From assembly GCF_946479885.1 (NCBI RefSeq), contig NZ_CAMLHM010000001.1, positions 310,001-374,000 on the forward strand: a DNA stretch of 64,000 bases, in the 5' to 3' direction. Positions 1 to 64,000 of this stretch are shown here, one piece after another. The translations under genes were made by a program, and so were the position numbers. The DNA comes from an uncultured Devosia sp. (lineage in GTDB: Bacteria; Pseudomonadota; Alphaproteobacteria; Rhizobiales; Devosiaceae). Every line of letters starts with the position of its first letter. Position 1 is the first letter of the stretch. Below the pieces are notes generated by a model. The model had not been told where the DNA came from. It made no database searches and saw nothing but the letters and a program-made list of their open reading frames with translations.

Positions 1-740
1 GCGACGCCCGAGAGCAAGCCGACAACGAACAGGATCTGCCAGGAGAAGGGGTTGAAGAACCAGCCGCCAGAGGTCGGAAAGTTCGGCAGGTTGAGCCGGA
101 ACTGGCCAGCGGCGGCCCAGAGGGCAACCGAGAGCACCAGCATCAGCCAGGGCCGGCGCAAGCCGACCAGCAGGAAGACCGGCGTGGCCAGCAGCAGCAT
201 GGTGTAGAGCGGCAGGATGTTGAGATAGCCCAGCTGGTGCGTCAGCAATGGAATGCCGATCAGCGTGCTCAGGGGCTGGCCATAGATGGGGGTGATATTG
301 TTCTTGTGCATCACCTCGGGCAGGCCGAACCAGAGCGCCGCCGCCGAGAACATGCCGAGGCACAGCATGGTGATGGTGATGTGCACGAAATAGAGCTGGC
401 GTGCACGCGCCCAGACCTTTGATATGGCCAGCCACAGATTGCCGGACCGGAAGCCGTTGGAATAGGCCAGGCCCGCGGCCATGCCCGACATGAAGACGAA
501 GGCTTCTGCGGCGTCGGAGAAGCCGAAATTGCGGTTGGTGAAGGTCTCGTAGATGGTGCCCGGCACGTGGTTGATGAAAATCATCATCAGGGCAATGCCC
601 CGGAACATGTCGAGGCGCGCATCGCGACCGACCGGGGCGCCGGACGCAGCGCGCGTCGTTGCCGGCGACCAGATGGCGCGCATCCAGTTGGGGCCCAGCA
701 GGCCGGCCGACCGGTAGGTCGTGGTATCAGGCAGGGACAT
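1..740 (-). CDS. opgC: OpgC-type glucan succinyltransferase, N-terminal part
   Basis: The gene runs off the left edge, so only about 246 N-terminal residues are present. It is an integral membrane acyltransferase (OpgC family, acyltransferase-3 fold) that adds succinyl groups to osmoregulated periplasmic glucans. A cytoplasmic tail of about 40 residues is followed by RDARLDMFRGIALMMIFINH, the typical OpgC opening of the first membrane helix. The conserved stretch with SDAAEAFVFMSG follows at about residues 74-86, then several more hydrophobic helices. The ATG at 740 lies inside the end of opgH (14 bp overlap), so the two are translationally coupled as the distal genes of opgG-opgH-opgC. Family assignment rests on motif and context and is firm. 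Confidence 0.9.
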   Translation of the reverse strand, partial: MSLPDTTTYRSAGLLGPNWMRAIWSPATTRAASGAPVGRDARLDMFRGIALMMIFINHVPGTIYETFTNRNFGFSDAAEAFVFMSGMAAGLAYSNGFRSGNLWLAISKVWARARQLYFVHITITMLCLGMFSAAALWFGLPEVMHKNNITPIYGQPLSTLIGIPLLTHQLGYLNILPLYTMLLLATPVFLLVGLRRPWLMLVLSVALWAAAGQFRLNLPNFPTSGGWFFNPFSWQILFVVGLLSGV

Positions 741-2511
741 GGCTTGCCGCCCTCATGGTTGCCACGGGGGCTTCGGTTTCAATGGACGGGCCCGGAACAG
801 ACCAGGCCGACAGGACGGCGCGCTGCTCGACCAGGACGGGCGGTGGCGCGATCTCGATCTCGGTGCGGAAGGGCAGCGGCAGATGGCGCGACGGGCGCGA
901 CGTGGCCGAGACCAGCAGCGGGGCCACCATGGCCGGCAGCATGGCGGGAGCGACCCAGACCGCCACCGATGGCGCGAAGGCCAGCGTGCCACCGAGGGCC
1001 AGCGTCGCAAGGGCGACGATCCACCAGGTGGCGTGAACGGCCTCGCGAACACTCACCCAGTTCTGCCCGCGGCCGGTTGGCGGCCAACCGCCATCAAGGC
1101 CCAACAGAACCTGGGCGACCGCACGGGTCTGCAGCAGCAGCATGGTCGGCGCCAGGACGGTCGACAATGCGATCTCACCCAGCACGGACAGCAGTGTCAC
1201 GGGGGTGCCACCGAAGCGTCGGTTCTGGCCATCGACGGCGCCGCGGAGCAGGATCAGCACCTTGGGCAGTACCAGGATCGCCGCCACGACAAGACCAAGG
1301 GCCCAGACCTCGATGAGAGGGACGCCCAGGCCCGGCAGCACCGGCGGCTGATCGGGCAGCGCACCGGCCACGATGCTGATGATCAGCAGCGCCAGCCAGA
1401 GCGGCGAGGCGAGGTAGGCCATGATACCCTGGATGAAGGTGAAGCGGCTCCAGATCTTGAGGCCCGGCGCCGCCAGGAGGCGCCCATGCTGCAAGTTGCC
1501 CTGGCACCAGCGACGGTCGCGCTTGGCATATTCGATCAGGTTTTCCGGGCCTTCCTCGTAGGAACCCTCCAGCCAGGGATCGACCTCGACCTTCCAGCCG
1601 GCACGCGACAGCAGCGCGGCCTCGACATAATCGTGGCTGAGGATGTGGCCGCCAAACGGCGGGGTGCCCGACAGTTCGGGCAGGCCGCAGCTCGCCGCGA
1701 AGGCATGCATGCGAACGATGGCGTTGTGGCCCCAATAGGGCCCCTCCCGCCCCTGCATCAGCGCGGCACCGCGAGCAAAGGTGGGCGACAGGTAGGACGC
1801 CGCGAACTGGATGGAGCGGCCGAACATGGTGCGGGCATTGATGATGCGCGGCACGGTCTGCAACAGGCCGAGGTCGGGGTCAGCCTCCATGCGACGCACC
1901 ATGGCTACCATGGTCGCGCCTTCCATCAGACTATCGGCATCAAGAATGAGCGCGTAGTCATAGGCGCCGCCGGACCGGGCGACGAAGTCCTCGATATTGC
2001 CGGCCTTCCGACCGATATTGCGCTCGCGCCGCCGGTAGAAGATGCGGCCCTCGCTCTGCGGTTCCTGCAACAGGCGCTCGAACCACACTGCCTCCTGGGC
2101 AGCGCATTCCATCGACTGGGTGTCCGACAGCACGGCGAAATGAAAGTGGTCGGCCTGCCCTTGCGCAACGAGACTGCGGTTCATGGCCGCGATGCGCGAG
2201 AAGGTGGCGACCGGGTCTTCGTTGTAGATGGGCACCAAGATGGCCGTGCGTCCCGCAATCGGGGCAGTGGACGGCGACGTCACCGGCCTGCGCCTGAAGA
2301 CGCCCAGTACCGCGGCGGCACTGCCCCAGACCAGCCAGAAGCTGCTGATGGCCACCAGCAGGCAGCGCAACAGGTCAAGCGCGTTGACGCTACCCTCCCC
2401 CGCCAGGCGGAGGACGAGGTAGCTGCCAACGACGCTGAAGGCGAGCGCAGTCGCCAGCGCGCCACAGCGAAACAGGACAGGCCAACCCATGGCTTGGTGC
2501 GTTCCGATCAA
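727..2511 (-). CDS. opgH: Glucans biosynthesis glucosyltransferase OpgH (MdoH)
   Basis: This inner-membrane family 2 glycosyltransferase builds the beta-glucan backbone of osmoregulated periplasmic glucans from UDP-glucose. Its 594 residues show two N-terminal membrane helices (about 10-70), a GT2 core with LDADSLMEG near residue 190, GHNAIVRM and SHDYVEAAL near 260-300, and KRDRRWCQGN (the Q/RxxRW motif) near 330, then four or more C-terminal helices. This matches E. coli MdoH, but the N-terminal tail is shorter. The start is TTG at 2511, overlapping by 4 bp the stop of a 45-codon ORF that itself overlaps opgG. That ORF may be a detached N-terminal tail. The 3' end overlaps opgC. Confidence 0.93.
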   Translation of the reverse strand: MIGTHQAMGWPVLFRCGALATALAFSVVGSYLVLRLAGEGSVNALDLLRCLLVAISSFWLVWGSAAAVLGVFRRRPVTSPSTAPIAGRTAILVPIYNEDPVATFSRIAAMNRSLVAQGQADHFHFAVLSDTQSMECAAQEAVWFERLLQEPQSEGRIFYRRRERNIGRKAGNIEDFVARSGGAYDYALILDADSLMEGATMVAMVRRMEADPDLGLLQTVPRIINARTMFGRSIQFAASYLSPTFARGAALMQGREGPYWGHNAIVRMHAFAASCGLPELSGTPPFGGHILSHDYVEAALLSRAGWKVEVDPWLEGSYEEGPENLIEYAKRDRRWCQGNLQHGRLLAAPGLKIWSRFTFIQGIMAYLASPLWLALLIISIVAGALPDQPPVLPGLGVPLIEVWALGLVVAAILVLPKVLILLRGAVDGQNRRFGGTPVTLLSVLGEIALSTVLAPTMLLLQTRAVAQVLLGLDGGWPPTGRGQNWVSVREAVHATWWIVALATLALGGTLAFAPSVAVWVAPAMLPAMVAPLLVSATSRPSRHLPLPFRTEIEIAPPPVLVEQRAVLSAWSVPGPSIETEAPVATMRAASHVPA

Positions 2512-2645
2512 CGACCGGCGAACGCCGACAGCGTGTCGCGCAGAACGCTCAGCAGCGAACGCCGATATTCCAGCCGCTGCTTGGGCATATGGAGGGGCGC
2601 ATCGGGAAGGGCGTTGGCAAAAGGAAATTCGGTGGTGTGTTTCAT
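2508..2645 (-). CDS. 45-codon ORF coupled between opgG and opgH
   Basis: This short ORF fills the otherwise empty gap between opgG and opgH. Its ATG at 2645 overlaps the opgG stop as ATGA, and its TGA overlaps the TTG start of opgH as TTGA. The 45-residue product is soluble, basic at the C-terminus, begins MKHTTEFPFANALPDAPLHM and ends FAGR. It has no membrane segment or known domain. Two readings are possible: a real small protein translated between opgG and opgH, or the cytoplasmic N-terminal tail of OpgH separated from the main frame by a frameshift at about 2510. The tail reading is attractive because OpgH proteins often carry such a leader and this OpgH starts directly at its first helix. 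Confidence 0.5.
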   Translation of the reverse strand: MKHTTEFPFANALPDAPLHMPKQRLEYRRSLLSVLRDTLSAFAGR

Positions 2646-4234
2646 ACGAGGGGTCTCCACTGGTAGAGCCAGGTTTCAGTCAGCTTCTTCCCCAAACCAA
2701 CCAGGTAGGCCTTGAGCTCGAGCGGCGCGACGCCGTCGGTCTCAACGTCCAGCACCAGGCGCCAGACGCCATTGGCATCGACGCGGGACAGCACGGAATT
2801 GCGCATGACCCCGCCGCTCACGGTCGCCAGGACATCTATCGGCGTTCCGGGCGAAAATGTGTCCAGCTCGCCGCCTTTGAAGTCGACGACGAACTTGCGC
2901 AGGCTTGCCGCGTTCTCGACGCCCGACACCCCGCCGACACCCGCGCGCGTCTCGGCGACGTAGGCGGTGGGCGCATTTTCGGCCGGGTCGAGGTTGCCCC
3001 AGATCAGCCGGTAGGCGTATTCGCGCGCCTGGCCGGCCAGCGCCGGCTCGGCCGGAATCCAGAAGGCGACGATGTTGTCATCGGCTTCCAGCTTGGCCGG
3101 AATTTCGATCAGCCGGACCATGCCCTGGCCCCACTGGCCTTGCGGCTCGACCCGCAGCGAAGGGCGCCGCTCATAATGGGCGCCGGCATCCTGATAGCTC
3201 TCGAAGTCGCGGCCGCGCTGGTAAAGGCCAAATGCCTGTGGATTGTTTTCCCAGAAGTAGGAATTGCCCAGGGTCGGGCCGTTGTTGAGCGCGCGCCACA
3301 TGACTTCGCCGCCTTCGCGCTCGACCAGCAAGCCGTTGCTGTCATGCACCTGCGGCCGATAGTCGTCGAAGCCGCCGCGATTGGCCTCGGCATAGAGGAA
3401 CATCGAGGTCAGCGGGGCGACGCCCAGTTCCTTGACGTCAGCGCGGAAATAGAGCCGCGCGGTTACGTCCATGGTGGTTTCCTGGGCAGCATCGCTGGCC
3501 GGGGTGATGACGAAGCGATAGGCCCCGGTGACGCTCTGGCTATCGAGCGCGGCATAGACCGTCAGAGGCCCGCCATTCTGGGGTTTCTCGATGTAGAATT
3601 CGGAGAAGCGGGGGAATTCCTCGGGCAGGTCGACCCAGCAATTGAGCACCAGGCCGCGGGCGCTCAGACCATAGATATTGTCGCGGCCGAGCGAGCGGAA
3701 ATAGCTGGCGCCGAGGAACGAGACCAGTTCGTCATAGGCCTCGGGCCGATTGATGGGATAGTTGACGCGGAAGCCGGCCACGCCGGGGAACTCCTGCGCC
3801 TCTGCGGCTTCAGCCACGGCAGTGTCATGATACTCGAAATCGGCTGCGCTAAAATCAACGGGATGCGCCTTGCCCGATTCGACCTCGAAGACCTTTACCG
3901 GTTCGGCAAACAGCCAGCCCAGATGAAAGGCCTGCAAGCGATAGCCGACGTTGTCGTCGGTCCATTTGCCGGCGTCAGCGCGGTACTGGATCTTGCGGTA
4001 GGCGTCGTAGTCGAGTTGCTGGAATGCCTCGGGAAGCTGGGCGGTAACCGGCGCAAACGGGGCCGCAGCGAGCGCCTGCATACGGGCGCTGAAGCTGTCG
4101 TAATCGAAGGCGAACTCGCTTTGATCCTGTGCCCGTGCCGGCAGAGTCAGCGATGTGGTGGAGAGGAAGAACGCGGAGGCGCCAAGCCCCTGTAGGATCT
4201 GACGACGATTGGGCAGGCTGGAATAAGGCTTCAC
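2642..4234 (-). CDS. opgG: Periplasmic glucan biosynthesis protein OpgG/OpgD
   Basis: This periplasmic protein is needed for making or shaping the beta-glucan backbone of osmoregulated periplasmic glucans, with OpgH. It has 530 residues, usual for the family. The N-terminus has NRRQILQGLGAS at about residues 8-19 followed by a hydrophobic stretch and PARAQ, which fits a twin-arginine export signal; Tat export is known for OpgD, so the protein may be of the D type. The mature part carries the OpgG beta-sandwich, for example FPRFSEFYIEKP and the C-terminal VDFKGGELD and TETWLYQWRP. It is the first gene of opgG-sORF-opgH-opgC. The divergent gene starts 135 bp away, so the promoter lies in 4235-4369. 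Confidence 0.92.
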   Translation of the reverse strand: MKPYSSLPNRRQILQGLGASAFFLSTTSLTLPARAQDQSEFAFDYDSFSARMQALAAAPFAPVTAQLPEAFQQLDYDAYRKIQYRADAGKWTDDNVGYRLQAFHLGWLFAEPVKVFEVESGKAHPVDFSAADFEYHDTAVAEAAEAQEFPGVAGFRVNYPINRPEAYDELVSFLGASYFRSLGRDNIYGLSARGLVLNCWVDLPEEFPRFSEFYIEKPQNGGPLTVYAALDSQSVTGAYRFVITPASDAAQETTMDVTARLYFRADVKELGVAPLTSMFLYAEANRGGFDDYRPQVHDSNGLLVEREGGEVMWRALNNGPTLGNSYFWENNPQAFGLYQRGRDFESYQDAGAHYERRPSLRVEPQGQWGQGMVRLIEIPAKLEADDNIVAFWIPAEPALAGQAREYAYRLIWGNLDPAENAPTAYVAETRAGVGGVSGVENAASLRKFVVDFKGGELDTFSPGTPIDVLATVSGGVMRNSVLSRVDANGVWRLVLDVETDGVAPLELKAYLVGLGKKLTETWLYQWRPLV

Positions 4235-4369
4235 CGGGCATCCTGTCAGTGATGAACCGCCGTGTTCTTGGGTAAAGCTCGAACGCCGACTAGGCTAAAA
4301 AAGTTGTCGCATGCGTTCCATGCGCCACAAGCATAGATCGCGACGCAGCCGAACGGCCTTGGGCGGGTT

Positions 4370-5569
4370 ATGAACGAGCGGGAAAATGCCGTGGTCCCGG
4401 GGACAAATTTGACCGTCACAGTCGAACAATCGCAGCCTCGGGCGCAGGCGACGAACACCGTGTTGCTGCTGGTTCCGGTGGCTTTCGCCGTAGTCGGGCT
4501 GCTGGTGCGGTATCTCGCCTATGCTCACACCGTGGGTGACGCGTCGGTCGCCAATTTCGCGGATGGCCTCTGCCGGTGGGACTGCGGCTGGTATGTGCGG
4601 CTGTCCGAGGAAGGCTACGATCCCTTCCCCGTGCCCAGCATGATCAATGCGGGCAACTGGGCCTTCTTCCCGCTCTATCCCATGCTGATCGGCTTCCTGC
4701 ACATGGTGACAGGCCTGCCCACCATGGCGCTGGCTACCGGGACCTCCGTCCTGCTCAGCGTCATCGCGGCACGGGCGGCCTGGCCGCTGCTGGGCAAGGA
4801 TATGCGGGCCTATAGCCTGTTTTGCGCCTTCCTGCTGGCGGGGCCCTTCGCAATCTACTTCACCACGTTCTACACCGAGGTGCTGTTCCTGACGCTGACC
4901 ATCTGCGTCTTCGCGGCGCTGCAGAGGCGGGACTATCTCGCCGCCGGCATCTTTGCCGCGCTTGTCTCAGGCACCCGCATTGTTGGGGTATTCATCGTGC
5001 TGGCCATCGTGCTGCAGGCGTGGCTCGACCATCGCCAGCGGGGCGGCACGGCAATGGGGTTTGTTCCGGCGGTGTTCAGACGGCCCGACTTGCTGGTCGC
5101 CATCTTCATTGCGCCGCTCGGGCTATTTGCCTACATGGCCTATCTGCACTGGCACATTGGCGACGCCCTGGCCTTCAGCCATGTGCAGCGCGCCTGGGGC
5201 CGGGCCACGGGCAATCCGCTGGTTTATCTGTGGAACGCCCTGACCAACTTCCCGCAGGACAGCTGGTGGCCGACCGTGTCGCAACAGCTAGGTGTCGCCT
5301 GGCTGGTGGGCATGGGCATGACCATCGTGATGGCGGTTCGGCGGCAATTTGCAGCAGCGCTGTTTTGCCTGGTCTGCCTGACACTGCCGCTATCCGCCGG
5401 CCTGGCCTCGATGCTGCGCTTCGTGGTGGGACTGGCGCCGGTCACCGTCACCGCGATGACACTGCTGGCACGCTGGCGGCTGGTCCATATCGTGAGCCTG
5501 GGCGTGATCCTGATCGGGGGCTATTTCGGCACGGTGGGCTGGTTGACGGGAGTGCTGACCCTTGTCTGA
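4370..5569 (+). CDS. PIG-V-like integral membrane mannosyltransferase
   Basis: This 399-residue polytopic membrane protein resembles bacterial PIG-V family (GT76-like) glycosyltransferases, which move mannose from a polyprenyl-phosphate donor. After one N-terminal helix (about 30-50) the large extracytoplasmic loop carries RWDCGWYVRLSEEGYD and NWAFFPLYPMLIG at about 67-110. This is the WDxxWY ... FFPLYP signature where the catalytic acid lies in the family. About nine further hydrophobic helices follow. The stop overlaps the start of the next gene by 8 bp, so the two are probably cotranscribed. The acceptor is unknown. The neighbouring glucan genes are divergent, so a role in glucan decoration is only a guess. 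Confidence 0.8.
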   Translation: MNERENAVVPGTNLTVTVEQSQPRAQATNTVLLLVPVAFAVVGLLVRYLAYAHTVGDASVANFADGLCRWDCGWYVRLSEEGYDPFPVPSMINAGNWAFFPLYPMLIGFLHMVTGLPTMALATGTSVLLSVIAARAAWPLLGKDMRAYSLFCAFLLAGPFAIYFTTFYTEVLFLTLTICVFAALQRRDYLAAGIFAALVSGTRIVGVFIVLAIVLQAWLDHRQRGGTAMGFVPAVFRRPDLLVAIFIAPLGLFAYMAYLHWHIGDALAFSHVQRAWGRATGNPLVYLWNALTNFPQDSWWPTVSQQLGVAWLVGMGMTIVMAVRRQFAAALFCLVCLTLPLSAGLASMLRFVVGLAPVTVTAMTLLARWRLVHIVSLGVILIGGYFGTVGWLTGVLTLV

Positions 5570-6203
5570 GCTCGCTTCCCCGCCAAGCCGCCCCGTTACG
5601 TTGATTGCCTATGGGGTCGTTGCGCTCGCCATCGCCTTCGAGCTGGTGGTGGCCTGGTTCATGCTCCACCCGCAGGTCCCGGCAGACTACCGCGCCTATT
5701 ACATCGATCGGACCACGACCTGCCTCAACCAGCCGGTTTCCGGCGACTATGCGCTGGGCACCACGGTATCGTTTCGCAGCGATGGGCTGGAACTGGCCAA
5801 GCCGCTGCGGGTCTGCGGCTGGGAAGGGCCCGCCGGCGACGGCACGCATGCGGTGGGCACGTCGTCGCGGTTGCGCTTTGCCATCCCGGCGGCGGAGCGG
5901 GGGCCGCTTTTCCTGTCGCTGGACATGGTTGCGATATCACGCGAGGGGCATCCAGCGCAGCGGATCGGCATCGAGGCCAACGGGATGGAACTGGGCGTGG
6001 CCAACGCGTTAGCCGGAGTGCCGCTCGAGGTCGATCTCGAAATTCCTGCCGAGACCATTGCGGCGGGCACCGGAGCAGTCGACGTGATCCTGCATTTTCC
6101 CGACGCGATCAGCATGTCGCCAAGCGACAGCGATACCCGCTGGCGGTCGGTCAAGCTCCTGTCGGCGCGCCTCGGGGCAACGCCGAGGCCGCAGCCGAAA
6201 TGA
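5562..6203 (+). CDS. Membrane-anchored hypothetical protein, partner of the PIG-V gene
   Basis: I do not recognise a family. The 213-residue product has one N-terminal hydrophobic segment (about residues 13-35) and then a soluble, probably periplasmic domain rich in beta-strand-like sequence, with two cysteines near residues 52 and 85. Translation starts at TTG 5562 inside the end of the PIG-V-like gene (8 bp overlap). This strong coupling suggests the two products work together, for example as a periplasmic accessory domain of the glycosyltransferase. The gene ends just before a GC-rich hairpin shared with the convergent ABC operon. Confidence 0.7.
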   Translation: MSELASPPSRPVTLIAYGVVALAIAFELVVAWFMLHPQVPADYRAYYIDRTTTCLNQPVSGDYALGTTVSFRSDGLELAKPLRVCGWEGPAGDGTHAVGTSSRLRFAIPAAERGPLFLSLDMVAISREGHPAQRIGIEANGMELGVANALAGVPLEVDLEIPAETIAAGTGAVDVILHFPDAISMSPSDSDTRWRSVKLLSARLGATPRPQPK

Positions 6204-6206
6204 AAA

Positions 6207-6234
6207 CCCGGCCGCCCCGAAAGGGGCGACCGGG
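6207..6234 (-). terminator. Hairpin terminator between convergent genes
   Basis: An inverted repeat pairs CCCGG (6207-6211) with CCGGG (6230-6234) and CGCCCC (6213-6218) with GGGGCG (6223-6228) around a GAAA tetraloop. On the minus strand it is followed by TTTTCATTT, so it best terminates the ABC operon. It can also block read-through from the plus-strand pair. Confidence 0.7.
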
Positions 6235-6254
6235 CGAAATGAAAGGCGTTGGCC

Positions 6255-7196
6255 TTACTTCAGGAATTCATCAACGTTTGCGGCGGTGACGACGTCGTTG
6301 CCGGTGTAGATGATTTCGTCAACCGTCTCGCCGTTCTTGATGGCGAGCAGGGTGTCCATGGCCTTCTGGCCCATTTCGTAAGGACGCTGGCCGACGAGGC
6401 CGTGGGCATAGCCTTCCTTGAGCAGCTGGAGCTGCTGGGGAAGCGTGTCGGCGACCACGAGCGCCAGGGCGCCGCTGTCGACGTCTGCCTTGTACTGGTC
6501 GACGAAGTTCTTCCAGCCGTCCGGAGCAAACATCGGCCAGCCACCGACGGGCACGATTGCCTTGATGTCGGGGTTGGCAGTCTTGAGGTCGCCCATCTGC
6601 TGCACGGCGAGCGCGATGTCGTCGTTCGAGAAGGTCGGCGAGCCGGGGACTTCGGTCCAGTTCGAACCAGCCAGGGCTTCGCGGACGCCATCGACGCGCA
6701 GAGCCAGGTTCGGAGCGGCAGCGCCGCCCGAGATCATGCCATAGGTGCCGCCTTCGGGAGCAACCTGCAGCAGCAGCTTGCCCAGATCAACGCCGAACAG
6801 CTTGTTGTCGGTACCGACATAGGCGGTACGGGTGCTGTCAGGGGCGTCGGAGTCGAAGGTGATGACGGCGATACCGGCTGCGGTAGCGCGATCGATCACG
6901 GTGGTGGCGGCAGCGATATCGGACACCGAGATGGCGAGGCCATCGACGCCCTGGGTGATCAGGTCTTCGATGATCTGAGCCTGGGTGGTGGCTTCGTGCT
7001 CGACCGGACCGATATACATGCAGGTCACGTTGCCCAGTTCCTTGGCACGGGCTTCGCAACCATCACGGGTCAGGTCGAAGAACGGGTTGTTCATGGCCTT
7101 GGGCACGACGGCGAAGGTAAAGGTATCCTGGGCAATGGCAGTGCCGCCGAGGAACATCGTGGCGATCGTGCCGAGCACGATTGCTGTCTTAGTCAT
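6255..7196 (-). CDS. Sugar ABC transporter substrate-binding protein (RbsB-like)
   Basis: This periplasmic binding protein of the CUT2 (ribose/fructose-type) class has 313 residues. The ATG at 7196 is chosen because GGAGGAGAA lies just upstream and a signal peptide follows directly (MTKTAIVLGTIATMFLGG, then AIAQ). The mature part shows the Peripla_BP_4 pattern: VPKAMNNPFFDLTRDGCEAR, ITQGVDGLAISVSD, VITFDSDAPDS, YVGTDNKLFG and QRPYEMGQKAMD. It is the last gene of a three-gene operon and is separated from the permease by 111 bp with a stem-loop. Ligand is a sugar of unknown identity; the single-ABC-domain partner resembles the rhizobial Frc fructose system. Confidence 0.88.
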   Translation of the reverse strand: MTKTAIVLGTIATMFLGGTAIAQDTFTFAVVPKAMNNPFFDLTRDGCEARAKELGNVTCMYIGPVEHEATTQAQIIEDLITQGVDGLAISVSDIAAATTVIDRATAAGIAVITFDSDAPDSTRTAYVGTDNKLFGVDLGKLLLQVAPEGGTYGMISGGAAAPNLALRVDGVREALAGSNWTEVPGSPTFSNDDIALAVQQMGDLKTANPDIKAIVPVGGWPMFAPDGWKNFVDQYKADVDSGALALVVADTLPQQLQLLKEGYAHGLVGQRPYEMGQKAMDTLLAIKNGETVDEIIYTGNDVVTAANVDEFLK

Positions 7197-7273
7197 AGTA
7201 TTCTCCTCCAAACGAACCGGACGCTTGTCCGGGTTTTGCACCAGCGAAAAAACTTCGCCGGCCTCCCTTCGGC

Positions 7274-7290
7274 GCCCGGTTGAGCCGGGC
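7274..7290. repeat. Intercistronic stem-loop in the CUT2 operon
   Basis: GCCCGG (7274-7279) and CCGGGC (7285-7290) form a hairpin with loop TTGAG. It lies downstream of the permease stop and upstream of the binding-protein gene on the minus strand. There is no U-run, so it is more likely to affect mRNA processing or stability, allowing different expression of the binding protein, than to end transcription. Confidence 0.4.
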
Positions 7291-7307
7291 GGCGATGCTT
7301 TGCGTCG

Positions 7308-8339
7308 TCAGCCGTTTCGCATCGACCGGAGACGGTCGACCAGCACGGCAGCGACGATGATTGCGCCCACCAGGGCCTGTTGCCAGTAGGGGTCCACGCG
7401 CGCCAGGACGAGCCCGTTGCGGATGACCTCGATGAGGATGCAGCCGATGATGGCGCCAGCCGCGCCACCGACGCCACCGGCGAGGTTGGCGCCGCCGATA
7501 ACGGCCGCGGCGATAATGGTCAGCTCATAGGCGGTGGCGAGATTGGCCGGGGCCGAGCCCAGCCAGCCCGAGATGATGATGCCGTTGACGCCGGCAGCCA
7601 GAGAACACAGCACGTAGACCTGGATCTTGACGCGGTCGACGTTAACGCCAGTGAGACGGCCCGCGCTCTCGTTGCTGCCGATGGCGAAGACATGCTTGCC
7701 CCAGGCGGTGTGGTTGAGCGCCACCCACATGACCAGCGCACAGATCAGCAGGTAGATGAAGGCGATCGGCACGACATCGAACACTTTGCCGGCGGTGACG
7801 AGCAGGAACAGCTCCTTGTCCGGTCCGGTCGGGAAGGCGCCGCGACCCTGAGTCGCCACGTAGACGAGGCCGCGCACCATGGACAGGGTACCCAGCGTCG
7901 TAACGAACGGGCTGAGCTTGAGCTTGGCAATGGTAAGGCCGTTGAACAGGCCAACCGCACCGGCCGCGGCCAGGCCTGCCAGCACCGAGAGCACCAGCGC
8001 ACTACCCGGGAAGGGATAGAAGTTGGCGGTGGCCATCGAGCTCATCACGATCGAGGTGACCGTCGCCGAAAGCGCGATGGTCGAGCCCACGCTGAGGTCG
8101 ATGCCACCGGTGATGATGACCAGCGTGATGCCGAGCGTCGCGATGGCGATGAACGAGAAATTGCGGGTGATGTTGGAGAGGTTGCCGGCGGTCAGGAAAT
8201 TGGGCGACAGCAGGCTCATCACGACCATCAGCACGACCAGCGCCGCCAGCACATAGGCTGACTGGCTGGCGAGGAAACCGCGCTGCCAGAACTTGGTCTC
8301 GCCGACATTGGAAAAAGTCTGAACGTTGGGTCCAGCCAT
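7308..8339 (-). CDS. Sugar ABC transporter permease (CUT2, RbsC-like)
   Basis: This inner-membrane permease of 343 residues has eight or more hydrophobic helices and the BPD_transp_2 pattern, including TLGITLVIITGGIDLSVGS at about 93-111 and AVIGGANLAGGVGGAAGAII near the C-terminus. It would form the membrane channel with the ATPase and binding protein of the same operon. The ATG at 8339 overlaps the ATPase stop by one base (TGATG) and has AAGGAGG about 7 nt upstream. A GTG one codon earlier is possible but less well placed. Confidence 0.88.
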   Translation of the reverse strand: MAGPNVQTFSNVGETKFWQRGFLASQSAYVLAALVVLMVVMSLLSPNFLTAGNLSNITRNFSFIAIATLGITLVIITGGIDLSVGSTIALSATVTSIVMSSMATANFYPFPGSALVLSVLAGLAAAGAVGLFNGLTIAKLKLSPFVTTLGTLSMVRGLVYVATQGRGAFPTGPDKELFLLVTAGKVFDVVPIAFIYLLICALVMWVALNHTAWGKHVFAIGSNESAGRLTGVNVDRVKIQVYVLCSLAAGVNGIIISGWLGSAPANLATAYELTIIAAAVIGGANLAGGVGGAAGAIIGCILIEVIRNGLVLARVDPYWQQALVGAIIVAAVLVDRLRSMRNG

Positions 8340-9079
8340 CACGCAGCCTCCTTAGCCCCGGTAATGAGTGCAGTAACTTCCTCGGGCGAGGAGCTGGCGA
8401 TGGCTTTGTCGGCCACCTTGGTGCCACGACGCATGACGATGACGCGCTCACAGACAGCGAAGACGTCGGGCATGCGGTGGGAAATCAGGATGACGGCGAT
8501 GCCGGCATCCTTGAGACGATGAATGAGGCTGAGCACCTCTGCCACCTGGCGAACCGAGATGGCTGCGGTCGGCTCGTCCATCAGCACGAGCTTGGCATCG
8601 GAGAGGCGCGTCCGCGCAATGGCGACGGCCTGCCGCTGGCCGCCCGACATCTGGCGCACATAGTCGCCGGCCCGCGTTTCCGACTTGAGCTCGGCAAAGA
8701 GCTCCGAGGCGCGCGCGTTCATGGCGTTGTGGCGCAGGAAGCGGAATGGCCCGATATTGTACTTGAGCTCACGGCCCAGGAAGATGTTCTCGGCGGCCGT
8801 CAGGTTATCGGCGAGCGCCAGATCCTGATAGACGGTCTCGATGCCCAGCTTGCGGGCTTCGCCCGGGCTGCCGATATCGGCCGTGACGCCGTCAAACGTC
8901 AGTTTGCCGCCTGTCGGGTGATAGATGCCGGAGATGATCTTGACCAAAGTCGACTTGCCGGCACCGTTGTCGCCCATAAGGCCGACAACCTCGCCCGGCT
9001 GAATGTCGAAGCTCACATCAGACAGTGCTCGGATGGCGCCAAATTCCTTTGTCACGCCTTCCAGTTTCAGTAGCGCCAA
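8339..9079 (-). CDS. Sugar ABC transporter ATP-binding protein, single domain
   Basis: This 246-residue ATPase powers the CUT2 importer. Walker A is GDNGAGKST (about 36-44), the signature is MSGGQRQAVAIAR (about 144-156), Walker B is LVLMDEPTAA, and the H-loop is ISHRMPDV. Most CUT2 ATPases are tandem-domain proteins of about 500 residues. This one has a single domain, as in the FrcA fructose importer of rhizobia. It is the first gene of the operon; its promoter should lie in 9080-9250. Confidence 0.88.
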   Translation of the reverse strand: MALLKLEGVTKEFGAIRALSDVSFDIQPGEVVGLMGDNGAGKSTLVKIISGIYHPTGGKLTFDGVTADIGSPGEARKLGIETVYQDLALADNLTAAENIFLGRELKYNIGPFRFLRHNAMNARASELFAELKSETRAGDYVRQMSGGQRQAVAIARTRLSDAKLVLMDEPTAAISVRQVAEVLSLIHRLKDAGIAVILISHRMPDVFAVCERVIVMRRGTKVADKAIASSSPEEVTALITGAKEAA

Positions 9080-9580
9080 GTAGTATCCTCCTTACCGGCG
9101 TAGACGCTGCAACATCCATCCCGGCGCCGCGCGTCTGGCGCGGACAACCGGCCGACGCAACTCTGCGCGGCGGGATAGCGTTCAGCGATGTAGGCGATCC
9201 TCCCAGATCGGCATGAATACAGCAGAGATTGAAAAGTAATACAATATCATATTTGTTCTATTTTTTCGATTGTCGGTCGAAATCCACCGCAATGCGGATG
9301 TGGCGCCAATTCTGAGACGCCAAGAGCGCTCCTGTCGACGCTGCCAAAGCGTTCTTCGGGCTGCAACCACTCAAGTTGCGACGCCTCCCCAGCGGATTGA
9401 TTGCCACGACCTGAAGTGTCATTCGCCGTTCACATGAGCATGATTTATGGGCTGCGAGGCCGATCACGGTCTCGTTTTGTGTTCACTTGAACATCCCCTT
9501 TGCCAAATGAACATCGCGTTGCTACGAATTGGCAATGCGAGGACGGAGATCCTTTGCTCAAAAACAGGAGGAACGACCCC
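9080..9580. other. Divergent intergenic region, CUT2 operon / ugp operon
   Basis: No gene is visible in these 501 bases. The middle (about 9215-9285) is strikingly AT-rich for this genome and probably holds the minus-strand promoter of the CUT2 operon. The right part (9427-9513) carries repeated TGTTCA/TGAACA half-sites upstream of ugpB, listed separately. Confidence 0.6.
9427..9513 (+). promoter_or_regulatory. Array of TGTTCA/TGAACA sites before ugpB, candidate operator
   Basis: A perfect dyad TGTTCA-CT-TGAACA lies at 9480-9493. A related imperfect copy, CGTTCA-CA-TGAGCA, is at 9427-9440, and an extra half-site TGAACA at 9508-9513. The half-sites resemble the ends of the E. coli GlpR operator (TGTTCG...CGAACA). 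The DeoR/GlpR-type repressor at the end of this operon is the natural candidate to bind. The link is inferred from similarity and position. Confidence 0.45.
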
Positions 9581-10909
9581 ATGAAGAAACTAGGACTGCT
9601 GCTGTCGACGGCCTTGGTCGCAGCGCTCGCCCATGCTCCCCAGGTTGCCGCGCAGACCGAAATCGCCTGGTGGCACGCCATGGATGCCGAGCTGGGCAAG
9701 AAGCTCGAGGACATCGCGACCGGCTTCAACGAGAGCCAGACCGAATACAAGATCGTCCCCACCTACAAGGGCACCTATCCCGAGACGCTGACCGCCGCCA
9801 TCGCGGCCTTCCGCGCCAATGAGCAGCCCGCCATCGTCCAGGTGTTCGAAGTGGGTACCGGCACCATGATGGCCGCCAAGGGCGCGGTCTATCCGGTCTA
9901 CCAGCTCATGGCCGACAATGGCGAAGCCTGGGATCCGAGCGGGTTCCTGGCCCCGGTAACCGGCTACTATTCCGACGTCGACGGCAACATCCTGTCCATG
10001 CCGTTCAACTCGTCCACCCCGATCATGTACTACAACAAGGACGTGTTCGAGAAAGCCGGCCTCGACCCCGAAACGCCGCCCAAGACCTGGGCCGAACTGG
10101 AAACCATGGGTCGCCAGATCATGGAATCGGGCGCCGCGCCCTGTGCGCTGAGCAGCGCCTGGATCACCTGGATCCAGACCGAGAATCTCTCGGCCATCCA
10201 CGACGTACCCTTCGGCACGCTCGACAACGGCTTTGGTGGCCTCGCCACCGAGTTCACCTTCAATGGCCCGCTGCAGGTCAAGCACTGGGACAATCTCAAG
10301 AAGTGGGCTGACGAAGGCTTCTTCCAGTATGGCGGTCCTGGTGGCGGCGCCGATGCCGCTCCCAAGTTCTATGCCCAGGAATGCGCGATCTTCATGAACT
10401 CTTCGGCTGGACGCGCTGGCGTCATCAACAATGCCAAGGACTTCAAGGTCGGCTTCGCGCCCCTGCCCTATTACGACGACGAGATCACCGAACCCAAGAA
10501 CTCGATCATCGGCGGCGCTACCCTGTGGACGCTGAACGGCAAGGATCCTGAAGTCTACAAGGGCGTCGCCCAGTTCTTCACCTACCTGAGCCAGCCTGAA
10601 GTCCAGGCTGCCTGGCACCAGGCGACCGGCTACCTGCCGATCACCAATGCTGCCTACGATCTGGGCAAGTCGCAGGACTATTATGCGCAGAACCCAGGCT
10701 CGGATATCGCCATCCAGCAGATTACCCGCGGTACGCCGACGGCCAATTCCAAGGGCATTCGCTTCGGCAACCTGACCCAGGCACGCGCCGTCGTGGATGA
10801 AGAGTTCGAAGCCTTGCTGGCCGGTTCCAAGACCGCCCAGGAAGCGCTGGATTCAGCCGTCGAACGCGGCAACCAGATCCTGCGCGACTTCGAAGCCGCC
10901 AACCAGTAG
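9581..10909 (+). CDS. ugpB: sn-glycerol-3-phosphate ABC transporter binding protein UgpB
   Basis: This periplasmic receptor binds glycerol-3-phosphate or glycerophosphodiesters. The 442-residue product starts at ATG 9581, after AGGAGGA, with a signal peptide ending PQVAAQ. It aligns along its length with E. coli Ugp[100 protein letters not shown] and [13 protein letters not shown]. It opens the ugpBAECQ operon in the same gene order as E. coli. A perfect 11-bp stem-loop after the stop may stabilise the ugpB part of the mRNA. Confidence 0.95.
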
Positions 10910-10927
10910 GCCATCGGCCCCAAGCCA

Positions 10928-10954
10928 GCTCCACCCTCCGCGCGAGGGTGGAGC
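10928..10954 (+). repeat. Stem-loop between ugpB and ugpA
   Basis: GCTCCACCCTC (10928-10938) pairs perfectly with GAGGGTGGAGC (10944-10954) around loop CGCGC. No U-run follows. Such hairpins after a binding-protein gene are known to protect the upstream mRNA from 3' exonucleases, giving more binding protein than permease. That role is inferred here. Confidence 0.6.
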
Positions 10955-11016
10955 ATGAGCGCAGACCGCGACGCGACAGCAATGCTGCGCCGGAGCGGCA
11001 CAGAACGAGGCGGAGC

Positions 11017-11901
11017 ATGCAGGCCAAGCGAACTGTCTTCCCCAACAAGATACTCCCCTACATGCTGCTCATCCCGCAGCTTGCCGTGACCCTGATCTTC
11101 TTCATCTGGCCGGCGCTGCAGGCCGTCAAATCCTCGTTCGAGCGCGAGGATCCGTTCGGCTTCAAGACCAGTTTCGTGTGGTTCGAGAATTACCGCCGGC
11201 TGTTCATCGACCCGCGCTATCTGAGCTCGGTCGGCAAGACGGCCATCTTCGCGATCAGCGTCACGCTGCTCTCGATGTCGATCTCGCTGATCCTTGCCGT
11301 CTGCGTAAACCGGCTGCTGCGCACCAACAGGCTCTACACCACCATGCTGGTGTGGCCCTATGCGGTGGCGCCGGTCGTGGTGGGCATATTGTGGTGGTTC
11401 ATGTTCAACCCCACCATCGGCATCGCACCCTATATGCTGCGCGCCGTGGGCATCAGCTGGAACCATCGGGTCGACGGCGTCGACGCCATGGTCCTTGTCG
11501 TCATCGCGGCGAGCTGGAAACAGATCTCCTACAATTTCCTGTTCTTCGTCGCCGGGCTGCAATCGGTACCGCAATCGCTGATCGAGGCCGCCGCCATCGA
11601 TGGCGCGGGACCGTTCAAGCGCTTCTGGACCATCGTCTTTCCGCTGCTGGCGCCGACCACCTTCTTCCTCCTGATCGTCAACATCAACTACGCCATGTTC
11701 GACACGTTCGGCATCATCGACGCCACCACCCAGGGCGGCCCGGCCCAGGCGACCAATACGCTGGTCTACAAGGTTTATACCGACGGCTTTCTCGGGCTGA
11801 ACATCGGTTCATCGTCCGCCCAGTCGGTGGTGCTGATGATCGTGGTTATCGCCCTCACCGCCATCCAGTTCCGCTTTGTCGAGCGACGGATCCAGTATTA
11901 G
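11017..11901 (+). CDS. ugpA: Glycerol-3-phosphate ABC transporter permease UgpA
   Basis: This inner-membrane permease (MalF-like, BPD_transp_1) forms half of the Ugp channel. It has 294 residues, close to E. coli UgpA. The start is ATG 11017, after a GAGGCGGAG ribosome site and just before [20 protein letters not shown]; a longer upstream frame lacks support. Six membrane helices are visible. The EAA loop reads [20 protein letters not shown] at about 191-210 and would contact UgpC. It is followed after 12 bp by ugpE. Confidence 0.93.
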
Positions 11902-11913
11902 GGAGCGGCCAGA

Positions 11914-12762
11914 ATGATCGAAAACAGACCCTTCCTCGCCTTCCTCACCCACCTGGTGCTGATCATCGGCGTCGTGATCGTGGTGTTCCCGGTCTATATC
12001 GCCTTCATCGCCTCGACCCATGGCAGCGGCGATTTCATGCGGGGCCTGGTGCCCCTGCTGCCTGGCCCGCACATGATCGAGAACTACAGCTTCATGCTCA
12101 ATGAGGGTATTTCGAGCGCCGGTGCGCCGCCGCTCTCGATCATGCTGCTCAATTCGCTGGTGATGGCGATCTCGATCGCCGTGGGCAAGATCATCATTTC
12201 GATCCTATCCGCCTATGCCATCGTGTTCTTCAAGTTCCCGTTCCGGCTACTGGCGTTCTGGATCATCTTCATCACGCTGATGCTGCCGGTCGAAGTGCGC
12301 ATCATCCCCACTTTCAAGGTGGTGTCGGACCTGGGGATGCTCAATTCCTATCCGGGCCTGATCATTCCGCTGATCGCTTCAGCCACCGCCACGTTCCTGT
12401 TCCGCCAGTTCTTCCTCACCGTGCCCGATGAGCTGATGGAAGCGGCACGCGTCGACGGCGCGGGACCGATGAAGTTCTTCCGCGATATCCTCTTGCCGCT
12501 CAGCCGGACCAATATCGCGGCCCTGTTCGTCATCCTCTTCATCTATGGCTGGGTGCAGTATCTGTGGCCGCTGCTGGTGACCACCGACAGCAAATATTAC
12601 ACCGTGGTCATGGGCATCAAACGGCTGGCGGCCACCGCCGATGCCGAGCCGCAATGGAACTTCGTCATGGCCGCCGTGATGCTGGCCATGCTGCCCCCCG
12701 TCCTCGTCGTCATCCTGATGCAGCGCCTGTTCGTCAAAGGCCTGGTCGAAACCGAGAAATAA
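11914..12762 (+). CDS. ugpE: Glycerol-3-phosphate ABC transporter permease UgpE
   Basis: This is the second, MalG-like permease subunit of the Ugp importer. It has 282 residues with six hydrophobic helices, a periplasmic loop that includes [15 protein letters not shown], and the EAA loop [20 protein letters not shown] near residues 173-192. The ending [13 protein letters not shown] is typical for UgpE. It sits between ugpA and ugpC with short gaps, so one transcript is likely. Confidence 0.93.
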
Positions 12763-12767
12763 GCACC

Positions 12768-13808
12768 ATGGCAAGTATCGACATCACGGGCGTCAAGAAG
12801 GTCTATGCCGGCGGAGTCACCGCCATCCACAACCTCGACCTGGCCATACCGGACGGGGAGTTGGTGGTGCTGGTCGGTCCTTCCGGCTGCGGCAAGTCCA
12901 CCCTGCTGCGGATGATCGCCGGGCTTGAGGCGATCAGCGAGGGCACCATCGCCATCGACGGCACGGTGGTCAACACCAAGGAGCCGGCCGAGCGCGACAT
13001 TGCCATGGTGTTCCAGAATTATGCGCTCTACCCGCATATGACGGTGCGCGGGAACCTGGAATACGGGCTGAAAAACCGAGGGACGCCACGCGACGAGATC
13101 GACCGCCGGGTCAACGAGGCCGCACGCATCCTCGAAATCGCGCCCTTCCTCGATCGTCGTCCGCGCCAGCTTTCCGGCGGGCAACGCCAGCGCGTCGCCA
13201 TGGGCCGCGCCATTGTGCGCCAGCCCAAGGCCTTCCTGTTCGACGAACCGCTGAGCAACCTCGACGCCAAACTTCGCGGTCAGATGCGCATCGAAATCAA
13301 GCGCCTGCAGCGGAACCTGGCGACAACCAGCGTCTATGTCACCCATGACCAGCTCGAGGCCATGACTCTGGCCGACCGGCTGGTGGTGATGAATGCCGGA
13401 CGCATCGAGCAGGTCGGGGCGCCGCTGGCGCTGTATGAACGGCCGGCCACCTTGTTCGTCGCCGGCTTCATCGGCTCACCGCCGATGAACCTGATCGAGA
13501 TCGACTACCTGCGCGACAAGGGCACGTTGACCCTGCCCGAGGGCACCGACCTCGTCGGCATTCGCCCCGATACGATCCAGTTGGCGCCGCCAGAGGATCC
13601 GCATCTGGCGCTCAAGGCCACCGTCGAGCTCTATGAGCCGATCGGCGGCGAGAGCCACCTGCATATGCGGCTCGATGGCAGCGAGCAATTGATCGTGGCC
13701 GCCGTGCCGGCGCGGACGGCAGTTACCGAGGGTGCACAGGCCGCGCTATATGTGAGCATGGCCGACCTGCATCCATTCAACAGGGAAACGGGGCGCCGCA
13801 CTGACTGA
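12768..13808 (+). CDS. ugpC: Glycerol-3-phosphate ABC transporter ATPase UgpC
   Basis: This cytoplasmic ATPase drives Ugp import. Its 346 residues show Walker [10 protein letters not shown] (about 37-45), Q-loop [11 protein letters not shown], signature [14 protein letters not shown], Walker [12 protein letters not shown] and H-loop [15 protein letters not shown]. The C-terminal MalK-type OB domain is present ([19 protein letters not shown]). The ATG at 12768 gives the usual [13 protein letters not shown] start; a longer in-frame extension reads over ugpE and is rejected. It lies 5 bp after ugpE. Confidence 0.94.
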
Positions 13809-13839
13809 CACTGGGCGTCACCAGGGGACAGAACAAAAA

Positions 13840-14580
13840 ATGACCAGAAGCCAACCTCGGACCACCGAGGACGTTCAAGCGCATCGCGGCGCCTCCGCGG
13901 TGGCGCCTGAAAACACTATTGCCGCCTTTCGCGCCGCGCGCGACCAGGGCGCCACCTGGGTGGAGCTCGACGTGGCCTTGCTGGCCGACGGTACGCCGGT
14001 GGTGATCCACGACGTAACGCTGGACCGAACCACGTCGGGCAAGGGCTCGGTCGGGGACATCCGTGCCTCGGACCTCGCCGGGCTCGATGCCGGTGGATGG
14101 TTCGGGCCGCAGTTTGCGGGCGAGAGGCTATCCACGCTGCCAGAGGTGCTGACCGCGCTCGGGGAGCTCGGCATCAACGTCAATGTCGAGATCAAGCAGC
14201 ATGCCCATCACAAATCGCTCGACCAACTGGCCGAGACAGTGCATGCGTGCCTCCGCGCCCGACCGCCGGGCGTGCGGGTGATGATCTCCAGTTTCGACGC
14301 GGAATGCCTCAAGGCCATGCACAGGCTAGACCCAAGTTACGAGCTTGCCATGCTGTGGAGCGACCTGCCCGCGGACTGGCTCGACATCGTGGCCGCGATC
14401 CCGGCACGCGCGGTACACTTGGACTATCGGGCCCTGAGCTTCAATGTGCTCGACCGGGCCCGCGAGCGGGGCATCGTCGTTCGCGTCTGGACCTGCAACG
14501 ACCCGGCCCAGATCGAGCCGTTCTGGGGCGCGGGGCTGGGCGGCGTCATCTCCGACAACCCTCGCCTTTTCCTCGAGTGA
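13840..14580 (+). CDS. ugpQ: Glycerophosphodiester phosphodiesterase UgpQ
   Basis: This cytoplasmic enzyme hydrolyses glycerophosphodiesters that enter through Ugp, giving glycerol-3-phosphate and an alcohol. The 246 residues carry the GDPD motifs: HRGASAVAPENT (catalytic His and Glu region, about 14-25), VELDVALLADGTPVVIHD (about 44-61, with the ExD metal ligands and second His), VNVEIKQ, and the final RVWTCND ... GVISDNP. Its position right after ugpC matches the E. coli operon. The GlpR-like repressor follows after 3 bp. Confidence 0.92.
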   Translation: MTRSQPRTTEDVQAHRGASAVAPENTIAAFRAARDQGATWVELDVALLADGTPVVIHDVTLDRTTSGKGSVGDIRASDLAGLDAGGWFGPQFAGERLSTLPEVLTALGELGINVNVEIKQHAHHKSLDQLAETVHACLRARPPGVRVMISSFDAECLKAMHRLDPSYELAMLWSDLPADWLDIVAAIPARAVHLDYRALSFNVLDRARERGIVVRVWTCNDPAQIEPFWGAGLGGVISDNPRLFLE

Positions 14581-14583
14581 GCC

Positions 14584-15369
14584 ATGGACCCCAGGCTTTC
14601 GGAGCGACAGAACGATATTCTCGCGCGGATCGGGGCGCGGGGTGCGCAACAGATTGATCGCCTGGCGCTCGACTATGGCCTGACCACGCAGAGCATAAGG
14701 CGCGACATCAATGCCCTGTGTGCGCTCGGTTTGGCGCGGCGGCTGCATGGCGGGGTCGATCTACCGGTGTTGCCGCAGAACACCTCGATCAGTGCGCGTG
14801 CCGGCCTGCACGGCCTGGCCAAGCGGCTGATCGCCGCGCGGGTAGCGCAGGACATCCCCAATGGCTCCACCGTGTTCATGGGGATCGGCACCACGGTTCG
14901 CTTCACCGCCGAGGCCCTGCGTGGCCATAGCGGCCTGACCGTGGTCACCAACAATGTCGATGTCGCGCTGATCCTGGGCGAGGCAGAGGGCGTCGAGATG
15001 CATCTGGTGGGCGGCGTGTGGCGACCCAATGACCGCGACCTCGTCGGCCCCGAAGCCATCCGCTACTTCGAGAGGTTTCACGCCACCCATGCCGTGGTCG
15101 GCGCGGGCGGGCTGCATCCCACCAGTGGCGCGCTCGACTTCAGCTACGGGGATGCGCAGATCACCAATGCCATCCTGCAGAATTCGCGCACGCGCTACCT
15201 GGCCGTCGATGCCAGCAAATGGCGGGGCACAGCGGCGGTGCGGGTTGCGCCATTTTCCGCTTTTACCCACTTCGTCACCGACGTGATGCCCGCCGAGCAT
15301 GACCATGAAGTCAGCCTGGCAGAAAGCGGGGTGCAGGTCGTGGTCTGTGGCTTGCCGGGCGGGGACTGA
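14584..15369 (+). CDS. DeoR/GlpR-family transcriptional repressor
   Basis: This 261-residue regulator has an N-terminal DeoR helix-turn-helix (LSERQNDILARIGARGAQQI at about 5-24, then TTQSIRRDINALCALGLARR) and a C-terminal sugar-phosphate sensor domain with MGIGTTVRFTAEALRG, VVTNNVDVALIL, GGVWRPNDRDLVGPEA and YLAVDASKW. Regulators of this type respond to phosphorylated sugars. Placed 3 bp after ugpQ, it probably senses glycerol-3-phosphate and controls ugp, perhaps through the TGTTCA/TGAACA sites upstream of ugpB. The assignment to GlpR is by family and context. Confidence 0.88.
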   Translation: MDPRLSERQNDILARIGARGAQQIDRLALDYGLTTQSIRRDINALCALGLARRLHGGVDLPVLPQNTSISARAGLHGLAKRLIAARVAQDIPNGSTVFMGIGTTVRFTAEALRGHSGLTVVTNNVDVALILGEAEGVEMHLVGGVWRPNDRDLVGPEAIRYFERFHATHAVVGAGGLHPTSGALDFSYGDAQITNAILQNSRTRYLAVDASKWRGTAAVRVAPFSAFTHFVTDVMPAEHDHEVSLAESGVQVVVCGLPGGD

Positions 15370-15497
15370 CAGCGCCCGCATGCCGCGCCGACCCGTCCCT
15401 GGTTGGCTCATGCTGCCGCCGTCGTTCGATGCGTATTAGCAGTTGAGCTTTGCGCGTAGCTGTGGCATTTGAAGCGCGGAAAACCTTTTCCCAGCCA

Positions 15498-16541
15498 ATG
15501 AGCCCTGACGTGGATGATGACCGCTATCCCCTGCGCGCTACCATTCGCGATGTTGCGCAGCGGGCTGGCGTATCGATCGGCACCGCGTCCAAGGCGCTCA
15601 ACGACAATGGCCGCCTCAAGACGGAAACGCGGGAGCGGGTGATCGCGGCGGCGCAGGAACTGGGCTTCCGGCCCAATTCGCTGGCGCAGAGCCTGCACCG
15701 CACAAGGTCCATGACGGTGGGCGTGCTGTCGACCGACAGCTTCGGGCGTTTCGCCTTCCCGATCATCGAAGCGCTGGAGGAACGGCTGGCCGAGCACGGC
15801 ATCGCCATCTTCATGTGCAATGCCACAGACGATCCGGCACGCGAGAAACAGCATCTGGACCAGTTGCTGGGGAAACGGATCGATGGCTTGCTGGTGACAG
15901 GGCGGCGGATGGACAAGCGTCCACCGGTAGCCGTGCCCGGCCAGACCATGCCTGTTATCTACGTGTTCTCGCAGGCCGATGACCCTGAAGCGCTATGCCT
16001 GTTGCCCGACGACTATGGTGGGGCCCTGCTGGGCGTGCAGCACCTGGCGGGCATCGGTCGCAAGCGGATCGCCCATGTCACGGGTCCGGAGAGCTTCGAG
16101 GCGGTCGCACTGCGCCACCGCGGCTACCGCGACGCGCTGGCCGCAGCCGGATTGCATGAAATCGACGGCTATTATCTCAACGGCAAATGGTCGGAAGCGT
16201 GGGGACGCGAGGCGGTGGCCAGCCTGTTCGACGGCAAGGCCGAGGTGCCCGACGCCCTGTTCTGCGGCAATGACCAGATTGCGCGCGGCGTGACCGATGC
16301 CCTGCGCGAACGCGGCGTGACCGTGCCCGACCAGGTGGCCGTGGTGGGCTTTGACAATTGGGATGTGATGACGCTGGCGGCCCGTCCGCCGCTCAGCAGC
16401 ATCGACATGAACCTGCGCGAACTCGGCCAGCTGGCCGGCGAACGCCTGATCTCAATGATCGCCGGCGAGCGCCTCAAGGGCGTCGAAAGGCTGCCCTGTT
16501 CCTTGGTCGTGCGGCAGTCGTCCGACCCCAAGCAATCCTGA
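15498..16541 (+). CDS. LacI-family transcriptional regulator
   Basis: This 347-residue repressor-type regulator has the LacI helix-turn-helix TIRDVAQRAGVSIGTASKAL (about 15-34) and hinge RPNSLAQSLH, then a periplasmic-binding-protein-like sensor domain (VGVLSTDSFGRFAFPIIEAL, HVTGPESF, PDALFCGNDQIARG, GFDNWDVMTLAARPPLSSID). The ATG at 15498 is preferred over an upstream TTG (15450), although its ribosome site is weak. The GH127 gene starts 26 bp downstream on the same strand, so it probably controls that arabinosidase in response to an arabinose-containing sugar. Confidence 0.88.
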   Translation: MSPDVDDDRYPLRATIRDVAQRAGVSIGTASKALNDNGRLKTETRERVIAAAQELGFRPNSLAQSLHRTRSMTVGVLSTDSFGRFAFPIIEALEERLAEHGIAIFMCNATDDPAREKQHLDQLLGKRIDGLLVTGRRMDKRPPVAVPGQTMPVIYVFSQADDPEALCLLPDDYGGALLGVQHLAGIGRKRIAHVTGPESFEAVALRHRGYRDALAAAGLHEIDGYYLNGKWSEAWGREAVASLFDGKAEVPDALFCGNDQIARGVTDALRERGVTVPDQVAVVGFDNWDVMTLAARPPLSSIDMNLRELGQLAGERLISMIAGERLKGVERLPCSLVVRQSSDPKQS

Positions 16542-16567
16542 CAATAAAGACTACTGGAGGAGCTCCG

Positions 16568-18478
16568 ATGAGCCGCTACGCCCCCGTCAATTTTCCCGAC
16601 GTGAAGCTCGAAGGCAAGTTCTGGCATGAACGGCTGGAGACCGTGCTGACCCGGACCATTCCCAGCCAGCACAAGAAGCTGGGCGAGTATGGCATTCTGG
16701 ATTCGCTGAAGCTGCCCAACCCACCACCGCCACTGCGCTTCCCGCGCCATCCCAATGGCTTCACCGTGCAGGTGTTCTGGGACAGCGACGTGGGCAAGTG
16801 GATCGAAGCGGCCAGCTACGCGCTGGCGCATCGCCGCGACGCCGATATCGAAGCCAAGATCGAGGCGGCTGTCGATGACCTCGAAAAGGCCCAGGCGCCA
16901 GATGGCTATCTCAATTGCTGGTATCTCGGCCACGAGCCGGACAAGCGCTGGACCAACCTGCGCGACAACCACGAAATGTATAATGCCGGCCACCTGCTGG
17001 AAGGCGCGGTGGCCTATTTCCGGGTGACGGGCCGGCGGCGCTTCCTCGATGTCATGGAGCGCTATCTCGACCACATCTATGCCCGGTTCGGAACCGGTCC
17101 GGGCCAGACGCGCGGCTATGACGGGCATGAGGAAATCGAGCTGGCGCTGATGAAGCTCTATTACCTGACGCGCGACAGGAAGCACCTCGACTTCGCCACC
17201 TACATGATCAACGAGCGCGGCCAGCAGCAGCCGCATTATTTCGACACCGAGCGCGACCTGCGCGAGGGCGGCGACAGCAAGCAGCGCTACGTGTTCGGCA
17301 ATTACGAGTATTCGCAGAGCCACAAGCCGGTGCGCGACCAGGAAAAGGTCGTGGGCCACGCCGTGCGGGCCATGTATCTCTACACCGCCATGGCCGACCT
17401 GGCGGCCGAGCTCGACGACCCTGCGCTCAAGCGCGCCTGCGAAGTGCTATGGAACGACGTGATGGAAACCAAGATGTATGTAACGGCGGGCCTGGGGCCG
17501 TCGGCGCATAACGAGGGCTTTACCCACGACTTCGACCTGCCCAACCAGACCGCTTATGCCGAGACCTGCGCCTCGGTGGCGCTGATCTTCTGGGCCCAGC
17601 GCATGCTGCATCTGGACCTCGACGGCAAATATGCCGACATTCTCGAACTGGCCATGTTCAACGGCGCGCTATCCGGTCTCAGCCGCGATGGCGAACATTA
17701 CTTCTACGCCAATCCCCTCGAGAGCGATGGTACGCCGACCCGCTGGGATTGGCACACCTGTCCGTGCTGCACGATGAATGTCAGCCGCCTGGTGGCTTCG
17801 GTGGGCGGGTACTTTGTCTCGACGGCGCCTGACGGCGTTGCCTTCCATCTCTATGGCGGGATTTCGACCGAGGTCGAGGTCGCGGGCACCACGGTGGCCC
17901 TGCGCGAAGTGTCGACCTATCCCTGGAATGGCGACATCAAGATCCATGTCGATCCGGCGAGTCCGGCAACGTTTGACGTCAAGCTGCGCATTCCGGGCTG
18001 GTCCAACGGGGCCAAGGTTTCGGTCAATGGTGAGGCGGTGGACGTGGCCAAGGTGGTCAACGGCTATCTGACGATCAACCGCCAATGGGCCAAGGGCGAT
18101 GTCTTCAGCCTTGACCTGCCAATGCCGCCGGTGCGTCTCTATGCCCATCCGGGCGTCATCATGGATGCCGGTCGCGTGGCGCTCAAGCGCGGCCCATTGG
18201 TCTATTGCATCGAGGAAATCGATAATCCTGGTGGACGTGTGCAGCGGTTGAAGCTGCCGCGCGCCGCCGAGCTACGGGCCGAGACGCGCGCCGATCTCTT
18301 TGATGGCGTGGTGACCCTTAAGGCCGAGGCGCTGGCAATCGAGGAAGGCGACTGGAAGACGCTCTATCGCACGACCCCGCCCACGGACCAGCGGGCGACG
18401 CTGACGGCCCTACCCTATTACCTGTGGTCCAACCGTGGGCAGGGTTCGATGGTGGTGTGGGTGCCAGAGGGGCAGTAA
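16568..18478 (+). CDS. GH127 beta-L-arabinofuranosidase
   Basis: This 636-residue glycoside hydrolase of family 127 (former DUF1680) removes beta-L-arabinofuranose from plant glycans such as hydroxyproline-linked arabinans. The metal-thiolate active site of Bifidobacterium HypBA1 (Glu338, Cys340, Cys417, Cys418) is matched by Glu332 and Cys334 in AETCAS and by Cys400-Cys401 in HTCPCCTMNVSRL, so the enzyme should be active. A catalytic barrel (about 1-420) is followed by beta-sandwich domains. There is no signal peptide, so it acts in the cytoplasm on imported oligosaccharides. GGAGGAGCTCCG precedes the ATG. Expression is probably controlled by the adjacent LacI protein. Confidence 0.9.
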   Translation: MSRYAPVNFPDVKLEGKFWHERLETVLTRTIPSQHKKLGEYGILDSLKLPNPPPPLRFPRHPNGFTVQVFWDSDVGKWIEAASYALAHRRDADIEAKIEAAVDDLEKAQAPDGYLNCWYLGHEPDKRWTNLRDNHEMYNAGHLLEGAVAYFRVTGRRRFLDVMERYLDHIYARFGTGPGQTRGYDGHEEIELALMKLYYLTRDRKHLDFATYMINERGQQQPHYFDTERDLREGGDSKQRYVFGNYEYSQSHKPVRDQEKVVGHAVRAMYLYTAMADLAAELDDPALKRACEVLWNDVMETKMYVTAGLGPSAHNEGFTHDFDLPNQTAYAETCASVALIFWAQRMLHLDLDGKYADILELAMFNGALSGLSRDGEHYFYANPLESDGTPTRWDWHTCPCCTMNVSRLVASVGGYFVSTAPDGVAFHLYGGISTEVEVAGTTVALREVSTYPWNGDIKIHVDPASPATFDVKLRIPGWSNGAKVSVNGEAVDVAKVVNGYLTINRQWAKGDVFSLDLPMPPVRLYAHPGVIMDAGRVALKRGPLVYCIEEIDNPGGRVQRLKLPRAAELRAETRADLFDGVVTLKAEALAIEEGDWKTLYRTTPPTDQRATLTALPYYLWSNRGQGSMVVWVPEGQ

Positions 18479-18507
18479 GAGTGCACTGAGGCCATGAATC
18501 TTCGCCG

Positions 18508-18630
18508 CCCTCCCCCTTGAGGGGAGGGAATGAGGGTGGGGGTCCGTCGGCGACCCAGTGAGTCACCCCCTCCCCAGCTCCGCTACGGCCCATCGGCCTA
18601 GCTGCGCTACCCTCCCCTCAAGGGGGAGGG
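18508..18630. repeat. Palindromic intergenic repeat, CTTGAGGGG family
   Basis: Two identical 21-nt units in opposite orientation (18508-18528 and 18610-18630), each itself a near-palindrome CCCTCCCCC-TT-GAGGGGAGGG, flank about 81 nt. Related elements occur at 33.99-34.13, 37.35-37.57 and 62.23-62.35 kb. This is a REP/BIME-like non-coding repeat and fills most of the gap between the GH127 and PRC-barrel genes. Confidence 0.75.
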
Positions 18631-18729
18631 TGGGCTGGAGCCGAAGCACCATGCGACAACCAAAAACCGGCGCCCCTTTGGGACGCCGGCGGGCAGTATC
18701 ATCAGGTGCTGAAATGCCTGGTGGTGCGG

Positions 18730-19119
18730 CTAGATCCAGTACGGCGCCACACCATAATAGTCGTAGACGCGACGACCGTTCTCGGACGTCCAGTAGTCAT
18801 CGTCGTCGTTCTCGTATTTCGGCGCGCCTTCGAGCTGATCCTTGGTCACGTCGACGCGGTAGCCGCCCAGGCTCTCATCGTAGTTGAGCTTGGACCAGGG
18901 CAGCGGGTAGTGGTCGTGCCCCATGCCAAGGAAGCCGCCGAAGCTCAGCACGGCGTAGGAGACCTTGCCGCTGCGCTTTTCGACGAGAATGCGTTCGATC
19001 GATCCGATATGTTCGCCGCGCGGGTCAAACACCTTGGTGCCCTCGACCTTGTCGGAGGCGATCAGATCGTGGGTTTCCTTGACGTCGGCATCGCGGTTGC
19101 GAATGTCTTCGTAAGCCAT
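18730..19119 (-). CDS. PRC-barrel domain protein
   Basis: This 129-residue soluble protein has one PRC-barrel: LIASDKVEGTKVFDPRGEHI and IERILVEKRSGKVSYAVLSF (about 19-60), then HDHYPLPWSKLNYDESLGGYRVD. The PRC fold mediates protein contacts in photosynthetic reaction centres and RNA processing, and is common in alphaproteobacterial stress proteins. The acidic C-terminus (YENDDDDYW) is typical of the YsnF/PRC type. GAGGAGCTCG precedes the ATG. Exact role unknown. Confidence 0.8.
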   Translation of the reverse strand: MAYEDIRNRDADVKETHDLIASDKVEGTKVFDPRGEHIGSIERILVEKRSGKVSYAVLSFGGFLGMGHDHYPLPWSKLNYDESLGGYRVDVTKDQLEGAPKYENDDDDYWTSENGRRVYDYYGVAPYWI

Positions 19120-19290
19120 TTTCGAGCTCCTCTATGGGTGAGTGTGGGTAGTCAACGTGCTCCCGCGGATGGGGTTCCGACCAAAAAAAAAGTGATCGAG
19201 GTCCTTCAACAGGCCCGCCGCGGAACCTCGCGCGGGCCGCGTGCATTGCTAATTCGACGGTCTTTCCGACCCACTTGAAGGAGATGCGCC

Positions 19291-19548
19291 ATGGTTTTCG
19301 ATAACCTGCGGGACCGCATGGGCGGGCGTGACAATGTCACCCCCATGAGCATTGCGCATAACAGCCTCTTTACCGCCAAAGAGAAGATCGAGCTGCTCAA
19401 CCAGCTCAAGGCCGACGTGACCGGCGCGACCCAGGAAGGCCGGGAGCTGGGATTTGATCCTGAAGAAATCGACGAGGCCATCGCCGAGGTCCGCCTGGGC
19501 GTCCAGAACGGCGCAGGCACCGAGACCGTCGTCAAAGGAGATTTCTGA
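19291..19548 (+). CDS. Small hypothetical protein, first of a two-gene unit
   Basis: I do not recognise this 85-residue soluble, acidic and helical protein (MVFDNLRDRMGGRDNVTPMS at the start). It has a good ribosome site (GAAGGAGAT) and its stop overlaps the next ATG as TGATG, so it is likely translated and coupled to the membrane protein that follows. Function unknown. Confidence 0.6.
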   Translation: MVFDNLRDRMGGRDNVTPMSIAHNSLFTAKEKIELLNQLKADVTGATQEGRELGFDPEEIDEAIAEVRLGVQNGAGTETVVKGDF

Positions 19549-19877
19549 TGGCAACCGCACCCAAGCAGCCCACGCCAACCGTGGCCGAGGTCGACGTGCT
19601 TATTGACGAGAACGGATCGCGCATCGATGTCCCCGATGCGTCGCCCATCAAGGTGGCGGGCGAACATGAAGCCGCCGTGGGCGCCACGGGCCCAACCAAT
19701 TGGTGGCTCTATGGCGTGATCGGCCTCGCCATCGTCGTCGGCGTGCTGTTCCTGATGCAGATGTTCCAGGGCGCGCCGGCCACGGATGTGCAACCGGGTA
19801 CGCCGACGTCGGAAAGCGTGGTGGCGCCGGCCGCCGACGATGTGCCTGTGGCGGAGCCGGTGGTTCCAGCGCAGTAG
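19548..19877 (+). CDS. Small single-pass membrane protein
   Basis: This 109-residue product has about 50 polar residues, one hydrophobic helix (WWLYGVIGLAIVVGVLFLMQ at about 51-70) and a Pro/Ala/Val-rich tail. No family is recognised. It overlaps the preceding small gene by one base (TGATG). It ends just before a 10-bp perfect hairpin that could act as a terminator. Confidence 0.6.
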   Translation: MATAPKQPTPTVAEVDVLIDENGSRIDVPDASPIKVAGEHEAAVGATGPTNWWLYGVIGLAIVVGVLFLMQMFQGAPATDVQPGTPTSESVVAPAADDVPVAEPVVPAQ

Positions 19878-19898
19878 CTTTTGGCGGATACCCCCACC

Positions 19899-19924
19899 TA
19901 ACCTCCCCTGATATGGGGAGGTTA
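19899..19924 (+). terminator. Perfect 10-bp hairpin after the two small genes
   Basis: TAACCTCCCC (19899-19908) pairs with GGGGAGGTTA (19915-19924) around TGATAT. It lies 21 nt after the stop of the small membrane protein. There is no clear U-run, so it could instead be a solo copy of the CCTCCCC repeat family. Confidence 0.45.
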
Positions 19925-19940
19925 TATCGGCGGAACAGTA

Positions 19941-20027
19941 GACCTCATCCTGAGCCTGTCGAAGGACGAGGTCGTGGCGATATCGGTGTACCTGACCTCG
20001 TGGTTCGACAAGCTCACCATGAGGTCT
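19941..20027. repeat. Two-unit GTCGAA palindromic repeat, copy 1
   Basis: A unit GACCTCATCCTGAGCCTG...GACGAGGTC is followed by a diverged second unit GACCTCGTGGTTCGACAAGC...ATGAGGTC. The same two unit types recur at 29.52-29.61 kb and 43.84-43.93 kb in different order or orientation. It is non-coding and lies between convergent genes. Confidence 0.75.
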
Positions 20028-20090
20028 CATGCTCAACGAAAAAGGCGGGCCTGAGCCCGCCTTCCGCATTCCACATTTCGAGCAATTCGA

Positions 20091-20756
20091 TCAGCCGTTG
20101 ATCGGCGCGATCTGGATTTCGACGCGACGGTTCTGGGCGCGACCGGCTTCGGACGCGTTGGAGGCGATCGGCGAGGTCTCGCCCTTGCCTTCGATATAGA
20201 ACCGGCGCTGGTCGATGCCCTGGTTGGCCAAGATCGTGGCGACCGAGACCGCGCGCTTCTGGCTCAGGCTCAGGTTGTAGGCGTCATCGCCCTGGCTGTC
20301 GGTATGGCCGTAGACGTCGACGATCGACTTGTCGAACTTCTTGAGCACCAGTGCGACCGAAACGAGCGTCGAATTGAAGCCCGGGTTCACGTTGCTCGAG
20401 TCGGTGGCGAAGGTGATGTTGGACGGCATGTTGAGAATGATGTTCTGGCCAACGCGGGTGACCGAAACGCCGGTGCCCTGGAGCTGGGCGCGCAATTCGG
20501 CTTCCTGCTGGTCCATATAGTTGCCGATCGCCGCGCCGGTGAGGCCGCCCACGCCGGCACCGATCAGGGCGCCAACGCGCGGATCGCCGCCAACAGCGGC
20601 ACCGACCAGGGCGCCAGCAACCGCGCCACCGCCAACGCCGATCAGCGCACCGCCAGTGGTGTTCGAAATCTGGCTCTGGCCGGTATAGGGATTGGTGGTG
20701 GTGCAGGCGGTGAGCGCCAGGGTCGCGACAAGCGCGACCAGAATCTTCGACTTCAT
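20091..20756 (-). CDS. OmpA-family outer-membrane lipoprotein (YiaD-like)
   Basis: This 221-residue lipoprotein starts at ATG 20756, after AGGGGGACAATCT, with a lipoprotein signal (LVALVATLALTAC; lipid-modified Cys about residue 18). A glycine-zipper segment (GALIGVGGGAVAGALVGAAV, about 35-55) follows, then an OmpA-like peptidoglycan-binding domain with VYGHTDSQGDDAYNLSLSQK and the final AQNRRVEIQI. It should tether the outer membrane to peptidoglycan. Longer in-frame starts upstream are rejected because they bury the lipobox. Confidence 0.9.
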   Translation of the reverse strand: MKSKILVALVATLALTACTTTNPYTGQSQISNTTGGALIGVGGGAVAGALVGAAVGGDPRVGALIGAGVGGLTGAAIGNYMDQQEAELRAQLQGTGVSVTRVGQNIILNMPSNITFATDSSNVNPGFNSTLVSVALVLKKFDKSIVDVYGHTDSQGDDAYNLSLSQKRAVSVATILANQGIDQRRFYIEGKGETSPIASNASEAGRAQNRRVEIQIAPING

Positions 20757-20856
20757 AGATTGTCCCCCTGAAGGATCATGAACAGTGGCCGGTTGGTGAC
20801 CACTGAATAAGGCAGGATGGTGGTGAAGCAAAGGGGATGAACGGCGAATGAACGGC

Positions 20857-21627
20857 TCAGGTGTTCGCCCAGCCACCATCGACGAGGAACTGTTGCGCCG
20901 AAATCATGGCGCTATCGTCTGCCGCGAGGAACAGGGCCATGCGCGCCACGTCATCGGGATAGACGTGGCCTGCCAGCGCCTGCTGCGCCTCGATGCCCGC
21001 CATGGTGGTCTCAGTATACCACAGCTCGATCTGGCGGGGGGTGATGGTGGCGCCGGGGCTCAAGGTGTTGACGCGGATACCCGACTTACCCAATTCGCGC
21101 GCCATGGACCGGGTCAGGCCATGAGCGGCGGCCTTGGCGGTTTCGTAGAGCGGCAATTGCGGCGTCATGATCATCCAGCTGATCGAACTCAGGTTGATGA
21201 TCGAACCGCGTCCGGCTTTGACCATGCCGGGCGCCACGGCCTGCATGGCAAAGAATGCGTGCTTGAGATTGACCGCCATGCGCTCGTCCCAATAGGCGGG
21301 CGTGACCTCGCTCCAGCTGTGGCGCTGATCGTGCGCGGCATTGTTGACCAGCACCAGGGCGTCGCCATGCGCGCTGGCGAAGCCAGCGATGGCGGCGCGA
21401 TAGGCCTCGATGTCGGTCACGTCGCAAGGGGTGAAGCGCACGGCGTGGCCGGCTTCGGTCAGCTCGGCCGCGAGTTTTTCACCCGCCGCGACGGCGATAT
21501 CGACGAAGCCCACCCGGCTGCCCTGCGCCGCGAACTGGCGCACCATGCTTTCGCCGATGCCGGAGGCGCCGCCGGAAATGATGACCGGCTTATCGGCGAG
21601 GCTGGGATAGCGGGCGAACTGGGTCAT
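20857..21627 (-). CDS. SDR oxidoreductase, D-xylose/aldose dehydrogenase-like
   Basis: This 256-residue short-chain dehydrogenase has the cofactor motif SGGASGIG (about 18-25), NNAA, catalytic Ser in NLSSISW and YETAK (Tyr/Lys). The blocks DQRHSWSEVTPAYWDERMAV and the YETAK region closely recall Caulobacter XylB, the NAD-dependent D-xylose 1-dehydrogenase of the Weimberg pathway. The same similarity supports the start at ATG 21627 (MTQFARYPSLADKPVIISGG). Other Weimberg genes are not nearby, so another aldose is possible. Confidence 0.82.
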   Translation of the reverse strand: MTQFARYPSLADKPVIISGGASGIGESMVRQFAAQGSRVGFVDIAVAAGEKLAAELTEAGHAVRFTPCDVTDIEAYRAAIAGFASAHGDALVLVNNAAHDQRHSWSEVTPAYWDERMAVNLKHAFFAMQAVAPGMVKAGRGSIINLSSISWMIMTPQLPLYETAKAAAHGLTRSMARELGKSGIRVNTLSPGATITPRQIELWYTETTMAGIEAQQALAGHVYPDDVARMALFLAADDSAMISAQQFLVDGGWANT

Positions 21628-21784
21628 GGCGGGCAATCCGAAAGAACTGATCGCCATGCAGATATCGTCCCTGATGGCCCCGCGCAAGTGTCATTTGAGG
21701 TACGTACCTCAAATTCTGGAGAGGGCTCAATCTGCGTCCGAGCTGGCTTGCAGGACGGCCTAACCGTCATCACGCATGTCGCCC

Positions 21785-23104
21785 CTAAAGCTCGTCCGCC
21801 TGGGTCATCTTGCGCGGCGTGACCTCGCGGCGCTCCATCTGCTCGAGCAGCGCTTCGACCTTGCCGATATTGGCCAAGTGCCGTTGTTCCATCGAGAAGT
21901 TGAGCGTCACATATTCGCGGCCCGGACAGAAGGTCACGATATTGGTCGCCGAGTGCCAGGCGCCGCAATAGATGGGCTCGACCATGCCATGGGTCATTGG
22001 ACCATAGGTGCGGTGCGGCGGCACCAGGGTCAGCACCACATGGATGCCGCCGTTGAAGCGCCAGAAGCGCTTGCCCGGCAGGAAGGGCAGCACGCGGTTG
22101 ATGCCGCGCAAAGCCTTGAACATGGCGTTCATCATCACCTGGAACTTGGTGATGTCCTTCTGCTCGATGGCAGCAACCGTGTCATCGACGGCGCGGACAT
22201 AATCGACGAAATCTTCGATGACGGCGAACTTGGCCTCGAGGGCGCGGACGCGGAAGAAGTCGTCGTCGGCATCGTTCCGCTTCGTATCGAGCATGGTGTA
22301 GGCCGCGCCAATCACCTTCTTGCTCATGGTCTTTTCTTCACCCTCGCCGTTGAGGGCGTGCGTGACCAGAGCGAAGAGCAGCGAGCGCTGGCGGACACCG
22401 AGCTTGTTGGCGAGCAGCCGCAGGCGGTGGCGCTTGAGCGCCAGTGTCTTGAAGCCCCAGGGCTGTTCCGGCGGCGCCAGCAGGTTGGCCAGCACAATAT
22501 AGGTCAGGGCGGTGAGTCCGCCATTGAGCACGCCCTTGAGCCGCGCACCGAAGCCAAGCTTGTTGGACTTGTCGGACATGGTGCCATGGCTTGCCGACTG
22601 TGAACGCGTCAGCAGGGCCGAGTCCGACCCTTCAAGCAGGGCATGGCTGGAGCGGACCTGGATGACCGAAGCGCGCCCCTGCGCATCCGGGCCATCCCGG
22701 CGCACGACGGCCATCACGCGGAACAGGGGCAGGTCTGGGGTGGCGAAGATGTCGGTCGACTTGCCAAGCCATTTGTCCGGATAGCCATCAAGGTCATCGA
22801 CCAGCTCGACCGAGGTGATCGCGTCCAGGATGTGCTTGGGAAAGGGATGGCCCGGGCGGGCGCCGGTGAAGCCATGCGTCAGTTGCGGGGCCAGTGCCAC
22901 CATTTCGGCGACCAGGTTGCCGAGGCCTTCCTGATCAAAGCTGGTGGTCGAAAAGGCGGTGAAAAAGACCGTGTCCCGCCCCTGGTAGAGAAACCACTGG
23001 AAATCGGTAAACAGTGCCTGTGGATTGTGGGTAACCGCCGCCTGAGCCAGATCCAGCGTCTCTGCATGCTGGCCGGCAAAACTCGAAGACGAAAAACTCT
23101 TCAC
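21785..23104 (-). CDS. Hypothetical protein with degenerate WS/DGAT-like acyltransferase motif
   Basis: This 439-residue soluble protein belongs to no family I can name with confidence. The stretch SSHALLEGSDSALL at about 150-163 looks like the HHxxxDG active-site motif of wax-ester synthase/DGAT and condensation enzymes, but the first His is Ser and the Asp is Glu. The C-terminal part (VEPIYCGAWHSATNIVTFCP, then IGKVEALLEQM) is compatible with that fold. It may be a diverged acyltransferase or a non-catalytic relative. Start is GTG 23104 with GAGGGG upstream. A rho-independent-like hairpin pointing the other way sits at 23123-23141 in its leader. Confidence 0.6.
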   Translation of the reverse strand: MKSFSSSSFAGQHAETLDLAQAAVTHNPQALFTDFQWFLYQGRDTVFFTAFSTTSFDQEGLGNLVAEMVALAPQLTHGFTGARPGHPFPKHILDAITSVELVDDLDGYPDKWLGKSTDIFATPDLPLFRVMAVVRRDGPDAQGRASVIQVRSSHALLEGSDSALLTRSQSASHGTMSDKSNKLGFGARLKGVLNGGLTALTYIVLANLLAPPEQPWGFKTLALKRHRLRLLANKLGVRQRSLLFALVTHALNGEGEEKTMSKKVIGAAYTMLDTKRNDADDDFFRVRALEAKFAVIEDFVDYVRAVDDTVAAIEQKDITKFQVMMNAMFKALRGINRVLPFLPGKRFWRFNGGIHVVLTLVPPHRTYGPMTHGMVEPIYCGAWHSATNIVTFCPGREYVTLNFSMEQRHLANIGKVEALLEQMERREVTPRKMTQADEL

Positions 23105-23122
23105 TGATACTCACCCCTCGTG

Positions 23123-23141
23123 AGCCCATTCGGGCTTTTTT
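23123..23141 (+). terminator. Orphan intrinsic terminator on the plus strand
   Basis: AGCCC (23123-23127), loop ATTC, GGGCT (23132-23136) and a run of six T form a classic rho-independent terminator for plus-strand transcripts. No annotated plus-strand gene lies upstream for 3 kb; the region is occupied by minus-strand genes. It may end an antisense or small RNA, or shield hemA from antisense transcription. Confidence 0.55.
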
Positions 23142-23338
23142 GTGATGGTAGTCTTAGAATAGCCTTGCTTCAACAGTTAGCCACACGGGGGTTAATATCG
23201 CGCTGATCACGAAGCGATGATCCCGATCGGGTGCTCACAGGCCCGATTGCCGCATTGGCAGGATGCGCGTGGCACTTTAGAATGACTCTCAACTCAGCCG
23301 TTGACGCCTCGTGCCGAAGCGGACCGGCGCGCGTCGAA

Positions 23339-23386
23339 TTGACCTATGTCAATGCCGTGCCGGGCGACCTAGTTATGGCTTGTTCA
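23339..23386 (+). promoter_or_regulatory. FNR/FixK box and promoter of hemA
   Basis: TTGAC-CTAT-GTCAA at 23339-23352 is a perfect dyad of the FNR/FixK type (consensus TTGAT-N4-ATCAA, with C/G at the inner positions). A plausible -10 (TATGGC, 23374-23379) puts the transcription start near 23386, so the box would be centred close to -41.5, the class II activator position. Oxygen control of hemA by FnrL or FixK is known in Rhodobacter and Bradyrhizobium. The rest of the 23105-23432 gap shows only the orphan terminator. Confidence 0.65.
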
Positions 23387-23432
23387 CCAGCTCGGCCTTT
23401 GCCGCCGACGGTAGGGCAAAAAGGACGTTTCG

Positions 23433-24713
23433 ATGGACTATCGCGGCATATTCGAAGATGCGGTGGATACGCTGCGGGCGGAGAAACGCTACCGCGTCTT
23501 TGCCGATCTCGAACGCGTGGCCGGGCAGTTCCCCCGCGCCATTTATCGCGACGAATCCGACAATATGCGCGACATCACCATCTGGTGTTCCAACGACTAC
23601 CTGGGCATGGGTCAGCATCCCAAGGTGATCGGCGCCATGCAGGAAACTGCCGGGAAGCTGGGCGTCGGTTCGGGCGGCACGCGCAATATTTCGGGCACCA
23701 ACCGCCCGCTGGTCGAGCTCGAGCGGTCGCTCGCGGACCTGCACCGCAAGGAAGCCGCCCTCGTCTTCACCTCGGGCTTCGTGTCCAATGAAGCCTCGAT
23801 CGCCACCATCGCGCGGCTGCTGCCCGATTGCGTGATCTTCTCGGACCAGCTCAACCACGCCTCGATGATCCAGGGCGTGCGTCAGTCGGGCATGCAGAAG
23901 GTGATCTTCCGCCACAACGACGTGGCGCATCTGCGCGACCTGCTGGCGGCCACCGATCGCAAGCGGCCCAAGCTGATCTGCTTTGAGTCCGTCTATTCGA
24001 TGGATGGTGACGTCGCCCCCATCCGCGAAATCTGCGACCTGGCCGAGGAATTCGGCGCGCTGACCTATATCGACGAAGTCCATGCGGTGGGCATGTATGG
24101 CGCCCGCGGCGGCGGCATTGCCGAGCGCGAAGGGGTGATGGACCGCATCGACATCATCGAAGGCACCCTGGCCAAGGGCTTCGGCACGATGGGCGGCTAT
24201 ATCGCGGCCAACAAGGCGATCGTGGATGCCGTGCGCTCCTACGCGCCCGAATTCATCTTCACCACCTCGCTGCCCCCTGCCCTCTGCGCGGCAGCCCGCG
24301 CCTCGATCGAGCATCTCAAGACCTCGACGCATGAGCGCATCATGCATCAGCGCCAGGCGCGCCTGACCAAGGCGATCCTCGCCGATGCCGGCCTGCCGGT
24401 GATGGAAACCGATACGCATATCGTGCCGCTGATCGTGGGCGATGCGCGGGCGGTCAAGGCGGCCAGCGACATGCTGCTGGACAAGCACAATATCTACATC
24501 CAGCCGATCAACTACCCGACCGTCCCCAAGGGGACCGAGCGCCTGCGCATCACGCCGACGCCGCTGCATACCGACGAGATGATCTTTGCACTGCGCCATG
24601 CGCTGGTGAGCGTGTGGACCAGTCTAGAGCTGCCGCGCGAAGCCGCCGACGCCAAGATAACCGCCAGCAAGCTGACCTCGGGCGACCTGACCCTGCCGAC
24701 CATCGGCGGCTGA
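23433..24713 (+). CDS. hemA: 5-aminolevulinate synthase
   Basis: This PLP enzyme condenses glycine and succinyl-CoA to 5-aminolevulinate, the first step of the C4 heme pathway used by alphaproteobacteria. It has 426 residues. Typical blocks are present: [15 protein letters not shown] (about 50-64), [31 protein letters not shown], and the PLP lysine in [14 protein letters not shown] (about 247-260). AAAAAGGACG precedes the ATG. An FNR/FixK box lies about 90 bp upstream. pcm follows after 55 bp. Confidence 0.96.
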
Positions 24714-24768
24714 TCGCTGCCGGCTAGCCGGCTCGATGATTTTGCACCGAGCGAATTCGGGGATCACC

Positions 24769-25422
24769 ATGCCCGATATGCGCGCCGCACGACACGACAT
24801 GGTCGCGCTGATCGCCCGGCGCGGCGTGACCGACCAGCGCGTGCTGATGGCCATGGAAACCGTGCCGCGCGAGCTGTTCGTGCCTGAACCGCGCCGCGGT
24901 TTGGCCTATGCCGACGCTGCCGTGCCAATCGGGCAAGGGCAGACCATCTCCCAGCCCTATGTCGTGGCGCTCATGGTCGCCGCCATCGCGCCCCGTCCAG
25001 GCGACAGAGTGCTCGAAATCGGCACCGGCTCCGGCTATGTCGCGGCGCTGCTCGGCGAGCTGACCGCGCGCGTCATGACCATCGAACGCCACCGCGACCT
25101 GGCGCGCAACGCGTCACGGCTGCTCAGGCAATTGGGACATGACAATGTCTCGGTCATCACTGCCGACGGGACGAGCGGCTGGCCGGAGCTTGCGCCCTAT
25201 GACGGGATTATTGTTTCGGCGTTTGGACCGGAGATTCCGCAGGTTCTGTTAGCGCAGCTAGTGATTGGCGGGCGGCTGGTGATGCCAGTTGGTCGTTCGC
25301 ACGCTGCCCAGCAGTTGCTCCGCGTCACGCGCCGCGGCGAGGCCGACTTCGTCACCGAGGATCTGGGCGAGGTACAGTTCGTGCCGCTGATCGGGGCCAG
25401 GGGCTGGCCAGAGGGCTTTTAG
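24769..25422 (+). CDS. pcm: Protein-L-isoaspartate O-methyltransferase
   Basis: This 217-residue SAM-dependent enzyme starts repair of isoaspartyl residues in damaged proteins. The motifs are PRELFVPEP, GQGQTISQPYVVALM (about 53-67, substrate loop), VLEIGTGSGYVAALLGEL (SAM-binding motif I) and the final GEVQFVPLIGARGWPEG. ATG 24769 is chosen because GGGGA lies just upstream; an ATG 33 bases earlier is also in frame. Its end overlaps the convergent phosphoesterase gene by 4 bp. Confidence 0.92.
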   Translation: MPDMRAARHDMVALIARRGVTDQRVLMAMETVPRELFVPEPRRGLAYADAAVPIGQGQTISQPYVVALMVAAIAPRPGDRVLEIGTGSGYVAALLGELTARVMTIERHRDLARNASRLLRQLGHDNVSVITADGTSGWPELAPYDGIIVSAFGPEIPQVLLAQLVIGGRLVMPVGRSHAAQQLLRVTRRGEADFVTEDLGEVQFVPLIGARGWPEGF

Positions 25423-26174
25423 GTTCGGCCACGATAGACGGCGGTACGAAGCTCGTTGGCGTAGTGGTCCAGGGCCGGCATCCCGCAGGCTTCGGCCGCA
25501 GCGATTTCGGACTCGATGTCGTAGGGAACGCGAGCGAAATGCAGCGACCAGGGGTGTTCGGACGCGGCGCCGAACCGGCCTTCGAGGACCGCGTAACATG
25601 CAACCGGAATGTCGAGGGGATTACCGACACTGCCGGCATTGAAGAGCGTGCGATGCTCGAAGTTCAGCGTGTAGGCGCCGTGGATGTCGCCGTAGCCCAC
25701 GATGTCGGGTTCGAGTCCGAAGCCGGTGAACGCCGTGTTGCTGAACATCGCGTGGTGGTCGGCGCGCGCCGCTGTTGCATGGACGCGGTGGTAGATGCCG
25801 ACCTGGCTGGCGTGAAAGAGCCGCACCCGGCGGCCGCTCAGCAGGAAGTCATGGCTGCCAGGCAACGCCGCCAGATAGGCGAGCCGTTCGGGGCCGAGCT
25901 GACTGCGGTGCCATTGGAGAACTGGCTGCGCATCAGCCTCGCCTTGCGCGACCAGATGATCCCAATTGCCCTGTATGGTGATTTCGCAGACCTGCCGGCA
26001 GCGATCGACAACGGCCGCAGAGCGCGGCCCCTTGCCGACCAGATCACCCAGGTTGAATATTCGGGTAATGCCCGACGAGGCGATATGCGACAGCACCGCT
26101 TCGAGCGCGGTCAGATTGCCATGAATATCGGAGAGAATGGCGATGCGCTCGGCGATGGCCAGAGGCTGGGTCAT
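25419..26174 (-). CDS. Metallophosphoesterase family protein
   Basis: This 251-residue protein belongs to the calcineurin-like phosphoesterases of the YfcE/MJ0936 type. The metal-site motifs are SDIHGN (about 15-20), NLGDLVGKGP, GNWDHL and GDIHGAYTL, with an RTLFNAGSVGNP block. It probably hydrolyses phosphomonoesters or cyclic dinucleotides; the substrate cannot be told. It is a single gene, overlapping pcm by 4 bp at their ends. Confidence 0.85.
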   Translation of the reverse strand: MTQPLAIAERIAILSDIHGNLTALEAVLSHIASSGITRIFNLGDLVGKGPRSAAVVDRCRQVCEITIQGNWDHLVAQGEADAQPVLQWHRSQLGPERLAYLAALPGSHDFLLSGRRVRLFHASQVGIYHRVHATAARADHHAMFSNTAFTGFGLEPDIVGYGDIHGAYTLNFEHRTLFNAGSVGNPLDIPVACYAVLEGRFGAASEHPWSLHFARVPYDIESEIAAAEACGMPALDHYANELRTAVYRGRT

Positions 26175-26290
26175 GGGCGCGTTCCGCTGTGGCAGGGCCC
26201 TCCGTAATAGCCAGCCAGACCAAGCTCACGCAACGGGGCGTGTTTACGCGGACTTTGCGTGTTCGCCGTCGCCACTCCAATCCCGACCTC

Positions 26291-26370
26291 ATCCCGGCTT
26301 TGAGCCGGGATTGTCTCATCCACGTTACGGCGGCGAGATTTCAGGATGGGCCCCGGCTCAAGGCCGGGGC
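26291..26370. repeat. Intergenic hairpin pair, CCCGGCT family
   Basis: Two stem-loops: TCCCGGCT/AGCCGGGA (26292-26310) and CCCCGGC/GCCGGGG (26351-26369), separated by about 40 nt. They lie in the 230-bp gap between the phosphoesterase promoter and the end of the FixJ-like gene. This is a REP-like element of a type common in alphaproteobacteria; it could also act as a terminator for the FixJ-like gene. Confidence 0.6.
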
Positions 26371-26404
26371 GACATCGAGGGTGTGGCTATTGCGGATTGC
26401 CCGC

Positions 26405-27040
26405 TCAGCTCGTCAGCACGATGCGCATCAAGTCCGCGGTGTTGCGCGCCCCCAGTTTTTCCATGACGCGGGCCCGGTGGACCTCGATGGTGCGCGGGGA
26501 AATTCCCAGCTCTCGGCCGGCTTCCTTGTTGGATTGACCGTTGGTGATGAGCTGCAGCACTTCGCGTTCGCGCGGGGTGAGTTGGGCGAAGCCGCGGACT
26601 TCGATGGGTCGTCGCCCCCCTTGCATGGCGCCCAGATGCACATCGCGGCGCAACGCGTCGCGTACGCTGCCCAGCAGATGCTCGGTATCGATGGGCTTGG
26701 AGATGACGTCGGAGGCGCCCAGCTTCATCGCGGTCACCGCCGCCTCGAGCTGGGGCGTATCGGCCAGCATGAAGACCGGTGTCCCGGTTCGGGTGCCCTT
26801 GATGCGCCGCAGCAGCCCCAGGCCGCTTTCCTCACCCAGAAGCAGGTTGATCACGACAATATCGGGCCGCCGCCGCTCGATGGCTGCGGTGAAGTGAGCC
26901 GGTTCCAACGAGAATGTGGTCTGAAAGCCTTCAAGGCGAAACAGTACGCTCAAGGCTTCGCAGGTCGTGGGGTCCGTGTCCACGATGTGGATCAGCCGGT
27001 CGCGATTGAGGAAGGAATGATAGAAGATCTCGTCGCTCAT
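26405..27040 (-). CDS. FixJ-like LuxR regulator with non-canonical receiver
   Basis: This 211-residue protein has a receiver domain (about 15-128) and a C-terminal LuxR helix-turn-helix (LTPREREVLQLITNGQSNKE at about 146-165, then ELGISPRTIEVHRARVMEKL). The phospho-acceptor Asp is replaced by Asn65 in DIVVINLLLGEESG. The acidic pair reads VDTDP, and the switch Thr/Ser position is Ala in VFMLADTP, while the conserved Lys is kept (VISKPID). It is therefore likely a pseudo-receiver regulated by something other than phosphorylation. The ATG at 27040 has AGAGGG upstream. A PAS hybrid kinase lies 850 bp away, beyond mscL. Confidence 0.87.
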   Translation of the reverse strand: MSDEIFYHSFLNRDRLIHIVDTDPTTCEALSVLFRLEGFQTTFSLEPAHFTAAIERRRPDIVVINLLLGEESGLGLLRRIKGTRTGTPVFMLADTPQLEAAVTAMKLGASDVISKPIDTEHLLGSVRDALRRDVHLGAMQGGRRPIEVRGFAQLTPREREVLQLITNGQSNKEAGRELGISPRTIEVHRARVMEKLGARNTADLMRIVLTS

Positions 27041-27204
27041 ATTGCCCTCTGCCCGGTGGCAAATTTCGCTTGCGCGCCTTTCTGGCGACAAGGCTTCGCC
27101 AGTCGCTGAGCTACTGCTGGCAACCGCGATACCGATGCCCCCCGGCGGATCGCAACGGTAATTTGCACTAGGTGTTCGTGCCGTCCGATATGGACAATAC
27201 GTAG

Positions 27205-27253
27205 GATGAACTACCTACACAATAGGCTTATTTACCTATTGTTGATTTGTCAA
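27205..27253 (-). promoter_or_regulatory. Dyad-rich promoter region of the FixJ-like gene
   Basis: Reading the minus strand, TTGACA (27253-27248) is a possible -35. It is followed by the perfect inverted repeat CAATAGG-N8-CCTATTG (27220-27241), which would cover the spacer and -10. A further dyad GTAG/CTAC lies just downstream. The AT-rich character contrasts with the surroundings. A repressor or self-binding site is plausible. Confidence 0.4.
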
Positions 27254-27284
27254 CGGACGTTCGTCCTAGAGCCGAAAATTGCCC

Positions 27285-27719
27285 TCAGCGCGGATTGGCG
27301 CGCAAGGCGTCGCGGATCTCGGTGAGCAGCACTTCTTCCTTGCTGGGTGCCGGTGTGGTGGCGACGGGCTCGGCCGCAGCCTGGCGCTTCATGCGGTTGA
27401 TGCCCTTGACCACCAGGAACAGCACGAAGGCGATGATGGTGAACTTGACCACCGCATTGATGAAGACGCCGATATTGAGCGTGGCAACACCAGCTTCCTT
27501 TGCTGCCGCTACAGATGGGACGGCAACGTCATTGGGGTTGGACAAGACGATGAAGAGATTGGAGAAATCGATACCACCGATGATCAGGCCGATGATCGGC
27601 ATGAAGATGTCGTCGACAATGGAGGAGACGATGGCGCCGAAAGCGGCACCGATGATCACGCCGATGGCGAGATCGATCATGTTGCCCTTGATGGCAAAAT
27701 CCCGGAATTCCTTGAACAT
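27285..27719 (-). CDS. mscL: Large-conductance mechanosensitive channel MscL
   Basis: This inner-membrane channel opens under membrane tension to release solutes during hypo-osmotic shock. It has 144 residues with the MscL N-terminus [22 protein letters not shown]1 ([18 protein letters not shown]), the periplasmic loop and TM2 ([20 protein letters not shown]), then a charged C-terminal bundle. A much longer in-frame extension upstream is rejected, since family members start exactly at this Met. Confidence 0.95.
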
Positions 27720-27890
27720 GGTCGGCCAACCCCTCTTGCTGGTTTCCGTCGATTCAAGACGGCCGCAACCGCGGTAGCCGAGCATTGATGACTGCGCCGG
27801 CAAATGCAATGGGTCGAGAGTTGGTCTTGCACCGTTGCGATGGCGGGCCGATAGTCCCGGCGCGCCCGAAAGCCCAGGATCGCAAACCCG

Positions 27891-29513
27891 ATGTCGGCCC
27901 ATAGCCACGACGCAGCCAACAGCCTCAAGCAGGCGATCGATCATATTCCGCAAGGCATTGCCGTGTTCGATGCCGGTTTGCGGCTCGTGACCTCGAACAG
28001 CCGCTACAATTCGCTGCTGGCGCTGCCCGATCAGCTGGTCAGGCCGGGAACGCCGCTGTTCGACATCGCGCTGTTTCTGGGGGATCGCGGCGACTTTGGC
28101 AGCGGCGACGCGGCGCGCCTTGCCATCGAGCGCATCAACCTGCTGACGGCCTCGCCGACCACCGTGACCCAACGCCTGGGCAATGCCGGGCAGACGCTGG
28201 AATTTCATTCAAGCCGCCTGCCCGATGGTGGACTGGTCATCAGCTTTTCCGACGTCACCGCCCGCGTGCGCGCGGAGCGGGAACTGGCCGGGATGAACCA
28301 GTCGCTGGAGCAGCGGGTGGAGGAGCGCACGGCGGCGCTGACGCGCGTCAATGCCGAACTCGAAAGCGCTCGCGCCAAGGCCGACGCGGCCAACCACGAC
28401 AAGACGCGCTTCCTTGCCGCCGCCAGCCACGACCTGCTGCAGCCGCTCAACGCGGCGCGCCTCTATACCTCGACGCTGATCGAGCGGGCAAAGTTGACGG
28501 GCCTGGCCGATCTCGCCAATTCCATCGAGGCTTCGCTGACCGCGGTCGAGGACATTATGGGCGCGTTGCTCGACATTTCGCGCATCGACAGCGGCGCCCT
28601 CAAGCCGGCCCCTGCCCCGGTGGCCGGACAGGACCTGCTCAAGAAGATCGAGGTGGAATTCGGCCCCATGGCGCGCGAGCGCAATATCTCGCTGCGCATC
28701 GTGGCGACCGACGCCACCATCATGGTCGACCGCATGCTGGTGGGCCGCATCGTGCAGAACCTGGTCAGCAACGCCATCAAATATACCCAGCCGGGCGGCA
28801 AGGTGCTGGTCGGGCTGCGCCGTCGCGGTAACCGGATGCGGCTCGACGTGATCGATACGGGCATCGGCTTCAACAAGGACCAGCATCGCCTGCTGTTTGC
28901 GGAGTTCTCGCGGCTCGAACGCGGGGCCCGCATGGCGCAGGGCCTGGGGCTCGGCCTTTCCATCGTGCAGCGCCTGGTGACCGCGCTGGGACTGACGCTG
29001 GAACTGGACAGCAAGGAAGGCCGCGGCTCGCGTTTCTCGCTGTTCCTGCCGGCAACGCGCACGATCCGCGCGACGCCCGAGAGCAGTGCGGCGCCGGCCG
29101 AGGCCAGCTTCGGCACATTGGGCCTCAAGGTGCTGTGCGTCGACAATGAGCGAGCCATCATCGAGGCGATGGAGGGCCTGCTGCGCCATTGGGGCTGCGA
29201 CGTGCGCAGCGCCCTGTCGCTCAAGCAGATCGACCGCGAGCGACTGCTGGAGGGCTGGTATCCGGATCTGGTGCTGATGGATTACCACCTCGATCAGACA
29301 TCGGGCCTCGATGCCATCGAGTGGCTGCGGCACAATCTGGGCGGCCACCTGCCGGCGGCGCTGGTGACGGCCGATCGCAGCCCGGCGGTACGGGCGCTGG
29401 CCGAGGAACGCGGCATCGCGGTTGTCACCAAGCCGGTCAAACCCGCCGCGCTCCGCGCTGCGATCAGCGGGCTGGCCAATCAAAGTCGCAGTCCGGCAAA
29501 ACGCGCCGGGTGA
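27891..29513 (+). CDS. PAS-domain hybrid sensor histidine kinase/response regulator
   Basis: This 540-residue cytoplasmic sensor has an N-terminal PAS domain ([20 protein letters not shown], about 16-125), a coiled coil, a HisKA domain with His180 in [18 protein letters not shown], an HATPase ([33 protein letters not shown]) and a C-terminal receiver (about 410-530) with Asp464 in LVLMDYHLD and Lys in VTKPVKP. No membrane segment is present. The architecture is like NahK/ErcS'-type orphan hybrid kinases. No partner is adjacent; the pseudo-receiver FixJ-like gene is nearby on the other strand. Confidence 0.9.
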
Positions 29514-29523
29514 TCCTGCCACG

Positions 29524-29611
29524 CCCTCGTCCTTCGACAGGCTCAGGATGAGGGCTGCTTGAAAATCCCAGTAGACCTCATGGTGAGCCTGTCGAACCAC
29601 GAGGTCGTGGC
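29524..29611. repeat. Two-unit GTCGAA palindromic repeat, copy 2
   Basis: Unit CCTCGTCCTTCGACAGGC...GATGAGG (29526-29552) is followed by unit GACCTCATGGTGAGCCTG...CACGAGGTC (29574-29607). These are the same two unit types as at 19.94 and 43.84 kb in another arrangement. It fills the gap between the hybrid kinase and the DGPF gene. Confidence 0.75.
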
Positions 29612-29677
29612 AACATGTCGAATCCCGCCCTCGCTATTCGATAAGCTTCCGGTACAACCACAACCGGAGGATTTTCC

Positions 29678-30019
29678 ATGCGCTATCTCTGCCTCGTCTG
29701 CTTCGACAACACCGCCATCGATACGCTGCCGCCGGGGGAATGGGATACCATCGTCCGCGACTCGCAGGCCTATGACCGTGAACTCATGGAGCGCGGCCAC
29801 TTTGTCGCCGCCGAGGCACTAATGTCGCCCGATACGGCGACCACGGTCCGCATGCGCCAGGGCAAGATGACTGCCACCGATGGCCCCTTCGCCGAACTCA
29901 AGGAACAGGTTGCCGGCTTCATCCTCATCGAAGCGGCAGACCTCAACGAGGCCATGCGCATCGGCGCCAATATTCCGCTGGCCCGCATCGGCTGCGTCGA
30001 AGTACGGCCGGTGATGTGA
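29678..30019 (+). CDS. YCII/DGPF-domain protein, ECF42 partner
   Basis: This 113-residue protein carries the DGPF motif (TDGPFAELKEQVAGFILIEA at about 67-86), which defines the YCII-related family found next to ECF42 sigma factors. The start is MRYLCLVCFDN, with CCGGAGG upstream. Its stop overlaps the GTG start of the sigma factor by 3 bases (GTGA). Its molecular function is not established; it is usually the main target of the adjacent sigma factor. Confidence 0.88.
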   Translation: MRYLCLVCFDNTAIDTLPPGEWDTIVRDSQAYDRELMERGHFVAAEALMSPDTATTVRMRQGKMTATDGPFAELKEQVAGFILIEAADLNEAMRIGANIPLARIGCVEVRPVM

Positions 30020-31221
30020 GCGAGGCCGCTGCCGCCATCGAGGCCGTCTATCGGGCCGAAGCGCCCCGCGTATTGGCGACGCTCATTCGCCTGTTGGGTG
30101 GCTTCGACCGGGCAGAGGAAGCGCTACACGACGCCTGGCTCGCCGCGCTCGACAGCTGGCCGCGCAAGGGCGTGCCGGCCAATCCACGCGCCTGGCTGGT
30201 GTCGGCTGGCCGATTCAAGGCGATCGACCGCATTCGGCGCGAGGCCCGGTTCAACGCGGCCAGCGCGCAGCTGGTGCAGCAGATCGAACTGGCCGCCGAG
30301 CCGGAGGATGACGATGCACCCGCTATTGCCGACGACCAGCTCCGCCTGATCTTCACCTGCTGCCACCCTGCACTGGCGCCGGACGCGCAGGTGGCGCTGA
30401 CCCTGCGTGAAGTCTGCGGCCTCACCACCGAGGAGATCGCCGCCGCTTACCTCGCCAAGCCCGTCACCATCGCCCAGCGCATCGTACGGGCCAAGGGCAA
30501 GATCCGCGATGCACGCATCCCCTATATGGTGCCCGAGCCAGACGAATTGCCTGAGCGCATCGAGACGGTGCTGCAGGTGATCTACCTGGTGTTCAACGAA
30601 GGTTACCTGGCATCATCGGGCAGCAGCGCCCTGCGCACCGACCTTTGTCTCGAGGCGATCCGGCTGGCTCGCCTGCTGGCGACGCTGATCGACGAGCCGG
30701 AGGTCCGCGGGCTGCTGGCCCTGATGCTGCTGCAGGATGCGCGCCGAACTGCCCGCGTAATCGATGGCGAGATCGTGCCGCTCGACGAGCAGGATCGCAG
30801 CCTGTGGAATTCGGCGCAGATGGCGGAGGGCCAGGCCCTGGTGCGCCAGGTCCTGGCAGGGCATTTCAGCCTCTATTCGGTGCAGGCCGCCATTGCCGCC
30901 TGCCATGGCATCGAGGGGAGCGACTGGCCGCGCATCGTGGGCTTTTACGACATGCTGCTGCGCATCGACCCATCGCCCATCGTGGCGCTCAACCGCGCCG
31001 TGGCGATCGCCATGCGCGATGGCCCGGCAGCGGGGCTGCAACTGGTCGAAGGGCTGGCCGACGGTCTGACCGACTATCGCCTGTGGCACGCCGCCCGTGC
31101 CGACCTGCTGCGGCGCCTGGCACGGGGCGATGAAGCGCGGGAGGCCTACCAAGCCGCCCTGGCGCTCACCGTACAGGCAGCGGAGCGGCGATTCCTCGAA
31201 CGGCGCCTGGCGACGCTTTAG
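30016..31221 (+). CDS. ECF-type RNA polymerase sigma factor (ECF42 group)
   Basis: This 401-residue sigma factor is about twice the length of ordinary ECFs. Region 2 lies at about 8-80 (LATLIRLLGGFDRAEEALHD, then WLVSAGRFKAIDRIRREARF) and region 4 at about 115-165 (LTLREVCGLTTEEIAAAYLA). The long C-terminal extension (FNEGYLASSG onward, with EAIRLARLLATLI and PSPIVALNRAVAIA) is the TPR-like domain that replaces an anti-sigma factor in ECF42. Coupled translation with the DGPF gene fits this group. It overlaps the convergent MATE gene by 4 bp. Confidence 0.92.
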   Translation: MSEAAAAIEAVYRAEAPRVLATLIRLLGGFDRAEEALHDAWLAALDSWPRKGVPANPRAWLVSAGRFKAIDRIRREARFNAASAQLVQQIELAAEPEDDDAPAIADDQLRLIFTCCHPALAPDAQVALTLREVCGLTTEEIAAAYLAKPVTIAQRIVRAKGKIRDARIPYMVPEPDELPERIETVLQVIYLVFNEGYLASSGSSALRTDLCLEAIRLARLLATLIDEPEVRGLLALMLLQDARRTARVIDGEIVPLDEQDRSLWNSAQMAEGQALVRQVLAGHFSLYSVQAAIAACHGIEGSDWPRIVGFYDMLLRIDPSPIVALNRAVAIAMRDGPAAGLQLVEGLADGLTDYRLWHAARADLLRRLARGDEAREAYQAALALTVQAAERRFLERRLATL

Positions 31222-32564
31222 GCCGCCGCAGCGAAGAGGCCTGCCTTCCTGCGCTCGAGCGCCCACCAGTAGATGCCGCCCCGGGCGACGAACCAGCAAT
31301 GCAGCGCGGCCCAGAGGCCCCAGTTGCCCCATACCGGCTGCAGCGCCAGGGCCGCGACCAGGAACACGACCAGCGAGACCACCATGCCATCGCGCATCGT
31401 GGTGTTGAGCGTGGTGCCGACCAGAATGCCGTCGAAGACGAAGGCCGGCATGAAGGTAACGGTGCAGAGGGCCGCGATGGGCAGGAAGGTCAGCGCATAG
31501 ACCTGCACCGCGGCATTGGTGGTCATCAGGCCAATGATGAAAGGGCCGCTGAGATACCAGGCAATGCCCAAGCTCAGCGTCAGGATCAGGCCCCAGAGCA
31601 TGCTGAGCTTATAGGCCTGGTCGAAGGCCGGGCGCCAATTGGCCCCCACCGCCTTGCCGGTGAGCTGTTCGGCCGCCTGGGCGATCCCGTCGAGGAAGTA
31701 GGCAACGATCATGATCAGGTTGAGCAGCACCGCATTGGCCGAGAGCGCCACCTCGCCCATGCGCGAGCCTTGTGCCGCGAACCAGGCATAGGCGCCCATC
31801 AGCGCCGCCGAGCGGATCATCAGGTCACGGCTGAGGCCCAGCATGCGCTTGATGGCCACGGCATCAAGCAGTTCGCCCGGCGCGATGTGGCGGACAATGG
31901 CGCCCAGCCCGCCATAGTGGCGCAACAACAGGCCCAGACCCACCGCCGCTGCCACCGCATGGCCGATCACGGTGCCAAGGGCCGCGCCGGGAACACCCCA
32001 GCCCAGGCCATGCACGAACCAGATGGAGAGCGTGATATCGAGCAGGTGCAGCAGCAGCTGCAGCGCCATGCCTGTCTTGGCCGAGGCGCGGCCATAGAAC
32101 CAGCCGAGCAGCGCGTAATTGACCAGCGAGAAGGGCGCCGACCAGATGCGATAGTGGAAATAGTCCGCCAGGGCAGCCGTCGCGCCGGCCTCGGGCGCCA
32201 GCAGCGTCGTTGCCAGCCACAGGATCGGCCCGCCCAGCGCGATCATCAGGATGCCAATACCGATGCCGAGCAGGATGGCCCTCACGACATGCAGCAGGCC
32301 ATCGCGCGGATCTTTCGCCCCGACCGACTGGGCCACCAGCCCCGCCGTGCCGATGCGCAGGAAATAGGCGAGCGAGAAGATGATGTCGAACAGCAGCGCG
32401 CCAAGTACCAGCCCGCCCAGCAGGCCCGCATCGCCCAGGCGGCCGATGACGGTTATGTCGACGATGCCGACCAGCGGCTCGGTGATGAAGGCGACCGAGG
32501 CCGGCAGTGCCATTTTCCACACATCGGCGTGACGCACGGTGAAGGGATGCTGGAGACGGGACAT
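31218..32564 (-). CDS. MATE-family efflux transporter (DinF-like)
   Basis: This 448-residue inner-membrane antiporter has about twelve hydrophobic helices. The N-terminal MALPASVAFITEPLVGIVDI and ITVIGRLGDAGLLGG are typical of the DinF branch of MATE exporters. The start is ATG 32564 (MSRLQHPF). A longer frame begins in a palindromic repeat, giving the familiar spurious REIPAFAGMT peptide, and is rejected. Substrate unknown. Confidence 0.9.
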   Translation of the reverse strand: MSRLQHPFTVRHADVWKMALPASVAFITEPLVGIVDITVIGRLGDAGLLGGLVLGALLFDIIFSLAYFLRIGTAGLVAQSVGAKDPRDGLLHVVRAILLGIGIGILMIALGGPILWLATTLLAPEAGATAALADYFHYRIWSAPFSLVNYALLGWFYGRASAKTGMALQLLLHLLDITLSIWFVHGLGWGVPGAALGTVIGHAVAAAVGLGLLLRHYGGLGAIVRHIAPGELLDAVAIKRMLGLSRDLMIRSAALMGAYAWFAAQGSRMGEVALSANAVLLNLIMIVAYFLDGIAQAAEQLTGKAVGANWRPAFDQAYKLSMLWGLILTLSLGIAWYLSGPFIIGLMTTNAAVQVYALTFLPIAALCTVTFMPAFVFDGILVGTTLNTTMRDGMVVSLVVFLVAALALQPVWGNWGLWAALHCWFVARGGIYWWALERRKAGLFAAAA

Positions 32565-32610
32565 GGGAGAATCGAGATGTGGCAGGAGCTTAGACCCTAA
32601 CCACCGGGTC

Positions 32611-32687
32611 ATTCCCGCGAAAGCGGGAATCTCCCTGCTGTTCGCCACACCCATCGCGTTTCCCTCGGGCTTGACCCGAGGGAAACG
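32611..32687. repeat. Intergenic hairpin pair, GCGAAAGCGGGAAT family
   Basis: ATTCCCGC/GCGGGAAT with a GAAA loop (32611-32630) and CGTTTCCCTCGGG/CCCGAGGGAAACG with loop CTTGA (32657-32687). The first is the widespread repeat whose translation gives REIPAFAGMT. The pair lies between the MATE promoter region and the end of the small-protein gene. Confidence 0.7.
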
Positions 32688-32710
32688 CCGGTGATTGCGA
32701 AGGGTATGGG

Positions 32711-32914
32711 TTACCCAGCGGCCCCCGCGCAGGCTCGCGCCGCCTCGGCTTCCACATCGCGCGGGTCGAGTGTCGCGCCGGGACTGACATTGCGCTCAAT
32801 CTCGGCGCTGATGATCACGACGCACTGCTCGAAGCCGGTGGGCTTGAGCGCTACCGCCGTGGCCACGCCGCCCGCGCCCACGAGAATGGCGATGACGATG
32901 AACGCCGTCCGCAT
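32711..32914 (-). CDS. Small exported or membrane-anchored protein
   Basis: The 67-residue product has an N-terminal hydrophobic segment (MRTAFIVIAILVGAGGVATA) and a short polar tail with two cysteines. It starts directly after the kinase stop (TAGATG) as the last gene of the DUF6460-kinase unit. No family is recognised. Confidence 0.55.
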   Translation of the reverse strand: MRTAFIVIAILVGAGGVATAVALKPTGFEQCVVIISAEIERNVSPGATLDPRDVEAEAARACAGAAG

Positions 32915-33586
32915 CTAGCGCTCCACATCCATTGAGATGACCACATCGGCCCGATCCTGAGACAGGCAGACCAGATCATAGTTGGGCAGGTCATTGCGCT
33001 CGATATGGGCGCGGTTGCGCTCTTCGGTGAACAGCCCCTCTTCGCCGTGACGCTTGAGCAGTCGTGCCCGCACCAGGTCGCGCGGCACATCGACAAACAC
33101 CGAATAGTCGAGCTGCGGCTTGACGCCGGCCCAGGGCCCTTCGGTCAGCAGCAGGTAGTTGCCTTCAACCACCAGGATGCGCACCTCGGGCTGTACCGTG
33201 AAGGCATCGTCGACCGTGTCCTCGATCTTGCGCGAATAGCCGGGCCCGCTGACGGGGCCGGTGGCCGCCTTGAGGTGATGGAGGAAATTGACGAAGTCGG
33301 CGCCCTCAAAGGTATGCGGCGCACCCTTGCGGTCTGTCTCGCCCATGGCTTCGAGCTTGGCGTGCTTCATATGGAAGCCATCCATGGGCACCAGCGCCGC
33401 GCTGCCCGGACGGACCGCGTTGAGCATGGTTACCAGTTCTGCCGCCAATGTCGACTTGCCAGTGCCCGGGCCGCCGGCAAAGCCGATGGCAATGCGCCGG
33501 TGGGCCTGGCTTTCCATTTCGAGGATGTGCGGTAGCAACCGCGACAGGGCGGCCTGCGGCGTCAGGCGGAGATGCTGGGGAGCCAT
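32915..33586 (-). CDS. P-loop kinase of the uridine kinase/phosphoribulokinase type
   Basis: This 223-residue cytoplasmic kinase shows Walker A GGPGTGKST (about 38-46), VPMDGFHM, LVVEGNYLLL and the lid region RLLKRHGEEGLFTEE. It belongs to the nucleoside/nucleotide kinase family related to PanK and uridine kinase; its substrate is unknown. Start is ATG 33586, overlapping the stop of the DUF6460 gene by one base (TGATG). The preceding longer frame runs through that gene and is rejected. Confidence 0.85.
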   Translation of the reverse strand: MAPQHLRLTPQAALSRLLPHILEMESQAHRRIAIGFAGGPGTGKSTLAAELVTMLNAVRPGSAALVPMDGFHMKHAKLEAMGETDRKGAPHTFEGADFVNFLHHLKAATGPVSGPGYSRKIEDTVDDAFTVQPEVRILVVEGNYLLLTEGPWAGVKPQLDYSVFVDVPRDLVRARLLKRHGEEGLFTEERNRAHIERNDLPNYDLVCLSQDRADVVISMDVER

Positions 33587-33876
33587 CAGCGCCCCTTGCT
33601 CAGGCGGATGAGCAGCCAGATCGGCACCACCAGCGCCGCGCCGGTGATGACATAGCCACCCAGGTTGCGGAACAGGCCCGCGCCATCGCGCAACGTCTCG
33701 CGCAGCACGTCGATGGCGCCGCGGATGACGCCCTGCACGTTGAGGCCAAAGACGCTCATGACGAAGCCGACCAACAGCGAGATGAAGACCAGCTTGAGCA
33801 GCACGCTGAGGGGATGTCCGCCCAGAAAGCGCTCCAGCGGGGAACGCCGCGTCTCGGTCTGGGGTTGATCGGTCAT
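33586..33876 (-). CDS. DUF6460-like small membrane protein
   Basis: This 96-residue product begins MTDQPQTETRRSPLERFLGG and has two hydrophobic helices (about 28-45 and 70-90) flanking NVQGVIRGAIDVLRETLRDG. It resembles the DUF6460 family of alphaproteobacteria. GGGAGG precedes the ATG at 33876. It heads a three-gene unit with the kinase and the small exported protein. Function unknown. Confidence 0.75.
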   Translation of the reverse strand: MTDQPQTETRRSPLERFLGGHPLSVLLKLVFISLLVGFVMSVFGLNVQGVIRGAIDVLRETLRDGAGLFRNLGGYVITGAALVVPIWLLIRLSKGR

Positions 33877-33993
33877 GCTGGCCTCCCTGTTGTGGTGATG
33901 GGGGATCATATAGGCTCGAATCTGATTTGCAGAAGGTGCTTGGTGTTCGGCGCGCGCTCAAAAGTGACTCATAAGGTCAGTCAAGCACCACTC

Positions 33994-34130
33994 CTCCTTC
34001 TCCCCTTGAGGGAGAAGGTGCCCGAAGGGCGGATGAGGGGTTTCCTGCCGCAGACATTGTGCTCGGCGATTGAACCCCTCACCCGTCTCGGCCTGCGGCC
34101 GATCCACCCTCTCCCTCAAGGGGAGAGGGG
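33994..34130. repeat. Palindromic intergenic repeat, CTTGAGGG family, copy 2
   Basis: The left unit CCTTCTCCC-CTTGA-GGGAGAAGG (33996-34018) is a perfect hairpin, followed by the sequence TGCCCGAAGGGCGGATGAGG. The right unit CCCTCTCCC-TCAA-GGGGAGAGGG ends at 34130, only 12 bases before the helicase start. A near-identical left half occurs at 37.35 kb. Confidence 0.75.
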
Positions 34131-34142
34131 AGACCCTGGGGA

Positions 34143-36635
34143 TTGGCGACGTTGACCACCCTGCCCCCCGTCATATCAGACTGGTTCACCCGCAAGGGCT
34201 GGGCGCCGCGGCAGCATCAGCTGGATGTGCTGGCGAGCTGGCAGGCGGGCGCCTCGGCCCTGCTGATCGCCCCCACTGGTGCGGGCAAGACGCTGGCGGG
34301 GTTCCTGCCGACCCTGGTCGACCTGGCGGATGGCAAGTTCGAGGGCCTGCACACCCTCTACATTTCCCCGCTCAAGGCGCTGGCGGTCGACGTGCAGCGC
34401 AATCTCAATGCGCCGATCCTGGAGATGGGCCTCAAGGTCACCGCCGAGACGCGCACCGGCGATACGCCCGCCTCCAAACGCGCCCGACAGCGGGCCAAGC
34501 CGCCCAACATCCTGCTGACCACGCCCGAACAGCTGTGCCTGTTGATCAGCCATCCGCATGCCGAGCTGTTTTTTGGCTCGCTGCGCCGTATCGTGCTCGA
34601 CGAATTGCACGCGCTGGTGACGTCCAAGCGCGGCGAACTGCTGTCGCTGGCCCTCGCCCGCATCGCCCGGCTCGCTCCGGACCTGCGCTTCACCGCGCTC
34701 AGCGCCACCGTGGCGCGGCCGGACCTGCTGCGCGACTGGATTGCCCAGCCGCTGCCGGAGCGAGAAACGCATCTGCTGACGACTTCGGGCGGCGCGGCGC
34801 CGGTGCTCGAAATCCTCGAAACTGAGCAACGCCTGCCCTGGGCCGGCCACTCGGCCAACTATGCCCATCGTGACCTCTACGAGACCATCAAGCGCCACCG
34901 GACGACGCTGCTCTTCGTCAATACGCGCAGCCAGGCCGAAATGCTGTTCCAGGGCCTGTGGGCGGTCAATGACGACATGCTGCCTATTGCCCTGCACCAT
35001 GGCTCGCTGTCGGTGGAGCAGCGGCGCAAGGTCGAGAGCGCCATGGTGGCCGGCGAGCTCAAGGCGGTGGTCTGCACCTCGACGCTGGACCTGGGCATCG
35101 ACTGGGGCGATGTCGACCTGGTCGTGCAGGTGGGTGCGCCCAAGGGATCGTCGCGCATGCTGCAGCGCATCGGCCGTGCCAATCACCGGCTGGATGAACC
35201 CTCCAAGGCGGTGCTGGTCCCCTCCAACCGCTTCGAGGTGCTCGAATGCGAGGCGGCCCTGGAGGCCGTCGCGGAAGGCCATCAGGACAGTGAAGACCCT
35301 GTTTCGGGCGGCTATGACGTGCTGGCCCAGCATGTTCTGGGCATGGCCTGCGCGGCGCCGTTCGACGCGGACGACCTTTACGACGAGATCCGCCGCGCCT
35401 GGCCCTATCGCGACCTCGAACGCGGTCAGTTCGACCGGGTGGTTGAATTCGTCGCCACCGGAGGCTACGCGCTCAAGGCCTATGAGCGCTATGCCCGCCT
35501 CAAGAAGACCGATGACGGCAAGTGGCGCATCGCCAATCCGCAGGTGGCCCAGCAATATCGGCTCAATATCGGCACCATCATCGAGGAGCCGATGGTCAGG
35601 GTGCGGCTGATCCGCCAACGCGGCCTCAAGAAGGGGCAGTCCAACAGCCCGGTCGGCTATGGCGGGCGCGTGCTGGGCGAAATGGAGGAATATTTCTTCG
35701 GTACGCTGCTGCCCGGCGACACCTTCATGTTCGGCGGCGAAATCGTCGCCTTCGAGGGGATGAAGGACAACGAGGCATTCGTCAGCCGCGCCCAGTCGGC
35801 CAATCCCAAGATTCCCAGCTATATGGGCGGCAAGTTTCCGCTCTCGACCTACCTGGCCGCGCGCGTCCGCAGGATGCTCGATACGCCCGAGAGCTGGCAT
35901 GTGCTGCCCGACCAGGTCAGCGACTGGCTACGGCTGCAGCGCGACATCTCGGTGCTGCCCCGGCGCGATAGTCTGCTGGTCGAGACCTTCCCGCGCGGGG
36001 CGCAGAATTTCCTTGTCTGCTACCCGTTCGAAGGGCGGCTGGCGCACCAGACGCTGGGCATGCTGCTGACGCGGCGGCTCGAACGTGCCCGGGCCCGGCC
36101 GCTGGGCTTCGTTGCCAGCGAATACGCCTTGGGCATCTGGGGACTGGGCGATCTCAGCGCCCTGATCCGCACCGACCGCCTGTCGCTCGATGACCTGTTC
36201 TCCGAGGATATGCTGGGCGATGACCTGGAGGACTGGCTCGATGAGTCGGCGCTGATGAAGCGGACATTCCGCAACTGCGCCATTATTGCCGGGCTGATCG
36301 AGCGCCGGCATCCGGGCAAGGAGAAATCCGGTCGGCAGATCACGATGAGCTCAGACCTGATCTACGACGTGCTCTACCAGCACGAGCCGGACCACATCCT
36401 GATCCAGGCGACCCGTCGCGACGCCGCGCGCGGACTGCTCGACATCGAGCGGCTGGGCGATATGCTGCGGCGCATCCGCGGCCATATCGTGCACAAGCCG
36501 CTACTGCAGATTTCCCCTCTCGCCGTGCCGGTCATGCTCGATATCGGCAGGGAGCCGATTTTCGGGGAGGGCCGCGAATCAGCTATGGCAGATGCTGCGG
36601 ATGAATTGATGAAAGAGGCCCTCGGCCTGTCTTGA
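34143..36635 (+). CDS. Ligase-associated DEXH-box DNA helicase (Lhr-like)
   Basis: This 830-residue superfamily 2 helicase is of the Lhr-type that accompanies bacterial ATP-dependent DNA ligase in DNA damage response. Motif I is APTGAGKT (about 42-49), motif II is DELH (about 152-155), then SATV, and motif VI is QRIGRANHR. The ligase-associated form is shorter than full Lhr (about 1500) and ends in the winged-helix and DUF4910-like region. The start is TTG 34143; TTG 34152, with GGGGA upstream, is an alternative. A palindromic repeat abuts the start. The next gene overlaps by 4 bp. Confidence 0.92.
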   Translation: MATLTTLPPVISDWFTRKGWAPRQHQLDVLASWQAGASALLIAPTGAGKTLAGFLPTLVDLADGKFEGLHTLYISPLKALAVDVQRNLNAPILEMGLKVTAETRTGDTPASKRARQRAKPPNILLTTPEQLCLLISHPHAELFFGSLRRIVLDELHALVTSKRGELLSLALARIARLAPDLRFTALSATVARPDLLRDWIAQPLPERETHLLTTSGGAAPVLEILETEQRLPWAGHSANYAHRDLYETIKRHRTTLLFVNTRSQAEMLFQGLWAVNDDMLPIALHHGSLSVEQRRKVESAMVAGELKAVVCTSTLDLGIDWGDVDLVVQVGAPKGSSRMLQRIGRANHRLDEPSKAVLVPSNRFEVLECEAALEAVAEGHQDSEDPVSGGYDVLAQHVLGMACAAPFDADDLYDEIRRAWPYRDLERGQFDRVVEFVATGGYALKAYERYARLKKTDDGKWRIANPQVAQQYRLNIGTIIEEPMVRVRLIRQRGLKKGQSNSPVGYGGRVLGEMEEYFFGTLLPGDTFMFGGEIVAFEGMKDNEAFVSRAQSANPKIPSYMGGKFPLSTYLAARVRRMLDTPESWHVLPDQVSDWLRLQRDISVLPRRDSLLVETFPRGAQNFLVCYPFEGRLAHQTLGMLLTRRLERARARPLGFVASEYALGIWGLGDLSALIRTDRLSLDDLFSEDMLGDDLEDWLDESALMKRTFRNCAIIAGLIERRHPGKEKSGRQITMSSDLIYDVLYQHEPDHILIQATRRDAARGLLDIERLGDMLRRIRGHIVHKPLLQISPLAVPVMLDIGREPIFGEGRESAMADAADELMKEALGLS

Positions 36636-37339
36636 ACCAGCAACTCTCTCGAGCCGAGATCACGGAGACGCCGATCTTGCGCTTTGCCGGCCACAATTTC
36701 GAACCTCTGCCCTCGGGCGGTCTCTACTGGCACAGCCAGCAGACGCTGCTGGTCGCGGACCTGCATTTCGAGAAAATGGCCAGCTTCGCCCGCCGCGGGC
36801 AGATGCTGCCGCCCTATGATACCGGCATGACGCTGGCGCGGCTCGAGGCCGACCTGCGCCGCACCGGCGCACAGCGACTGATCTCGCTGGGCGACAGTTT
36901 CCATCGGGCCGATGCCAGCCGTCTGCTCAGCAATGCCGACCGCATGCGGCTCGATACGCTGACCGACATGGTCGACTGCATCTGGCTCTCGGGCAATCAC
37001 GATCCGGCGCCCCATGCCATCGGCGGCACATGCCTGCCGGAGTTGGCGCTGGCCGGCCTGACCCTCAGCCACGAACCGCAGCGTGGCGCCAGCGGCCTCG
37101 TTGCCGGCCACCTGCACCCGGCGGCGCATATCTATATCGACGGGCGCACGACGCGCCGGCCCTGCTTCGTGCATGACAATCGCCTGATGATCCTGCCGGC
37201 CTATGGCGCCTCGACCGGGTCGCTCAACATCCTGTCGCCGGCCTTTGTCGGCCTATTCCACTGGCCGGCGCTCGAGGTGACCATGCTGGGCAAGGACCGG
37301 ACCTATCCAGTTAGCCCCAAGCGGCTGGTGCGGGGGTAA
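36632..37339 (+). CDS. pdeM: Ligase-associated DNA damage response endonuclease PdeM
   Basis: This 235-residue metallophosphoesterase has the calcineurin-like motifs VADLHFEK (about 43-50), SLGDSFH (about 87-93), SGNHDP (about 126-131) and GHLHPAAHI (about 160-168). It is the nuclease normally coded with the ligase-associated helicase. The start TTG overlaps the helicase stop (TTGA). The ligase and exonuclease that often complete this set are not in the window. Confidence 0.9.
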   Translation: MNQQLSRAEITETPILRFAGHNFEPLPSGGLYWHSQQTLLVADLHFEKMASFARRGQMLPPYDTGMTLARLEADLRRTGAQRLISLGDSFHRADASRLLSNADRMRLDTLTDMVDCIWLSGNHDPAPHAIGGTCLPELALAGLTLSHEPQRGASGLVAGHLHPAAHIYIDGRTTRRPCFVHDNRLMILPAYGASTGSLNILSPAFVGLFHWPALEVTMLGKDRTYPVSPKRLVRG

Positions 37340-37352
37340 TTCCTCCTCTCTT

Positions 37353-37574
37353 CCCTTCTCCCCTTGAGGGAGAAGGTGCCCGAAGGGCGGATGAGGGGTC
37401 TCTTTCTAAGCGTCTGGCATGGGATGGCGCGCCATTCGAGCGCAGCTCTCATGGCCTTCTCGCCTCAAATCGCTCCACTGGAGCGATTTGCCCTTCGGGA
37501 CGGCTCGAAGACCCCTCACCCTGACATTTCTGCTGAACGCAGAAATGTCGTCCCTCTCCCTCAAGGGGAGAGGG
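37353..37574. repeat. Palindromic intergenic repeat, CTTGAGGG family, copy 3
   Basis: The left unit again reads CCTTCTCCC-CTTGA-GGGAGAAGG, then the GCCCGAAGGGCGGATGAGGG stretch. The right unit CCCTCTCCCTCAAGGGGAG ends at 37574. In between are further dyads: TCGCTCCA/TGGAGCGA at about 37469-37490 and CATTTCTGC/GCAGAAATG at about 37523-37547. It fills the gap between convergent pdeM and the TIGR02186 gene. Confidence 0.7.
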
Positions 37575-37593
37575 CAGAAGTGCGCGACATTTC

Positions 37594-38355
37594 CTACCGC
37601 CGGAACAGCACGCCGCCCAGCCAGCCGGTGAACAGCGCCAGGACCACGCAGATCACGCCATAGAGCAGCGGCTGCTGCACGGCGGAGAGGGCGAGGAACC
37701 GCTCGAAGCCGATCTTGCGCACCGAGAAGCCCTCGGACTTGCGGGCGATGATCTCGCCATTCTTGAACACATAGGTCAGGGCCAGGTAGGGACCGGGCGG
37801 GGCATTGCTGGGGAGCGTCAAGCGCGCCGAATAGAAGTTCTCGGCCGGAAAGTTGACGCCGTTTTCCTGGACACCGAACAGGCCCTGCTCGGTCATCAGC
37901 CGCACCAGCTCGCGGCCGAAGACGGCGCCCTTCCACCAGTCGTCGCTGCTGGCCGCCAGGGTGTGGGATTCGGGCAGGATGAAATTGGTGGTGAGCGTGG
38001 TCACATCTGTGATGTCGGTCAGCCGGGCACTCGACAGGACATGGAAATAGCTCGGAAAGTTCTTGAACTCGACCTGGTCGGTATTGAGCCAGATGCCCAG
38101 CACATTGGTCTTTTGCCGGGCGACACGCGTCTGCGTCGGGCCCAGCACGACCACCACGACATGAAAGGGGCCGGTGACGAATTTCTGGTCGGAGCCGGCA
38201 TCGGGGATGATGGTGCCGAAGAAGTTCATCCGCTCGCCATCGAAGCTCGAGGTGATCTCCACGCTGTCGTTGGACACCTGCGACACCAGCCGCTCGGCCT
38301 GGGCCGGCGCAACGAGCGCCAGCAACACGGCCAGCATGAGCAGCAGCCGGCTCAC
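37594..38355 (-). CDS. TIGR02186 family membrane protein
   Basis: This 253-residue protein has an N-terminal signal (LLLMLAVLLALVAPAQA), an extracytoplasmic beta-rich domain (VSNDSVEITSSFDGERMNFF, then VVVVLGPTQTRVARQK) and one C-terminal membrane helix (LLYGVICVVLALFTGWLGG). This is the alphaproteobacterial TIGR02186 family, regularly found with a TauE/SafE exporter. Start is GTG 38355, overlapping the exporter stop (GTGA). It is probably an accessory subunit of the exporter. Confidence 0.86.
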   Translation of the reverse strand: MSRLLLMLAVLLALVAPAQAERLVSQVSNDSVEITSSFDGERMNFFGTIIPDAGSDQKFVTGPFHVVVVVLGPTQTRVARQKTNVLGIWLNTDQVEFKNFPSYFHVLSSARLTDITDVTTLTTNFILPESHTLAASSDDWWKGAVFGRELVRLMTEQGLFGVQENGVNFPAENFYSARLTLPSNAPPGPYLALTYVFKNGEIIARKSEGFSVRKIGFERFLALSAVQQPLLYGVICVVLALFTGWLGGVLFRR

Positions 38356-39278
38356 TGCTTGATCCCCAGGACGGCCATGCTGAAAACGTCGGCAGGCGCC
38401 AATATCAACGAGAGGCCAAAGCGGATAGCCACGGCCAGCACCAGCAGCGCCAGCAGGCCACGCAGTTGCTCGCCGCGCAGGTATTTGCCGGCCGACGCAC
38501 CGAACTGGGCACCGGCGGTGCCGCCCACCATCAGGCAGAAGGCCAGCAGGATATCGACGCTCTGGCTTTGCACGGCGTGCAGGATCGTCGTCGCGGCCAT
38601 CATGGCCACCACCTGCGCCAGCGAGGTGCCGATGACCACATTGCCGGGCACCCGCAGCAGGTAAACCAGAGCGGGCACCATGATGAAGCCGCCACCAATG
38701 CCCAGCAGCGAGCCGACGAAACCGATGAAGAGGCCAATGATCAGCACCGGCAGTACGCTGATATAGAGGCGCGATTTCTTGAACCGCACGCGCATCGGCA
38801 GGCCGTGGATCCAGTTGTGCTGGTTGGGCAGGCGCTCGCGCACCACGATGCCCTTGCGCTGCTTGAGAATGGCGCGAGTGGATTCGACCAGCATCAGAGT
38901 GCCGACCGAGCCGAGCAGGACCAAAAAGCCGAACGAAATGAAGAAATCGAGCTGACCGGCATCGCGCAGCAGGGCAAAGGTCGCGACGCCACCAAAGGCG
39001 CCAAGCACGCCTGACAGCACCAGATAGAGCGCCAGATGCAGGTCGACCGCGCCGCGTCGATAATGCGCCAGGGCCCCTGATGTCGAAGCAGCCACCACCT
39101 GGCCGGTCACCGAGGCCACGGCGACAGGGGCCGGAACGCCCGAAAAGATCAGCAGCGGGGTGAGCAGAAAGCCGCCGCCAACGCCGAACAGACCCGACAG
39201 AAAGCCGACGGCCCCTCCGATCCCCACGAGAAAGAAGAGGTTCACGGATAGCTCGGCGATCGGCAGGTAGATCTGCAA
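38352..39278 (-). CDS. TauE/SafE-family sulfite/organosulfonate exporter
   Basis: This polytopic inner-membrane protein of about 308 residues has the TauE/SafE repeats FLSGLFGVGGGFLLTPLLIF near the N-terminus and GFVGSLLGIGGGFIMVPALV in the second half. The proposed start is TTG 39278 (reading QIYLPIAELSVNLFFLVG, as in relatives), with AGGATC just upstream; the frame is open to 39338. Substrates in the family are sulfite or sulfoacetate; here unknown. Confidence 0.86.
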   Translation of the reverse strand: MQIYLPIAELSVNLFFLVGIGGAVGFLSGLFGVGGGFLLTPLLIFSGVPAPVAVASVTGQVVAASTSGALAHYRRGAVDLHLALYLVLSGVLGAFGGVATFALLRDAGQLDFFISFGFLVLLGSVGTLMLVESTRAILKQRKGIVVRERLPNQHNWIHGLPMRVRFKKSRLYISVLPVLIIGLFIGFVGSLLGIGGGFIMVPALVYLLRVPGNVVIGTSLAQVVAMMAATTILHAVQSQSVDILLAFCLMVGGTAGAQFGASAGKYLRGEQLRGLLALLVLAVAIRFGLSLILAPADVFSMAVLGIKQ

Positions 39279-39341
39279 GATCCTGATCCGTTTGGAATTG
39301 ACTATGCCGCACGACCTTACAGGACCGTACGTCAACAATAG

Positions 39342-39377
39342 GTCAAAGGTTCCCGTCTTGCGGCGGAAACCTTTGAC
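39342..39377. promoter_or_regulatory. Long inverted repeat between TauE/SafE gene and PodJ-like gene
   Basis: GTCAAAGGTT (39342-39351) and AACCTTTGAC (39368-39377) form a perfect 10-bp dyad with a 16-nt loop. It lies 64 bp upstream of the exporter start on the minus strand and 69 bp after the PodJ-like stop. It may be an operator of the exporter or a terminator without U-run; position slightly favours an operator. Confidence 0.4.
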
Positions 39378-39445
39378 AGCACGGACTTATGACCCGGTCA
39401 GGGCGGTGTCAAACGACAGTTCCATGTCGGACGGCCTGACGGCCG

Positions 39446-42400
39446 TCAGACGGGCTGGCTGCCCAGCACGGCGAGCAGGCGCGGATTGACGGCGCCGCTT
39501 TCGTTCATGCCCGTGCCGCGTTCGAAGGCCTTGATGGCTTCGGCAGTCTTGGGTCCGGCCAGGCCGTCGGGCACGCCGATATCGAAGCCGAGCTTGCCCA
39601 GCACCAACTGCACCTTGGACACCACGTCCTTGGTGGTGATGACCTCGCCCGGATCAAAGCTGGGCGACCAGGTGCCCAGCGGGGCAAAGTTGGCGGCCAG
39701 GTCGATCGGCTCGGCCTTCCAGAGCTTGACCTCGTCACTGACCCGACCCACAGCTTCAGCCGTCAGCGACTTGGCAATGTCGTCGCGGGCCTTGGCGGCA
39801 TCGGCATCACCATTGAGGGCGGCGAGCGCGAACCACTTATAGGACTGCTCGAAATCCTGTTCGACGCCGAGCCCGCGGGCATAGAGCATCCCGAGGTTGA
39901 ACTGGCTATCGGTCATGCCGCGGGCGGCAGCCTGGGCAAACCACTCGGCCGCCGAATCAAACTGCTGCTCGCCAAGCTGACCACCGGCATAGAGGGCGGC
40001 CAGATTGTGCATGGCCATGCGGTTGCCGGCCTCGGCGCCGCGCTGGTACCAGAGCTTGGCGACCTCGAAATCCTTGTCGACGCCCTGCCCGGCCTCATAG
40101 AGGTTGCCGATCCTATATTGAGCGGGAACGAAGCCCTGCGCCGCGGACCGCTCGTACCACTTGGCGGCCTCGACATAGTCCTGGGTGATGGCGCGACCTT
40201 CGGTATAGATGGCGCCGATTTCGAACTGCGCGCGCGCGTCGCCACCGGCGGCAGCCTGGCGCAGCTCCAGCGGGCCGACGCCATCCGGCGGCAGCTCGAA
40301 GGTGACGGCGGCATCGGCATTGGGGCCGGGAATGCTGCCGGTGACATCGGGCACGATTTCGGTCGGCACATCGGTGGGCACGGCAGTGGTGCCACCGGTG
40401 CCCGGCAATGCGGCGAGCGTGGGGGGCATCGGCGTGGCGGCGGCAGCCCGGGTGAAGCTCATGGGCTGGTTGGGATTGATCGAGGCCGTCGTCGTGCCAT
40501 CGATCATGTCGATGACGCGGGGCTCGGGGCGAACCAGGGAAACGTCGTCGGTCGCCGACGGGGTTGCCGACGGCTGCTCCGTCGTCTGCGTGGCCGGCGC
40601 CTCGGGGGCACGTGTCGCGGCCATGCGCTGCATGACCAGGTTCAGGGCCAGCATCGAGACCGCAACCAGCACTGCCGTCAGCAGCAGCGGGCGGCGATGA
40701 CGAGCCAGGAAGCTCCTGGTTTCGACCGGTGCGTCGCCTTCGGCGCCGAAGGTGGGCGCCACGGCTGGTGCATCGGCCGCACTGGCTTTCTTGACCTTGG
40801 CGGGCTTGGCCGGCTTTTCGGGTTTGATCTCGGCCTGCGGCGGCGAGTCGGCGATTGCTGCCGCCGGAGCCGAACCCGGCATGACACGGGCCAGGGCGCG
40901 GCCAATCAGCGAATTGCCGGACGATGCAGCGGCGGAAGCGGGAGCCTCCTGGCGCGCCCGTTGGGCACGCCGGGCGGCGGCGACGAAGGTGCTGGTGTTG
41001 CTCTGGCTGACCGGCGTTTCCACCTGCGGCACCGACATTGCCGGCGGCACGAAAGGATCGAGGCTCGATTGAGGACGGGGCGGGCGCTCGGCACTGCTCG
41101 GATCAAAGACCGGGCGGCCGGCGACCGGGGGCGGCTCGCTGGCCGGAACCTGTGGGCGCGCGGCGGCCTTGGCGTCCAGTGCCGCACGCACGGGACCGGC
41201 ATCCTTGAAGCCGGGATCGACCAGGGGCGCCTCGTCGGCGGGATTGGCCGGCATGGAATCGCTCTTGGCGGCGGACTTTGGCCCTGCCAGCGCGGTCAGA
41301 ATAGCGTCGAACCTGGCGCGATCTTCCGGCTCTTCCGCAACGGCGGGGGGCGTGGGGGCCGGCGCGGCGTTGCGGTCCTGGCGACCGCTGAGCACGGCTT
41401 CGAGCCGGGTCAGGCGTTCGGCGGTGTCCTTGCCGGCGGTGTTGAAGAGTGCGGCCATGCGCTTTTCCAGCGCAACAATGCCGTCCTCGCTCATGCCGTT
41501 CGCGGGGGCAGCTGACCTGGCCACCGCTTCGGACGTGCGCTCGGCTACAAGGGCCGCCAGTGTCTCGTAGTCCGGGGTCTTGCCGGCAGATTTGATCAGC
41601 CCGGCCAGCCGCTCTTCGATGCTCTTGAGACTGTCGGGGCCGAACATGGCGACCGGCGCCGGGGCCTTGCGGGTCACCGCGTCGCTGGTGCGCTCGGCGA
41701 CCAGGGTCGCCATGGCTTCGAGATCGGCCGGGTCGGATGGGGTCGAATAGAGTTTGGCCAGGCTATTGAGCTGGTTGCCGGTATCGTCCATCCGGGCCAT
41801 CAGCAGCTTGAGCTGGTTCTCGACCTGGCTGGAGTCGGCGGTCGGCACCATGCGGTCAGACAGCGCTTCGATCTGGCTCTCGATACGCAGGAAGCGCGGC
41901 TCCATGCCTGAGATCACCGCGTCGCGCAGCGAGGCGATGTCCTGCTTGAGGCCGGCAACATCGCCATTGGCGGCGTCGAAACCACCGATGCGGGCGGCAA
42001 GCGCGTCGACCTTGGCCATAAGCGCGCCGGGCGCGGCTTCGCGATCTTTCATCGCCTGGGTGAAGGCGGACATTTCCGAGGTCAGGCGCTCGAAGTCGCC
42101 CGATGACAGAGCGACGTTCTTTTCGATCGCGTCGATACGATCGTAGACGTTGCGGACGCCCTTTTCGATGGCGTGCATGGCCGGCGCCAGGGCGGCCGCG
42201 CCCTTGTCGGGTTCGGCCTTGCGTTCTTCGCGCGCGATCTCGCGCTCCATCTGCTGGGCCTGCAATTCGGCCAGCTTGCCCACCGTCGCCGATACGTCAT
42301 CGAGCCGGTTGTTGATAGCCGAAAGGTCGACGCGCGGGCCGCTTTCGATGAGACTGGCCAGGGCGCCAATCTGGGCTTCGAGGCGCTTGACCTGACCGGT

Positions 42401-42958
42401 CTCGCCAACCGCGCCCGCCAGCAATTCGACCACATGGGTCAGCTGTTCGACCTGCGCGGCGACTTCGCGCACGCTGCCATTGCCCGAGCGTTGCGACTTG
42501 AGCTCGCCTTCAAGGCGCTCGAGGCGGCCCGAGAGCCCGCCAACCAGCGAACTCAGCTCGCGGAATTCAGGCATGTCCCGGGGCCGGCGGCCAAGGGCAG
42601 CGGCCGGGGCGGACATCTGCCGCCCGCGAATCTCGGCAATGGCGCTGGTCAGCTCGTCCTGGTCGGCGTGGAATTGACCCAGGTCGTCGCGTTCGCTGAA
42701 GCGGTCGACTGCACGCTTGACCGTGCGCAGGGCTTCGCGGCGGCGCACCGCCGGCTCGGGGCCGACCACCTGATCGCGCAGATTGCGCACCCGTCGGGCG
42801 AGACCCGACAGTGCCGGTTCTTCAGGCTCCTGTTGGGCATAGCGCCCTTCCACCTGATCGAGCAGGGCAACCAGTTCGCCGCGCAGGGCCTGCCATTCGC
42901 CGGCCTGCGGTTCCGCGGCCGGGTCGGACATTTCCGTGGGTTGATAGGCGCGGGCCAT
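39446..42958 (-). CDS. PodJ-like polarity protein with coiled coil, Sel1 repeats and peptidoglycan-binding domain
   Basis: This 1170-residue protein has the layout of the polar organelle protein PodJ. A long cytoplasmic coiled-coil half (about 20-550) comes first, then a Pro/Ala-rich linker with a basic patch (KPEKPAKPAKVKKASAA), one membrane helix (RRPLLLTAVLVAVSMLALNL, about 756-775), and four to five Sel1 repeats (about 900-1060, such as ARAQFEIGAIYTEGRAITQD). It ends with a PG_binding_1 domain (about 1105-1165, LGKLGFDIGVPDGLAGPKTA). It would sit at a cell pole with its C-terminus in the periplasm. A NarL-type regulator is divergent 202 bp away. The assignment is by architecture. Confidence 0.82.
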   Translation of the reverse strand: MARAYQPTEMSDPAAEPQAGEWQALRGELVALLDQVEGRYAQQEPEEPALSGLARRVRNLRDQVVGPEPAVRRREALRTVKRAVDRFSERDDLGQFHADQDELTSAIAEIRGRQMSAPAAALGRRPRDMPEFRELSSLVGGLSGRLERLEGELKSQRSGNGSVREVAAQVEQLTHVVELLAGAVGETGQVKRLEAQIGALASLIESGPRVDLSAINNRLDDVSATVGKLAELQAQQMEREIAREERKAEPDKGAAALAPAMHAIEKGVRNVYDRIDAIEKNVALSSGDFERLTSEMSAFTQAMKDREAAPGALMAKVDALAARIGGFDAANGDVAGLKQDIASLRDAVISGMEPRFLRIESQIEALSDRMVPTADSSQVENQLKLLMARMDDTGNQLNSLAKLYSTPSDPADLEAMATLVAERTSDAVTRKAPAPVAMFGPDSLKSIEERLAGLIKSAGKTPDYETLAALVAERTSEAVARSAAPANGMSEDGIVALEKRMAALFNTAGKDTAERLTRLEAVLSGRQDRNAAPAPTPPAVAEEPEDRARFDAILTALAGPKSAAKSDSMPANPADEAPLVDPGFKDAGPVRAALDAKAAARPQVPASEPPPVAGRPVFDPSSAERPPRPQSSLDPFVPPAMSVPQVETPVSQSNTSTFVAAARRAQRARQEAPASAAASSGNSLIGRALARVMPGSAPAAAIADSPPQAEIKPEKPAKPAKVKKASAADAPAVAPTFGAEGDAPVETRSFLARHRRPLLLTAVLVAVSMLALNLVMQRMAATRAPEAPATQTTEQPSATPSATDDVSLVRPEPRVIDMIDGTTTASINPNQPMSFTRAAAATPMPPTLAALPGTGGTTAVPTDVPTEIVPDVTGSIPGPNADAAVTFELPPDGVGPLELRQAAAGGDARAQFEIGAIYTEGRAITQDYVEAAKWYERSAAQGFVPAQYRIGNLYEAGQGVDKDFEVAKLWYQRGAEAGNRMAMHNLAALYAGGQLGEQQFDSAAEWFAQAAARGMTDSQFNLGMLYARGLGVEQDFEQSYKWFALAALNGDADAAKARDDIAKSLTAEAVGRVSDEVKLWKAEPIDLAANFAPLGTWSPSFDPGEVITTKDVVSKVQLVLGKLGFDIGVPDGLAGPKTAEAIKAFERGTGMNESGAVNPRLLAVLGSQPV

Positions 42959-43160
42959 GATTTGTCCCTGTCATGAAAAGACGGACTCCGCGCAATTCAG
43001 CACGAAGGCATAGCCGTCACTCTTGGGAAAACATGGTAAAGAACCCGTTAAGTATTGCCGCAATTTGCGAGAGCCATGGGCTGAAACACCCTATTTCGTA
43101 GCATTGTGAAGTCGCCCGATCCGCGCTAGCGCTTGTTGCTTCTCCGAGGAGTCGTCTCGC

Positions 43161-43832
43161 ATGACCCGCCGCCGTATCATCATCGTCGACGATCATCCCC
43201 TGTTCCGGGCGGCGCTGCGGCAAACGCTGTCTGGCGGGGACGCGACCGTCAGCGTCGAGGAGGCCGGCGATCTCAACGGCCTCAGCGCGGCGCTCGACGC
43301 CGACCGCGACTGCGACCTCGTGCTGCTCGATCTCAACATGCCGGGCGTGCGGGGCTTTTCGGGGCTACTGCTGCTGCGCGCGCAGTATCCCGATATCCCG
43401 GTGATGATCATCTCGGCGGTCGAGGACAACACGGTGATCCGGCGGGCATTCGAGCTGGGCGCGGCCGGATATCTGCACAAGTCGGTGGGCCCGACCGAAA
43501 TTCGCCGCGCCATCGAGACGGTGCTGTCGGGTGAGGTTTTCGTGCCCGACGGGACCACGCTTGACGGCGATGACAGTCACACCGCGCTGATGCGCCGGCT
43601 ATCGACGCTGACGCCGCAGCAGGTGCGGGTGCTGATGATGCTCAGCGATGGCCTGATGAACAAGCAGATCGCCTATGAGCTCACCATCTCGGAGGCCACG
43701 GTCAAGGCGCATGTCTCGGCGATCCTGCAGAAGCTGGATGTCGACAGCCGCACCCAGGCCGTGATCGCGGCGGCACGGATCGAGGACGGCCAGTTCGAGG
43801 CGCTGTTCTCGATCGGCGCGGCGAAGGCTTAG
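43161..43832 (+). CDS. NarL/FixJ-type response regulator
   Basis: This 223-residue regulator has a canonical receiver: VDDHPLF (acidic pair, about 9-15), phospho-acceptor Asp in DLVLLDLNMPG, the Thr/Ser position in MIISAVED and Lys in YLHKSV. The LuxR HTH follows (LTPQQVRVLMMLSDGLMNKQ, then ELTISEATVKAHVSAILQKL). No kinase is adjacent, so it is an orphan. It is transcribed away from the PodJ-like gene. Confidence 0.9.
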   Translation: MTRRRIIIVDDHPLFRAALRQTLSGGDATVSVEEAGDLNGLSAALDADRDCDLVLLDLNMPGVRGFSGLLLLRAQYPDIPVMIISAVEDNTVIRRAFELGAAGYLHKSVGPTEIRRAIETVLSGEVFVPDGTTLDGDDSHTALMRRLSTLTPQQVRVLMMLSDGLMNKQIAYELTISEATVKAHVSAILQKLDVDSRTQAVIAAARIEDGQFEALFSIGAAKA

Positions 43833-43837
43833 CTTCT

Positions 43838-43926
43838 GAGACCTCATGGTGAGCTTGTCGAACCACGAGGTCGGCTCACCCATAGCGCCACGACCTCGTC
43901 CCTTCGACAGGCTCAGGATGAGGTCT
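43838..43926. repeat. Two-unit GTCGAA palindromic repeat, copy 3
   Basis: Unit GACCTCATGGTGAGCTTG...CACGAGGTC is followed by unit GACCTCGTCCCTTCGACAGG...GATGAGGTC. Compared with the copy at 19.94 kb the whole element is inverted. It lies between the convergent response regulator and pyrD genes and touches the pyrD stop. Confidence 0.75.
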
Positions 43927-45040
43927 ACTGCGAGACTGTCGTCTTGCCCGCCGCCCAGTCGGCGGTCTTCGTGCCCACCAGTTGCCCGATATTGGTCTTG
44001 CCCTCGGCGCGCACTGCGGCCACCAGGCCCCGCTTGAGCCTGTCGAGCAGATCCAAGCCACCAAACACCATGGCCGAATAGAGCTGGATGGCATTGGCGC
44101 CGGCTTCGATCTTGGCGAGCGCCGATTGCGGCGAGTGGATACCACCCACACCGATAATGGGCAGGGTGCCGACGCGCTGACGCATCTGCGCCAGGCGCTG
44201 GGTGGAGAGGTCGAACAGCGGCTTGCCGGACAGGCCACCGGTTTCGGTCGCATTCTCCATGCCGGCCACCGCATCGCGGGTGATGGTGGTGTTGGAGATG
44301 ATCAGGCCGTCAAGATCGGTCGCCAGAACCACCGCGGCAATGGCGTCAAGTGCGGCCTCATCGAGATCGGGGGCGATCTTGAGGAAGACCGGGACGCGGG
44401 TCTTGGCCTTGGCCCGGGCGGTCAGGACCTCGCCCAGAAGGCGGCGCAGGGCCTCATCGGCCTGGAGATTGCGCAGGCCGGGCGTGTTGGGGGAGGAGAC
44501 ATTAACGGTCAGGTAGTCCGCCAGGTCCGCGAAGCGCTTCACCCCCAGCACGTAATCGGCGACGAAGTCGTTGCTGTCCTTGTTGGCGCCGATATTGACG
44601 CCCAACGCCGCCGGTACGCGCTGACCCTTGAGACGCGCGAAGGCCGCTTCGTGCCCTTCATTGTTGAACCCCATGCGGTTGATGACGCCTTCGGCCGCCC
44701 CGACGCGAAACAGGCGCGGCTTGGGATTGCCGACCTGCGGGCGTGGCGTAACGGTGCCGATCTCGACCATGCCAAAGCCCATGAGAGCCAGCGGACGCGC
44801 CACTTCGGCATTCTTGTCGAAACCGGCTGCCATGCCGACCGGGTTGGTCAGTTCGAGACCGCACAAGGTGGTGCGCAGCTCGGCGCCGTCGGGGTGGCTC
44901 TGCTCGGGAGCCAGGCCCAGGCGAAGAGCGGTGATGGTCGCGCCATGCGCCGTTTCAGGATCCATCTTGAGCAGCGCTTCGCGGGTCAGGCCCGACAAGG
45001 CCGGAATGCGCAACAGTGGCGAGAGGGCGGAGAGGATCAT
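43925..45040 (-). CDS. pyrD: Dihydroorotate dehydrogenase (quinone), class 2
   Basis: This membrane-associated flavoenzyme oxidises dihydroorotate to orotate in pyrimidine synthesis, passing electrons to quinone. It has 371 residues, with the N-terminal amphipathic helix region (MILSALSPLLRIPALSGLTR) of class 2, NPVGMAAGFDKNAEV (FMN site), VNVSSPNTPGLRNLQ (catalytic Ser), and NTTI ... GGLSGKPL. The ATG at 45040 overlaps the DUF952 stop as ATGA. A palindromic repeat abuts the stop. Confidence 0.94.
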   Translation of the reverse strand: MILSALSPLLRIPALSGLTREALLKMDPETAHGATITALRLGLAPEQSHPDGAELRTTLCGLELTNPVGMAAGFDKNAEVARPLALMGFGMVEIGTVTPRPQVGNPKPRLFRVGAAEGVINRMGFNNEGHEAAFARLKGQRVPAALGVNIGANKDSNDFVADYVLGVKRFADLADYLTVNVSSPNTPGLRNLQADEALRRLLGEVLTARAKAKTRVPVFLKIAPDLDEAALDAIAAVVLATDLDGLIISNTTITRDAVAGMENATETGGLSGKPLFDLSTQRLAQMRQRVGTLPIIGVGGIHSPQSALAKIEAGANAIQLYSAMVFGGLDLLDRLKRGLVAAVRAEGKTNIGQLVGTKTADWAAGKTTVSQ

Positions 45041-45393
45041 CGGACACCCTCGGGCAAGGTGCAGGAGCCATCGGCGGCGACGCTCAGCGGTGCCTCCCAG
45101 GCAATGGCGGAGTTGGGCAGCGGACCACCATAAAGGTGGGGGAAGAGCGCGCCACCGCGAGACGGCTCCCAGACCAGGCCGGCGCCCAGATCGGCGCTGC
45201 GCACTGCTAGCAGCACGAGACCACCCTGCCCGGCGAAGTGCAGGCGGAGCGTTTCGGCCAACTGCGCGGCGGTCGAGAAATGCATGTAGCCATCGGCGGC
45301 GTCTATCGGCATGCCGGCAAAGGTCGGGCCGCCGCGGGACGGTGCAAAGGCGGCCTCGGTCGCGATCTTGTAGACGAATTGGGGGGTGCTCAT
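45037..45393 (-). CDS. DUF952 domain protein
   Basis: This 118-residue cytoplasmic protein is of the DUF952 family: VYKIATEAAF, DGYMHFSTAAQLAETLRLHF and FPHLYGGPLPNSAI are the family hallmarks. The fold is like ADP-ribosyltransferases, but the function is unknown. It is coupled to pyrD by a 4-bp overlap, an arrangement common in alphaproteobacteria. Confidence 0.87.
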   Translation of the reverse strand: MSTPQFVYKIATEAAFAPSRGGPTFAGMPIDAADGYMHFSTAAQLAETLRLHFAGQGGLVLLAVRSADLGAGLVWEPSRGGALFPHLYGGPLPNSAIAWEAPLSVAADGSCTLPEGVR

Positions 45394-45480
45394 AAGGCGC
45401 GAACCTAATGGCGCCGCCCGGACGCCGCAAGCCGCGCGTGGCGCAGAAATCCCTTTCCCGCCCGCGGCCGATTTGGCCCT

Positions 45481-46482
45481 CTATAGTCGCGGTGCTGACG
45501 ACTGCCGCAGGCGGACGCCGCCCGACAACAGGTCGATGCCGGTCCGCTGCCGCCAGGCCCCCCAGAGCCCATCGGGCAAGTAGAGGGCGAAGCCCACGGC
45601 GATGATGCCCAGGCCGGTGAGATACCAGACGCCGAGATCGCCGAAGATTTCCTGCAGCAGGAAGAAGATCACGGCGCCGATGATCGGGCCCTCGAAAGTC
45701 CTAAGGCCACCCACCAGCACCATGAACAGCATGAACACGGTCCATTGCACGCCGAAATTGGTGCGCGGCAGGAACGTGATGGCGCTGGCCAGCCAGATGG
45801 TGCCGGCCAGGGCACAGCCAAAGGCGGCAAGCACGAAGATGATCTGCTTGATCCGCATCACGTCGATGCCGATGGAGGCTGCCGCTTCCTCGTCGTCGCG
45901 AATGGCCTGCGCCGCCGCGCCGATGCGGCTGCGCAGCAGCCAGAAGGTCGTCGACAGGATCAGGGCAAGGCTGCCCAGGCCCAGCCAGTAGTTGAGATTG
46001 CGGCGCAGTTCGGGCTCGACAGCATTGAGCGCCAGCAACGAGGTGCCGGTTTCTCCCTGCACCAGCGGATCGAACATCACCACGATGCGAAGCACCTCTG
46101 CGATGACCCACATGGCAATGGCGAATTCGCCGCCCTTGAGACGCAGGGCAAAGGTCGAGATCGGGATGGCGACGAGGCCGGCGCCGACCGCGCCCGTGAC
46201 CAGAGCCAGGTAGGGCGGCATGCCCAGATCCACCAGGCGCAAAGCCAGGTAGCCGCCGACGCCAAAAAAGGCTTGCTGGCCGACCGAGACCAGTCCGGCA
46301 TAGCCGGCCAGCAGGTTCCACATCACGGCGAGCAGGATGTAGATGAAGAGGGTGGTCAGCTTGTCGATGACCAGCCCGCTCGCCAGCGCTGGCAACAGGG
46401 CCAGCACGACCAACGCGGTGGCGGCCGCAGCGACGGTCAGCCGGCCCGAACGGGTCCAGCGCTCAACGCCATAGGAAGTCAT
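45481..46482 (-). CDS. livM: Branched-chain amino acid-type ABC permease LivM
   Basis: This inner-membrane permease has 333 residues with about nine helices. It shows the LivM motif block AGYAGLVSVGQQAFFGVGGY (about 60-79) and the conserved SRIGAAAQAIRDDEEAAASI segment. It pairs with LivH. The ATG overlaps the LivH stop by 4 bp. Although the family transports branched amino acids, the downstream and upstream genes suggest an aromatic or phenylpropanoid substrate. Confidence 0.9.
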   Translation of the reverse strand: MTSYGVERWTRSGRLTVAAAATALVVLALLPALASGLVIDKLTTLFIYILLAVMWNLLAGYAGLVSVGQQAFFGVGGYLALRLVDLGMPPYLALVTGAVGAGLVAIPISTFALRLKGGEFAIAMWVIAEVLRIVVMFDPLVQGETGTSLLALNAVEPELRRNLNYWLGLGSLALILSTTFWLLRSRIGAAAQAIRDDEEAAASIGIDVMRIKQIIFVLAAFGCALAGTIWLASAITFLPRTNFGVQWTVFMLFMVLVGGLRTFEGPIIGAVIFFLLQEIFGDLGVWYLTGLGIIAVGFALYLPDGLWGAWRQRTGIDLLSGGVRLRQSSAPRL

Positions 46483-47420
46483 GGTTGCCCCTCGCTGGTG
46501 GCTTCGATCAATCGGGCGGTGGGCCTCGCTGGCAGGCGCAATGCGGCGCGCCAGCCTCCCAGATTGCGGCTATGGGCCAGGTAAAGGCGGGCGCCGAGGA
46601 CGCCGAGGAACACAAGATGCCCCGCCAGCTGGAAGCCCTGCGCCGAAATGGTGGCGCCAAAGCTCTGCGCCACGCCCAGCACGATGCCGCCGATCAGGGT
46701 GCCCCAGAGCGAGCCGATGCCGCCGATCACCACCGCTTCGAAGGCAAAGATCAGTTGCGTGGGGCCGGCATAGGGATTGATCAGCGCCCGCATGGCGAGG
46801 AAGGCTCCGGCGAGCCCGGCCAATGCCACCGCGATCGCCGCAGCGGCGCGGTGTACGGCGCGCGCATCGATGCCGCTCAGTTCGGCGGCCTCCGGATCGC
46901 TCGCCGTGGCACGGATGGCGCGGCCGAGCCTGGAGAAGCTGAGCACCAGTTGCAGGGAAGCCAGCACCGTCACCGCAACCACAAAGGTGATGACCGGCAG
47001 CTGGCCCACCGTGATGCCCCATGGGAGCGACCAACTGGCCCAGGACAGGTTGCCGATATGATTGCCCAGCGATTTGGTGTCGGAGCCGAAGAGGCCGAAC
47101 ATGCCGTTCTGCAGCACGGCGCCCAGCCCGAATGTGGTCAGCAGCGGCAGCAGGAAACCACCCTTGACGGTGCGGGCGAAGAGCGTCGCCTGCAGCACCC
47201 AGCCCAAGAGGGCCATGACGGGGATCACGGCGGCAACGGCGAGCCAGGGCGAGAGCCCCAGCACTTCGACTGCGAACAGCACCAGGTAGGCGCCGAAGAT
47301 GGCCAGGTCGCCATGGGCGAGGTTGATGAAGCGGACGACGCCGAACATCAGCGACAGGCCGGCGGCAAGGATGGCGTAGTAGCCGCCAAGCAGTATGCCC
47401 TGGATCAACGCGTCAAGCAT
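46479..47420 (-). CDS. livH: Branched-chain amino acid-type ABC permease LivH
   Basis: This 313-residue permease begins MLDALIQGILLGGYYAILAA and includes FGVVRFINLAHGDLAIFGAY, the LivH hallmark, and SRLGRAIRATASDPEAAELS, the ATPase-contact region. The ATG at 47420 lies within the end of livF (8 bp overlap). A longer in-frame start inside livF is rejected. Confidence 0.9.
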   Translation of the reverse strand: MLDALIQGILLGGYYAILAAGLSLMFGVVRFINLAHGDLAIFGAYLVLFAVEVLGLSPWLAVAAVIPVMALLGWVLQATLFARTVKGGFLLPLLTTFGLGAVLQNGMFGLFGSDTKSLGNHIGNLSWASWSLPWGITVGQLPVITFVVAVTVLASLQLVLSFSRLGRAIRATASDPEAAELSGIDARAVHRAAAAIAVALAGLAGAFLAMRALINPYAGPTQLIFAFEAVVIGGIGSLWGTLIGGIVLGVAQSFGATISAQGFQLAGHLVFLGVLGARLYLAHSRNLGGWRAALRLPARPTARLIEATSEGQP

Positions 47421-48138
47421 AGGCGACCTCCTGCTGCGCGAGGCCGAAATAGGCTTCGGTGATGGCTTGCTTGCCGAGCGTCTGCGGCTTGCCCTCGAGC
47501 GCGATGCGCCCCTCGAGCATGCAGATGACCCGGTCGGAAAATGCCATGGCGCGGTCGAGGTCCTGTTCGACCACAATCATCGCCGTATCGCCTCGTCCCT
47601 TCAGGCCCGCCAGTTGTTGGTATAGCCCCTCTATCGCCACAGGCGAGAGCCCCAGCGACACTTCGTCGAGCAGCAGCACCTTGGGGTTGCTCATCAGCGC
47701 CCGGCCGATGGCGACGGCCTGGCGCTGACCGCCCGAAAGGCCGCCCGTGACGACCTTGAGCAGCGGCGCCAGCACCGGCAAGGCTGCCAGTACGCTGTCC
47801 AGCGTCCAGGCGCCGGGACGACCGTTTTCGCCGGCGACCAGCAGGTTTTCCCGCACGGTCATGTCGACGAACAGCCGGCGACCCTCGGGCACCATGGCAA
47901 TGCCGCTGGCGACCCGCCGGAACGGCGCCAGCGTCGTGACGTCGGTGCCATCGAGCGCGATGGTGCCCGAACTGGCCGGATGGCCCCCCGCCAGGGTGCG
48001 AAACAGGGTCGTCTTGCCGGCACCATTGGCGCCGATGACGCCCAGAACTTCGCCTGGCTCGACACTGAAAGAGACGTTGCGCACGGCGGTCAGCAGGCCA
48101 TGGCCGGCCACGAGATTGTCGACTGTCAGCATGGTCAT
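47413..48138 (-). CDS. livF: Branched-chain amino acid-type ABC ATPase LivF
   Basis: This 241-residue ATPase shows Walker A GANGAGKTT (about 38-46), signature LSGGQRQAVAIGRAL, Walker B VLLLDEVSLGL and the H-loop region with VVEQD in place of the usual His, which is normal for LivF. Its ATG overlaps the LivG stop as ATGA. It is part of livK..livG-livF-livH-livM on one strand. Confidence 0.9.
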   Translation of the reverse strand: MTMLTVDNLVAGHGLLTAVRNVSFSVEPGEVLGVIGANGAGKTTLFRTLAGGHPASSGTIALDGTDVTTLAPFRRVASGIAMVPEGRRLFVDMTVRENLLVAGENGRPGAWTLDSVLAALPVLAPLLKVVTGGLSGGQRQAVAIGRALMSNPKVLLLDEVSLGLSPVAIEGLYQQLAGLKGRGDTAMIVVEQDLDRAMAFSDRVICMLEGRIALEGKPQTLGKQAITEAYFGLAQQEVAYA

Positions 48139-48881
48139 GCCATTTTTCCCCCCAGATAGGCGCGCCGGACTTCGGGATCAGCCATCACCGTTTCGGGTCG
48201 GCCTTGGGCGATGACGGCGCCGGCGCTCATGCAGACCAGACGGTCGATCACCTTGAGCAGCGCATGCAGGATGTGCTCGATCCAGACGATGGTGAGACCG
48301 TCGGCCTTGAGCTGGCTGATCAGGGAGATCAGCAACCCGAGTTCGGCCTCGGTCAGCCCCCCGCCGATCTCATCGAGCAGGATTACCCGTGGTCGCGTCG
48401 CCAGGGCGCGAGACAGTTCGAGCCGCTTGCGATCGAGCAGGCCCAGGGCGGCGGCTGGTCGGTTGGCGTGATGCAACAGGGCCGTGCGCTCCAGCGCCTG
48501 CGCCGCGCAATCCTCGGCGGCGGCGCCGGTGAGGCCCGCCCCGAACTGCGCCGCCGTCAGCGCGTTTTCGAAAACCGACATGCCCAGAAACGGCCGCGGC
48601 ACCTGGTGGGTGCGGGCAATGCCTGACCGGCACCGGGCTGCGGCTCCGGTGCCGGTCAGATCGGCGCCGGCAAACTGCACCGTTCCCGAGGTGGGGAGGA
48701 GGGCCCCCGCCAATACTCCGAACAGCGTGGTCTTGCCGGCACCATTGGGACCGACAATGCCCACCGCCTCGCCAGGGGCGACAGCAAAGTCGACGGCCTT
48801 GAGCACTTTGAAGGCGCCAAAGCTCTTGTCGATGCCGTAGCCCGCCAGCATCGGCTGGGCGATTGTCGGTTCACCGGTCAT
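48135..48881 (-). CDS. livG: Branched-chain amino acid-type ABC ATPase LivG
   Basis: This 248-residue ATPase has Walker A GPNGAGKTT (about 43-51) and Walker B VILLDEIGGGLTEAE, with H-loop WIEHI. The signature region is atypical: LDRKRLELSRALATRPR replaces the usual SGGxQR pattern, keeping the RxxLExARAL core of LivG. It starts 5 bp after the livK-like stop. Confidence 0.88.
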   Translation of the reverse strand: MTGEPTIAQPMLAGYGIDKSFGAFKVLKAVDFAVAPGEAVGIVGPNGAGKTTLFGVLAGALLPTSGTVQFAGADLTGTGAAARCRSGIARTHQVPRPFLGMSVFENALTAAQFGAGLTGAAAEDCAAQALERTALLHHANRPAAALGLLDRKRLELSRALATRPRVILLDEIGGGLTEAELGLLISLISQLKADGLTIVWIEHILHALLKVIDRLVCMSAGAVIAQGRPETVMADPEVRRAYLGGKMA

Positions 48882-48885
48882 GGCT

Positions 48886-50217
48886 TCAGCCCTGCACGGT
48901 GTAGGCGGTCATCGCGCCGGTGGTCGGCACGAATGGATTGTCGGCGTTGGAGACGATGGGCAGGTCGAACTCCCATGGCCCTTCGGCGGCCTTGACCCAT
49001 TGCACGCCCACGACGCCCGTCGTGGCGACGTTGGGCACCGGGCCCGCGGTGAAGTCGACCAGGCCGACGGCTGTCTCGGTCTTGAGCACCGAAAGCGCCT
49101 GGGCCACGGCCGCCTTGTCCTTGGGGTTGCCGGAGCTCGCCAGCGCGGCCACAGCGGCATCGAGCAGCGAGGCATTGGCGCCCACCTGCTGGTTCCACTG
49201 TTTGCCGACCATGGCTTCGTAGCCTTCGGCGATGACCCGGCTGCTGAGGCCGGTCGAGGGCGAACTGAAGGGGAAGTCCCTGTGCCAGTAAGCACCGGCG
49301 TGCAGGCCATAGCCGAGCGACCCCATGGCCTCGAGCTCGGCCGGGAACAGACCGGCCTTGGCGAGCTGGCATATCTTGATCTGCTGGGCCAGCCCCTTCT
49401 GCGCCGCCTGCCGCCAGAAGACCGGGAAGTCGGGCGGGAACGGGAAGGTGTTGAAGATCTCGCAGCCTTCGTCGCGGAACAGGTTGATCTGGGTCGAAAA
49501 ATCCGCCGTGCCGTTTTCGTACGGACCCGGATCGACGATGGTGAAGCCAGCTTTCTCGAGTTCGGGCAGCAGCAGGCCGCGGATGGCGCCGCCGTCGGCA
49601 TCGTTGGGCAGCAGCACGCCGACCTTCTTGTTGGTCTCCACTTTGCTCCACTGATCGGCATAGAGCCGGGCAAAATTGCCGACGCCGAAGCAGAAGTGGT
49701 AGGTCCACTTGAACGGCGATGGCTCGCCCGGCTTGGCGCCGCGACCGAAATAGAAGGCCTCCCATGGTGCGGTGGTGGTGAGGCACGGCGTGCCCGCTGC
49801 CTCGCAGGCGTCGGCCACCGGATTGACCGTTTCTGGCGTTGCCGAGGCCAGCATCAGGTCGATGGCTTCGCCATTGATCAGGTCCTTGGCCACCTGGCTG
49901 GCCCGCACCGGATCGGACTGGGTATCGGCCAGCACCAGTTCGATGCCGTAGCGCTTGTCGCCGACAAGCACGCCATCGGCCATGTTGCGGTTGAACTGCT
50001 CGATCAGGAAGGGATCGCCTTCGCCGAACACGCCGAGCGGACCGGAGCGCGGACCGATGAAGCCGACGCGAATGACATCGTCGCCCTGGGCAAAGGCGGA
50101 ACGAACACTGGCCGGCAGCGTCAATGCCGCCGCGGCGCCGCCAGCGACGGCCCCTGCCGTCTTGATGAAGTTGCGCCGGGTGACGCCGCTGCTGCTTAGG
50201 GTCTTGTAGATGCTCAT
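48886..50217 (-). CDS. LivK-like periplasmic binding protein with Tat signal
   Basis: This 443-residue binding protein (Peripla_BP_6) has a twin-arginine signal, SGVTRRNFIKTAGAVAGG at about 10-27, ending SAFAQ. The mature part reads IRVGFIGPRSGPLGVFGEGD, and includes DTQSDPVRASQVAKDLI. It is longer than LivK (about 370). Tat export suggests folding before export. GGGAGGAAACC precedes the ATG. In this cluster it is the likely receptor for an aromatic acid or alcohol ester; that substrate is inferred only from neighbours. Confidence 0.87.
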   Translation of the reverse strand: MSIYKTLSSSGVTRRNFIKTAGAVAGGAAAALTLPASVRSAFAQGDDVIRVGFIGPRSGPLGVFGEGDPFLIEQFNRNMADGVLVGDKRYGIELVLADTQSDPVRASQVAKDLINGEAIDLMLASATPETVNPVADACEAAGTPCLTTTAPWEAFYFGRGAKPGEPSPFKWTYHFCFGVGNFARLYADQWSKVETNKKVGVLLPNDADGGAIRGLLLPELEKAGFTIVDPGPYENGTADFSTQINLFRDEGCEIFNTFPFPPDFPVFWRQAAQKGLAQQIKICQLAKAGLFPAELEAMGSLGYGLHAGAYWHRDFPFSSPSTGLSSRVIAEGYEAMVGKQWNQQVGANASLLDAAVAALASSGNPKDKAAVAQALSVLKTETAVGLVDFTAGPVPNVATTGVVGVQWVKAAEGPWEFDLPIVSNADNPFVPTTGAMTAYTVQG

Positions 50218-50285
50218 GGTTTCCTCCCTGGATGTGAGCGTCTGGCGGATCGGCCTCCCAACCGGGTCCGCGTCATGCACTGCTG

Positions 50286-51173
50286 TCAGGCGGCGTGCCG
50301 CCGGACGAAGTCGCCTGCCTCCTCGATCGAGGCCATGCCTTCCTCGAGCATGGGGGCGAAGAGCTGCCAGGAGTGGCACATGCCCTCCCAGACCTTGAGT
50401 TCGGCCTTGCCACCCGCGGCATTGATGCGTGCGGCAATGCTGATGCTGTCGTCGCGCAGCAGTTCCCACGAGCCGACATGCACCAGCACGGGCGGCAGGC
50501 CCGAGACATCGCCGTAGAACGGGGTGACCTTGGGCGAGCGCAGGTCGCCGGCGCCGACATAGACCATGTTGAACAGGCCCATGAGGTCGCGATTGACCAG
50601 GGGGGCGTCGGCCATGGTGCGGTGCGACTCGCCCTCGCTCGCCAGGTCCAAAGCCGGCGACATCAGCACGAGACAGGCCGGCAGCGGCAGGCCGGCGTCG
50701 CGCGCCCGCACTGCTGCAGCCAGCGCCAGGTTGCCACCGGCCGAGTCGCCGCTCAGCACCACCGATGCTGGCGGGTAGCCGCGATCGAGCGCCCAGCGAT
50801 AAGCAGCATAGGCATCGTCATGCGCAGTCGGCGCCGGATGCTCGGGCGCTAGGCGATAGTCGACGCTGAGCACGGTGGCACCGCTGGCCTTGGCCAGGTG
50901 CGTGGCGATGGTGCGATGCGAGCGCGGCGAGCCGAAAAGGAAGCCGCCACCATGGTAGTAGATCACCAGCCGGTTCTCGTCGCCGCCCGGCAGGCGGATC
51001 AGTTCGGCCGAACAGGGGCCGACCGAGATGGTCTCGATCATGGCCCCATCGGCAATCGGGGTCTGCGCGTTGATCGCTTCGAACCACTCGCGCAGTTGCG
51101 GTGGCGTGGCATTGGCCGGTGGCGGATTTTCGGCGCTGATCTTCAGGATGAAATCGAGCTGTTCCTTGGACAT
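50286..51173 (-). CDS. Alpha/beta hydrolase of the hormone-sensitive-lipase type
   Basis: This 295-residue cytoplasmic esterase has the oxyanion motif YYHGGGF (about 72-78), nucleophile GDSAGG (about 143-148), the acid region LPPVLVHVGSWELLRDD and catalytic His in GMCHSW. It belongs to the HSL family IV. GAGGAGGACCGCC precedes ATG 51173. Lying between the binding protein and the alcohol dehydrogenase, it may release an aromatic alcohol or acid from an ester. Confidence 0.88.
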   Translation of the reverse strand: MSKEQLDFILKISAENPPPANATPPQLREWFEAINAQTPIADGAMIETISVGPCSAELIRLPGGDENRLVIYYHGGGFLFGSPRSHRTIATHLAKASGATVLSVDYRLAPEHPAPTAHDDAYAAYRWALDRGYPPASVVLSGDSAGGNLALAAAVRARDAGLPLPACLVLMSPALDLASEGESHRTMADAPLVNRDLMGLFNMVYVGAGDLRSPKVTPFYGDVSGLPPVLVHVGSWELLRDDSISIAARINAAGGKAELKVWEGMCHSWQLFAPMLEEGMASIEEAGDFVRRHAA

Positions 51174-51184
51174 GGCGGTCCTCC

Positions 51185-51952
51185 TCAGATGTAGGTGGAG
51201 GCCAGCCCGCCATCGATGGGCAGGTTGATCCCGTTGATCCAGCGGGCGGCGTCGGAGAGGAGGAAGGTGACCGGCGGAGCGATCTCGTCGCCAAAGCCGG
51301 GACGCTTCATGCGCGGCGCGTCGTTGGCGATGCGTTCCTGGCCCAGCATGGTGACGAAATCGCCCAGGATGGGGGTGAAGACCGGCCCCGGCGCCACGCA
51401 GTTCATGCGCAGGTCGAACTTGAGGAACCACTCCTGGGCGCGGGCAAAGGTCCAGACGATCAGCGCTTCCTTGAAATACTGGTAGCAGGTGTCCTGTGGC
51501 ACCGGATTGGCCGCGAGCCAGGCCTCGCCCTCGGCGAAGCCGTCGACATCAGACAGCGCCTTGTGCAGGGCCAGACGCTGTTGCCACTCGCCGCCCAGCA
51601 CCGAGGCGAAGTTGACGATTGAGGCGCCGGGCTTCAGCCGGTCGACGACACCCTCCGTCAGGTGGCGGAGGCCAAGATAGTTGACCTTCGCTACCAGCTC
51701 CTTTGGGGCGGTGCCGGGAACGCCTGCGGCATTGACCAGCCCGTCGAATTGCTCCGGCAGCGCGGCAATGGCGTCGTCGATGCTCGCGGTATCACCCAGA
51801 TCGACCTTCACGAAGCCGTCCAGCGTGAGGAGAGGGTCGTTGCGGTCGAGGCCGATAACGCGGGCGCCCGAGAAGCGGGCGAGCCGGGCGACTTCCCCGC
51901 CAATGCCCGAGGAGGCGCCGGTCACGACAATGGTTTTGCCTGAAAGGTTCAT
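51185..51952 (-). CDS. SDR closely resembling coniferyl-alcohol dehydrogenase CalA
   Basis: This 255-residue NAD(P)-dependent dehydrogenase has TGASSGIG (about 12-19) and the active-site CYQYFKEALIVW, which keeps YxxxK. The blocks CYQYFKEALIVW, MNCVAPGPVFTPIL, FVTMLGQER, KRP and the ending GLASTY are the same as I recall for CalA of Pseudomonas, which oxidises coniferyl alcohol to coniferaldehyde. Such a run of matching blocks is beyond general SDR similarity. AAAGGA precedes ATG 51952. The aldehyde dehydrogenase upstream would take the next step. Confidence 0.85.
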   Translation of the reverse strand: MNLSGKTIVVTGASSGIGGEVARLARFSGARVIGLDRNDPLLTLDGFVKVDLGDTASIDDAIAALPEQFDGLVNAAGVPGTAPKELVAKVNYLGLRHLTEGVVDRLKPGASIVNFASVLGGEWQQRLALHKALSDVDGFAEGEAWLAANPVPQDTCYQYFKEALIVWTFARAQEWFLKFDLRMNCVAPGPVFTPILGDFVTMLGQERIANDAPRMKRPGFGDEIAPPVTFLLSDAARWINGINLPIDGGLASTYI

Positions 51953-51977
51953 GGCAGCATTCCTTTGGATTGTGGGA

Positions 51978-53450
51978 TCAGAAGGGGTAGGCGGTGGCCT
52001 GGTCCTTGACCGAGATCCACATCCACTGGGTGAATTCCTCGATATCGGCCGGGCCCCCGATGCGGCTGCCATTGCCCGACTTGCCTCGGCCGCCAAAGGG
52101 GGCGAAGGGGCCGCCATTGACCGTCTGGTCGTTGATATGGAGCTGGCCGACATTGAGCTGTTCGCCCAGCGCCAGGGCGCGGCCGGTGGCCGCCGAGATC
52201 ACCCCGGCGGCGAGGCCATAGTCCGACATATTGGCGATCTCGATGGCTTCGGCATCCGAGCCGAAGCGCACGATGCAGGCGACCGGTCCGAAGATCTCCT
52301 CCTCGAAGGCACGCATGCCGGGCTTCACGCCATCGAGCACGGTGGCGGCGTAGAAGCGACCGTCATGGGTGCCGCCGGCTAGGAGTCTAGCGCCCTTGGC
52401 CACGGCGTCGTCGACGATGGCCTGGATGGACTGCACCTGGCCGTCCGAAATGATCGGGCCGAGCGCCACGCGGCCGGAGGACGGATCACCTGACGGCAGA
52501 TGGCTCGCCTTGGTCACCAGCCGTTCGGTCAGCGCGGCGGCGATCGAGTCATGGGCGAGGATCAGGCCGGTGGCCATGCAGATCTGGCCCTGATGCAGGA
52601 AGGCGCCCCAGGCGGCGTTGGAGGCCGCGATATCGAGATCCGCATCGTCGAGCACGATCAGCGCATTCTTGCCGCCCAGTTCAAGCTGCACCTTCTTGAG
52701 ATGCTTGCCGCAGAGTTCGCCGACCTTGGAGCCGCCGCGGGCCGAGCCGGTGAAGGAGACCATGGCGATATTGGGATCGGTGCACAGCGCCTCGCCGGCA
52801 TCGGCGCCGCCGGGGACGATGTGCAGCACGCCCTTGGGCAGGCCAGCTTCCTCGAAGATGCGGGCGATGATGATGCCGCCGCTGATCGGGGTGCGCGGAT
52901 CGGGCTTGTGGACGACGGCATTGCCAAGGGCGAGCGCCGCAGCGATGGCACGTACCGACAGGACCAGCGGGAAGTTGAACGGCGAGATGACGCCGACCAC
53001 GCCATGCGGCACCCGCTTGGCGTAATTGGTACGATCGTCGAAGCCGGAGAGCACGAGCCCCGTCGGCTGGGTCGCGAGATTGGCGGCGTGGCGGATGAAC
53101 AGCGCGCCATGTTCGATCTCGATGCTGGCCTTGGGCTGGATCGAGCCGCTTTCGCGCATGATCCAACCGATCAGTTCTTCGCCATTGGCGACCAAGAGGT
53201 CGGCCGCCTTGTTGAGGATGGCGGCGCGCTGGGTCGGCAAGGTCTTGGCCCAGGCCTTTTGTGCCTGACGAGCCTCGGCGGCGGCGCGGGCGATATCGGC
53301 GGGGCCGCCGAGGCCGACGCTGGCCAGCAAAACGTCGGTCGATGGGTCGCGCACCTCGACGGCGCCGGCGACGGTTGCCTGCCAGTCGCTGAACAGGGCC
53401 TTGCCGGTCCAGCGTTCAACCGCGATGAAATTGGGGCTCTGGATATTCAT
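51978..53450 (-). CDS. Aldehyde dehydrogenase, benzaldehyde/coniferaldehyde type
   Basis: This 490-residue NAD-dependent enzyme oxidises an aromatic aldehyde to the acid. It shows ISPFNFPLVLS, KPDPRTPISGG, FTGSARGG, catalytic Glu in LELGGKNALIV (about 253-263), catalytic Cys in GAFLHQGQICMAT (about 287-299), and EEEIFGPVA. The C-terminal HINDQTVNGGPFAPFGGRG and EEFTQWMW ... AYPF are typical of XylC/AreC-like benzaldehyde dehydrogenases. GGAGGACGAT precedes the ATG. It is the first gene of the catabolic operon, about 210 nt after the sigma-54 promoter. Confidence 0.9.
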   Translation of the reverse strand: MNIQSPNFIAVERWTGKALFSDWQATVAGAVEVRDPSTDVLLASVGLGGPADIARAAAEARQAQKAWAKTLPTQRAAILNKAADLLVANGEELIGWIMRESGSIQPKASIEIEHGALFIRHAANLATQPTGLVLSGFDDRTNYAKRVPHGVVGVISPFNFPLVLSVRAIAAALALGNAVVHKPDPRTPISGGIIIARIFEEAGLPKGVLHIVPGGADAGEALCTDPNIAMVSFTGSARGGSKVGELCGKHLKKVQLELGGKNALIVLDDADLDIAASNAAWGAFLHQGQICMATGLILAHDSIAAALTERLVTKASHLPSGDPSSGRVALGPIISDGQVQSIQAIVDDAVAKGARLLAGGTHDGRFYAATVLDGVKPGMRAFEEEIFGPVACIVRFGSDAEAIEIANMSDYGLAAGVISAATGRALALGEQLNVGQLHINDQTVNGGPFAPFGGRGKSGNGSRIGGPADIEEFTQWMWISVKDQATAYPF

Positions 53451-53671
53451 ATCGTCCTCCTCGCGCCGGCGATGCGGCCATTTCTCGGGCCGGCTTGTGC
53501 CGGCTTGTCGCGTCGGAAGGAGAAGGCGTGGGTGGACGAGACCTGCCACCAGGCAAGCCGGTGGCGCTTGGCGAACAGGCGGTTTCCCACCTGGCGCATT
53601 GGCCGTCCCGAAGACCAGATTGGTCGATGTCCTCCCACGCCCGCTTCCTCAAACGGGCTTGCCGACACAAT

Positions 53672-53687
53672 TGCAAAGGCCGTGCCA
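53672..53687 (-). promoter_or_regulatory. Sigma-54 (-24/-12) promoter of the aldehyde/alcohol dehydrogenase operon
   Basis: On the minus strand the sequence is TGGCACG-GCCT-TTGCA, an exact match to the sigma-54 consensus TGGCACG-N4-TTGCA, preceded by C and followed by A as preferred. Transcription would start near 53660 and run into the aldehyde dehydrogenase gene. The divergent gene encodes a sigma-54 activator, which makes a chance match unlikely. Confidence 0.88.
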
Positions 53688-53840
53688 GATGCGGGTCGGA
53701 GGGGTATGGCGCATGGGGTCGAGAGCGCGGAATCGAACAGCAGCAAAGGATTTGATCTTGCTCGGCGCCGGAACCGGCCGCGTCACAAGCGGGCGAGGTC
53801 GCGGCGACGCATTTCACGATCTCAGAAGATTCCTCTGGAA

Positions 53841-53862
53841 GAATTCATGAAATCATGAATTC
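53841..53862. promoter_or_regulatory. Perfect palindrome, candidate activator-binding site
   Basis: GAATTCATGA and TCATGAATTC form a perfect inverted repeat separated by AA. It is about 165 bp upstream of the sigma-54 promoter, a usual distance for an upstream activating site of a XylR/DmpR-type protein, and 21 bp before the activator ATG, so it could also give autorepression. Confidence 0.7.
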
Positions 53863-53883
53863 TTGACGCGAGGAGGATCGATC

Positions 53884-55632
53884 ATGAACAAGGCCGACCG
53901 GCTGATTTCACTGGCCGAGGCATCGCGGCGGGCCAGCGGCATCCTGGCGCGCGGCGCCAGCAGCGAGCTCGAGACCGGTGCCGCACCCACCTTCGAGGAC
54001 CTCACGGAAGTGCTGCACTTCGCGCTGGGCGATGGCCGCATCTGGCTCAACGACCAGCGCGTGGTGCTGATGCAATCCTCCGTGCTGGGCCGCATTCGCG
54101 AGGAGATCATCGATGCCTTCGGCACTGACACGGCACGCGCCATGTTCATGCGCATCGGCTACATGCAGGGCGTGCGCGACGCCGAGCTGATCCAGAAGCG
54201 CTGGCCGCAGGAGGACCTGACCCACGCCCTCGCCGCCGGGCCGCGCGTCCATACGCTCGAAGGGTTCGTCAAGGTCACGACCAAGCATTTCGAGTTCGAC
54301 AGCGACAAGGGCACCTATTTCGGCGAATTCCGCTGGGACGATTCCTCCGAGGCCGCCGAACATCTGGCCAGCTACGGCGTTTCCACCCAGCCCGTCTGCT
54401 GGCTGCAAACCGGCTACCCCTCGGGCTATACCAGCAAGCTCTTCGGCAAGCCGGTCTTCTTCCGCGAAACCGAATGCGCCGGCATGGGCGCCAAGCATTG
54501 CACGGTGATCGGCCAGAATGCCGAAGCCTGGGAAAAGGACGCGCCGGAGCGCGAGTATTTTGGCCTGCAGTGGAAGAACCGCCGCACCTATGCGTCGCGG
54601 GCGCCCGAGGCGAGCCCGGTGGACGACGTGCCAGCGCCCGATGCGACGGGCAGTGTGGCAGTGGGCGTTTCCGCCGCCTTCATGCGCACACGCCATTTGC
54701 TGCAAAAGGTGGCGGTGACCGATGCCACCGTGCTGTTTGTCGGCGAATCCGGCGTCGGCAAGGAGCTGTTCTCGCGGCAACTGCATGAACTGAGCCGGCG
54801 GGCCGACGGGCCATTCGTCGCCATCAACTGCGCCGCCATCCCCGACAATCTGGTGGAATCAGAACTGTTCGGCGTCGAGAAGGGCGCCTATACCGGCGCC
54901 ACCAGCTCGCGGCCCGGCTATTTCGAGCGGGCGGCAGGGGGAACGCTGTTTCTCGACGAAGTGTCCTCGCTGGCCTATTCGGCGCAGGGCAAGCTGCTGC
55001 GCGCCTTGCAGGAACGCGAGATCGAGCGCGTCGGCGGCAGCAAGACGATTCCGGTGGATGTGCGCATCGTCGCCGCATCCAATGTGGATCTCGCCACCGA
55101 AGTGACCCAAGGCCGGCTGCGGCAGGACCTCTATTTCCGCCTCTGCGTCTTCCCGGTGGCCATTCCGCCGCTGCGCGAGCGGCGCGATGACATTCCGCTG
55201 CTGATGGCGCATTTCCTGCGGCTCTATTCGACCCGCCATGGGCGCAAGATCCGCGGCTTCACCCGGCGGGCCACGGAAGCCCTGCTGAAATACGACTATC
55301 CGGGCAATATCCGCGAATTGCAGAACCTGATCGAGCGCGGCACGGTCTATGCCGACGAGGACGGCCATATCGATGTCGTGCACCTGTTCAGCGGCTCCGA
55401 GCTGCTGCCGCCCTTTTCGGTTCGATTGTCGGAAGATGGCCGGTTGGACCAGCGGCCCTTCGCCGATACGGCACCCCAGGCGGAGGGCGGCTCATTCAAG
55501 GACATGGAGCGAGCCATCTACCGCGCCGCCCTCGATCGCAACGCCGGCAACGTGTCGGCCGCCGCCCGCGACCTCAAACTCACCCGCGCCAGCCTTGACT
55601 ACCGACTAGGTAAGCTCGGCCTAACGTCGTAA
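53884..55632 (+). CDS. XylR/DmpR-type sigma-54-dependent activator
   Basis: This 582-residue activator has the XylR N-terminal sensor and V4R domain (about 25-215, with [31 protein letters not shown] and the [10 protein letters not shown] cysteine motif that binds metal). An AAA+ domain (about 265-490) follows with Walker A GESGVGKE, the sigma-54 contact loop GAYTGA at 334-339 and FLDEVSSL. A Fis-type HTH ([20 protein letters not shown]) ends the protein. Family members bind aromatic effectors directly. ATG 53884 has GAGGAGGA upstream. It is divergent from the operon it probably activates. Confidence 0.92.
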
Positions 55633-55683
55633 CGCCCGGGGCGAAGGCCTTTACAACCCTCGCTCACGGCTATAAGAATAGGA

Positions 55684-55701
55684 CTTAATTCCGAACTTAA
55701 G
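55684..55701. promoter_or_regulatory. CTTAA dyad before the S24 repressor gene
   Basis: CTTAA-N8-TTAAG forms an inverted repeat in an AT-rich stretch 29 bp upstream of the repressor ATG. It could be an autoregulatory operator. Support is position and symmetry only. Confidence 0.35.
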
Positions 55702-55729
55702 ACATCTTTCCTTCTCTGAGTATTTTGCC

Positions 55730-56371
55730 ATGCTGTCACACAGAGCTATCTGGGACGGGATTGATGCCCTCGCGCGTCGGCATGGCCATTCGGTTTCGGC
55801 CCTGGCCAAGCTGGCGGGGCTCGATGCGACGGCCTTCAACGTCTCCAAGCGCATCAGCAAGGACGGCCGCGAGCGCTGGCCCTCGACCGAGAGCATTTCC
55901 AAGATCCTCGATGCCACCGGAGAGAGCTTTGACTCCTTCCTCACGGGCACGGGCGCGTTCCTGCAAATGAATGACAACCAGCCGCACCGCACGGTTCCCC
56001 TGCTTGGCCTGGCGCAGGCGGGCACCGGTGGCTTCTTCGACAGCGCCGGCTTTCCAGCCGGCCAGGGCTGGGACGAGATCGCCCTGCCCTCGCCCGGCGA
56101 AGGCGGCATTTACGCGCTCGAAGTCCAGGGCGACTCGATGGAGCCGCTCTATCGCGAGGGCGACCGCATCGTGGTCTCGCCCACCGAGCAGGTCAGGCGC
56201 GGCGACCGAGTGGTGGTCAAGACGCGTGATGGCGAGGTGATGGCCAAGATACTCGCCCGGCAGACCGGTCGGCAGATCGAACTGCATTCGCTTAACCAGG
56301 CCTATGAGCCGCGCATCTTTGACCTGGCCGAGGTGGAGTGGATCGCGCGGATCATCTGGGCCAGCCAGTGA
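55730..56371 (+). CDS. S24-family (LexA/CI-like) transcriptional repressor
   Basis: This 213-residue protein has an N-terminal helix-turn-helix (SVSALAKLAGLDATAFNVSK, about 22-41) and a C-terminal LexA/UmuD-like self-cleaving domain. The cleavage site is AQAG in LLGLAQAGTGGFF, nucleophile Ser136 in VQGDSMEPLYREGD and general base Lys173 in EVMAKIL. It could respond to RecA or another signal by autoproteolysis. No prophage genes are near. Its stop overlaps the GTG start of the acetyltransferase gene (GTGA). Confidence 0.88.
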   Translation: MLSHRAIWDGIDALARRHGHSVSALAKLAGLDATAFNVSKRISKDGRERWPSTESISKILDATGESFDSFLTGTGAFLQMNDNQPHRTVPLLGLAQAGTGGFFDSAGFPAGQGWDEIALPSPGEGGIYALEVQGDSMEPLYREGDRIVVSPTEQVRRGDRVVVKTRDGEVMAKILARQTGRQIELHSLNQAYEPRIFDLAEVEWIARIIWASQ

Positions 56372-56820
56372 CGCGTGTCGCGCCTATGGCAGCGGCGGAC
56401 GCTGCGGCCTGGGTGGCGATGCGGCAGGCCCTGTGGCCGAACGGCGGCGACCGGGGCACGCATGCAGAGGATGTGGCGCTGCTATTGGCCGACCCGGGTG
56501 ACACCGTGAACCTGATGGCCCGTGACGCGGGCGGAGACGCTGTCGGCTTTGCCGAAGCCAGCCTGCGACACGACTATGTCAACGGCTGCGACACCTCGCC
56601 GGTGGCGTTCCTCGAGGGCATCTATGTAGCGCCCGGGGCCCGCAGACAGGGTGTCGCCCGGGCGTTGGTGGCGGCGGTGCAGGCATGGGCGCTGGCGCAA
56701 GGCTGCAGCGAATTGGCGTCGGATGCGGCCCTGGACAATCTGGGCAGCCACAAAATGCACGACGCGCTCGGCTTCGTGGAAACCCAGCGCGTCGTTTACT
56801 TCCGCAAGGTGCTGGACTAG
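56368..56820 (+). CDS. GNAT acetyltransferase, aminoglycoside 6'-N-acetyltransferase-like
   Basis: This 150-residue acetyl-CoA transferase aligns with the AAC(6')-I type: WVAMRQALWPNGGDRGTHAE (about 14-33), VGFAEASLRHDYVNGCDTSP, FLEGIYVAPGARRQGVARAL (acetyl-CoA site) and SDAALDNLGSHKMHDALGF. The start is GTG 56368, which overlaps the repressor stop. Whether it modifies aminoglycosides or a native amine cannot be told from sequence. Its end overlaps the convergent gene by 4 bp. Confidence 0.85.
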   Translation: MTRVAPMAAADAAAWVAMRQALWPNGGDRGTHAEDVALLLADPGDTVNLMARDAGGDAVGFAEASLRHDYVNGCDTSPVAFLEGIYVAPGARRQGVARALVAAVQAWALAQGCSELASDAALDNLGSHKMHDALGFVETQRVVYFRKVLD

Positions 56821-57197
56821 CGGCAGCCGGCCCGGCTGAACATGTCGGCGATGATGATCGGCGTGGCGGCGGTCTCAGGCCATTTCGACTGGTCCGGCGC
56901 CGCAGCCGACAGTGCCGCCACCGCGACATTCTCATCGAGATTGAACGCATTGGTGCAGTGGACCGAGTCGGCGCCTCGCCGCTGCGCCTCCGCCATCATC
57001 AGTCCGGTCGCTTCACCGACGCCGGCCAGATAGGCGATGACCGTGGTGCGCGCGGCAGGATCGGACTTGGCCAAGGTGACCATTTCGAGCACCTGGGCGA
57101 CCGAGACCTGCCCATTGCTGGTGCTCGGTGCGGCTTGGGCAGTCCCCGATATGGCAAGCATGGCCATGGCGGCAAAGGCGGGAAAGAGGAGACGCAT
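56817..57197 (-). CDS. Small exported protein, Rap1a/Tai-like (tentative)
   Basis: The 126-residue product has a signal peptide (MRLLFPAFAAMAMLAISG, ending AQAA) and a mature helical domain with two cysteines, near residue 82 (HCTNA) and near the end (AGCR). The pattern recalls Rap1a/Tai immunity-like periplasmic proteins, but no effector gene is near and the match is weak. It is a single gene. Confidence 0.6.
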   Translation of the reverse strand: MRLLFPAFAAMAMLAISGTAQAAPSTSNGQVSVAQVLEMVTLAKSDPAARTTVIAYLAGVGEATGLMMAEAQRRGADSVHCTNAFNLDENVAVAALSAAAPDQSKWPETAATPIIIADMFSRAGCR

Positions 57198-57251
57198 GCG
57201 GAATATCCTTTGTCGTTCTGCGATATCGTAATATTCTTTTGCAGAATTTTC

Positions 57252-57268
57252 TTATTGTCAAACGATAA
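57252..57268. promoter_or_regulatory. Imperfect dyad before the DUF2975/XRE pair
   Basis: TTATTG-TCAAA-CGATAA is an inverted repeat (5 of 6 pairs) in a low-GC stretch between the exported-protein gene and DUF2975 gene. It is a possible site for the small XRE regulator. Confidence 0.3.
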
Positions 57269-57306
57269 TTATTCAACTACCTCTTCGTCATCACGGAGGA
57301 TCCACG

Positions 57307-57894
57307 ATGATCGACATCAAGACCGAACCCCTGCTCGTCGGCCAAATCACCGGCATCAGCATTCCGCTTGCCGCCCGCACCGCGCTGCTGTTCCGCATAT
57401 TGGCCGTGCTTGCCGCGACGCTGGCCGCCCTGCTGCCGCTGGCGGTGGCGCTCTATTGGCTGGTGATCGACCGGGAGGGCGTATTGAGCCAGACCGGCTT
57501 TGCGCCCGAAGTCATGCCGGTGTTCGACGCACCATTGCGCTTTCTGGCGATCCTGGTCTCGGTGCTGACTGTTGCGCCGCTGGCCTGGGGGCTGCTCCGG
57601 CTCCGGGTCTGTTTCGGCCAATTCGCCCACGGCCGGCCGTTCGCGGCGCGGGGCATTGCCGGCTTGCGGGATTTTGCCGTCGGCATGGGTCTGGCGGTCA
57701 TTGCCAAACCGATCGGCTTTACCCTGCTGACGCTGCTGCTGAGCTGGAACGCACCCGCCGGCATGCGGCAACTGGCCGTGCAGATCGATAGCGATACGCT
57801 GATCATGGCGCTGTTTGCGGCCACGGTGGCATCTCTGGCCTGGGCTATGGAGAAAGCCGCCGCAATTGCCGAAGAAAACAGCCAGTTCGTGTGA
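57307..57894 (+). CDS. DUF2975 membrane protein
   Basis: This 195-residue inner-membrane protein has four hydrophobic helices (about 20-55, 75-100, 120-145, 160-180) and the DUF2975 motif LRVCFGQFAHGRPFAARGIA (about 98-117). Family members are almost always coded with a small XRE regulator, as here. The stop overlaps the GTG start of that gene. Function unknown; ACGGAGGA precedes the ATG. Confidence 0.85.
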   Translation: MIDIKTEPLLVGQITGISIPLAARTALLFRILAVLAATLAALLPLAVALYWLVIDREGVLSQTGFAPEVMPVFDAPLRFLAILVSVLTVAPLAWGLLRLRVCFGQFAHGRPFAARGIAGLRDFAVGMGLAVIAKPIGFTLLTLLLSWNAPAGMRQLAVQIDSDTLIMALFAATVASLAWAMEKAAAIAEENSQFV

Positions 57895-58124
57895 CCATCA
57901 TGGGGATCAAGGTCAATCTTGCCGTCATGCTGGCCAGGCGCAACGTCAAGTCCAAGGACCTGGCGGAGTATATCGGCATCACCGAGGCCAACCTGTCGCT
58001 GCTGAAGCAGGGCAAGGTCAAGGGCATCCGCTTCGACACGCTCGATGCCATCTGCCGCTATCTCGAGTGCCAGCCCGGCGACATTCTCGAGCACGACGCG
58101 GCAGCGGTCCAGGCCGCGGATTAG
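57891..58124 (+). CDS. Small XRE-family regulator (YozG-like)
   Basis: This 77-residue DNA-binding protein is little more than an HTH: LAVMLARRNVKSKDLAEYIG (about 9-28), ITEANLSLLKQGKVKGIRFD and LDAICRYLECQPGDIL. It is the usual partner of DUF2975 proteins. The GTG at 57891 overlaps the preceding stop; ATG 57900 is an alternative. Confidence 0.87.
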   Translation: MTIMGIKVNLAVMLARRNVKSKDLAEYIGITEANLSLLKQGKVKGIRFDTLDAICRYLECQPGDILEHDAAAVQAAD

Positions 58125-58150
58125 CTACCGGCCCTGGTTGGCCGGTGTCG

Positions 58151-58189
58151 TGGCGTGGCGCATGATTTCGTAGTCCATGCGCCACGCCA
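58151..58189. terminator. Bidirectional hairpin between XRE gene and lysS
   Basis: TGGCGTGGCGCATG (58151-58164) pairs perfectly with CATGCGCCACGCCA (58176-58189), an 14-bp stem with an 11-nt loop. It lies between convergent genes, 27 bp after one stop and 7 bp before the other. No U-run is visible. Confidence 0.6.
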
Positions 58190-58196
58190 TTCCGTC

Positions 58197-59807
58197 TCAG
58201 GCGAGCAGTTTGCCCGCCAGGGCTTCGGCGATGAGCTTGCGGGTCTCGGCGACGCCGAACAGAGCGATGAACGAGCCGAAGCGCGGCCCCTGGTCCTCGC
58301 CCAGCAGCACCTGATAGATAGCCTTGAACCAGTCCCGCAGCGGCTCGAACTTGTGGGCGTTGCCGACGGCATAGACGACATCCTGCAGCGCGCTGCCATC
58401 GGTGGAGCCTTCATAGGCAGCCAGTTGGTCGTGCAGGTCCTGCAAGGCAGCGCGCTCCTGCTCGGTCGGGGCGCGGTAGGTCTTGAGCGGCTTCACCTTG
58501 TCGTTGAAGTAGCGCACGGCATAGCCGGCCAGACGGTCGATCTCGGGATGGGTCTGGGCCGTCGCGCCATGCAGGTAGCGCGAGATGAAGCCCCACATGA
58601 CCTTGGTGTCCTGCGCATTGGCAGTCGCCACCAGGTTGAGCAGCAGCGCGAAGCTCAGCGGCACGTCCGGGTTCGGCACGGCGCCGTAATGGACGTGGAA
58701 GACCGGGTTTTCCAGCCGCGCAGCAACGTCCTGTTCCTGGTAGCCGGCGATGAAGCTGTAATATTCGTCGACCGCGCGCGGGATGACGTCGAAATGCAGC
58801 CGCTTGGCGGTGCGGGGCTTCTGGAACATGTAGAGCCCCAGGCTCTCCGTGCCAGCATAGGTCAGCCACTCGTCGATGGTCAGGCCATTGCCCTTGGACT
58901 TGGAAATCTTCTGACCCTCGGAATCGAGGAACAGCTCGAACACATAATGTTCGGGCGCCTTGCCGCCGAGGATTTCGCAGATCTTGTCATAGACATGGGC
59001 GTTGGTCTGGTGGTCCTTGCCGAACATCTCGAAATCGACATCGAGGGCGGCCCAGCGCATGCCGAAGTCCGGCTTCCACTGCATCTTCACGTGACCGCCG
59101 GTGACCGGCACGGTGGTGTCGCGGCCGTCTTCGTCCGTGAAGGTCACCGTGCCGTTCTTGGCATCGACTTCCTTCATCGGCACATAGAGCACCCGCCCCG
59201 ATATCGGAGAGATCGGCAGGAACGGTGAATAGGTGGCCTGACGCTCTGCACCGAGCGTGGGCAGCATCACGTTCATGATGTCGTCATAGCGCTCGGCGGC
59301 GCGGCGCAGCACGGCGTCGAACTTGCCAGACTTGTAGTAGTCGGTGGCGCTGGCAAATTCGTAGTCGAACCCGAAGGTATCGAGGAACCGGCGCAGCATG
59401 GCGTTGTTGTGCGCCCCGAAGCTGTCGAACTCGTTGGTCCACGGGTCGGGGACCGAAGTCAGCGGCTTCTGGAGATGGATCTCCATCGCCTCCTTGGAGG
59501 GCACGGTATCCGGAATCTTGCGCATGCCGTCGAGATCGTCGGAGAAGCACAGCAGGCGGGTCGGGATCTGGTCGCGGGTCAGCAGGCGGAAGGCGGTGCG
59601 CACCATGGTGGTGCGCGCCACTTCGCCGAAGGTGCCGATATGGGGCAGGCCCGAGGGGCCGTAGCCAGTTTCGAACAGGGCCTCGCCCTTGCCCGATTTC
59701 TCCAGCCGCTTGACCAGTTTCCGGGCTTCCTCAAACGGCCAGGCGCGGGCAGTCTGGGCAGCTTCAAAGAACGCGGGATCGAGCGGGGGCAACAGAGCGG
59801 GCGACAA
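58197..59807 (-). CDS. lysS: Lysine--tRNA ligase, class I
   Basis: This cytoplasmic enzyme charges tRNA-Lys. It is the class I (archaeal-type) form found in many alphaproteobacteria, unrelated to the usual class II LysRS. It shows the HIGH-type motif PHIGTFGE and the KMSKS-type motif KISKSKGN, with [14 protein letters not shown] and [20 protein letters not shown]. Start TTG 59807 ([20 protein letters not shown]) is preferred, since AAAGG lies upstream and relatives begin here; the frame is open to a TTG at 59888, which would add 27 residues. The symbol lysS is used by function (also lysK). Confidence 0.92.
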
Positions 59808-59940
59808 GGTCTGGCCTTTCAGGAGGTGAAGCGGGTGTGTTGCATCCAATGGGGCCAACGTCAACGTTTTCGGGGCCGGTCTTGCCAAGCACTCGCGACG
59901 CGCCTAGCTATCGATCATAGACCAGACCCGGGAATGCCTG

Positions 59941-60354
59941 ATGTCCAATGCTGCCCACGACGCCCTCATCCACCTGATGATCGTCGCTGCCTCGTCCGAC
60001 AGCGCCATGACTGAAAAGGAACTGGTGCGCATTCAGACCCTGATCGGGCGGCTGCCGGTGTTCGAAGGGTTTGACAAGAACCGGCTGGCTGCCGTGGCCA
60101 ATGCCTGCGCCGACAAGCTCAACGGCCCCGGCGGACTGGACCAGGTGATCGACGACGCCATCGCCGTGTTGCCCAAGAAATTGCAGGACACGGCCTATGC
60201 CGTGGCCGTCGAAGTGGCCTCGGTCGACCTCTATCTCGAGCAGGAAGAGCTGCGCTTCCTCGAACTGCTGCGCGACAAGCTCGATCTCGACCGGCTGACC
60301 ACTGCCGCCATCGAAGTGGCGGCGCGGGCGCGGCATCGGCGGATGCCCAGCTAG
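59941..60354 (+). CDS. TerB-family protein
   Basis: This 137-residue helical protein begins MSNAAHDALIHLMIVAASSD and matches the TerB-like fold (tellurite-resistance TerB/DjlA N-terminal), with acidic residues SAMTEKELVRIQTLI that may bind metal. It is a lone TerB without other ter genes. It may share a transcript with the DUF2161 gene 14 bp downstream. Confidence 0.8.
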   Translation: MSNAAHDALIHLMIVAASSDSAMTEKELVRIQTLIGRLPVFEGFDKNRLAAVANACADKLNGPGGLDQVIDDAIAVLPKKLQDTAYAVAVEVASVDLYLEQEELRFLELLRDKLDLDRLTTAAIEVAARARHRRMPS

Positions 60355-60368
60355 CCCATCCGCACTTT

Positions 60369-61028
60369 ATGGAAACGTCGCTCTACCAGCCGGTCAAAGC
60401 CTTCCTCGAAGCGGCCGGCTACGAGGTCAAGGGTGAGATCGGCAGTTGCGACCTGGTCGGGTTGAGCCCGTCCGACCCGCCAGTCGTGGTGGTGTGCGAG
60501 CTGAAGCTGACCTTCAATCTCGAGCTGATCCTGCAGGCCGTCGACCGCGCGGCGATTGCCGACGAAGTCTGGATCGCCGCCAAAATTTCCAAGGGCAAGG
60601 GCCGCGAGGGCGACAAGCGCTATCGTGATCTGTGCCGCCGTCTTGGCATCGGCATGCTTGGTGTCACCGACCAGGGCATCGTCAGCGTCATCGTCAATTC
60701 CGTAACACCCATGCCGCGCACCAATCCGAAGCGGCGGTCGCGCCTGGTGCGCGAGCATCAGCGGCGGCGCGGTGATCCGACACTGGGCGGCAGCACGCGC
60801 AAGCCGATCATGACGGCGTATCGGCAGCAGGCCCTGACCTGCGCGGAGGCGCTGCTTGGCGGTCCGCTGCGACCCAGGGATATGCGACCCGCCGCGCCGG
60901 ATGCCGGCAAGATCCTGCTCGGCAACGTCTATGGCTGGTTCGAGCGGGTCAGCAATGGCGTCTATCAGCTGACCGATGCCGGCCGCGTGGCCGTCGCGCA
61001 GCATCGCGCGCTGCACCCCACGGCGTGA
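60369..61028 (+). CDS. DUF2161 family protein, PD-(D/E)xK nuclease-like
   Basis: This 219-residue protein opens with METSLYQPVKAFLEAAGYEV and has a PD-(D/E)xK-like site: Glu near 23, Asp in SCDLVGL and ExK in VVCELKL (about 44-50). This suggests a nuclease or phosphodiesterase. The C-terminal third looks like a winged-helix (YGWFERVSNGVYQLTDAGRV). The DUF2161 family has no proven function. It follows the TerB gene by 14 bp. Confidence 0.8.
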   Translation: METSLYQPVKAFLEAAGYEVKGEIGSCDLVGLSPSDPPVVVVCELKLTFNLELILQAVDRAAIADEVWIAAKISKGKGREGDKRYRDLCRRLGIGMLGVTDQGIVSVIVNSVTPMPRTNPKRRSRLVREHQRRRGDPTLGGSTRKPIMTAYRQQALTCAEALLGGPLRPRDMRPAAPDAGKILLGNVYGWFERVSNGVYQLTDAGRVAVAQHRALHPTA

Positions 61029-61029
61029 T

Positions 61030-61434
61030 CTAGGCCCAGGCCCAGCCGAATGGCCGTCGGCACAGCCAATAGACCAACCCCGAGCCGAACCCGGCGCTCA
61101 GGAAGGCAGCGTGCTGGAGATCGGGGACGAACGGTTCGGTGAAAAGAACCATCGCCACATAGGCGACGAGAACGCCGAAAACCGAGTGGGTCAGCCAGTC
61201 ACGCCGTCGCCACCACCGCATCAAGCCAATGGCAACCAGAAACGGCGCGGCCGCATACATGCCGGTGATCATAGCCCCCACGAGGACAAACTCGAGCAAG
61301 TCTTCCGGGTTGGATGTCGACCGACCCGGCCACAACGATATGACATTGTCGCACAGCACCACGAGGAACGGCGTCGCCAGCACAGCGGCGGCGTAGCAGC
61401 CCAGAACGATCAGAGCATGGCGTAGCCGGCTCAA
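61030..61434 (-). CDS. Small membrane protein downstream of a binding protein
   Basis: The 134-residue product has four hydrophobic helices and no family I recognise. Its TTG start overlaps the stop of the amino-acid-type binding protein (TTGA), so the two are coupled. It is too short to be an ABC permease of the usual type. Confidence 0.6.
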   Translation of the reverse strand: MSRLRHALIVLGCYAAAVLATPFLVVLCDNVISLWPGRSTSNPEDLLEFVLVGAMITGMYAAAPFLVAIGLMRWWRRRDWLTHSVFGVLVAYVAMVLFTEPFVPDLQHAAFLSAGFGSGLVYWLCRRPFGWAWA

Positions 61435-62231
61435 TAGAAGCCCACCGGGAACCAGCGCAGGTACAGCTCGTCCAGCGCGCCATTGTCCTTGAGCTTGACC
61501 AGGGCCCAGTCGATGGCGTGACGCACCGCGTCATGGCCGGCGGGCACGGCAATGGACAGACCCTCGCCGAACAGGTTTGGCCGGAAATAGGGTTCGCCGG
61601 CAAAGCCGCAGCAGGTCAGGTTCTCGTTGAGCCAGAACGAGGCGCGCATGGCGTCACCGAAAAAAGCGTCGGCCTTGCCGTCCTCCACCGCCTCCAGCGC
61701 CGCGATCTCGCTGTCGAAACGCGCCAGGATCACGTCGGGCAGATAGCGCGTGAGGAAGGTCTCGTGCGCACTGCCGGCACGCACCGAGACGGTCTTGCCG
61801 GCCAGCGCATTGGCGTCGAACACGCCGATATCGGTAGCGCGGGTGACGAAGCGACCGGGCAGCGCCAGATAGATCGACGAGAAGTCGAACAGTTCGCCGT
61901 TCTCCGGCGTCATGGCGAGCCCGGCGATCAGGGCGTCACCTTGGCTATCGCTGAGCGCGCTCGCCGCCTGCTCCCACGGCCAGGCCTGGATGGTGCAGGC
62001 GACATTGGCCTCGGCGCAGATGCGCTTGGCCAGGTCGATGTTGAAGCCGATCAGTTCGCCGGTGGAATCCCTGAAGTTGAAGGGCGGGAAATCGGCCGTG
62101 GTCAGGAAGCGAATGGCCGGCACGGGCGTCAGGCTGGGCAGGATTTCGCGGGCGCTGGGATCGGTGTGATAGGGCAGCGCCTGGGCGAAGGCGGGGGCGG
62201 CGAAGAGGGCCAGGATGAGGGTGCAGAGCAT
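61431..62231 (-). CDS. Amino-acid-type periplasmic binding protein (SBP_bac_3)
   Basis: This 266-residue protein has a signal peptide (MLCTLILALFAAPAFAQA) and the family 3 binding fold: RFLTTADFPPFNFRDSTGEL, GFNIDLAKRICAEA, DALIAGLAMTPEN, GKTVSVRAGSAHETFL and GLSIAVPAGHD. No permease or ATPase adjoins, so it is an orphan receptor or acts with a distant transporter. The ATG at 62231 follows the repeat, whose GGAGGGGG serves as ribosome site; longer frames run through the repeat and are rejected. Confidence 0.87.
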   Translation of the reverse strand: MLCTLILALFAAPAFAQALPYHTDPSAREILPSLTPVPAIRFLTTADFPPFNFRDSTGELIGFNIDLAKRICAEANVACTIQAWPWEQAASALSDSQGDALIAGLAMTPENGELFDFSSIYLALPGRFVTRATDIGVFDANALAGKTVSVRAGSAHETFLTRYLPDVILARFDSEIAALEAVEDGKADAFFGDAMRASFWLNENLTCCGFAGEPYFRPNLFGEGLSIAVPAGHDAVRHAIDWALVKLKDNGALDELYLRWFPVGFY

Positions 62232-62234
62232 ACG

Positions 62235-62354
62235 GCCCCACCCCCTCCTACCTCCCCCATCAGAGGGGGAGGTTTCTCTCCACTCCCGTCGCTCGATGCG
62301 GTCCAACCCACGGGGCGTCACCTCCCCTTTGATGGGGGAGGCTGGGAGGGGGTG
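62235..62354. repeat. Palindromic intergenic repeat, CCCCATCAGAGGG family
   Basis: The element starts CCCCACCCCCTCCTACC and ends with the inverted match GGGAGGGGGTGGGG. Inner hairpins are CCTCCCCCATCAGAGGGGG and CCTCCCCTTTGATGGGGG. It is related in layout to the copy at 18.5 kb. It lies directly upstream of the binding-protein gene and 28 bp after the metZ stop. Confidence 0.75.
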
Positions 62355-62382
62355 GGGCAACGCGAACCGGACCATGATCGAC

Positions 62383-63588
62383 CTAAACCTGATCCAGCCC
62401 ATACAGCAGATCGGCAATCAGGTCATCGCTGGCTTCCAGACCCACCGACAACCGCAGCAGGCCCGGCGTCACGCCGGTTTCCAGCCGTACCTCTTCAGTC
62501 AGGCGGGCATGGGTGGTCGTGCGCGGATGGGTGATCAGCGACTTGGCGTCACCCAGATTGTTGGAAATCAGGATCACGGCAAGGCTGTCGGACAAGGTGA
62601 ACGCCGCCTCCTGGCTACCGACATCGATGGCCAGCAGCGTCGAGCCGCGCTGCATCTGGCGCTTGGCCAGGTCGTATTGCGGATGGCTCTTGTGGTGCGG
62701 ATAGATGACGCGCTTGATCTTGGGATGGGACGCCAGGGCGTCGGCAACCTTTTCGGCGCTGTCGGTCATCTGGCGGATGCGCAGCTCGTAGGTTTCGAGG
62801 CCCTTGAGCAGCACCCAGGCATTGAAGGCGCTCAGCGTTGCGCCGGTCTGGCGCAGGAAGGTATGGACATCGCCCTCGATCAGCGCCTTGGAGCCGAGCA
62901 CGATGCCGCCCAGTACCCTGCCCTGCCCGTCGATATGCTTGGTGGCCGAATAGGTGACGAGATCGGCGCCCAGCTGCAGCGGCTTCTGGTAGAGCGCCGT
63001 TGAAAAGACGTTGTCGACGATGAGCTTGGCGCCATGGGCATGCGCAATATCGGCCACCGCCTTGATGTCGACCAGTTCGAGCGTCGGATTGGTCGGCGTT
63101 TCGATGAACACGACCTTGGTGTTTGGACGCATGGCGCGGGCGAAGTTCTCGGGATCGCGGCCGTCGACCAGCGTCGACTCCACGCCGAAGCGCGGGGCGT
63201 AATCTTCCACCACATAGCGGCAGCCGCCGAACAGGGCCTGGGCCGCGACGATATGGTCGCCGGCGCGTACCTGGCTCATCACCGCATTGGTCACCGCGGC
63301 CATGCCGGAGGCAAAGGCGCGACCGGCTTCGGCACCCTCGATCAGCGCCATGCGCTCCTGGAAGATGTCGACTGTGGGGTTGGCGAAACGGGAATAGTTA
63401 TGAGCGCCCGGAATCTTGTTCTGGAACAGCAGTTCGGCATGTTCTGAGCTGGGATAGGAATAGCCCGAATTGAGAAAAAGCGCTTCGCTTGTCTCATTGA
63501 ACGCCGTGCGCTTGTCGCCGCCATGGACCATCAGCGTTGCCGCACCGTGCCGCTTCGGATCAAGGAGGGGGTTCTTATCTCGGGACAT
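62383..63588 (-). CDS. metZ: O-succinylhomoserine sulfhydrylase
   Basis: This 401-residue PLP enzyme of the Cys/Met family makes homocysteine from O-succinylhomoserine and sulfide. It shows NYSRFANPTVDIFQERMALI (about 64-83), ASGMAAV, the PLP lysine in YSATKHIDGQG, and the C-terminal RLSVGLEASDDLIADL. The ATG at 63588 is the standard start; the longer frame runs through the riboswitch. A SAM-II riboswitch and terminator upstream fit methionine-pathway control. Confidence 0.93.
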   Translation of the reverse strand: MSRDKNPLLDPKRHGAATLMVHGGDKRTAFNETSEALFLNSGYSYPSSEHAELLFQNKIPGAHNYSRFANPTVDIFQERMALIEGAEAGRAFASGMAAVTNAVMSQVRAGDHIVAAQALFGGCRYVVEDYAPRFGVESTLVDGRDPENFARAMRPNTKVVFIETPTNPTLELVDIKAVADIAHAHGAKLIVDNVFSTALYQKPLQLGADLVTYSATKHIDGQGRVLGGIVLGSKALIEGDVHTFLRQTGATLSAFNAWVLLKGLETYELRIRQMTDSAEKVADALASHPKIKRVIYPHHKSHPQYDLAKRQMQRGSTLLAIDVGSQEAAFTLSDSLAVILISNNLGDAKSLITHPRTTTHARLTEEVRLETGVTPGLLRLSVGLEASDDLIADLLYGLDQV

Positions 63589-63600
63589 CGCAAACGCCTT

Positions 63601-63637
63601 CAAAAACAAAAACCGGCACGCATAGAGGCGGCCGGTT
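63601..63637 (-). terminator. Attenuator terminator in the metZ leader
   Basis: On the minus strand AACCGGC (63637-63631) pairs with GCCGGTT (63617-63611), followed by TTTTTGTTTTTG. This is a standard intrinsic terminator, placed between the SAM-II riboswitch and the metZ start, so SAM binding probably controls premature termination. Confidence 0.8.
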
Positions 63638-63644
63638 CCCAAAC

Positions 63645-63694
63645 GGTCTTTAGCAACTTGTTTTAAGTGGCTGCAAGCGACCGGCCAAATCACC
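63645..63694 (-). promoter_or_regulatory. SAM-II riboswitch before metZ
   Basis: The minus strand reads GGTGATTTG, CCGGTCGCTTGCAGCCAC, TTAAAACAAGTTGCTAAAG and ACC. These are the conserved parts of the SAM-II (metA) riboswitch: the CGCTTGCAGCC core, A-rich loop and TGCTAAA pseudoknot strand. It is known almost only from alphaproteobacteria and related groups, and often precedes metA or metZ. SAM binding would lower metZ expression. Confidence 0.92.
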
Positions 63695-63782
63695 ACTGGG
63701 TTGTGATGTAAGGCCAATTGCCTGTTGGCGTCAATTGCATGGGTTGCTAGGGGTAGCCACGGTTTCCGTGGGGCGCGACAGC

Positions 63783-64000
63783 ATGGACAAGCAGCAGGCC
63801 TGGCCGCAAGGCGTCTTTCCGGCACGATTGATCGAGCTGCTGCACCAGCAGGGCGCCATCGTGGCGACGCGCCCGTTCGACACCGACCAGGTGCAGCCGG
63901 CCAGCCTCGACCTGCGGCTGGGCGATGTGGCCTATCGCGTGCGATCGAGCTTCCTGCCCGGGCCGAGCCATTCGGTGGCGGAGCGTATCGAAGCGCTCAA
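63783..64000 (+). CDS. dcd: 2'-Deoxycytidine 5'-triphosphate deaminase, N-terminal part
   Basis: The gene runs off the right edge; 72 residues are seen. The stretch FPARLIELLHQQGAIV and QVQPASLDLRLGDVAYRVRS is typical of the two-domain dCTP deaminase of Hyphomicrobiales, which makes dUTP for thymidylate synthesis. It is divergent from metZ; its ATG at 63783 lies about 90 bp from the riboswitch. Confidence 0.88.
   Translation, partial: MDKQQAWPQGVFPARLIELLHQQGAIVATRPFDTDQVQPASLDLRLGDVAYRVRSSFLPGPSHSVAERIEAL

Follow-up and report, generated by a model that had tools for sequence, protein, structure and literature searches.

The 64,000 nucleotides analyzed here (the window), from an uncultured Devosia sp., include a 433-bp gap from which two genes diverge, one for an aldehyde dehydrogenase (minus strand, start codon at 53450) and one for a putative activator of sigma-54 polymerase (plus strand, ATG at 53884). 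The gap contains one exact sigma-54 element and one dyad with 12-bp arms, and the question it raises is how the genes beside it are controlled. We consider it highly probable (roughly 0.88) that an areCBA-like operon with an added uptake ABC transporter is controlled here by a sigma-54 switch that responds to an effector. It would be a conserved alphaproteobacterial switch of this type, whose promoter and operator share a single intergenic gap. The switch is ordinary in kind and offers two testable extras.

Genes on either side of the gap

The genes of the putative operon and the divergent activator gene are the following.

51978..53450, minus strand: aldehyde dehydrogenase, benzaldehyde dehydrogenase in the annotation of relatives (domain search, annotation)
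51185..51952, minus strand: short-chain alcohol dehydrogenase (SDR), coniferyl-alcohol dehydrogenase subfamily (NF009092, 359 bits against a cut-off of 242)
50286..51173, minus strand: alpha/beta hydrolase, hormone-sensitive-lipase-type esterase (PF07859)
48886..50217, minus strand: ABC transporter substrate-binding protein (PF13458)
48135..48881, minus strand: ABC transporter ATPase, LivG-like (domain/family match)
47413..48138, minus strand: ABC transporter ATPase, LivF-like (domain/family match)
46479..47420, minus strand: ABC transporter permease (PF02653)
45481..46482, minus strand: ABC transporter permease (PF02653)
53884..55632, plus strand: XylR/DmpR-type sigma-54 activator, 582 aa (Pfam XylR_N, V4R, Sigma54_activat, HTH_8)

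The five ABC transporter genes are of the branched-chain type and follow the promoter on the minus strand. We infer that they form one transcript with the dehydrogenase and esterase genes, whose products would take up aromatic compounds, hydrolyze esters, and oxidize alcohol to aldehyde to acid. The areCBA operon of Acinetobacter ADP1 and its regulator AreR, reportedly described by Jones and Williams in 2001, presumably encodes an aldehyde dehydrogenase, an alcohol dehydrogenase, and an esterase. The accessible part of PMC4213383 gives the order areCBA under the sigma-54 regulator AreR, and the window has a matching gene order under a sigma-54 regulator. The window differs in having an SDR as its alcohol dehydrogenase and in the added ABC transporter.

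Related loci vary in gene content. Rhizobium sp. TH2 has genes for a benzaldehyde dehydrogenase, an NAD(P)-dependent alcohol dehydrogenase, a hydrolase, and the ABC transporter in the same order, with the same type of regulator adjacent; the NAD(P)-dependent enzyme (L117, 3003-4103) takes the place of the SDR. Neorhizobium galegae has only the aldehyde dehydrogenase and the coniferyl-alcohol dehydrogenase, as do 17 Pseudomonas divergons, where the ABC operon is missing from this position.

All four activator domains (XylR_N, V4R, sigma-54 activator, and HTH_8) exceed their Pfam cut-offs, and GAYTGA lies at residues 334-339, where relatives have GAFTGA or GAYTGA; the activator with GAYTGA and a V4R sensor that the original prediction described is confirmed by these findings. 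The V4R region aligns with the PoxR, CapR/DmpR, and MopR structure chains, and H123, W151, C172, E195, C198, and C206 align with the MopR chain; we take the first two to be the pocket histidine and tryptophan and the C/E/C/C residues to be the zinc set. The effector that this domain would sense is aromatic, probably an alcohol, aldehyde, or ester of the benzyl or cinnamyl type. Homologues named as Devosia are 87% identical to the activator (among at least 120 homologues listed), the nearest relative compared is 92% identical, and rpoN is present in 7/7 genomes of close relatives. Directly downstream of the activator gene is a gene for an S24-peptidase (LexA/CI-type) protein (55730-56371). Elsewhere, adjacent XylR/DmpR-type regulator genes occur as pairs in opposite directions (L019, 8001-11383; L159, 2462-5961).

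Promoter and candidate operator in the divergent gap

We compared 41 divergent gaps in which both genes are close together: that of the window, those of 23 Rhizobiales-group relatives (genomes sampled from the order and families around a Rhizobiales contig), and those of 17 Pseudomonas loci. Among the 80 initial loci, L027-L080 (54) were left out. Also left out were L018-L021, L023, and L025, which had no aldehyde dehydrogenase match, L001, which has a 3-kb gap, and L081, a duplicate of L022. The promoter element is as follows.

53673..53687, minus strand: sigma-54 -24/-12 element TGGCACGGCCTTTGC (exact, 11/11; conserved in 24/24 Rhizobiales-group gaps)

Measured against the consensus TGGCACG-N4-TTGCA, the predicted element is indeed exact: the minus strand reads TGGCACG-GCCT-TTGC at 53687-53673 (11/11). 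Across the 24 Rhizobiales-group gaps (window included), the promoter scores 11/11 in 17 and 10/11 in 7, always on the strand facing the aldehyde dehydrogenase gene, while 0.06% of shuffles score 11/11 and 1.1% score 10/11. In the 17 Pseudomonas loci, the same strand has a site of the CGGCAC/T type. The best promoter match there is just 9/11 in 16/17, a point against the sigma-54 switch, and because 13% of shuffles get there, this site has weight only through its repetition.

Loose matches to the promoter are common, with 25 in the window at up to two mismatches (34.7 expected, so the count is below expectation), and they would suit a reading in which the operon depends on a sigma-70 promoter and the -24/-12 match arose by chance. 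However, TGGCACGN4TTGCA has its sole exact match in the window at this place, with 0.01 expected per window from shuffles; the element is conserved in all 24 gaps; and a scan of 53400-53950 found no sigma-70-like site. We regard a chance match as scarcely credible. The scan also found no sigma-70-like promoter for the activator gene, which counts against the effector-controlled sigma-54 switch. In that preferred reading, the activator would remodel sigma-54 polymerase at the conserved element by ATP-driven contact via its GAYTGA loop, and transcription would start near 53661.

On the activator side of the gap are the candidate operator sequences (no strand).

53839..53864: dyad AAGAATTCATGA-AA-TCATGAATTCTT, candidate UAS, the main site at which the activator would bind (sequence; core conservation)
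53844-53859: 16-bp core TTCATGAAATCATGAA of the dyad (12-16 of 16 in 23/23 relatives)
53813..53828: second operator copy TTCACGATCTCAGAAG, weak and doubtful (shuffle p 0.127; 31 bp closer to the promoter)

A dyad had been predicted about 165 bp upstream of the promoter and just before the activator ATG. Both positions hold, with 166 bp between the core center and the GG of the -24 element and 20 bp between the end of the dyad and the ATG; the extent is slightly larger than was noted, with 12-bp arms around a 2-bp spacer. Taken alone, the dyad is only modestly unusual: the window has 3 places with perfect arms of at least 12 around a spacer no longer than 6, and 1/20 whole-window shuffles reach 12. 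Conservation is the real evidence. The same palindrome had been proposed for a search before orthologous clusters, and there the core matches at 12-16 of 16 positions in every relative (shuffle mean, 9.8); Pseudomonas loci match the window 16-mer at 10-11 of 16 at most, close to their shuffle mean of 9.6. In the 24 gaps, the main site precedes the predicted activator start by 14-47 bp, and its distance to the -24 GG is 100-176 bp. The prediction was to fall if neither element was conserved in orthologous clusters; promoter and dyad are both kept, in the same places. The profile of the 24 operators is TTCATSAWWTSATGAA, which leans on the window since sites were initially chosen with a window-based pattern; each locus was omitted when it was scored. 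Near-exact matches to the operator pattern (up to one mismatch) number 5 in 7 close genomes, 4 of them at this locus, which favors the sigma-54 switch; 3/7 genomes have no operator within one mismatch, which counts against it.

The next-best operator copy is 29-31 bp off in 16/24 gaps, versus 1.75% in shuffled-flank controls. The window has one strong site, and its second copy is weak. The accessible text of PMC6449761 describes XylR/DmpR sites as paired palindromes of 16-20 bp with centers 29-42 bp apart, 100-200 bp upstream, and reports three-turn spacing for XylR and DmpR. As a candidate operator, the dyad is of XylR/DmpR-site length and distance and, in 16/24 gaps, has the tandem spacing, but its letters are not classic. 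The dyad might instead serve a different regulator, one acting on the activator gene only, with the sigma-54 promoter real and the activator acting elsewhere. Its place next to the activator start and the weak second copy would agree with this, but its length, its distance, and the spacing seen in the group resemble those of XylR/DmpR sites, and the outer base varies with the recognition helix of the activator itself, also in MobR (see below); we think such an arrangement highly unlikely. In the sigma-54 switch that we favor, the activator would bind the dyad, perhaps aided by the weak site. Because the dyad ends 20 bp before its start codon, the activator may also limit its own expression in the manner of XylR; negative autoregulation of XylR is reported in the accessible part of PMC3469447.

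The three elements that the original prediction named for effector-dependent sigma-54 control are present, namely, a conserved promoter, a conserved dyad, and an activator with the expected domains, all read directly from the DNA; the control itself is predicted. Other perfect dyads in the window are ATTTGAGGTACGTACCTCAAAT, CAAATCGCTCCACTGGAGCGATTTG, and a hairpin with 14-bp arms, at 21693, 37466, and 32656.

Outer operator base and recognition helix

The outer operator base is C in the window group versus G in the classic TTGATCA type, and it tracks D/E versus A in the recognition helix; in the window activator the residue is D572. The claim that the palindrome is not the classic XylR/DmpR site is sustained by this base, which the window shares with MobR; a classic site is common among such regulators but not obligatory. 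The suggestion that it may be new needs qualifying, as Acinetobacter mobR has the same operator class and the geometry resembles that of XylR/DmpR. The operator is of a TTCATGA class common to Acinetobacter MobR, so that the locus represents a known kind of switch with a variant operator class. In its accessible part, PMC6449761 gives the AphR motif GCTTGATCATTTGATCATGC, a TTGATCA-type site. Regulators with such sites have the same domain set as the window group, and in both the palindromes tend to come in pairs, spaced by about three turns and located 100-200 bp upstream of a -12/-24 promoter; the window group differs by its outer C, its D/E helix, and a conserved leader hairpin.

The Rhizobiales group has the helix ..LDYRL, ..LEYRL, or ..FEYRL with TTC/GAA sites. 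Pseudomonas orthologues have ..QFAYRL and XylR/DmpR types mostly ..LAYRL or ..MAYRL; the sites of both have TTG on at least one side, the other side in Pseudomonas being mostly AAA or AAG. The comparison covered 57 loci, with L017 and L023 (partial regulators) and L081 omitted. Among loci with a usable site, half-sites of the acidic-helix type were C in 49, G in 2, and other in 3 of 54, and those of the Ala-helix type were G in 26, C in 3, and other in 19 of 48, counts that are inflated by the relatedness of the loci. The weak-site loci L001, L019, L021, L121, and L122 are absent from these counts, and L123 was counted as "other" since the helix pattern missed it, although it has D with C-type sites.

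Acinetobacter MobR shares with the window group the acidic helix (ISRAKLDYRL) and the TTCATGATTTGATGAA operator class, with two such sites upstream of mobR. It differs in that its gene lies beside phenol hydroxylase genes, in being only ~40% identical to the window activator, and in grouping with Ala-type XylR/DmpR regulators. In the tree, MobR (D) clusters with two Ala regulators, XylR and a DmpR-like one (100/99), and the acidic residue requires at least 3 changes; the MobR branch is long, which makes its placement less sure. Because MobR shows the same helix/operator pairing on a separate branch, the operator class extends beyond this locus, and that branch, with its D and C-type sites, is a stronger point for the pairing than the half-site counts.

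Exceptions to the pairing occur. Mixed operators with one C half and one G half, a point against it, are found at L083 and L091 (acidic helix) and at L125 and L160 (Ala). The site preceding pWW0 xylR belongs to neither class, and ten further plasmid regulators yielded one usable site, which is mixed. For TbmR, whose acidic helix predicts an outer C, there is an exact sigma-54 site at L129:8331 and an upstream palindrome with another core ~300 bp away (distance by eye). This exact site stands before a phenol hydroxylase operon whose TbmR-type regulator is the one with the acidic helix (L129, 7719-8399). MphR shifts mphR-mphK intergenic DNA containing its putative UAS, according to the accessible part of PMC3063778, and the corresponding part of PMC4630880 gives no operator. 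A text search with four 16-mers of the operator class, its scope leaving out most subscription papers, found no paper; the class may be published.

If the pairing is true, one acidic residue in a Fis-type recognition helix would re-set the outer base pair of the operator, giving XylR/DmpR regulators a simple code for specificity. The pairing is directly testable and could help to assign targets to uncharacterized regulators of this family and to biosensor parts derived from them.

A hairpin in the predicted operon leader

Between the candidate start site and the aldehyde dehydrogenase gene lie three further features.

53451..53661, minus strand: putative 5' leader of the operon mRNA (start placed near 53661 on the basis of the -12 element; fold z -2.9 and -2.6)
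53639..53658, minus strand: 5' leader hairpin GCCCGTTTGAGGAAGCGGGC with loop GAGGA (covariation; model match 53627-53660, a training sequence)
53630..53635, minus strand: conserved GGAGGA 3' of the hairpin (leader alignment)

The leader goes beyond what the XylR/DmpR model predicts. Its hairpin spans 20 nt almost at the predicted transcript start, is followed by GGAGGA, and varies little in its distance from the promoter. Across 19 distinct sequences, pairing holds in 85% of stem cells versus 73% when shuffled, and 14 cells are changed on both sides versus 4.8 in shuffles, with 0/500 shuffles as high. Stem partners that were slid scored far lower than the true pairing. The number of pairs with a double-sided change, 4/6, is not unusual (90/500 shuffles). 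The 24 leaders are more stably folded than their shuffles (mean z, -2.55; 17/24 below -2), compared with a mean z of -0.98 for the upstream half of the same gaps and 0.02 for Pseudomonas leaders. Beyond the hairpin, neither the 9- nor the 23-leader consensus gave covariation support for structure; long-range helices that were tempting by eye were rejected, as the 9-leader covariation term is unfavorable (+1.02) and the 23-leader consensus keeps little outside the hairpin.

A hairpin model matched 23/24 leaders, mostly its own training set, and missed L094. The untrained Rhizobium TH2 leader scored 32.1 bits and that of Neorhizobium weakly, at 14.3 bits; there was no match in 6 Pseudomonas loci or at the Azospirillum promoter. 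Searches of 136 and 247 genomes found this leader 7 and 10 times, with the regulator present in 8 and 13, and other places 2 and 11 times, which we considered chance. A wide-ranging RNA family was rejected, the 13 further genome matches having no sigma-54 site of at least 10/11 nearby. Chance matches aside, the covarying hairpin is apparently specific to this operon.

Several known forms of leader control were considered and set aside. CsrA/RsmA control was rejected because CsrA is found in 0/22 relatives' genomes. For a known riboswitch, no Rfam leader match exceeded the gathering score (window 50000-57000; 14 loci), with weak matches below it. A small leader open reading frame was discounted, no consistent start codon following GGAGGA by eye. 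Shine-Dalgarno sequestration was marginal: the longest complement is 7.5 versus 6.7 in shuffles, a six-pyrimidine run is present in 21/24 leaders versus 70% of shuffles, and masking of the ribosome site by the leader is barely above chance.

With transcription as proposed above, the hairpin and GGAGGA may be a DNA-level or plain mRNA-stability feature that regulates nothing, an interpretation we hold to be slightly better than even. It agrees with the nearly fixed promoter distance, with the lack of covariation support outside the hairpin, and with Shine-Dalgarno pairing barely above chance; against it, the covarying stem and the better folding point to RNA, though not to regulation. If the hairpin were an RNA switch, it would present a Shine-Dalgarno-like GAGGA loop close to the promoter and hint at an extra control layer on a sigma-54 catabolic operon. 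That such a second, RNA-level switch (GAGGA-loop hairpin plus GGAGGA, in this Rhizobiales group and this operon only, with a non-CsrA partner) and the acidic-residue operator code both hold is a doubtful combination, which we put forward tentatively. The leaders of L092-L094, L026, and L087 deviate in one of the two motifs.
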